This document shows positions 1 to 32,736 of a DNA stretch of 32,736 nt, in pieces; position 1 is the stretch's first letter, and each line of letters opens with the position of its first letter. The DNA is from Candidatus Kuenenia stuttgartensis. Its GTDB lineage: Bacteria > Planctomycetota > Planctomycetia > Pirellulales > UBA1268. The DNA is taken from assembly GCA_945860405.1 (NCBI GenBank), contig CAMARC010000009.1:1-32736 (forward strand). The letters are read 5' to 3'. The notes beneath the pieces were generated by a model. It was given only the letters and a program-made list of their open reading frames with translations. It was not told the origin of the DNA and did no database searches. The position numbers and the translations under genes were made by a program.

Positions 1-2646
1 GCCGCCGAACTGCTCACCGGGCTTCCTGCCGATCCCGCCGAGGTCGATCGGGTCGTCGCCGATCCCGATCCGCTGGCGTATGAAAAGTATGTCGACCGGC
101 TGCTGGCATCCCCCCACTTCGGCGAGCGGTTTGCCCGCCACTGGCTCGATGTCGTCCGCTACGGCGAGACGCGTGGCCACGAGTTCGACTTCCCCATTCC
201 CAACGCGTGGCGCTACCGCGATTGGGTGATCGACAGCCTCAACGCCGATCTCCCCTACGACCAATTCGTCCGCGAGCAGATTGCTGGCGATCTTCTCGAC
301 AGTCCCCGGCTGAACGCCGCCGGCGCTGATCTGTCGGTGCTCGGCACAGGCTTTTGGTATCTCGGCGAGGAGATCCATTCGCCGGTCGACATCGCCCAAG
401 ATGCTGCCGACCGCACCGACAATCGGGTCGACACCTTCGGGAAGGCGTTCCTCGGCATGGCGCTTGGGTGCGCCCGCTGCCACGACCACAAGTTCGACGC
501 CATCTCCAAGGAGGATTACTACGCCATCGCCGGCATGCTTGCCTCGAGCAGCTACCGGCAGGTGCCCTTCGAATCCCTCCCCACCAATCGCGAAGTCGCC
601 AGGCGCCTCGACGCCCACGACGCCGAGGCCCGTTTCCGCCTCGGCCATACGGTAGCCGACACGCTCGCCGGGGGCGACGGAGCGGCAGCTGATGACCTCG
701 CCCGACTCGCCGAGCGCGTGACCGCGGCGCTCCCTCCCCGTGACGCGCTCCTTGCGATCAAGAGCGAGGGAGTGAGCGCCGAAGGCGAGATCGTGATCGC
801 CGACTACTCCCGCGCGCAAGGGGCCACGGCCCTGATCGGCGACGGCTTCGCTTGGGGCTTGCGTCCCCGGCCGGCCGGGGAGGCCGTGATCGTGACGGGA
901 GCCGAGGGAACGCCCGCGCGACTCCGCATCGAGCCGACGACTTCCGCCCACTTCGACGGCCTGTGGGCCGGGCTTGTGTCCAGCGGCGAACGCGAGGCCG
1001 GAGCCCTCGGGGGCGCCGACCGGGCCGGGCGCGTCCTCCGGACGCCGAAGGTGCGGATCGAAGGGGGAACGGTTTGGCACCGTGTCCGCGGCCATCTGCA
1101 GATCTTCACCTGCGTCGACAGCCACATCCTCCTCGTCGGGCCGCTCTACGGCTCCACCCTCCAAACGGTCGACACGCAGGGGGAGTGGAAGTGGATCCGG
1201 CAAGATCTGGGCAGCGACTTGAACTGGCAGCGGGGGCATCTCATTCATGTCGAGTACGTGCCGGTCGCCGGGGCAGCCGACGTCGCCGAAGTCGTCGCCT
1301 CCCCGACCGAGCCGAAGCGGGCCGATCCGTTCCTGGCCGCCGTTGCCCGGCGCCTTCCGGCGGAGGGGGCCGATGACGCTGCGATCGCCGCGGCTGTGGG
1401 CGAGCTCGTCACCGAGGCGCTCGTGGCCGCACGGGATGGAACGCTCTTCACCGGACCACGGGCGGCAGAGTTCGCGGGGGCTCTCGAACGCCTCCTGAGC
1501 GATTCGGCGATCGATTGGAACGGCGCGCGGGCGACGGCGCTTGTTGCCCAGGCGCGGGAACTGGATGTGGCCCGCGCCACGATCACGGCGGGGGCCAAGC
1601 TCGCCTCGGGAACAGCCCCGGCGATCCTCGACGGCAACGGCGTCGATCATCCGGTTCTCGTCAAGGGTTCGGCCGCCCGGCCCGCGTCGATGGTGCCACG
1701 ACGATTCCTCGAGGCGGTCGACGGCGGCGGCCAGCCGGTCTGGCCGGCGGCGTCTTCGGGGCGCCGCGAACTTGCCGATCGGGTGCTTGACCCGGCAAAT
1801 CCGCTCACGGCGCGCGTGGCGGTGAATCGATTCTGGCACCACCTCTTCGGCCGCGGCCTCATTCCCACCCCCGATAATTTCGGCAAGCTCGGTGAGCCGT
1901 TGGCCGATGCCGGCGCCGGCGCTCTCCTCGATGCGCTTGCCGTTCGCTTCCGGGAGGAAGGGTGGAGCATGAAGCGGCTTGTGCGGGAGATCGTCACGAG
2001 CAGCACCTGGCGGATGCAGTCGGTGGCCGATCCGCGGGCGGTGGAGCTTGATCCGAGGAATCTCCTCCTCCACCACTTCCCGCTCCGTCGGCTCGAAGGG
2101 GAGTCGGTCCGTGACAAGATCCTTGCCGTCTCGGGCCGGCTCGATCCGAAGATCGGTGGCCCTCCGGTGGAGGTGGCGCTGTCGGACTTCCACGAAGGGC
2201 GCGGCAAGCCGGGGTCGGGGCCGCTCGACGGCGATGGCCGCCGCAGCATCTACACGAGGATCCGGCGCAACTTCCTTCCGGCGATCCCCCTGGCCTTCGA
2301 CATGCCGGTGCCGTTCCAGGCGATGGGGCGCCGGAATGTCACGAACGTGCCGGCGCAGGCGCTGACGCTCATGAACGATCCGTTCGTCGTCGAGCAGTCA
2401 GCCCGCTGGGCCGCGCGGATCCTCGCCGATCCCGCCACATCGGTCGACGAGTCCATCGGGACGATGTACCGCGAGGCCTTCGCCCGCCCACCGTCGCCTG
2501 ACGAGCTGGCCGCGGCGCGGGGATTCCTCTCGGCACAGGCGGCGATCAACGGGGGTGATTTCGCCATCGATCCGCGGCAGCCTGCCGTCTGGGCCGACCT
2601 CGCCCATGCGCTCATCAACGCCAAGGAGTTCATTTTCGTTCCATGA
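1..2646 (+). CDS. DUF1549/DUF1553 (PSCyt1/PSD1-type) planctomycete protein, 5' end truncated by window
   Basis: Frame 1 is open from base 1 (AAELLTGLPADPAEVDRVVADPDPLAYEKYVDRLLASPHFGERFARHWLDVVRYGETRGHEFDF...) into ORF 226-2646. Family motifs: GCARCHDHKFDAIS, NPLTARVAVNRFWHHLFGRGLIPTPDNFG, LVREIVTSSTWR, NVPAQALTLMNDPFV. Confidence 0.93.
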   Translation, partial: AAELLTGLPADPAEVDRVVADPDPLAYEKYVDRLLASPHFGERFARHWLDVVRYGETRGHEFDFPIPNAWRYRDWVIDSLNADLPYDQFVREQIAGDLLDSPRLNAAGADLSVLGTGFWYLGEEIHSPVDIAQDAADRTDNRVDTFGKAFLGMALGCARCHDHKFDAISKEDYYAIAGMLASSSYRQVPFESLPTNREVARRLDAHDAEARFRLGHTVADTLAGGDGAAADDLARLAERVTAALPPRDALLAIKSEGVSAEGEIVIADYSRAQGATALIGDGFAWGLRPRPAGEAVIVTGAEGTPARLRIEPTTSAHFDGLWAGLVSSGEREAGALGGADRAGRVLRTPKVRIEGGTVWHRVRGHLQIFTCVDSHILLVGPLYGSTLQTVDTQGEWKWIRQDLGSDLNWQRGHLIHVEYVPVAGAADVAEVVASPTEPKRADPFLAAVARRLPAEGADDAAIAAAVGELVTEALVAARDGTLFTGPRAAEFAGALERLLSDSAIDWNGARATALVAQARELDVARATITAGAKLASGTAPAILDGNGVDHPVLVKGSAARPASMVPRRFLEAVDGGGQPVWPAASSGRRELADRVLDPANPLTARVAVNRFWHHLFGRGLIPTPDNFGKLGEPLADAGAGALLDALAVRFREEGWSMKRLVREIVTSSTWRMQSVADPRAVELDPRNLLLHHFPLRRLEGESVRDKILAVSGRLDPKIGGPPVEVALSDFHEGRGKPGSGPLDGDGRRSIYTRIRRNFLPAIPLAFDMPVPFQAMGRRNVTNVPAQALTLMNDPFVVEQSARWAARILADPATSVDESIGTMYREAFARPPSPDELAAARGFLSAQAAINGGDFAIDPRQPAVWADLAHALINAKEFIFVP

Positions 2647-4094
2647 GCCACAACTCCCGCCACATCCACCACTGTCGACGGTATCTCCCCGCGCCGATCT
2701 CCCGACGGGCCCTCCTCGCGCAGGCGTCGTGTGGATTCGGAGGGATGGCGGCGGCGGCGCTCCTCCACGCCGAAGCGGCCCGGGCCGATTCCGTGGCGCC
2801 GGTGAACCATCATCCCGCGAAGGCGAAGAACGTCATCTTCCTCTACATGGATGGTGGCGTGTCCCAGGTCGACAGCTTCGACCCGAAGCCGCGGCTCGAT
2901 CAGGATGCCGGCAAGAGCCCGCGCGACCTGTTCAAGGTCGATCAGACGCAGTTCAACAATGTCGGGACGATTCTTCCCAGCCCCTGGAAGTTCAAGCCGT
3001 ACGGGGCGTGTGGCCTGCCGGTGAGCGATCTGTTTCCACACATCGGATCGGTTGCCGACGAGCTGGCGGTGATCCGCTCGATGACCAGCGAGTTCCCCGA
3101 ACACACCAACGCCAACTATTTCCTCCACACCGGCAGCGGGCTCCAGGGGCGGCCGAGCATGGGGGCGTGGACGACGTACGGCCTGGGGAGCGAGAACGAC
3201 GATCTCCCCGGCTACATCGTCGTCAACGGTGGCCTCATTCCGCCGGGCGGGCTCGACAACTTCACCAACGGCTTCCTCCCTGCCACGTTCCAGGGATCGG
3301 TGTTCAAGCCGACCGCCACGGGGCTGGCGAACGTCGGCCGCCGGGACGGATCGAGGGATGCCCAGATCGCCAAGCTCGACTTCGCCCGCGGGCTCGACCG
3401 CTCCTTCGCGGCCCGGCTCGCCGGTGACGGGATGGCGCCCGACGCCCTCGAGAGCGCGATCGTCAACCAGGAATTGGCCTACCGCATGCAGACGTCCGTT
3501 CCCGATCTCCTCGATCTCTCAGGAGAGACCGAGGCGATCAAGCACGACTACGGCTGCGATTCCGAAAACGAGCCGACGCGGATCTTTGCCAACGAGTGTC
3601 TCCTCGCGCGGCGGATGGTGGAACGTGGCGTGAGGTTTGTGGAATTGACCTGCACGTCGGTCGGCACCGACCGCTGGGACCAGCACGGCAATCTCCGCGA
3701 GGGGCATGCCGCCAATGCCCGCGCCGTCGATCAGCCGATCGCGGCGCTGATCCGCGATCTCCGGCAGCGCGGGATGCTCGAATCAACGCTCGTCGTCTGG
3801 AGCGGGGAGTTCGGCCGCACGCCCTTTGCCCAGGGGGGCGATGGCCGCGACCACAATCCCCAGGCCTTCTCGATGTGGATGGCCGGCGGCGGCGTGAAGG
3901 GGGGCGTGACCGTCGGGGCAACCGACGACTACGGCTATCGGGTCGTGGAGAAGAAGTTCCAGATCCACGATCTCCATGCGACGATGCTCCATCTCATGGG
4001 CATCGATCACACGCGGCTCACCTACCGCTTCAGTGGCCGGGACATGCGTCTCACCGACGTCCACGGCCATGTGATCCGTGACGTTCTCGCCTGA
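2643..4094 (+). CDS. DUF1501 domain-containing protein with Tat-like N-terminus
   Basis: ATGA overlap with the upstream DUF1549/1553 gene; SRRALLAQASCGFGGMAAAALL; DGGVSQVDSFDPK; WSGEFGRTPFAQGGDGRDHNPQAFSMWMAGGGVKGG; LTYRFSGRDMRLTDVHGHVIRDVLA. Confidence 0.95.
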   Translation: MSHNSRHIHHCRRYLPAPISRRALLAQASCGFGGMAAAALLHAEAARADSVAPVNHHPAKAKNVIFLYMDGGVSQVDSFDPKPRLDQDAGKSPRDLFKVDQTQFNNVGTILPSPWKFKPYGACGLPVSDLFPHIGSVADELAVIRSMTSEFPEHTNANYFLHTGSGLQGRPSMGAWTTYGLGSENDDLPGYIVVNGGLIPPGGLDNFTNGFLPATFQGSVFKPTATGLANVGRRDGSRDAQIAKLDFARGLDRSFAARLAGDGMAPDALESAIVNQELAYRMQTSVPDLLDLSGETEAIKHDYGCDSENEPTRIFANECLLARRMVERGVRFVELTCTSVGTDRWDQHGNLREGHAANARAVDQPIAALIRDLRQRGMLESTLVVWSGEFGRTPFAQGGDGRDHNPQAFSMWMAGGGVKGGVTVGATDDYGYRVVEKKFQIHDLHATMLHLMGIDHTRLTYRFSGRDMRLTDVHGHVIRDVLA

Positions 4095-4102
4095 TCGGGG
4101 CT

Positions 4103-4378
4103 TCAGCCCTTCATCGACAGGCTCTTGAGGGTGATCACGGAGCCGACCGACATCAGCGCCAAGCCGAGCCAGGCCGGCGGCTGGATCGTCCGCGGCCCCG
4201 CCGGTGTTGTGCCGCCGAAGAGCGACTGTTGTTGGGCGGAGCCTTTGCTGCCGAGTTGGGCGACCAGGAGCCGGCTCGACTTCTCGCTGAGGGTGAACGA
4301 CTCCACCATCCGGAACTGCACCCCGACGAGGAACAGCAGCAGCCCGGCGAGCAGAAGATGGGATCGTTTGGGAACCAT
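4103..4378 (-). CDS. Small membrane protein of unknown function (91 aa)
   Basis: In-frame internal start of ORF 4103-4723: MVPKRSHLLLAGLLLFLVGVQFRMVESFTLSEKSSRLLVAQLG...WLGLALMSVGSVITLKSLSMKG; two hydrophobic segments; convergent with the DUF1501 gene. Confidence 0.7.
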   Translation of the reverse strand: MVPKRSHLLLAGLLLFLVGVQFRMVESFTLSEKSSRLLVAQLGSKGSAQQQSLFGGTTPAGPRTIQPPAWLGLALMSVGSVITLKSLSMKG

Positions 4379-4559
4379 GGCAAGCCTCCGAGACGGGTGC
4401 CTCGCACACCGTCCGTTCCCGGAGAATCGAACCACCGGCGGCCCCTCCTCCAGCCCAGCCGGGGGAAGTGTGGTTGGAACGACTGTCGCGGTCGCGCCAC
4501 CCGTCCTGCGGATCCTCCCCGAGACTCCCAGTCCCCCACGCTCCCCGCCCGACATTCCC

Positions 4560-4581
4560 CATGATCCCCGCATGATCCCCG
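4560..4581 (+). repeat. Perfect 11-bp tandem direct repeat (CATGATCCCCG)x2
   Basis: catgatccccg|catgatccccg read directly in the divergent intergenic region. Confidence 0.8.
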
Positions 4582-4609
4582 GCAAAAGCCAGCGCGATCG
4601 GAGCGGAGC

Positions 4610-4641
4610 GAGGAGGAGAAGGAGGGGGAGAAGGAGGGGGG
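4610..4641 (+). repeat. Uninterrupted 32-nt polypurine tract (GA/G-rich)
   Basis: gaggaggagaaggagggggagaaggagggggg with no pyrimidine, between divergent genes. Confidence 0.85.
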
Positions 4642-4756
4642 CTGGGGTGTTCGTGCCAGTTCTGCCGGTTTTTCCTGTGGAGCGGAGTCTTGCTCGGACG
4701 ATCAAAGACTCCGATAGGGTCAATTGTCCGGTCCATCACCCTCGGTCAAGGGGTCA

Positions 4757-6208
4757 GTGGTGATCAACTTGCTTCCTCCTTCACTCCATCGCTTCCTCGG
4801 GCTCGCCGCCTTGGTGACGTCAATGTTGGTCGCCAGCCCTGCGGCGGCCGCGCCCCCCTCCCGGGCGTCGATCGCTCCGACGGACGAAGGTGGGCTGCTG
4901 CTCGGGGGCGAGGAGCTCTTCGCTCCGGAGCCCGCCGCGGCGATCGGCCTGGTTGACGAAGCCCAGGCGTCCGATCCGCTCGACGGAGTCCTGGGCAGCG
5001 TCGTCGGCGAGCCGCTCCCGGGGGGCTTCTCCGAATCGATCGTGAACCCCGAGCCATCACCGATGGACGGCCTCCTTGTCGACGAGATGCCGGAGGAGGT
5101 GAGCTCCGGCGGCTGGTTCGGCACCGGGCAATACTACGGCTCGGCCGAGCTCGTGTTTCTCAACCGCGGCCGCAACTACCGCAAGGTGATCGGCTACGAC
5201 TCCGAGCTCCTCACCCTGTCGGCACTCGATAGATACTTGATCCTCAGGTCGAAGCAGGGGACCTTCACGACCGACTCGCTCCCCTACAACGTCTCCCCTG
5301 GGGCGCGAATCACCGTCGGCGAATTCCTCGGCCGCGACTACCTCGACCGTGACCGGTCGGTGGAAGTCACGTATTACGGCGGCTTCTCCTTCTACCAAAA
5401 CGATGGCTGGAACTCGATTCTCACCTCGCAGACTCAAAGCTATCTCGTCACCCCCCTCTCCGACGCGACGCCCGGCTTTACCGGTGCCCAGCAGTATCTG
5501 ACGACGAGCTCCTCGAACTTCAACAGCATCGAGGCCAATTTCAAGCTTCACCGGCGCCTCGGTCGCGACAAGATGATGATGGTGCCCAACGGCGAATGGG
5601 CGCGGCACGCCGAGCGTGGCTGGCTGCCGGCGATCCTCGTCGGCGCCAGGCTCGCCAATTACAACGAGACCTTCTCCTTCAGTAGCCGCGCCTATTCGAC
5701 GCCCGTCGAGAAATTCAGCGGCGACTACCTCATCCAGACTCAGAATTGGCTGTTGGGCCTCAACCTCGGCGGCGAGTTGATCAGTCGGAACGAGTTCTTC
5801 TACTGGGGGCTCCGTGGCCGCGCCGCTCCGGCGATCTCCTTCGCCGGCACCCAGCAGCAGATGAACGCCCGCAACAATGGCTATCAGCAGCCCACCGCGG
5901 TGCCCGCGCAGGGCACGCCCCTTCCCCCCAGTGGCGAGCCGCGGTTGCCGTTCCCCGAGGGGACCGAGATCTGGAAGATGGCCGGGCAGCAGATCGGCCC
6001 CGGGTTCCTCGGCGATTTAACCTGCCTGGCGGGCTGGAACATGACGCCCAATTCCTCCATCCAGGTTGGCTACGACATTCTCTGGGTGGCGGGCGTGGCC
6101 ACCGCAACGCGGCAGTTCAGCGTCAACAAGACGCGCTACAACCAGATCGATCCGGGCGGACAGTCGTTCATGATGGGCTTCTCGCTCGGTTACAACCAGA
6201 CATGGTGA
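4757..6208 (+). CDS. BBP7-like outer-membrane beta-barrel protein (secreted)
   Basis: ORF 4724-6208. A GTG start at 4757/4760 is preferred because of the upstream AAGGGG and the signal peptide (VINLLPPSLHRFLGLAALVTSMLVASPAAAA). Alternating aromatic beta-strand pattern; ends ...FMMGFSLGYNQTW with a terminal aromatic residue. Confidence 0.72.
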   Translation: MVINLLPPSLHRFLGLAALVTSMLVASPAAAAPPSRASIAPTDEGGLLLGGEELFAPEPAAAIGLVDEAQASDPLDGVLGSVVGEPLPGGFSESIVNPEPSPMDGLLVDEMPEEVSSGGWFGTGQYYGSAELVFLNRGRNYRKVIGYDSELLTLSALDRYLILRSKQGTFTTDSLPYNVSPGARITVGEFLGRDYLDRDRSVEVTYYGGFSFYQNDGWNSILTSQTQSYLVTPLSDATPGFTGAQQYLTTSSSNFNSIEANFKLHRRLGRDKMMMVPNGEWARHAERGWLPAILVGARLANYNETFSFSSRAYSTPVEKFSGDYLIQTQNWLLGLNLGGELISRNEFFYWGLRGRAAPAISFAGTQQQMNARNNGYQQPTAVPAQGTPLPPSGEPRLPFPEGTEIWKMAGQQIGPGFLGDLTCLAGWNMTPNSSIQVGYDILWVAGVATATRQFSVNKTRYNQIDPGGQSFMMGFSLGYNQTW

Positions 6209-6227
6209 GCCGCACCGTCACCCGTTA

Positions 6228-7493
6228 TCACTCCGCGGCGACCACCACCGCTGCCGCCTGCCCGGTCGAGCAGAGGTTGACGGCGAGCACGGTGCCGGCA
6301 CGACCGGCGAGCGGCTCGCGATGGACGACGTTGACGGGGCAGTCAGGGTCTGGCGCGTCGTAGTTGAGCGAGACCGGGATCAGCCCCGCATCCAGTCCGA
6401 GGATGCTCGCGGCCAGTTCCACGGCGCCACCGCCGGCCCCGAGATGCCCGAAGGCGCTCTTCGGGGCGGTGACCGGAATGTCGCCGAGTTCAGCGACGAT
6501 GGCGGTCGCCTCGACCCGGTCCATTTCCATCGTCGAGGCTCCGTGGGCGTTGACGTGCCCCAGACCTTCCGGCTCGATGCCGGCCTGGCTGAGCGCTGCT
6601 CGGATTGCCAAGCGCAGGGCAGAACCAGAGAGCCGAGCCCCTCCCACCGCCGGTTCGCAGCGCGACGTCGCCGAGCGAAGGTGGCCGCGGATGCGGGCTC
6701 CACGTCGCAGGGCGTGATCGCGTGACTCGAGGACGAACATCCCGGCTCCCTCGCCGTTGACGAGGCCGTCGCGATCGAGATCGAAGGGGCGGCTGGCCCG
6801 CGTGCAGTCGTCGCGGCGATGGGAGAGAAGGGCATCGCCTCGAGCCACCAGCGCCATCGGATGGAGACGGCATCCGCTCCCGCCGGCGAGCATCACGTCG
6901 GCCCAGCCACGGCGGATGACGCTCGCCGCCTCGCCGATCGCCAGCAACCCGGAGACATCGCCGAGGACGATGGTGTTGTTGGGGCCGCGGGCATCGTGGG
7001 CGATGGCGATGTGCGACGCGGTCATGTTGGGGAGATGCTTGAGGAGCCAGAGCGGATGGAGATCCTCATGGATCGCCTCCGACCAGACCGCGAAGTCGAA
7101 TCCTCCCCCCGCGAGCGCCCGCCGGTAGGTCCGCTCCATCTCTTCGAGATCGGCGTAGATCATGTCGCCCCCGACGACGACGCCGAACCGCTCCGGCTCG
7201 AGCTCCCCGGGCGCGAGCCCCGCGTCGGCCATCGCCAGATCGGCGGCGGCGAATCCGAACTGGATCTCGCGGCTCATCACCTTGAGGCTCTTCCGCGGCC
7301 TCACCCACAGCTTCGGGTCGAAGCCGGCGACCTCGCCGCCGAACGGCACGCTGAGGCTACTGGCGTCGAATTGCTCGATCGGCCGGATCCCCGACCGGCC
7401 AGCGAGCAGGGAGGCCCAAAAAGCGTCACCGCCGATCCCGATCGGACTGACCACGCCCAACCCGGTGACGACGACCTCGCGACGGCTGCTCAT
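6228..7493 (-). CDS. FabF-type beta-ketoacyl-ACP synthase-like protein lacking the nucleophilic Cys
   Basis: VVVTGLGVVSPIGIGGDAFWASLLAGRSGI; HVNAHGASTMEMDRVEATAI; PKSAFGHLGAGGGAVELAASIL; the active-site segment reads PNNTIVLGDVSGLLAIGEAASVIRRG (Asp where Cys is expected). Confidence 0.92.
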   Translation of the reverse strand: MSSRREVVVTGLGVVSPIGIGGDAFWASLLAGRSGIRPIEQFDASSLSVPFGGEVAGFDPKLWVRPRKSLKVMSREIQFGFAAADLAMADAGLAPGELEPERFGVVVGGDMIYADLEEMERTYRRALAGGGFDFAVWSEAIHEDLHPLWLLKHLPNMTASHIAIAHDARGPNNTIVLGDVSGLLAIGEAASVIRRGWADVMLAGGSGCRLHPMALVARGDALLSHRRDDCTRASRPFDLDRDGLVNGEGAGMFVLESRDHALRRGARIRGHLRSATSRCEPAVGGARLSGSALRLAIRAALSQAGIEPEGLGHVNAHGASTMEMDRVEATAIVAELGDIPVTAPKSAFGHLGAGGGAVELAASILGLDAGLIPVSLNYDAPDPDCPVNVVHREPLAGRAGTVLAVNLCSTGQAAAVVVAAE

Positions 7494-7596
7494 GATCGAA
7501 ACCTAAACCAATCGAGCGTGGCGCGGAAGTGGAATCGAATCACCGCTGCCTTCTCGGGCGCTGACGAGACGCATTTTCGACCGGCCAACGACGCGA

Positions 7597-8181
7597 TCAA
7601 GGCTGCCGCGGGTGGGCCGCCCGCCATTGGGAAGGCTCTTCGGCACGGCTGTCGGCCCACAGCCCGCGTCGCTCGCGGCGGGCAGCCGACTCGGCCTCGA
7701 CGAGGTCGGGATCCGGCGCGATCCGACCGAACACCCAGGCATGGCCCTCCGCCACCATCTCGCGATTGATGTCGCGATCGTCGATCCAGAGCGTGCCGAG
7801 GAGGCGACCGTGCTGGTCGTACCCGCGCGAGACGACGGCGACGCGGCGGCCGGCCACCTTGCGCGACAGCGCGTCGGACGACTCCCTCCCCCACGCCTGG
7901 GCCGCCTCCGGGGCATCGATGCCGAAGAGACGGATCTTGTGCGTCTCCCCCTCGGTGTCGTGGCAGGTGATCGTGTCGCCGTCGTGCACCGTGCGGACCG
8001 TCCAGGTGGGGCGGCCGACGGCGTCGGGGATCCGGCAGCGCTCCACGGCGGCCGTCCCGATCGCGGCGAGGGCCATGGCGGCAAACCACCACGGCCGCCA
8101 CCGCGACGGGAGGCCCCGGCGACGATCGGGGCGCCGCGGTGGGCGGGCTCCTGATCGGGGCGGGGGAGGAATCCGTGTCAC
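7597..8181 (-). CDS. SNase-like (thermonuclease family) protein with N-terminal hydrophobic segment
   Basis: VRTVHDGDTITCHDTEGETHKIRLFGIDAPEAAQAWGRESSDALSRKV...YDQHGRLLGTLWIDDRDINREMVAEGHAWV. GTG start at 8181 overlaps the DUF1501 stop by 4 nt (GTGA). Confidence 0.87.
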   Translation of the reverse strand: MTRIPPPPRSGARPPRRPDRRRGLPSRWRPWWFAAMALAAIGTAAVERCRIPDAVGRPTWTVRTVHDGDTITCHDTEGETHKIRLFGIDAPEAAQAWGRESSDALSRKVAGRRVAVVSRGYDQHGRLLGTLWIDDRDINREMVAEGHAWVFGRIAPDPDLVEAESAARRERRGLWADSRAEEPSQWRAAHPRQP

Positions 8182-9638
8182 GCCAGCCAGTCCTCGATGA
8201 CCCGGCCGTGGATGTCGGTGAGGCGGAAGTCGCGGCCGCTGTGGCGGAAGGTGAGCCGCGTGTGGTCGAGGCCGAGGCAATGGAGGATCGTGGCCTGAAG
8301 ATCGTGGACATGCACCGGCTTGTCGACCGCCTTGAAGCCGAGCTCGTCGGTGGCGCCGTAGGCCGTTCCCCCCTTCACGCCACCGCCGGCCATCCACACC
8401 GAGAAACCATGATGGTTGTGATCGCGGCCTGAGATCTCCTTGATGTCGGTGCCCGGCTGGGGCAGCTCCACGGTCGGAGTCCGTCCGAACTCGCCCCCCC
8501 AGAGCACGAGCGTGCTCTCGAGGAGCCCCAAGGCGACGAGGTCGTCGAGGAGCGCGCCGATCGCCTGATCACACTCTTTTGCCAACCGCGCGTGATTCCT
8601 GCCGATCGCGTCGTGGCTGTCCCACGGCTGCCCCTCGCCGTGCCACACCTGCACGTAGCGCACGCCACGCTCGACGAGCCTCCGGGCGATCAGCATCTGC
8701 CGCCCCTGGGTGTCGTCGCCGTACCGATCGCGAACATGCTGCGGCTCGCGGGTGACGTCGAAGGCCTCCCCCGCCTCCGCCTGCATCCGCCAAGCCAGCT
8801 CCATCGAAGCCAATCGCGACTCGAGCTGCGGGTCGTGGGCGCGGGTGGCGAGGTGCTTGCGGTCGAGCGCCGTCGTCAGATCGAACTGCCGGCGCTGGGC
8901 ATCGCGGTCGAGGAACGGGTGGCGGACGTTCTCGACGAGCTCCTCCACCTTTCGCTTGGCAGTATCGACGTAGGTCCCCTGGTAAGCCCCCGGGAGAAAG
9001 GCATTGCGCCAGTTCTCCGTGCCCTTGATCGGATAGCCACCCGGGCACATCGCCACGAAGCCGGGGAGATTTTGGTTTTCCGTTCCCAGGCCGTAGGTCA
9101 CCCACGCCCCGGCGGCGGGGCGGACAAGCCGGCTATCACCGCAATTCATGAGCATCAGCGACGGCTCATGGTTGGGGACGTCGGCGTGCATCGAGCGAAC
9201 GACGAGGAGCCTGTCGGCATGGCGGGCCACCGACGGGAACAGATCGCTGATCTCGAGGCCACTCTCGCCATGGCGACGGAAGGCGAACGGCGAGGGAAGG
9301 GCGGCACCGGTGCGACGCTCGGTGGGGAGGGTGCCGGGGACTTCCTGCCCGGCATACTTCTCGAGCGCGATCTTGCGATCGAAGGTGTCGAGGTGGCTTG
9401 GGCCACCGTTGGCGAACAGATGAATCACGGCTCTGGCCCGCGCGGGGAAGTGCGGGGGGCGGGGCGTGAGCGAGCGGTGGATCGGCTCCGGTGATGAGGC
9501 CGGGCCGATGCTGGCGTTGGCGGCGGCGGCTTCCGTTTCCAGGAGGCTCGCGGCCCCGAGCCAGCCGAGCCCCAGCCCAGTGCGGAGCAGGGCGTCGCGT
9601 CTGGTGAACGCCTCGGGATGGGGGGGCTGAATGGACAT
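8178..9638 (-). CDS. DUF1501 domain-containing protein
   Basis: Internal start MSIQPPHPEAFTRRDALLRTGLGLGWLGAASLL within ORF 8178-10295; FANGGPSHLDTFDRK; WGGEFGRTPTVELPQPGTDIKEISGRDHNHHGFSVWMAGGGVKGG. Confidence 0.94.
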   Translation of the reverse strand: MSIQPPHPEAFTRRDALLRTGLGLGWLGAASLLETEAAAANASIGPASSPEPIHRSLTPRPPHFPARARAVIHLFANGGPSHLDTFDRKIALEKYAGQEVPGTLPTERRTGAALPSPFAFRRHGESGLEISDLFPSVARHADRLLVVRSMHADVPNHEPSLMLMNCGDSRLVRPAAGAWVTYGLGTENQNLPGFVAMCPGGYPIKGTENWRNAFLPGAYQGTYVDTAKRKVEELVENVRHPFLDRDAQRRQFDLTTALDRKHLATRAHDPQLESRLASMELAWRMQAEAGEAFDVTREPQHVRDRYGDDTQGRQMLIARRLVERGVRYVQVWHGEGQPWDSHDAIGRNHARLAKECDQAIGALLDDLVALGLLESTLVLWGGEFGRTPTVELPQPGTDIKEISGRDHNHHGFSVWMAGGGVKGGTAYGATDELGFKAVDKPVHVHDLQATILHCLGLDHTRLTFRHSGRDFRLTDIHGRVIEDWLA

Positions 9639-9673
9639 GGTGATGCCAGCGAGGGAAGGGGCCGTGAAGGGCG

Positions 9674-12541
9674 TCAGTCGGTGAATTGAAACTCGGCCGA
9701 GGCGAGCACCGCCTGGGCGAGTTGTTCCCAGGGGCCGAAGTCGGGAGTCGCGGTTCCGGCGATGGCGAGGAATCCCTTCGCTGCCGCGAGCTCCTCTGCA
9801 TCGGGGGACCGGGAGAGGCAGGCCCGCCACAGCCGCTCGATCCGCCCGTCGTCCCCGCTCGCCGCTTCGCGCAGCGACCGCGCGGCGACCTGGCGGGCGG
9901 CCTCGATGACCAGCGGCGCGTTGAGGGCGGCCAGCGACTGTTGGGGAACGCTCGTCCGGCTCCGCTCGTGGGTCGAGGCATCGGGGTTGGCGACGTCGAA
10001 AATCCGCAGGATGCCCGGGACATCCTGGCGGTCGAGCCGTGTGTAGAGGGTGCGGCGATGCATGGCGTCCTGGGCGAGCGGGTTCACGCCGCGGCCGCCG
10101 CGATGGTGGGTATCGAGAGCCCCGGCCGCCGCCATCAGGCCGTCGCGCCACGCCTCCCAGTCGAGGCGCCGCCGGTTGGCATGGGCGAGGAGCCGGTTGT
10201 CGGGATCGACGGCCTCCTGATCGGCGGAGGCGACGGCCGACCGTCGCCACGTGCGGCTCGTGACGATCTCGCGGTGGAGCCAGCGGAGGCTCCACTTGCC
10301 TTCATCGACGAAGCGCCGCGCCAGGTCATCGAGGAGCTCCGGATGGCTTGGCGGCTCCCCGCGCAACCCCAGATCGCCGACCGGATCGACGATCCCACGG
10401 CCGAAGTGGTGCGCCCAAACCCAGTTGACGATCATCCGGGCGGCGAGTGGGTTGTTTGGGTCGACGATCCCGCGGGCGAGGTCGAGACGGCCGCTCGAGG
10501 TCCGCGAGGCGGGGGTGCCGCCGATGAGCTTGGGGAGCCGGCGCTCGACGAGCTCGCCGGGGCGGCCGGGATTGCCGCGGATGAGGACATGGCTGTCGGA
10601 GAGTGGTTCCCGGTCGAACATCACCATCGCCTGCGGGGGCCCCCCCGGCGACTCGGCCTCGTGCTTGGTGATCTCCATCTTTCGGCGGCGGTGTTCGTTC
10701 CCCTCCTCGATCGAGGCCAGTTGCATCGCCTCGCCGGGCTGCACGACCAGTGCCGTGCCCTCGGCTCCGAGGGCGACGCGGAGGGCGACAAGCCCCGCCG
10801 GATCATCCGCTTTGGCAACCGGACCACCGGCCCACTCCGGGGCCACCCGGGCGAAGAGACGCCCGTAGGCTTCGGCCACGCCGCGCAGCGTCGTCGGGGT
10901 GGGGGAGCGGAGTTCGGCAGCGACCAGCGGATTGACGACCGCCGGATCGGGTTGCTCGCCCCAGCCGACCAGCAGCCCCGCGATGGCGGGCCTGATCTCC
11001 TCGTCGGTCTTCCCCTTGAGCTGCACCCACGGCCCGAGGATCGGGTCGGTCGGGGCGGCGTTACCGATCCCGCTCGAGACGCGGTCGAGGAGCCCCTGAA
11101 GGAGGTCGTAGTCGTCGGAGAGTCTCGGGGGGCGGTTGTCGGCCTTGCGCGGCGTGGGGCGGGCGGTCTCGAGGAGATAGTCGGCGGCGTGCGCGATGGC
11201 AGCAGTCGTCCCCCGACGGCGGACGGCGTCCTCGTGGGCTGGCACGGCCGCCTTGAGCTCCGCGAGCTTGGCGTTGAAGGCATCGGCCTCCGGGCCAGGG
11301 GGCGCCGTCCCGATGACCGGCAGCTCAGCGGGAATCTGGCTCGACGCGAAGATCCCGTAGAGCCCGTAGTAATCGGCCGTGCTTACCGGTTCGTATTTGT
11401 GGTCGTGGCAGCGGCCGCAGGCCACCGTCAGGCCGAGGAGCCCGCGGGTCACCAGATCGATGCGGTCGTCGATGATGTCGTGGGGATTGCCGAGGAACGT
11501 GCGGCCGACGGTGAGGAAGCCGAGGGCGGCAAGATCGGCCTTCGGGGCCGGCAGCTCGAGAGCATCGGCGGCGAGTTGGAGCGTCACGAACCGGTCGTAG
11601 GGCATGTCGGACGCGAGTGCCCCCACGACCCAGTCGCGGTAGGTCCAAGCGAACGGATAGCGGGGATCCTGGTTGCCGAAGGCATAGCCCATCGTGTCGG
11701 CGTAGCGGGCCAGATCGAGCCAGTGGCGCGCCCAGTGTTCGCCATGCTCGGGCGCCGCGAGGAGCTCCTCGACGAGAGCGCGCCAAGCGTCCTCTGAAGG
11801 ATTCGCGGCAAAGGCATCGACACGGTCAGCCGGTGGTGGGAGGCCGGTGAGGTCGAACCACAACCGGCGGACGAGGGCCCGGGGATCGGCCTGGGGCGCG
11901 GGCTCGAGGCCCGCAGCGACGATCTTCGCGGTCACGAAGCGGTCGAGGAGCCCGCCCCACTCGAGGCTCTTGGCGGGATCGAGCCCGGCGGGAGCCTCGG
12001 GGGCAGGGTGACGGGCGAGAGGCTGGAAGGCCCAGTGACGCTCGCGAGCCCAGGCGAGCCGCGCTTCCATGTCGGCCGGGATCGCGTCTTGACCAGCGGC
12101 AGGGCCTTCGGTGCCGGGCCCGCTCCAGGGGGCGCCAGCCGCAATCCAGGCTTCGAGAATCGCCACCTCCTCGGCCGGGAGCGGTTCGTCGGGGGGCATC
12201 GCCGGCTCGAGCTCGCGGCGGACCACCTTCAAGACCTTGCTGGCTGACGGGTCACCGGGGGTGAGGATCGTTCCCGAGTCGCCCCCCTTGAGCACCGCCG
12301 GGAGATTGTCGAGCCGCAGCCCCCCCTCGGCCACCCGGTCGCCATGACAGCCCTGGCAACGGGCGACCAGGAGCGGCCGAACCTTCTCCTCGAACAGCTT
12401 TTCCTGCTCAGGCGAGATCGCTGCTGCCGGTTGCGCCCCGGCGAGAAGCACGGTCGGGAGAGCGATCAGCAGCCCCGCCAACGGGAATACCGCCGGCCAG
12501 AGGGAAAGGGCACGGCGGATGGTGAGACTGATGTGGCGCAT
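9674..12541 (-). CDS. PSCyt1/DUF1549/DUF1553 protein with N-terminal c-type cytochrome motif
   Basis: VRPLLVARCQGCHGDRVAEGGLRLDN (CxxCH); VACGRCHDHKYEPVSTADYYGLYGIFASS; NPLAARMIVNWVWAHHFGRGIVDPVGDLGLRGEPPSHPELLD; VPQQSLAALNAPLV. Confidence 0.95.
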   Translation of the reverse strand: MRHISLTIRRALSLWPAVFPLAGLLIALPTVLLAGAQPAAAISPEQEKLFEEKVRPLLVARCQGCHGDRVAEGGLRLDNLPAVLKGGDSGTILTPGDPSASKVLKVVRRELEPAMPPDEPLPAEEVAILEAWIAAGAPWSGPGTEGPAAGQDAIPADMEARLAWARERHWAFQPLARHPAPEAPAGLDPAKSLEWGGLLDRFVTAKIVAAGLEPAPQADPRALVRRLWFDLTGLPPPADRVDAFAANPSEDAWRALVEELLAAPEHGEHWARHWLDLARYADTMGYAFGNQDPRYPFAWTYRDWVVGALASDMPYDRFVTLQLAADALELPAPKADLAALGFLTVGRTFLGNPHDIIDDRIDLVTRGLLGLTVACGRCHDHKYEPVSTADYYGLYGIFASSQIPAELPVIGTAPPGPEADAFNAKLAELKAAVPAHEDAVRRRGTTAAIAHAADYLLETARPTPRKADNRPPRLSDDYDLLQGLLDRVSSGIGNAAPTDPILGPWVQLKGKTDEEIRPAIAGLLVGWGEQPDPAVVNPLVAAELRSPTPTTLRGVAEAYGRLFARVAPEWAGGPVAKADDPAGLVALRVALGAEGTALVVQPGEAMQLASIEEGNEHRRRKMEITKHEAESPGGPPQAMVMFDREPLSDSHVLIRGNPGRPGELVERRLPKLIGGTPASRTSSGRLDLARGIVDPNNPLAARMIVNWVWAHHFGRGIVDPVGDLGLRGEPPSHPELLDDLARRFVDEGKWSLRWLHREIVTSRTWRRSAVASADQEAVDPDNRLLAHANRRRLDWEAWRDGLMAAAGALDTHHRGGRGVNPLAQDAMHRRTLYTRLDRQDVPGILRIFDVANPDASTHERSRTSVPQQSLAALNAPLVIEAARQVAARSLREAASGDDGRIERLWRACLSRSPDAEELAAAKGFLAIAGTATPDFGPWEQLAQAVLASAEFQFTD

Positions 12542-12676
12542 GGTGAGGGGCGGGGTCGGCCAGGCCGATCCGCCGCCACCAATTCTAGGCCACCATTGGC
12601 AGACTTCGACATCCGGGTTGCCGCTTGCTGCGGAAGTGGTGAGCTGGCAACGGCTTAAGCGCTGCCCCGCAGGGCT

Positions 12677-13735
12677 TCAACGGCGGCCAACGACCATCGT
12701 TGCGAGAAAGCCGACCATCGAGCCCCGCCAATTCTTCACGGTGGGGTTATGGAGCTCGTTGAGCAGGGCTCGTTGGTCCTCCGTCGGGGTGGGAAGATGC
12801 TCGAGGAGCAACGCCGCCATCGCCACCTCGCTCCCCCGCAGCGCCCCATCCTCCGCCTTGAGGGCAATCCCCAGGCCTGCCTCGGGGATCGCCGCACAGA
12901 GCACCCCTTCGGCCCCCGATTTGAGAAACACCCTCGGGCCGCAGCTCGCCGTCACGCGCGAGTCAAATCGCCCCGGGCCGGCGAGGAGCAGTGGATGGTC
13001 GGCCACCGCCCGGCGGAGCCGCTCGAACGCTGCGTGCCTGCCGGCGGAGAGGCTCGCCCCGGTGCCGATCCGGGCAAAGCCCGTCGCCAGGCTCGCCAGA
13101 GGCACCGCATAGGTCGGGATCGAGCAGCCGTCAGTCCCGCGGTTGGCCGCCGACAGGCGAACGCCGCACACCTCGGCAACCGTCGCCGTGACGCGCTTCT
13201 GCACCGGATGATCGGGGGTGACGTAGCCCTTCGTGTCGAGCCCGAGGTGGCGGGCCACGGCGAGGAAGCCGGCATGCTTGCCGGAGCAGTTGTTGTGGAG
13301 CGGGGAGGGCTCGTCGGCAACGCGCGCCAAGGCGCGGGCGCTTGCCTCCTCGAGGGGCCAGTGGGCCCCGCACTCGAGGCTGCCCGGTTCGAACCCCGCC
13401 TTGTCGAGCATGCTCCGGGCCGTCTCCACATGGAGCGGCGTGCCGGCGTGCGAGCTGCACGCAAGTGCGAGCTCGGACGGCGTGAAGCCGAACCGATCCG
13501 CCGCGCCGCTCTCCAGAAGCGCGAGCGTCTGGATCGATTTCACCGCCGAGCGGGGGAATGTCGGCCGCTGCGGATCGCCGTGCGAGGCGACAAGGCTGCC
13601 GTCGTCGCGGGCGATCACGGCATGAATGGCGTGGGTCGATTCGGTCTCCTTGCCGCGGACCACGCCCACGACCAGGGGAGGTCGTTCCTGGATCGAGGCG
13701 GCGGCGATGGAATGGTGGGGCATGGGAAGACTCAC
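12677..13735 (-). CDS. Asparaginase II family protein (thermolabile L-asparaginase-like)
   Basis: LVVGVVRGKETESTHAIHAVIARDDG; SAVKSIQTLALLESGAADRFG; LALACSSHAGTPLHVETARSML; LHNNCSGKHAGFLAVARHLGLDTKGYVTPDHPVQKRV; GTDGCSIPTYAVPL. Confidence 0.92.
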   Translation of the reverse strand: MSLPMPHHSIAAASIQERPPLVVGVVRGKETESTHAIHAVIARDDGSLVASHGDPQRPTFPRSAVKSIQTLALLESGAADRFGFTPSELALACSSHAGTPLHVETARSMLDKAGFEPGSLECGAHWPLEEASARALARVADEPSPLHNNCSGKHAGFLAVARHLGLDTKGYVTPDHPVQKRVTATVAEVCGVRLSAANRGTDGCSIPTYAVPLASLATGFARIGTGASLSAGRHAAFERLRRAVADHPLLLAGPGRFDSRVTASCGPRVFLKSGAEGVLCAAIPEAGLGIALKAEDGALRGSEVAMAALLLEHLPTPTEDQRALLNELHNPTVKNWRGSMVGFLATMVVGRR

Positions 13736-13812
13736 GACAGGGACTCGACCAAGCGAAAGGGCCCCCGAACTGCGGCGGCACGCGTTGGGGGGACGGGCAG
13801 AAGGAGCATAGA

Positions 13813-15246
13813 ATGCAGTTCGGTCTTTCAGGTACGCCCAAAACCGGCGGGGGCAGGATGGCGGTTCTTCGGCCAGACATCACGAGGCGGCTCCTCTCCC
13901 GGCGGGAACTGATCCGCGTCGGGGGCCTGGGGGCGCTCGGCCTCGGGTTGCCGGCTCTCCGTGCCGGTCGGGCCGCCACGCTCGCCGGACGCCCGCGGGC
14001 CAACTCGTGCCTGATCATTTTTCTCTCCGGCGGGCCGCCGCAGCACGAGACCTTCGACCCCAAGCCGGCGGCGCCAATCGAGATCCGCGGGCCCTTCCTT
14101 CCGATCGCGACGAGTGTCCCGGGCCTCCAGTTCAGCGAGCTCCTCCCGCTTTCAGCCGCCCGCGCCCATCGGATGTGCGTCATCCGCTCGATGACGACCG
14201 GCATTCATTCCCACTCCACCAGCGGCTGTTTCATGCTCACCGGCCATGAGCCGACGAGCGTGGCCGAGAGCGTGCCCCCCAGCGCCCAGGATTGGCCGAG
14301 CCTCGCCGGCGCCGTCGGCGCGCTGCGGGCCGCCGAGCGCTCGCCGCTCGATGCGGTCATCCTCCCCGAGCCGATCTTCAACAATCCGGCGATCCCCTGG
14401 CCGGGGCAGAACGGTGGCTTCATGGGGGCGGCCTGGCATCCGCACATCCTCCGCTGCGATCCGTCGCAGGAGCGGATCGAGATCGAGGGGCTGACCGCCG
14501 CGGCCGGGGTGACGGAGCTGCGCCTCGATGACCGCCACGCGCTCCTCGGCCAAGTCGATCGGATGCTCCACCGTGGCCTCCGCAGCCCGGCGATCGCCGA
14601 GATGAACCGCTTCCAACAGGAAGCCTTCGACCTCCTCCATGCAGGCGCCACCCGCGAGGCCCTCGAGATCGAGCGCGAGCCGGCGGCCTCGCGCGATCGT
14701 TACGGGCGGGGAAAGTTCGGCCAGAGCGTGCTCCTCGGACGACGGCTGATCGAGGCCGGGGTGAGGCTCGTTCAGGTCAACTGGCCGCGCGAGCCGGGGG
14801 ACACGGCCGCCGGAAATCCACTCTGGGACACCCATCAGGACAACGCCGGCCGGCTCAAGAACGTCCTCTGCCCGCAGTTTGACACCGCCTACAGCGCGCT
14901 CCTCGACGATCTCGAGGACCGTGGCCTCCTCGATGAGACGCTCGTCGTCGTGATGGGGGAGTTCGGCCGCACGCCGACGATCAACACAGCCGGTGGCCGC
15001 GACCATTGGGGGAGCGTGTTCTCGGTGGCCCTGGCCGGCGCCGGCGTGCCGGGCGGTGGCGTCATCGGCGCCAGTGACGCGCGCGGCGGAATGCCGGCCG
15101 ATCGCCCTGTCCGCCCCCCCGATCTTGCCGCCACGATCTTCCAGCTCCTCGGCATCTCCCCCGATCACGAGTTCCGCGATCCCTTCGATCGCCCGCTGCA
15201 AGTCGTCTCCGGGGGGCAGGCGCTCCGGGAGATCGTCGGCGCATGA
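13813..15246 (+). CDS. DUF1501 domain-containing protein (third copy, no DUF1549 partner)
   Basis: ITRRLLSRRELIRVGGLGALGLGLPALRAGRAATL; FLSGGPPQHETFDPKPAAP; VVMGEFGRTPTINTAGGRDHWGSVFSVALAGAGVPGG. Alternative start at 13858. Confidence 0.92.
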   Translation: MQFGLSGTPKTGGGRMAVLRPDITRRLLSRRELIRVGGLGALGLGLPALRAGRAATLAGRPRANSCLIIFLSGGPPQHETFDPKPAAPIEIRGPFLPIATSVPGLQFSELLPLSAARAHRMCVIRSMTTGIHSHSTSGCFMLTGHEPTSVAESVPPSAQDWPSLAGAVGALRAAERSPLDAVILPEPIFNNPAIPWPGQNGGFMGAAWHPHILRCDPSQERIEIEGLTAAAGVTELRLDDRHALLGQVDRMLHRGLRSPAIAEMNRFQQEAFDLLHAGATREALEIEREPAASRDRYGRGKFGQSVLLGRRLIEAGVRLVQVNWPREPGDTAAGNPLWDTHQDNAGRLKNVLCPQFDTAYSALLDDLEDRGLLDETLVVVMGEFGRTPTINTAGGRDHWGSVFSVALAGAGVPGGGVIGASDARGGMPADRPVRPPDLAATIFQLLGISPDHEFRDPFDRPLQVVSGGQALREIVGA

Positions 15247-17210
15247 GGGATCGGCAGACCGACCGCGGAGGAATCCTCGACTCCGCGGCAGCCCGCGCGG
15301 CGGGGCTTGTGGTCCTCGTGCTCGTCGCCTACCTGCCCGCCTTCGGCGGAGGGTGGCTCTGGGATGACGACATCCTCATCACCGCCAATCCGCTCGTCAC
15401 CGAGGCGCGGGGATTGTGGGGGATCTGGTTCAACAACACCTCCCCCGACTACTTTCCCGCGACGCTCACCAGTTCGTGGGTGGAGTACCGGCTGTGGGGC
15501 GACTGGGCTCCCGGCTACCGCGCCGTGAACATTCTCCTTCACGCGGTCAATACGATCCTCGTGTGGCGGATCCTCGCGCGGCTCGGAGTGCCGGGGGCGT
15601 GGCTGGCGGCTGCGGTGTGGGGAATCCATCCGGTGACGGTGGCCTCGGTGGCGTGGGTCGCGGAGCGGAAGAACACGCTGTCGATGCTGTTTGGATGCCT
15701 GTCGGTGCTCGGCTGGCTGTCGTTCGAGGAGACGGGGGAGCGGCGCTTCTACGGATGGTCGCTCGCATCGTTCGTCGTGGCACTCCTGGCGAAGACGTCG
15801 CTGGTGACGTTGCCGCTGATCCTGCCGGTGCTGACGTGGTGGCAGCGCGGCCGAATGACACAGGTCGATCTCCTTCGCATCATCCCCTTTCTCCTGGCGT
15901 CGTTCGTCCTCGGACTGGTCACCCTCTGGTACCAGATGAGCCATGGCAGCGGGCCGTCGTCAGGGCCGCTCGCCGCGATCCTGGCCTCGCTGCCACGGGG
16001 GGGAGTGCTCGCCGGCCGGGCGGTGGCGTTTTATCTCTGGAAGGATTTCTGGCCGACGAAGCTCGCGATGGTGTATGGCGTGTGGCCCCTCGAGACCTCG
16101 CGTCCTGCCGCCTACCTGCCGACGATCGCCCTGGGGGCGTCGCTCGTGGGGCTATGGGGTTTGAGGAGATCGCGCTGGGCGCGGGCCGGTTTGGTGGCTG
16201 CTGCCGTGTACGTGCTTGCCCTGTTGCCGATCCTCGGGTTTCTCCCCGTCACCTACATGAAGTCGTTCGCCTTGGTGGCGGATCATTGGCAGTATGCGGC
16301 GCTCGTGGCGCCGGTGACGATCGTCGTGGCGCTGTGGAGCACGGTGGGGGAGCGGTGGCTTTCCGAAGGCGCGAGGCGCGGGGGGGCGGTGGCGGTCTTG
16401 GTTCTCCTCGGCTTCCTCAGCTTTCGCCACGCCGCCATCCATCGCTCGCCGAGAGCCTTGTGGAGCCACAATCTCACCGTCGCCGATGTCTGGGCTGCCC
16501 GAGACGGCATGGCTCAGGTGTTACACGACGAAGGGAAGAACGCCGCGGCACTCGTCGAGGCCAGGCGTGCGGTCGAACTCTTCCCGGCGGCCACGCCGGC
16601 CTGGATCGGCCTCGGCGTGATCTACACCGCACTGGAAAGGTACGCCGAGGCGGTCCGCGCCTACCAGATCGCCATCGATCAGGGGGGAGCGGACCATCTC
16701 TTCGGATCGGCCGGCGTGGCGGCAGCACTCGGCGGCGACGTGGCACGGGCCGAGACCTTCTTCGCCACCGGCGCGGCCAGACGGCCGCGCGACGCGAAGA
16801 TTCGCGTCGACTGGGGGCTGGCCCTCTCTCAACTCGGTTGCCACCGGGAGGCTCTGGCCCGCTACCGCGATGCCCTGGCGATCGACCCCGCGAATGTCGA
16901 GGCGATCAACGCCTTGGCGTTTCTTCTCGCCTGCCATCCGGGGGAGACCAGCGACGCGAGCGCCGGGGACGACGTCGCCGAGGCGGTCGATCTCGCGCGG
17001 AAGGCCTGTGCGGCGACCGATAACGGTGATCCAGCGTTCCTCGACACGCTGGCGACGGCGCTGGCGGCCGGCGGTGATTATTCGGCGGCCGCTGCCGCGG
17101 CTGATCGTGCCATCGTCCTGGCGGAGCAGGGGGGGGCGGACCAACTCGCCGCCGAAATCCGGTCGCATCGCGATCTGTTCCGGGCCGGAAAGCCGTTCCG
17201 TCCCGAGTGA
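15243..17210 (+). CDS. Multi-pass membrane protein with C-terminal TPR repeats (Tmtc-like architecture)
   Basis: ATGA overlap with the DUF1501 gene; about ten hydrophobic segments, then TPR-like repeats (AWIGLGVIYTALERYAEAVRAYQIAID; ALARYRDALAIDPANVEAINALAFLL). Confidence 0.85.
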   Translation: MRDRQTDRGGILDSAAARAAGLVVLVLVAYLPAFGGGWLWDDDILITANPLVTEARGLWGIWFNNTSPDYFPATLTSSWVEYRLWGDWAPGYRAVNILLHAVNTILVWRILARLGVPGAWLAAAVWGIHPVTVASVAWVAERKNTLSMLFGCLSVLGWLSFEETGERRFYGWSLASFVVALLAKTSLVTLPLILPVLTWWQRGRMTQVDLLRIIPFLLASFVLGLVTLWYQMSHGSGPSSGPLAAILASLPRGGVLAGRAVAFYLWKDFWPTKLAMVYGVWPLETSRPAAYLPTIALGASLVGLWGLRRSRWARAGLVAAAVYVLALLPILGFLPVTYMKSFALVADHWQYAALVAPVTIVVALWSTVGERWLSEGARRGGAVAVLVLLGFLSFRHAAIHRSPRALWSHNLTVADVWAARDGMAQVLHDEGKNAAALVEARRAVELFPAATPAWIGLGVIYTALERYAEAVRAYQIAIDQGGADHLFGSAGVAAALGGDVARAETFFATGAARRPRDAKIRVDWGLALSQLGCHREALARYRDALAIDPANVEAINALAFLLACHPGETSDASAGDDVAEAVDLARKACAATDNGDPAFLDTLATALAAGGDYSAAAAAADRAIVLAEQGGADQLAAEIRSHRDLFRAGKPFRPE

Positions 17211-17224
17211 TCATCGAGGCCGGT

Positions 17225-17914
17225 TCAAGCCGCGCTCGGCTCCGTAAACACCACTTCCACGTCGGCGACCCCGGGGCAGTCCTGGAGCGAGCGGATCAGC
17301 GCGTGGCCATCGGCATCGCGTTTCAGCCGACCGGAGTAGACGAATTTGACGAGCGTCCCCTTCTTCACCGTCTCGATCCGCCGCGGATGGGGACGGACGA
17401 GGTGGGTGGCCAAGGCCTGATGAATCGGCCCGGCGGGGCAGTCCGGCGTCGTTCGCAGGGCCACCCGGCAGGACGGAGCAGAGACGGGCGAGGCCTGGAG
17501 CGACTCCTTGGAGAACGCCCAAGCGATGACCGCCGCGATCGGCAGTCCGATCAGTGGCACGAGAATGAACCCGGCTCCGACGGCGAGGCCGACGGCCACG
17601 GCGAGGATCACGAAGGCCGTGTCGCGGGGGTCGTCGACGACACTCCTGAAGCGGACGATCGCCAGGGCCCCGACGAGGCTGAAGGCCCGGGCCGTGCTGT
17701 CTCCGATCGCCAGGGTGATCATGGCGATCACCACCGCCAGGAGGAGGAGCGTCTGCGAGAGATCGGTGGCCTGCGCGGCGTGGCGGCGCCTCGTGGTCGA
17801 GTAGATCATCGAGACGAGGCTGCCGAGAACGAGCGCGGCGAGGAGGCGCGTGACGATGCTCGCCCCGCGGAGTTCTGCGTCACTCGGAAAGGCATCGGTG
17901 AACCAGGATGGCAT
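17225..17914 (-). CDS. DUF4956 domain-containing membrane protein
   Basis: MPSWFTDAFPSDAELRGASIVTRLLAALVLGSLVSMIYSTTRRR...LTLAIGDSTARAFSLVGALAIVRFRSVVDDPRDTAFVILAVAVGLAVGAG. Confidence 0.85.
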   Translation of the reverse strand: MPSWFTDAFPSDAELRGASIVTRLLAALVLGSLVSMIYSTTRRRHAAQATDLSQTLLLLAVVIAMITLAIGDSTARAFSLVGALAIVRFRSVVDDPRDTAFVILAVAVGLAVGAGFILVPLIGLPIAAVIAWAFSKESLQASPVSAPSCRVALRTTPDCPAGPIHQALATHLVRPHPRRIETVKKGTLVKFVYSGRLKRDADGHALIRSLQDCPGVADVEVVFTEPSAA

Positions 17915-18055
17915 CGGGAGGCCCTGTGGTGGCGTCGGGGAGCGGGGGATGGGGTGCTGGCTTGCCTCCCGTGACGCTGCCAACCATCATGGCCCCGCCG
18001 GGCCGATTTGCGAAACCCCGGCGGAATCCCGGTGTGACCGGGTCGGGAGCAACGG

Positions 18056-19099
18056 ATGACAGCACGGTGGTTCTTGGCGGCCGTTCCTCTGGTTCTCGTC
18101 CTGGCCTGGTTCGAGGCGCCGCCGATCGCCGTCTCGGTCGCGGCCCTGGCGGCGATCGTGCCGCTGGTGGGGCTGATTGGTGACGCCACCGAGCACCTCG
18201 CCGCCAGGCAGGGGCCGGTGGCCGGAGGGCTCGTCAATTCGACCCTCAACAACCTGCCGGAACTGATCATTGGGATGGTGGCGCTTTCCAACGGCCTCAG
18301 CGGCGTCGTCAAGGCCTCGCTCACCGGCGCCATCCTCGCCAATCTGCTGGTCAGCCTCGGCGTGGCGCTCCTCGCCGGGGGCCTGAGGCACGGCGAGCAG
18401 CGGATCGACCGGCGGCGGCTCAATGTCAGCGCCTCGATGCTGATGATCTGCGCCTTCTGCTTCATCGTCCCCGCCGCGTTCACGCTCGGCGCCCCGGAGG
18501 GAACGCGGGGACTGTCGCTCGAGATGTCGGTCGTGCTCCTCGGCATGTATGTCGTCAATCTCGCCGTCACGATCCTCGCTCCAGGGAACGACACGGGGCT
18601 GATCGCGGCTGAACAGCACCACGATGACGCGCCCCAGCAATCCTCCTGGCGGAGCCTCGCCGTGCTCGGGGTGGCGGCGACGCTCCTGGCGATGGTTAGC
18701 GATGCCCTCTCGGAGGCGCTGGTGCCGACAGCCCGGAGCCTCGGGCTCTCCGACACTTTTAGCGGGATCGTGTTCCTCGGAGGGGTCGGCAGCGTCGGGG
18801 AGATCCTCGCCAGCTTCCGCTTCGCCCGTCAGGGAAAACCGTCGCTGGTCCTTTCCGCGACGGTCGGCTCGACGATCCAGATCGTCCTCCTCGTTGCCCC
18901 GCTGCTCGTCTTTGCCGGCCTTTTTCTCGGTCAGCCGATGGACCTCGCCTTCACTTCCTTCGAAGTGGTCGCGATCGTGCTCGCCACCGTGATCACCCGC
19001 GAATTGATCCAGGACGGCCGCGCCAACTGGTTCGAGGGGTGCCTCCTCCTCGGGGTCTATATGATTCTGGCGATTGGCTTCTTCCACCTTCCCGACTGA
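18056..19099 (+). CDS. CaCA-superfamily cation/proton exchanger (CAX-like)
   Basis: LVGLIGDATEHLAARQGPVAGGLVNSTLNNLPELIIGMVALSNG...VFLGGVGSVGEILASFRFARQGKPSLVLSATVGSTIQIVLLVAPLLV; about 11 TM segments in two inverted repeats. Confidence 0.88.
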   Translation: MTARWFLAAVPLVLVLAWFEAPPIAVSVAALAAIVPLVGLIGDATEHLAARQGPVAGGLVNSTLNNLPELIIGMVALSNGLSGVVKASLTGAILANLLVSLGVALLAGGLRHGEQRIDRRRLNVSASMLMICAFCFIVPAAFTLGAPEGTRGLSLEMSVVLLGMYVVNLAVTILAPGNDTGLIAAEQHHDDAPQQSSWRSLAVLGVAATLLAMVSDALSEALVPTARSLGLSDTFSGIVFLGGVGSVGEILASFRFARQGKPSLVLSATVGSTIQIVLLVAPLLVFAGLFLGQPMDLAFTSFEVVAIVLATVITRELIQDGRANWFEGCLLLGVYMILAIGFFHLPD

Positions 19100-19149
19100 C
19101 GACGTCTCCGCCGCTTCCGCGGCGAGTCTCTCCCACCTCGTGATCCACC

Positions 19150-21339
19150 ATGATCAAGCTCGCCGTCCGGTTGTGCCTCCTCACGCTCGCCGTGGTGGCC
19201 TCGAGCCCTGCCAGCGCGGCCGATGCCACAGCACCGCCCGCGGTGCCCCGGCCGGTCGGGCGTTTTCTCCAGCAGGTGCCGCTCCATCGCGAATGGCCCC
19301 CCGGTTTTCCGGAGCGGTTCCTGCCAGAGCGCGTCTGGCTCGATCCGACGGGGCGAGTGCTGTTCGGCGCTGGTGACAGGGCGTATCGCTTAGAGGGGGG
19401 GAGGTTCGAGCCGGCGCCCGAAGCTGCTCTCGCAACGCGCGACGACGGTGCGGATCTGTCGGATGTGGCGTCGAGGGACGAGATACGTCAGGTAGCCAGA
19501 AGAGACGGCGCCGTGGCCGCTGCGACGGGCGGAGGGCTGTTTGAGCGGGTCGACGGTGGCCCGTGGGGACGGCTCGCCCCGCGGGATCCACGCGGGTTGG
19601 TGTGGGGGGCAACCGATGTCCGCGGCGTTGCTTACGACGCTGCCGGGCGACTGGTCGTCGCCACGCCTGCCGGCATCGCCCGGCGCCGTGAGGAGGCGCT
19701 CGAGCGAAGAGAGAACGCAGCGTGGGAGTTTTTCACCGGCGCCGAGGGACTTCCGGTCGCCGACTTCACGGCCGTTGCCGCCGCGCCCGACGGTCGAGTG
19801 TGGTTCGGGACGAGGCAGGGCGTGGTCGAATGGCGCGATGGGGTGTTCCGCTACCGGCAGGGGCCACGCTGGCTTCCGGGCGACGACGTCCGTGACCTCG
19901 TCGTCGACCGGGAGGGGAATCTGTTCGTCGCTACCGACCGGGGGGCGGGATGGATCGCCGAGCGCTCGATGACCCTCGCCGAGAAGGCGCGGCACTACGA
20001 GGAGGTGATCGAGCGATCGATCAGTCGCACCGAGCATCGCTTCGTGGCGACCGCCGACCTCACCATCCCCGGCGACACGACGACCGCGCGGCGCAGCGAC
20101 AGCGACAACGACGGCCTGTGGACGGCGATGTACGGCGCTGCCCAGTGCTATGCCTTCGCCCACGACCGCGCGCCACTGGCCAAGCACCGGGCCGACCGCG
20201 CCTTTCGGGCGCTCGCCTTCCTCCAGGAGGTGACGCAGGGGGGAGAGCATGCCCCGGCGCCTGGCTTCCCTGCGCGGACGGTTCTCCCCGCCGACGCCCC
20301 CGATCCGAACGTGGGCCAGGAGGCCCGCGACCGTCAACTCCGCGACGGCAATGATCCGCTCTGGAAGACGCTCTCGCCCCGTTGGCCGAAGTCGGCGGAT
20401 GGACGCTGGTGGTGGAAGGCGGACACGAGCTCCGACGAGCTCGACGGGCACTATTTCTTCCTCGCCCTCTACCACGACCTCGTCGCGGAATCAGCCGAGG
20501 AGAAGGAGGAGGTGCGACGCGTTGTCGCCAGGCTCACCGACCACCTCGTCGACCATGGCTTCCGGCTCGTCGATCACGACGGGCAGACGACCAGGTGGGG
20601 CGAGTATTCCCCCGCCGCGCTCAACCATGATCCGCGCTGGCAGGTGGAGCGGGGGCTCAATTCGATGAGCATGCTCGCGTATCTCGCGATCGCCGGTCAC
20701 GTCACCGGCGAACCCCGCTTTGCCGCTGCCGCCGCCACGCTCCGCCGCGACCACGCCTACGCGGCCAACGCGCTCTCGCCGAAGGTCCAGCGGGGGATCG
20801 GCTCGGGCAACCAGTCGGACGACGAAATGGCGTTCATGAGCTTTCACCACCTCGTCCGCTACGAGGTCGACGCCGACTTGCGGCGTTCCTACCTCGCGGC
20901 TTTCCATGGCGCCTGGCTGCTCGAGCAGCCCGAGCGCAACCCGTTCTTCAATTTCGCCTTTGCTACCGCGGCCCGCGCGGCCGGTCCCGGCGGCCCGTGC
21001 GATCCCGGCCACGACGGGGAATGGCTCGACGACTCGATCGAGAGCCTCGTCATGCTGCCACTCGACCGTTGCCAGTGGCGCCACTCCAATGCCCACCGGC
21101 TCGACGTCATCCGACTTCCGCCGCAGCAGTCGATCGACTTAAACCACCCCGACGCCGCCCCACGCGGTCACCGCGTCGATGGCAAGGTGCTGCCGGTGGA
21201 CGAGCGGAGCTTCTCCCACTGGAACACCGATCCGTGGAAGCTCGATCAGGGGGGCGACGGCCGCGAATTGGCCAGCGGCACGGTGTTCCTCCTCCCCTAC
21301 CACATGGGCCGCTATCACGGCCTCGTGGTCGACGAGTGA
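19150..21339 (+). CDS. Secreted protein with N-terminal two-component-regulator-propeller-like repeats and a large helical C-terminal domain
   Basis: Signal peptide MIKLAVRLCLLTLAVVASSPASA; propeller-like DFTAVAAAPDGRVWFGTRQGVVEWRDGVF and DDVRDLVVDREGNLFVATDRGAGWI. Confidence 0.78.
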   Translation: MIKLAVRLCLLTLAVVASSPASAADATAPPAVPRPVGRFLQQVPLHREWPPGFPERFLPERVWLDPTGRVLFGAGDRAYRLEGGRFEPAPEAALATRDDGADLSDVASRDEIRQVARRDGAVAAATGGGLFERVDGGPWGRLAPRDPRGLVWGATDVRGVAYDAAGRLVVATPAGIARRREEALERRENAAWEFFTGAEGLPVADFTAVAAAPDGRVWFGTRQGVVEWRDGVFRYRQGPRWLPGDDVRDLVVDREGNLFVATDRGAGWIAERSMTLAEKARHYEEVIERSISRTEHRFVATADLTIPGDTTTARRSDSDNDGLWTAMYGAAQCYAFAHDRAPLAKHRADRAFRALAFLQEVTQGGEHAPAPGFPARTVLPADAPDPNVGQEARDRQLRDGNDPLWKTLSPRWPKSADGRWWWKADTSSDELDGHYFFLALYHDLVAESAEEKEEVRRVVARLTDHLVDHGFRLVDHDGQTTRWGEYSPAALNHDPRWQVERGLNSMSMLAYLAIAGHVTGEPRFAAAAATLRRDHAYAANALSPKVQRGIGSGNQSDDEMAFMSFHHLVRYEVDADLRRSYLAAFHGAWLLEQPERNPFFNFAFATAARAAGPGGPCDPGHDGEWLDDSIESLVMLPLDRCQWRHSNAHRLDVIRLPPQQSIDLNHPDAAPRGHRVDGKVLPVDERSFSHWNTDPWKLDQGGDGRELASGTVFLLPYHMGRYHGLVVDE

Positions 21340-21360
21340 TCCGCCGCGGCGACGATCACT
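21335..21360. terminator. Inverted repeat shared by convergent gene ends (AGTGATC-12 nt-GATCACT)
   Basis: 7-bp perfect arms at 21335-21341 and 21354-21360; inner cgccgcggcg is itself dyad-symmetric; both TGA stop codons lie in or at the arms. Confidence 0.5.
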
Positions 21361-22666
21361 TCGCCCCGGGGCGCGGGGTCTTGCCCACCATTTCGAGGAG
21401 GTTATCGACGAGGATCGTCCCGGTCCGCTCGCCGAGGGAGACGCGCGAAACATACTGGTATCGCGGAAAGGCGAGGAAGTCCTCCTTGGTGAGGATGTAG
21501 CCGAAGGCGTCGTTGGTGAGCCCGAAAAGGAAGGTGTCGTCGCCGGCCTTCCGCTTGAGATAGGCGCCGATGTTGGGGAGGGCCTCGCCGGGGATCGTGA
21601 GGATCCGTGCCTTCCCCACGTCGACCATCGCGAGCCTCGCGGTGATCGTGCGCGTGGCGTCGTCGTGGGGATAGCCGAGTGGCGAGAGGGAGACAACGGC
21701 CCACAGGTCGTCGGAGTCGACCGGGAAGGAGACGTCGCGGGACGTTGCCGCCAAGGCCGGGGCCGCGTCGGCTTCCGCTCCAGCCACGATCCGCAGTGCC
21801 TCGTCGGCCATCGTGTGGCCGATCCGCTCGCATTCCTCCCACGTGCCGATGTCCTTCCAGACACCGCGGACCGGATCGGCGGGGGCTTCGAGATCGCGGT
21901 TGTCGGCCGTCACCATGCCCCCTTGGGCGCCATTGAGGAACACGGCCACGCCGCCGCCGCTCGCTTCGATCCGCGTGCACATCGGCCCGATCAGGTCGGG
22001 GGAAAGGATGCCCCGCTTGTTGCCGAGCACCTCGGGGTGGATCGCGTAGTTGACGAGCGTGGCGATCGGCTTGCCGTCGCTGCCGACGGCCTGGATGACC
22101 CCCATCCGCCGGTCGTAGAGATCGGGGGCGTAATAGTTGAAAGCGATCCTTCCCTGGGCCTCCGCCGTGGCGACCCGCAGTGACGCCGGACGGAGGCCGT
22201 CGAGGGCCTCGTTGACCGCCGCGGCCGTCCGCCGCACGACCTCCTCCATCCAGGCGAGATTCCCCGTGTGCCCCCCCTTCCCATCGGGGAAGGCGTAGCA
22301 ATCGGGGGCGCTGTGGGTGTGGGTGGCGCCGATGAGGAGATGGTCCGGGGGGAGACGGGGCACGAGCGCCCGCACCTTGTCGCCGAGGACGGCTGGGAAT
22401 CCGAGGACGTCGATACCGACGATGGCCACCGTCGTATCCGCGTCGGCCACGACGAGGACGCGTGCGGTGAGTTCACCGCGCTTCTCGGTGGCGGGATGGG
22501 CGGGCCCCATTCCCCCCGACACCGGCAGGAGCGGCTCGGGGGTGATCACTCGCACCGCGGCTGCCGCCCGGAACCGGGGCTCGCTTGCCTGCGCGCCACC
22601 CGTCAGGAGGCCGGCGGCGACTCCGCAGGCCACGATGAGGATCGGGAGCAACGTGCGAAGACGCAT
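21356..22666 (-). CDS. Neutral/alkaline non-lysosomal ceramidase-like secreted protein
   Basis: FRAAAAVRVITPEPLLPVSGGMGPAHPATEKRGELTARVLVVADADTTVAIVGIDVLGFP...LLIGATHTHSAPDCYAFPD; VNYAIHPEVLGNKRGILSPDLIG; FLNGAQGGMVT; N-terminal signal peptide. Confidence 0.88.
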   Translation of the reverse strand: MRLRTLLPILIVACGVAAGLLTGGAQASEPRFRAAAAVRVITPEPLLPVSGGMGPAHPATEKRGELTARVLVVADADTTVAIVGIDVLGFPAVLGDKVRALVPRLPPDHLLIGATHTHSAPDCYAFPDGKGGHTGNLAWMEEVVRRTAAAVNEALDGLRPASLRVATAEAQGRIAFNYYAPDLYDRRMGVIQAVGSDGKPIATLVNYAIHPEVLGNKRGILSPDLIGPMCTRIEASGGGVAVFLNGAQGGMVTADNRDLEAPADPVRGVWKDIGTWEECERIGHTMADEALRIVAGAEADAAPALAATSRDVSFPVDSDDLWAVVSLSPLGYPHDDATRTITARLAMVDVGKARILTIPGEALPNIGAYLKRKAGDDTFLFGLTNDAFGYILTKEDFLAFPRYQYVSRVSLGERTGTILVDNLLEMVGKTPRPGAK

Positions 22667-22700
22667 CGGTTCATTCTCGTGGGGGACAAAGGTTCCCGGG

Positions 22701-24140
22701 CTACTTCGCCGTTGCCGGCAGTTCCCCTTCGTAGGGGAGCGTCTTCGGGTCGAAGCCGGCGTGGGGGAGCGTGTCGGGGGTGATACGGACGGCGGTCGAT
22801 TCCTTGAATGGGAACGTGCCGCCGGTGTCGTAGGTCAGCTCGACGAAGGCTGCCGTCCACCCCTCGGGCTCGACACGGGGCCTGCCGACGTAGCTCCCGT
22901 CAGCCTCCGGCTGGAGGATCGTCGGCTTGTAGGCGCTGCCGATCGTTGCCAGGCGGAAGTCGCGCGCCTCGGGGTTGTGGGCCTGCCAGAGGATCACCGC
23001 CTGCGGCGCGACGTCGCTGCGCACGCGGATCGAGCCATCCTTCTCGAACGTCCACACCGGCGTGGGGCGGGCCTTGGCGGCGATGATCATCTCGTAGAAG
23101 GCGATGATGCTCGTGACAGAATCGGGATTCTTCTCGACCCCGTGATCGGTATTGGGGACATAGCGGAGATGCTTCTCCCCCCGGAGATCGTCGTAGTAAA
23201 AGCGCGACGAGTCGGGAACGAAGAACTGGTCGCCGCTGCCGTTGACGATGTATTTCGGGAGCGTGAGCCGGTCGAGATAGGAATAGGGATCCTCGATCGC
23301 GTGGAGCTCCTCCATCCGCGGGTGCTCCGGGTTCTGGACGATGCCGTGGCGGACATAGTCGCCCAAAGCCTTGGCCCAGTAGCCGTACGTGGCGCCGTGA
23401 TGCATGAGCTGCTCGTCGAGGTTGAGGACGTCGATCACGATCGGGACGATCGCCTCGACACGGTCGTCGGTCGCCCCGGTCATCCAGGTCGTCCAGCCGC
23501 GCTTCGAGGCTCCGGCGACAACGAATCCGTGCACCGGGATTCCCTCCTCCTTCGACCATTCCTCGATGCAATCCATCGCCTTGCAGACGCTTTTCACCAT
23601 CGGCAGGCGGGGGAGCCAGGTGGCGTCGCCGGTGTCGAGGAACTTGTCCCAGCAGTAGGCGATCAGATCGTCTTCCTTGCGGGGCGTGCCGTCACCGTGG
23701 AACACGATCGGCTGGTTGGGGATCTGCTTCAACTCGACGACGATGCTGCCGGTGACCTCGGCGATGGTCGTGACGAGGCCACTCGGCCCGTTGGGCACGT
23801 TCGTGCCGTCGTTGCCCCCGCCGCTGACCAGCAGGAAGCATTTGTCGGTCTTGAGCGTCTCCGGTCGGGCGATGATCAGCCAGTGCTCCCACTTCTGTCG
23901 GCTGACCTCGTCGGGAGCCCGCCACGACTGGCTGGTGAGCTTGATGACGGTTGTCGTCCCCGCCTTGCCGTCTCCCTTCACCACCTCCCAGCTGAAGGCT
24001 CCATCGTTGTCGTCGAGGTAGTCATCGATCGGCAGTTCCACCGTCGCGCCCGCCGGGGGGGCCGCCGCCGCAATGCCGGCATGGAGCCCGGGAAGGAGGG
24101 AGAGCACGGCGCCCAGGAGGAGGGAAGCACGCAGCGACAT
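22701..24140 (-). CDS. PhoPQ-activated pathogenicity-related family protein (alpha/beta-hydrolase)
   Basis: Signal peptide MSLRASLLLGAVLSLLPGLHAGIAAAA; YLDDNDGAFSWEVV; SQSWRAPDEVSRQKWEHWLIIARPE; SVCKAMDCIEEW; GFVVAGASKRGWTTWMTGATDDRVEAIVPIVIDVLN; PKYIVNGSGDQFFVPDSSRFYYDDL. Confidence 0.92.
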   Translation of the reverse strand: MSLRASLLLGAVLSLLPGLHAGIAAAAPPAGATVELPIDDYLDDNDGAFSWEVVKGDGKAGTTTVIKLTSQSWRAPDEVSRQKWEHWLIIARPETLKTDKCFLLVSGGGNDGTNVPNGPSGLVTTIAEVTGSIVVELKQIPNQPIVFHGDGTPRKEDDLIAYCWDKFLDTGDATWLPRLPMVKSVCKAMDCIEEWSKEEGIPVHGFVVAGASKRGWTTWMTGATDDRVEAIVPIVIDVLNLDEQLMHHGATYGYWAKALGDYVRHGIVQNPEHPRMEELHAIEDPYSYLDRLTLPKYIVNGSGDQFFVPDSSRFYYDDLRGEKHLRYVPNTDHGVEKNPDSVTSIIAFYEMIIAAKARPTPVWTFEKDGSIRVRSDVAPQAVILWQAHNPEARDFRLATIGSAYKPTILQPEADGSYVGRPRVEPEGWTAAFVELTYDTGGTFPFKESTAVRITPDTLPHAGFDPKTLPYEGELPATAK

Positions 24141-24177
24141 GAGGGGGATCCAGAGATGGGGATAGGGGCGGGCCAGG

Positions 24178-24627
24178 TCACTTCGTCGAGAGTTCGAACA
24201 GCGGGAGTTGTTTGGTTGTGCTCGTGACCTCTGCGGTGAGAGGAGTTCGATCGGGGGCCACGTACCGGCCGCCGAGGAGATCGGCCGCATCCTTCGAGAC
24301 CCCACGTTGGAGATCCTCCGCGGTTGCACGCTGCGAAGGATCGGGCCACGAGGCCGTCACCTTGTAGCGGCCCAACGCAATGCCCGGCTCCATGTTCGTG
24401 ACGATCGTGAACGTGCCGGAAGCGTCGGCCGTGGCCGTGGCCGTGGCCGCTCTGCCCCCTTCGGGATAGAAGAGAAGGACGGCACCGTCGGCCGGCTTGC
24501 CATCGACATTCACGCTTCCGGTGACCTTGGGGAGAGTGTTCCCCTTGGTCCCGCCGCAGCCGGAGGCAACCGGGGTGAGCATCGCCATCACGAGGAGAAG
24601 CCGGAAAGGGAGGCGGGCTCGATGCAT
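24178..24627 (-). CDS. Small lipoprotein with carboxypeptidase-regulatory/transthyretin-like fold
   Basis: Lipobox VASGC in LLLVMAMLTPVASGCGGTKGN; VTGSVNVDGKPADGAVLLFYPEGG; immediately downstream of a DUF1559 gene, a common planctomycete arrangement. Confidence 0.82.
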   Translation of the reverse strand: MHRARLPFRLLLVMAMLTPVASGCGGTKGNTLPKVTGSVNVDGKPADGAVLLFYPEGGRAATATATADASGTFTIVTNMEPGIALGRYKVTASWPDPSQRATAEDLQRGVSKDAADLLGGRYVAPDRTPLTAEVTSTTKQLPLFELSTK

Positions 24628-24725
24628 GGTGGAAGTCCGGTGATCGGGGAGGTGGGGAGGTGGACGCGAGGGCCAGGGAGGCCGGTCATGACAGACGTCG
24701 GAAGCGGCCCTCCGACATGCAGGGA

Positions 24726-24757
24726 GCCCGGCCGGTCGGCGAAGCGACCGGCCGGGC
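24726..24757. terminator. Strong GC-rich hairpin (13-bp perfect stem, 6-nt loop) downstream of the DUF1559 gene
   Basis: gcccggccggtcg-gcgaag-cgaccggccgggc; no T-run. Confidence 0.65.
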
Positions 24758-24783
24758 CCGCGCTGAGCGAATCGACGAATCGG

Positions 24784-25833
24784 TCACTGCGAATCTTCGA
24801 GGGATTCACCCCCATCACGGCTCACGAGGGCCGCGAAGACGAACGTGTCGACGTCCTGCTGGAGAAACCCGACCGAGGCGTCGCCGCGCACGATCGACAC
24901 GCCGCCCGGGTGGAAGGCGTACGGGTTGTCGTCATTGAGGATGTTGATCACCCCACACCCGGCGGCCCGGGGATCGGCGGGATTGGCCCCACTCAGGCCA
25001 CGCGTGTGGCGGGCGACGTTCCAGTCACCGTAGAACGAGTTGAGCACGAGATTTCCACCGGGGGCCGACGCCGGGAGCGGGCGCCCTCGGTAAAACCTCT
25101 GCTGCTTGCCCGCTTCCTCAATGAAGCAGATCGTCTTCGACAGGCCGTCGATGACTTGCGAGTACTTCACCCACCGGTTGGTGATGATGTTCTCGGCGCC
25201 GAGCATGCCGTTGTGGCTGTTCGTGGCCGGAAGGCCGACGCACGTCGCGAGCGAGCTGTGGAGCCCACGGATCGGCACGTAGTCGGTGCGTGGCATCAGG
25301 AACGGCTGGGTCACGCCGAGCGCGGCAAAGTAGGGCTGGTAGTCCGATGGCACGCTCGGCGTGGACGGGCAAATGAACGCGGGCACGGTGGCGAGGGCGC
25401 CGGGCTGTTGCTGACCGCCCGGCCAGGGCGGCGGCAGGTTGATCGGATCGAGGAGCGGCCGCTTGTGGTTGAACATGTTGTAGATCGTGCCCCCTTCCAT
25501 GTAAGGCAGGATCTGCCCCAGCACGCCGAACGGCTTCCGCGCGTCGGCGGTGGCGTTGAAATAAGGGCTGGGCGGGCTCATCGCCGCCCCTTCGGCGGTC
25601 GTGAACTCCTGGCCCCACGCAGGGACGTTCTTCCTGGCCCCCTCATGGTTGGCCAGCGCCAGTCCGAGTTGCTTGAGATTGTTGGAACAGGCACTTCGCC
25701 GGGCCGCCTCACGCGCCGCCTGAACGGCCGGGAGGAGGAGGCCGACGAGCGTACCGATGATGGCGATGACCACGAGCAATTCGACCAGCGTGAAGCCGGC
25801 CTTGGACGGTCCTTGAGACCAAGATACTCGCAT
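24784..25833 (-). CDS. DUF1559 protein with type IV pilin-like prepilin N-terminus
   Basis: [55 protein letters not shown]-terminal H-X9-DG-like [24 protein letters not shown] Shine-Dalgarno upstream of ATG 25833. Confidence 0.96.
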
Positions 25834-25916
25834 GGAAAACTCCTCGGAGAGAGAGGAAGCGACTGGGCGATAAGGGAATGGAAAGATGCATCGACAGAAG
25901 GGATCAGCGGGGCGAT

Positions 25917-25928
25917 CGGTCTAGACCG
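25917..25928. promoter_or_regulatory. 12-bp perfect palindrome CGGTCTAGACCG in the 5' leader of the DUF1559 gene
   Basis: Read directly; lies between the putative -10 (25971) and the start codon (25833). Confidence 0.45.
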
Positions 25929-25970
25929 GTGGCATCTTCCCCCGGCCTGGCAATCGGATCCCCTGGCGAA

Positions 25971-25999
25971 ATTATAAAGGCCTCTGGAAAAGGCCACAA
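25971..25999 (-). promoter_or_regulatory. Candidate sigma70-type promoter for the DUF1559 gene: TTGTGG-17 bp-TATAAT
   Basis: Minus strand: -35 TTGTGG (25999-25994), 17-bp spacer, -10 TATAAT (25976-25971); spacer contains GGCCT...AGGCC dyad (25979-25995). Alternatively read as a stem plus T-rich tail terminator. Confidence 0.5.
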
Positions 26000-26111
26000 G
26001 GAATGTTTTGGTCAGGCGGCCGGAATTTCCGGCCCGGCCGCGAGCCTAGTCGCCCGATGTGTCCGTTCCGTGTGCCCGGAGGAATCCCCACGGACCGACC
26101 CCCGAGGCCGA

Positions 26112-27101
26112 TCATTCGTAGATCGGGCAGAAGGTCCCGAAGGCCGCTTCGCAGAACACCCCCGGGTCGTTGAACCGCTGCCCCCGGTCGAGGGCAGAAA
26201 TCGCCGCCATCTGGGGTCCGGTGAGGGTGAAGCTGAAGAGCTCGAGGTTTTCCTTCAGCCGCTCGCGGCGCGAGGTCTTTGGGATCACCGAGGTCCCGCG
26301 CTGCACCCCCCAGCGGAGGAGAACCTGGGCCGGCGTTCGTCCGCAGGCGCTGGCGGTGTCGAGCACCAGCGGATGGGCGAGGAGCGATTCCTCGGGGCGG
26401 GCCATGCCCAGCGGCACGTAGGAGGGGGCCCCCAGGGGTGAGAAGGCGGTGACCGCGATCCGTTCCTCGCGGCAGAAGCGGAGGAGCTTCTCCTGCGAAA
26501 GCAGCGGGTGGAGCTCCACCTGGAGGACCGACGGAAGGACCTTCGCCTGCGAGAGGAGGTCGCGCAGCAGGGCGCTTGAGTAGTTGCAGACACCGATCCG
26601 GCGGACGAGTCCGGCGAGCACGAGTTCCTCGAGCGCCCCCCAGGTCTCTGCAAGCGGTACGCGCACCGTCTCCATCCGTGGTCGCTCGGCCGATGGGTCG
26701 TGGATCCAGCCCGGCGGGTAGCGGACATCGAAGGGAACGAACCGCAGCGCGATCGGGAAATGAATGAGGTAGAGATCGAGGTGACTCACCTGAAGATCGC
26801 GGATGGAACGCTCCGCGGCCTGGCGCACGTGGCGCGGATCGTGGTAGGTGTTCCAGAGCTTCGATGTCACCCACAGCTCGTCACGTCGGCAGATGCCGGC
26901 CGCGAGCGCTCGCCGGATGCCCTCCCCCGCCTCGGCTTCATTGCCGTAGTCGCAGGCACTGTCGAGATGGCGGTAGCCGATGCGGATCGCCTCCTCCACC
27001 ATCCCAGCGGTGTCGGCACGGTCGATCTTCCAAAGTCCGAGTCCCACCGCGGGCGGGGCGTTGCCGGAGGTCGACGAAACGGGAGTGAGGGAGGGGGCCA
27101 T
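26112..27101 (-). CDS. Aldo/keto reductase
   Basis: VGLGLWKIDRADTAGMVEEAIRIGYRHLDSACDYGNEAEAGEGIRRAL; ELWVTSKLWNTYH; LDLYLIHFP; IPKTSRRERLKENLELFSFTL; catalytic D/Y/K/H apparently present. Confidence 0.93.
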   Translation of the reverse strand: MAPSLTPVSSTSGNAPPAVGLGLWKIDRADTAGMVEEAIRIGYRHLDSACDYGNEAEAGEGIRRALAAGICRRDELWVTSKLWNTYHDPRHVRQAAERSIRDLQVSHLDLYLIHFPIALRFVPFDVRYPPGWIHDPSAERPRMETVRVPLAETWGALEELVLAGLVRRIGVCNYSSALLRDLLSQAKVLPSVLQVELHPLLSQEKLLRFCREERIAVTAFSPLGAPSYVPLGMARPEESLLAHPLVLDTASACGRTPAQVLLRWGVQRGTSVIPKTSRRERLKENLELFSFTLTGPQMAAISALDRGQRFNDPGVFCEAAFGTFCPIYE

Positions 27102-27110
27102 GTCAAATGC

Positions 27111-28520
27111 TCATTCCATGAACGCCGGACTCATGTAAGACGGCACGGGCACACTGAAATGACGAAGAATCGTGGGGGCGATTTCAGTTGTGGAAATGGC
27201 TGCCCTGCCAGCCTTCCGGGCACGGTCGGTGGGGTCGTAAATCAGAAGCGCACCCTGAGGAATGTGGTAGGCCGAGGTGCCGGACCGGTCATCGATTTTT
27301 ACATCCTCGAGGCCGAGTTCCTGCTTCGAGAATGCCTGACCGCGGAATCGTGGTGAGATATCGCGGAGATACGAGTTGACTTGCCCGAGATCGATGCTGA
27401 AGAACCCCTCTTTGGCTTCACGCCAACTGAGCGGCTTGTCGTCGATCATCAAGTCGGCAAGACCCACCTTGAACGCGTCTCGTTGGGGGCCTTCAACGAA
27501 AACGTTGTACTGCGGGAGCATGGCCGGCATCTGTCGCCACATCCCTTCCGGAACCCCCAGCACCGCCATGAGGCGATCAAGCTTCGTGCAGTAGAGTTGT
27601 GTTTCGAGGGGCAACGCGACGGTGGCTTCCTGCCCCATGCTCGTCGCCACCCACAATCGGTATTCGGTGTTTGCGTCGACGAACGCCACCAACCTCGTGA
27701 GGAATTCGTCGAACTTGCTCATCGTGAAGTCGATTTCGTTCCTGTAGGTATGCACCCACTTTTCGTCGAAACCGAACGAGTCGTAGTCTTCCGGAAACGT
27801 GGCCGCCCAATAGCGATGCATCGACGACGCGACATGGTTCGTGAAAAATGTGCAGAAGTCAGGCCGCTGCGTCGCGAGTTGTTTCATGAAGACGTCGAAC
27901 GCGAGGACGCTTTGATAAGTCCTTCTACGGGTCTTCTTCCACTCCGCCAGCCTCTCGGAGATGAGTTGATGGCCAAGGTCGGAGACGGTACGCATTTTGA
28001 GGCCGAGCCCTGGGGCAGCGGCGAGGAAGCGGAGAGTCGCCGACCAGGGGAGTCTCCTCGACACGTTGCGCGCAGACTCCCGAGCCATCTGCAGATTGAA
28101 CTCCTGGAAGGACGACAGCGTCTCCGGGAAACATTCCGCCCCCGCCGCGAATGTGTCAGGCAGAAAGAAGGCATAGCCCTCGACGTCGTCGGGCATCGGG
28201 TAGGTGTGCAGGCTTCCGCACACTCCCGTACGTATGCCGGATCGAGTCAGAAGCTTCCAGATCGGTGGAAACTCAGTGTCGACTGCCGAGAGGTCCTGCC
28301 CGAAGTCATGGATGAAATGCTTCGCATCGATCACCCCGCGATGGAGGGTCGGCCATGTCTTCCAGGGGGACAGACTGCTGACGTCCTCCGAATACGTCTC
28401 ATGTTGCCGGCAGAAGGGCAGGATACGCGCCAGCGTTGAGTCAGGTCGCCAACCAACGAAGGCGTCGATGACTCGGTACGGCACTTCGTTCAGCTCAAAG
28501 AGAATGATTTTGTTTTTCAT
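27111..28520 (-). CDS. Alkaline-phosphatase-superfamily (type I phosphodiesterase-like) protein; N-terminus may extend to 28697
   Basis: MKNKIILFELNEVPYRVIDAF...SPWKTWPTLHRGVIDAKHFIHDFGQ...HVASSMHRYWAATFPEDYD...TEIAPTILRHFSVPVPSYMSPAF. In-frame ATG at 28697 overlaps the upstream small ORF by 4 nt. Confidence 0.65.
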   Translation of the reverse strand: MKNKIILFELNEVPYRVIDAFVGWRPDSTLARILPFCRQHETYSEDVSSLSPWKTWPTLHRGVIDAKHFIHDFGQDLSAVDTEFPPIWKLLTRSGIRTGVCGSLHTYPMPDDVEGYAFFLPDTFAAGAECFPETLSSFQEFNLQMARESARNVSRRLPWSATLRFLAAAPGLGLKMRTVSDLGHQLISERLAEWKKTRRRTYQSVLAFDVFMKQLATQRPDFCTFFTNHVASSMHRYWAATFPEDYDSFGFDEKWVHTYRNEIDFTMSKFDEFLTRLVAFVDANTEYRLWVATSMGQEATVALPLETQLYCTKLDRLMAVLGVPEGMWRQMPAMLPQYNVFVEGPQRDAFKVGLADLMIDDKPLSWREAKEGFFSIDLGQVNSYLRDISPRFRGQAFSKQELGLEDVKIDDRSGTSAYHIPQGALLIYDPTDRARKAGRAAISTTEIAPTILRHFSVPVPSYMSPAFME

Positions 28521-28693
28521 GGCACGCTTGAAGCGGAGAGACAGTGGTTGGTGTCCATAGTAGTGGAGTGTCGCGGGAGCCGCCACATGCGGGAAGTGGG
28601 GTGGCTTGAATTCGATCGTTGAGCTGACATCCACGCACAGCTTCACGGGCCGTGCGTGCCGAAGCGGGGAGGGGCTGAAGGCCGTTGGGGCGG

Positions 28694-28921
28694 TCATGAC
28701 TCCCAGCGGATTTCCGCTCCGGATGTGGTTAGGGCCGGTCCTGCGGACCGGAGGGAATCGGCGGCGGGGGCACCGGTTTGATCTGGCCACGCCAGGGTAC
28801 GGAGGTTGGCCCCCTGGGACCGCCGCGGGGGCGCGCGGAGGACCATCAGGCCCGCCAGCAGCGAGAGGCGGAGGACGATCCAGAAACGCACAGGCATGGC
28901 ACTTTGCCCCCGTGGCCTCAC
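28694..28921 (-). CDS. Putative small protein (75 aa) with N-terminal hydrophobic segment
   Basis: GTG start overlaps the beta-helix ORF stop (GTGA) and its stop overlaps a downstream ATG (ATGA); MRPRGQSAMPVRFWIVLRLSLLAGLMVLRAPP...; mostly G/C third positions. Confidence 0.4.
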   Translation of the reverse strand: MRPRGQSAMPVRFWIVLRLSLLAGLMVLRAPPRRSQGANLRTLAWPDQTGAPAADSLRSAGPALTTSGAEIRWES

Positions 28922-31900
28922 ACGGTCTGGAACGATCCGCCGACGGCATTTGCCGTGCTGATGTTCGTGCCGTTGCCGGTGATCGTGTTGCCCTGCACGA
29001 TCGTCCCGTGCGAGATGCCCAGCGCCAGCAATCCGATCTGCCGATTGACGTAGACGCGGTTGCCATTGGCCGCCACGCCCTGGGCCGAGTCGAAGACGAG
29101 CCCGTACTCGCCGTGATGGATCTCGTTGCCGGTCACGGTCGAGCCGGAGCAGATGCCGGTGGCACAGAAGCCGTACGCGGCGCTTCCGTAACTGTCGTTG
29201 ATCGCCACCCAGACGTTGGTGGCCGACTTCAGGTAGAAGCCGGTGTTGTTGTTGCCGAGTGAGTTGCCGGTGATCGCGGTGCCATCGAGGGCCCCGGTGG
29301 CACAGATGGCGACGTTCGTCGAGTAGATCCCGTTGGCCTGTCCGGAAGCCGACCCCCCCACGAGCATCTGCTTCGCGTTGAGGAGGTAGACGCCGTAGGG
29401 AGCCCGGGCGCCTCCGGGGAGGGAGCCGTCGATGGCATTCCCCTGGATCGTGGTCGAGGTGCTCAGTCCGGAGGCGACGATCCCGTGGAGTCGGTTGCGG
29501 TAGAGGAGATTGCCACCGTTGACGACCAATCCTTTCGCCTCGTGGAGATACATGCCGACGGTGTTGTCGATGATCGAGTTGGAGACCACCGTCGTTCCGG
29601 TGAGGTTGCCGGTGCCGTAGACGCCGTAGGACGTTGCCGCTCGGTACGTTCCGCCGGTATCGAGGCCCGGCGCGATGGTATTGTTCTGCCCGACAGCCCC
29701 CAGCGTGAGCTTCAGCACACGGTCAAGGAGCACCCCGAACGTGCTGTCGTTGATCTGGTTGAGCGTGACGGAGGTGCCGGTGCCGTCGCCGATGGCATAA
29801 ATGCCGTAGACCTTGTTGGCGACGAGGTGGTTTCCGCCGGTGACGGAGAGGTTCTTCGCATCATTGAGCCACAGGCCGCCGGTGTAGGAGGAGAGGGAGT
29901 TTGCCCGGATGGTCGTGCCGGTGAGATCGCCGACGGCCACGATGCCGACGGAGTTGCCGGTGAAGATGTTGCCGGCCGAGGGACAGCCCGGTGGCGGCGT
30001 TGAGGAACGCCCCATAGGAGCTCGCCCCGCTGCCGTCGATGCGATTGCCCGAGATCGTCGTCGCGGTCGTGACGCCACTGACCTGGAGGCCGGCGATGGT
30101 GTTTTTCGTGAGCGTGAATCCGGCGATTTTCGAGTCGTGCGTCGCGTAGAGGATCATGCCGATGCCGGTGCAGTTGGCGACGGGGCTGCCGGTCGCCTGC
30201 ATGTCGATGCGGTTGACCCCGGGGTTGAAGAGGATGCCATGGGGGCGAACGCCGGCGGCGGAGCCGTCGATGACCAGCTTCTTGAGGGAAAAGACCGACT
30301 CGGCGCTTTTGATCTGCAGCGACGCAAGTGGCGTGGTGCCGCCGAGTACGTCCTCGAGACGGATGTCGCCGGTGCCTGCCGCGAGGGTGAGATTTTTCGC
30401 GCCGTCGACGGTGTTCTTGAAGGTGATGCCCTTGGCATTGAGCTGGACATCACCGGCGTCGGCATCGGCGCCGAGGATCACCGGGCCGTTCCAGGTCTGC
30501 GCGCCCGAATTCGTGACATCCGCCCGGAGCCGGATCGCCGAGCCGTTGACGGTGAGATTCGGGGAGCCGATCGCGATCGCGCCCCCTGCCGCTGCCTTCG
30601 CCTGCTCGATGACCGGGAGGTTCGCCGCGTCGCCGATGACGAGGTCCTTGGCGATCACCCGCGTCAATTGCGAATTGGCGGTCGCATCGAGGTGCATCAC
30701 CTGGCCAGGGTTGGCGTTGAGGATGGAGAGGGTCGTTTTCGCGAACAGCAGCCCGGAGGTCGAATTGGCGAAGGTGTAGCTGTCGGCCTTGAGTGTCACC
30801 GCGCCATTCAGGCTGGCGATGGAGGATGAATCGACGGAAAGGCCCGGCGAACTGGCGTAGGGGGGGTGGTCGAGGTCGTGCCAACGCCCCCAGTGCCGGT
30901 GATGGCGACCGGTGCCTTGTTGGAGGTGACCCTGGCACTGGAGGCGAGGAGGATGCCGGCGTTGTCCTTCGCCGAGGCTCCCGATCCGCCGCCGACGCCC
31001 GTGAGCGTGAGGGTGGCCGCACCGGGATTGGCCGAGCCGGTCGAGACGGTACCGAAAAGCGCGATTCCCCGGTTGCCGTCATTGGCGCCGCCCCCGGTGC
31101 CGCTGATGGCCACCGAGGCGCCGGTCGATTGGACCGTCGACATGGCGTCGAGGTAGACGCCGTCGTTGGCAGTGCCGCCGCCGCTCGACGTCCCGCCCGT
31201 GCCGTTGATTTTGAGTGTCGGGAAGTTCGTGCCGTCGTCCCCCGCGTAGACAGTCGATCCGGACAGGATCGCCACGCCGCGGAGGTTGCCGGAACTACCG
31301 TTGCCGGCGCGGCCGGTGAGGGTGATCGTGCCGCCGGAGCTGGAAAGCGTCGAGGCGGAGAGGACGATCCCCGAGGAGTTGCTCACGATTGCGGCACCGG
31401 TGTCCCCCTTGAGGGTCAGTGGCCCGGTGGCAGTCGAGACCGTCGCGGTCGCGAGCGAGACGGTGGGAGCGGTCACCGAGAGCGCGGCGGAGCCGGCGAA
31501 CGTCGTCGTCCCCTTGAACTCGGCGTAGGGGACACTGCCACCGGCGACCTGCGCGAGCGCGACGGTGAAGCCATCGACGTAGGACCCCGTGCTGTTGAGG
31601 AATTCCACCACCGGTCCATCGAGGGATTGGCGATCGACACATTCGTGAGCGCGAGCGAGTCTGTGACGGTGAGCGTCGACAGGCCGTTGCCCGTGAGGCC
31701 GGCAGTGTCGGCGCCGGAGAACGTGTCACCGCCGTTGACCGAAAGAAAATAGTTGCCGTTGCCGCTGCTGGTGACCGACAACTGCGCCGCCTTGTCGAGG
31801 CCGACGGTGAGGGTTTGGCCTGCATAGGAGAACGTGGCCAGCATCTGCCGGTTCTCGAGCGACTCGATGGCGAGACGGCCGCGGCCTTTCCGGCGGAAGG

Positions 31901-31967
31901 GCGGACTGGAGAACAGCCGGCGGGCAGGGGAAGCGGAGAATAGCCGGCGGAATCCGGAGAATTGCAT
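28918..31967 (-). pseudogene. Large planctomycete surface protein with right-handed beta-helix (NosD-like) repeats, interrupted by three apparent frameshifts
   Basis: Four consecutive minus-strand ORF pieces (31473-32033, 30808-31611, 29861-30799, 28918-30078) continue one sequence. N-terminus MQFSGFRR...GRLAIESLENRQMLATFSYAG (planctomycete LExRxML signature). Breaks near 31615, 30860-30866 and 29968-29985. Confidence 0.75.
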
Positions 31968-32010
31968 GGGTCTTCCTGACGATGCGATTGGGAAGAGGAG
32001 CGCGTCGAGG

Positions 32011-32619
32011 CTAACGGTTTGGGGGGGACGCAACCAGGCGATTTTCGGTCACCGGGGCTCCTCGGGCGGGGAGGTCGTCGAACCAGACCGGCGCAAACGA
32101 GGTGGCGATCGGCACGTCGGTGGTGCCGAAGCCGTCGGCGCCGTTTTTCGGCAGCCAGGCTGTCGAGATCGACCGCGCATACCAGAAGCGGTCGGCGGGC
32201 GTGCGTCGCTGTTCGTCCCACTCGCTGCCGAGGTCATCGAACAGCGGGCCCTGCCCCGGTGCGATCGGCGTCGAGGGGACGATGGCGCCAGTTTGAACGA
32301 CGATCGCTTCTTCCGTGCCGCCGTCGATCGGGAATGGCACTTCCGAGAGGGGCATCTCAAAGAGCGCTTGTTCGGGACCGTCGAGCCAGCCCATCCCGTC
32401 GATCGGTACTGCCGCCGCGCTCGTTGAGGTCTCGGGCGGGGCGTCAGATGGTGACGGTGAAACGCTTGCTGGCGGGGCCGATGCGATCGAGTCGCCGGGC
32501 TGGCTTTCGTGCCCCTCGTTGGCCGAGAGCATCCGGAACGGAGCGGCGCCCATCCACATCGCCAGCGAGCCGATCAGGGCATGGCGAACCATCGCCCGGA
32601 GGGTGGTGGCGGTGAGCAT
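32011..32619 (-). CDS. Putative secreted protein of unknown function, possibly a truncated remnant
   Basis: MLTATTLRAMVRHALIGSLAMWMGAAPFRMLSANEGHE...DRFWYARSISTAWLPKNGADGFGTTDVPIATSFAPVWF..., signal-peptide-like start and linker; start codon coincides with the end of AKR homology. Confidence 0.5.
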   Translation of the reverse strand: MLTATTLRAMVRHALIGSLAMWMGAAPFRMLSANEGHESQPGDSIASAPPASVSPSPSDAPPETSTSAAAVPIDGMGWLDGPEQALFEMPLSEVPFPIDGGTEEAIVVQTGAIVPSTPIAPGQGPLFDDLGSEWDEQRRTPADRFWYARSISTAWLPKNGADGFGTTDVPIATSFAPVWFDDLPARGAPVTENRLVASPPNR

Positions 32620-32623
32620 CGGT

Positions 32624-32736
32624 CGGCGTTCGTCCGCAGTCGCTAGCGGTGTCGCGGATGAGGGGATGGTCGAGGAGCGATTCCTCGGGCCGGGCCATGC
32701 CGAGAGGGACGTACGACGGGGCGCCGAGGGGCGAGA
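32624..32736 (-). pseudogene. Fragment of a second aldo/keto reductase (truncated at its 3' side; 5' side outside window)
   Basis: Minus strand: SPLGAPSYVPLGMARPEESLLDHPLIRDTASDCGRTP versus intact copy SPLGAPSYVPLGMARPEESLLAHPLVLDTASACGRTP; ungapped 113-nt alignment to 26331-26443, about 85% identical by hand count. Confidence 0.8.

Follow-up and report, generated by a model that had tools for sequence, protein, structure and literature searches.

The window, as we call the whole 32,736-nucleotide stretch of planctomycete DNA analysed here, encodes a FabF-like β-ketoacyl synthase (KS) in which an aspartate takes the place of the nucleophilic cysteine. Judged from the sequences compared, conservation of this acid-substituted KS type extends over the class Planctomycetia, and the protein probably serves as a helper subunit, an essential one, rather than as a catalyst. 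Our best explanation, which we think has an even chance of being correct, is a non-condensing subunit that binds ACP, plays an accessory part in fatty-acid or lipid synthesis and resembles a chain-length factor (CLF, or KS-β). The exchange itself is not new: Asp- or Glu-bearing FabF paralogues of planctomycetes have been known since 2009 (PMC2649909), the preliminary description of this DNA did not mention them, and the window KS joins a known, unexplained group.

The gene lies on the minus strand at positions 6,228–7,493, with an ATG start at 7,493, and its 421-residue product is a full-length β-ketoacyl synthase with Pfam matches to PF00109 and PF02801. Against the FabF equivalog model TIGR03150 it scores 296.4 bits, below the cut-off of 493.75; the fabF of the fatty-acid synthase (FAS) operon in the same genome scores 598.5 bits. 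The nearest solved folds returned by Foldseek are FabF structures, with TM values of about 0.9. E. coli FabF served as the active-site reference, with residue roles taken from PMC7138838. In alignments to the PDB sequences of solved FabF, the segment LGD179VSG falls on TAC163xSG, so that Asp179 (codon GAT, 6,957–6,959, minus strand) occupies the position of Cys163. The AlphaFold model has a pLDDT of 92.7 and its buried helix begins at residue 178, which places Asp179 at the nucleophile elbow. His317 (6,543–6,545), Lys345 (6,459–6,461) and His350 (6,444–6,446, all on the minus strand) are the equivalents of FabF His303, Lys335 and His340, and Glu359 is also kept. Replacement of the nucleophile by Asp, together with retention of both His, had been proposed in the preliminary description and is borne out here, with the Lys added to it; a Cys at the elbow was looked for as evidence to the contrary and is absent, alignment and model both placing Asp179 there.

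The departures from FabF extend to elements that the earlier account did not cover. Residues Cys408–Gln412 (CSTGQ; 6,258–6,272, minus strand) stand in place of the GFGG gating loop and Phe400, to which gating and oxyanion-hole roles are ascribed in FabF (PMC7138838). The equivalents of FabF Asp265 and Asn404 are Glu280 and Ala413, and the loop network is gone. Because an acid replaces the Cys, a Cys acyl-thioester is impossible, and both sequence and model indicate that the ping-pong reaction of FabF cannot be carried out by the window KS. The segment from Lys68 to Lys71 (7,281–7,292, minus strand) supplies the equivalents of FabF Lys65 and Arg68, which belong to ACP-docking region 1 (PMC7138838), and the core of the fold is kept; the protein may still be able to meet ACP. 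A Trp, Trp149 (7,047–7,049, minus strand), is found at the position of FabF Phe133.

Orthologues of the window KS are present in 11 of 12 genomes at the genus level and in most of 72 genomes at the family level, and a strong homologue was found in 162 of 197 genomes of the order. At the class level, all 119 genomes searched gave a KS match at E ≤ 1e-60, but this threshold also admits Cys-bearing KSs and the class-wide count alone is no proof of the acid type; direct inspection of 20 class-level matches gave 16 with an acid and four with Cys. Within the window's family the site is Asp in 55 of 56 sequences and Glu in the other. That the Asp would be conserved in orthologues had been a point to check, and it is, close orthologues with Cys being absent; a sequencing error or isolated mutation is ruled out by the orthologues that carry the acid. 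The 46 orphan homologues outside the family (order and class) have Glu (29), Asp (14), Asn (1), Gly (1) or Ser (1). None of the 118 clade sequences compared has Cys163, Asn404 or the GFGG-gate residue Phe400, and all 118 have Lys at the positions of both Lys65 and Arg68. Trp at the Phe133 position is invariant among the 56 family members and the 16 Glu-type paralogues described below, and the FabF Asp265 position is Glu in the family. His350 is kept in 54 of the 56 family sequences and is Asn in most of the remaining clade, including all Glu-type paralogues. FabF Arg206 and Lys128, also part of the ACP interface, were checked across the clade and are not conserved, leaving region 1 only. Comparison of the window KS with its relatives gave dN/dS values of 0.09–0.23, which indicates purifying selection. 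With Cys, gating loop, oxyanion-hole Phe and loop network all lost in a clade under such selection, the earlier designation as a non-condensing KS paralogue is well supported.

For phylogenetic analysis with IQ-TREE, the nucleophile columns were taken out of the alignment. The 42 acid-bearing sequences and one with Ser form one planctomycete clade with an SH-aLRT value of 100, and an earlier FastTree agrees. It contains the orphan type found in the window, the Glu-type paralogue with its His-Lys-Asn pattern, and further class-level lineages. Its sister group consists of eight Cys-bearing planctomycete KSs, with active-site segments such as GPNNTIVTACxA. The actinobacterial CLFs, which have Gln, do not group with the acid clade in the IQ-TREE tree and are placed elsewhere. 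The topology points to a single origin of the acid substitution.

Immediately upstream of the window KS lies a staphylococcal-nuclease-like gene (7,597–8,397, minus strand; the start of the ORF is uncertain, and the domain spans residues 154–249), which is syntenic with the KS in most of the family, a synteny that is family-specific. Downstream, a convergent gene for a BBP7-like outer-membrane β-barrel (4,724–6,208, plus strand) is likewise syntenic in the family; the window copy has no Pfam match, and its relatives give weak BBP7 matches. Both genes are probably not part of the KS function. A functional tie to these two or to the neighbouring DUF1501, DUF1549 and DUF1553 genes was considered and rejected as incidental, since only occasional BBP7-like genes recur across the order. 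Positions 226–4,094 and 8,178–15,246 of the window carry repeated genes of the DUF1501 and PSD1/PSCyt (DUF1553/DUF1549) kinds, which are typical of planctomycetes.

The gene had been called genomically orphaned, and this proves to be the rule: in 38 loci from the order, neither another KS nor an ACP hit came up within about 5 kb. A gene cluster with ACP or KR was likewise rejected, since an SDR gene at a few loci is all of this kind that lies near the orphan. A divergent PF00487 fatty-acid desaturase gene lies upstream of the orphan KS in 14 of the 38 loci, spread over ten families, and is sometimes accompanied by GNAT and SDR genes. One locus (L126:764-4587) has SDR, GNAT and desaturase adjoining the KS, and genes from this trio turn up again in several of the order's families; these surroundings possibly represent a lipid-modification neighbourhood. 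Identity of the epimerase-like SDR neighbour with OleD of the olefin pathway was rejected, the matches lying far under the cut-offs. Two genomes, G043 and G009, have two copies of the orphan KS; the diverged second copy of G043 (L098:10870-12126) is 62% identical, keeps the Asp and lies a few kb from the first on the opposite strand.

The Glu-type sister paralogue has a different setting. In the window's own genome it follows fabG-acpP-fabF and precedes nusA, and it is linked to fabF also in G032, G294 and G431. Between fabF and the Glu-type KS of the own genome lies a gene for a 342-residue protein without a Pfam family (L008:3631-4659, contig C15 of G000), homologues of which occur in other genomes (L195 and L200). 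Adjacency to a KS-α partner gene, as in CLFs, is seen only for this sister paralogue.

Genome G431 (ESSENTIALITY) comprises a chromosome (5,423,075 bp) and a second replicon (37,010 bp); these are the sizes of Planctopirus limnophila DSM 3776, a species for which genetic tools exist, and G431 is presumably its genome. Its stand-alone KS ORFs number exactly five: three carry Cys and two carry Glu, and of the Glu pair one is an orphan and the other lies behind fabF. In the transposon study of Rivas-Marin et al. (PMC10632474), P. limnophila has five KS paralogues, all of them essential; the grouping of paralogues used there demands similar length, a rule that should leave type I synthases out of the essential KS group. 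If the two sets of five coincide, both Cys-less KSs are essential, and essentiality of a Cys-less KS in P. limnophila is probable.

Among the roles offered in the preliminary description, a CLF-like partner fits best, because the sister paralogue adjoins fabF and acpP and because CLF-type domains of PUFA synthases carry Asp or Glu. The statement that CLFs typically have Gln holds for the two CLFs compared but not for these PUFA-synthase domains: in alignments, 6riw shows Glu at this site in its second domain, and a PfaC-like protein from the window's own genome shows Asp in its second KS. As a CLF-like subunit, the window KS would pair with a Cys-bearing KS, most likely the housekeeping FabF or a second FabF-like KS, and would shape the acyl pocket of its partner or steer acyl-ACP, and in this way would determine chain length or substrate; the acidic residue would leave its own pseudo-active site unacylated. 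The core FAS partner would then be the Glu-type paralogue encoded with fabG-acpP-fabF, and a more specialised function in lipid metabolism would fall to the orphan, as suggested by its desaturase neighbours elsewhere in the order. Several observations count against the CLF-like reading. KS and ACP genes adjoin the orphan at no locus checked, unlike in classical KS-CLF pairs; conservation is confined to docking region 1; the clade stands apart from the actinobacterial CLFs; and the window's family retains the Lys along with the two His, which goes beyond the needs of a purely structural subunit. We propose more tentatively, and with considerable doubt, that FAS in Planctomycetia uses heteromeric ketosynthases, in which the two acid-substituted, Cys-less FabF paralogues (the orphan and the fabF-linked one) serve primary lipid metabolism as essential, CLF-like subunits.

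The retained His and Lys bear on two other readings. One, the decarboxylase also offered earlier, is a KSQ-like enzyme in which the two His and the Lys make acetyl-ACP from malonyl-ACP and so prime fatty-acid synthesis, with Asp in place of Cys. It accords with their retention in the family (54/56), and both His have been named indispensable for malonyl decarboxylation (PMC2649909); it is weakened, however, and to us unlikely, for most of the clade has Asn in place of the second His, the nucleophile position holds Asp rather than the Gln of the KSQ type, and gate and oxyanion-hole Phe are gone. The other is a new catalysis confined to the window's family, in which Asp179 would act with His317 and His350 as a general acid-base system or as a 2-His-1-carboxylate metal site. 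The complete Asp-His-Lys-His set in 53 of 56 sequences of the family clade, under purifying selection, speaks for it, but in sequences from elsewhere Asn usually replaces one of the two His and the acid is sometimes Asp, sometimes Glu, and we hold it to be quite improbable.

Loss of the catalytic elements alongside conservation of docking region 1 would also suit an acyl-ACP sensor or sequestering factor, which would bind acyl-ACP without reacting and regulate flux or partners such as a desaturase. The orphan gene and its desaturase neighbours in the order agree with such a role; we identified no precedent for it, conservation does not extend to regions 2 and 3 of the ACP interface, and we consider it unlikely. 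Lost catalytic residues could finally mark a non-functional relic, an isolated mutation or an error, but the acid is invariant in independent genomes, the gene is widely conserved with the low dN/dS given above and is probably essential in P. limnophila, so that we give this explanation almost no credence.

In the open-licence literature we found no statement of the single origin of the acid clade, of its class-wide spread or of the loss of the gate, nothing on linkage of the Glu-type KS to FAS genes or of the orphan to desaturases, and no statement of an overlap of Cys-less KSs with the essential KS set. A Cys-less FabF paralogue with such class-wide conservation, strong purifying selection and probable essentiality implies that the make-up of planctomycete FAS departs from the E. 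coli model. To our knowledge, a CLF-like subunit role has so far been tied to polyketide and PUFA synthases, not to bacterial type II FAS. If these proteins are indeed KS partners, CLF-type chain-length control would reach housekeeping FAS.

Compared with known systems, the window KS shares with FabF (KAS II) the fold, the length, the two His and the Lys, but has neither the Cys nor the GFGG gate and falls under the TIGR03150 cut-off. With CLFs (such as ActI-ORF2, 1tqy_B) it has in common a KS fold without the nucleophilic Cys and, at the Lys, a surrounding TAPK motif. In the two CLFs compared, Gln occupies the Cys site, the first His has been lost and the gene adjoins that of KS-α, whereas the window KS carries Asp, retains its His, is encoded by an orphan gene and belongs to a separate clade. 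ORF10 of 6riw, presumably a two-KS-domain protein of the PUFA-synthase type, has by alignment an acid at the Cys position of its second, CLF-type domain, as does the window KS, but is distant in sequence from this FabF-type protein. The own genome also contains a PfaC-like ORF of type I (contig C137 of G000, L010:4471-9459); of its two KS domains, the second has Asp (GDCSG) at the Cys position and represents a separate acid-substituted CLF-type domain. The closest published counterparts are the FabF paralogues of Rhodopirellula baltica tabulated by Rattray et al. (PMC2649909), RB3714 with Asp163 and RB4527 with Glu163. On the published residue pattern only, Asp163, His298, His333 and Ser392 of RB3714 match Asp179, His317, His350 and Ser409 of the window KS, with Ile and Gly tabulated where the latter has Lys345 and Glu359; on the same footing, the Glu, His, Lys, Asn, Glu and Pro of RB4527 match the Glu-type paralogue.
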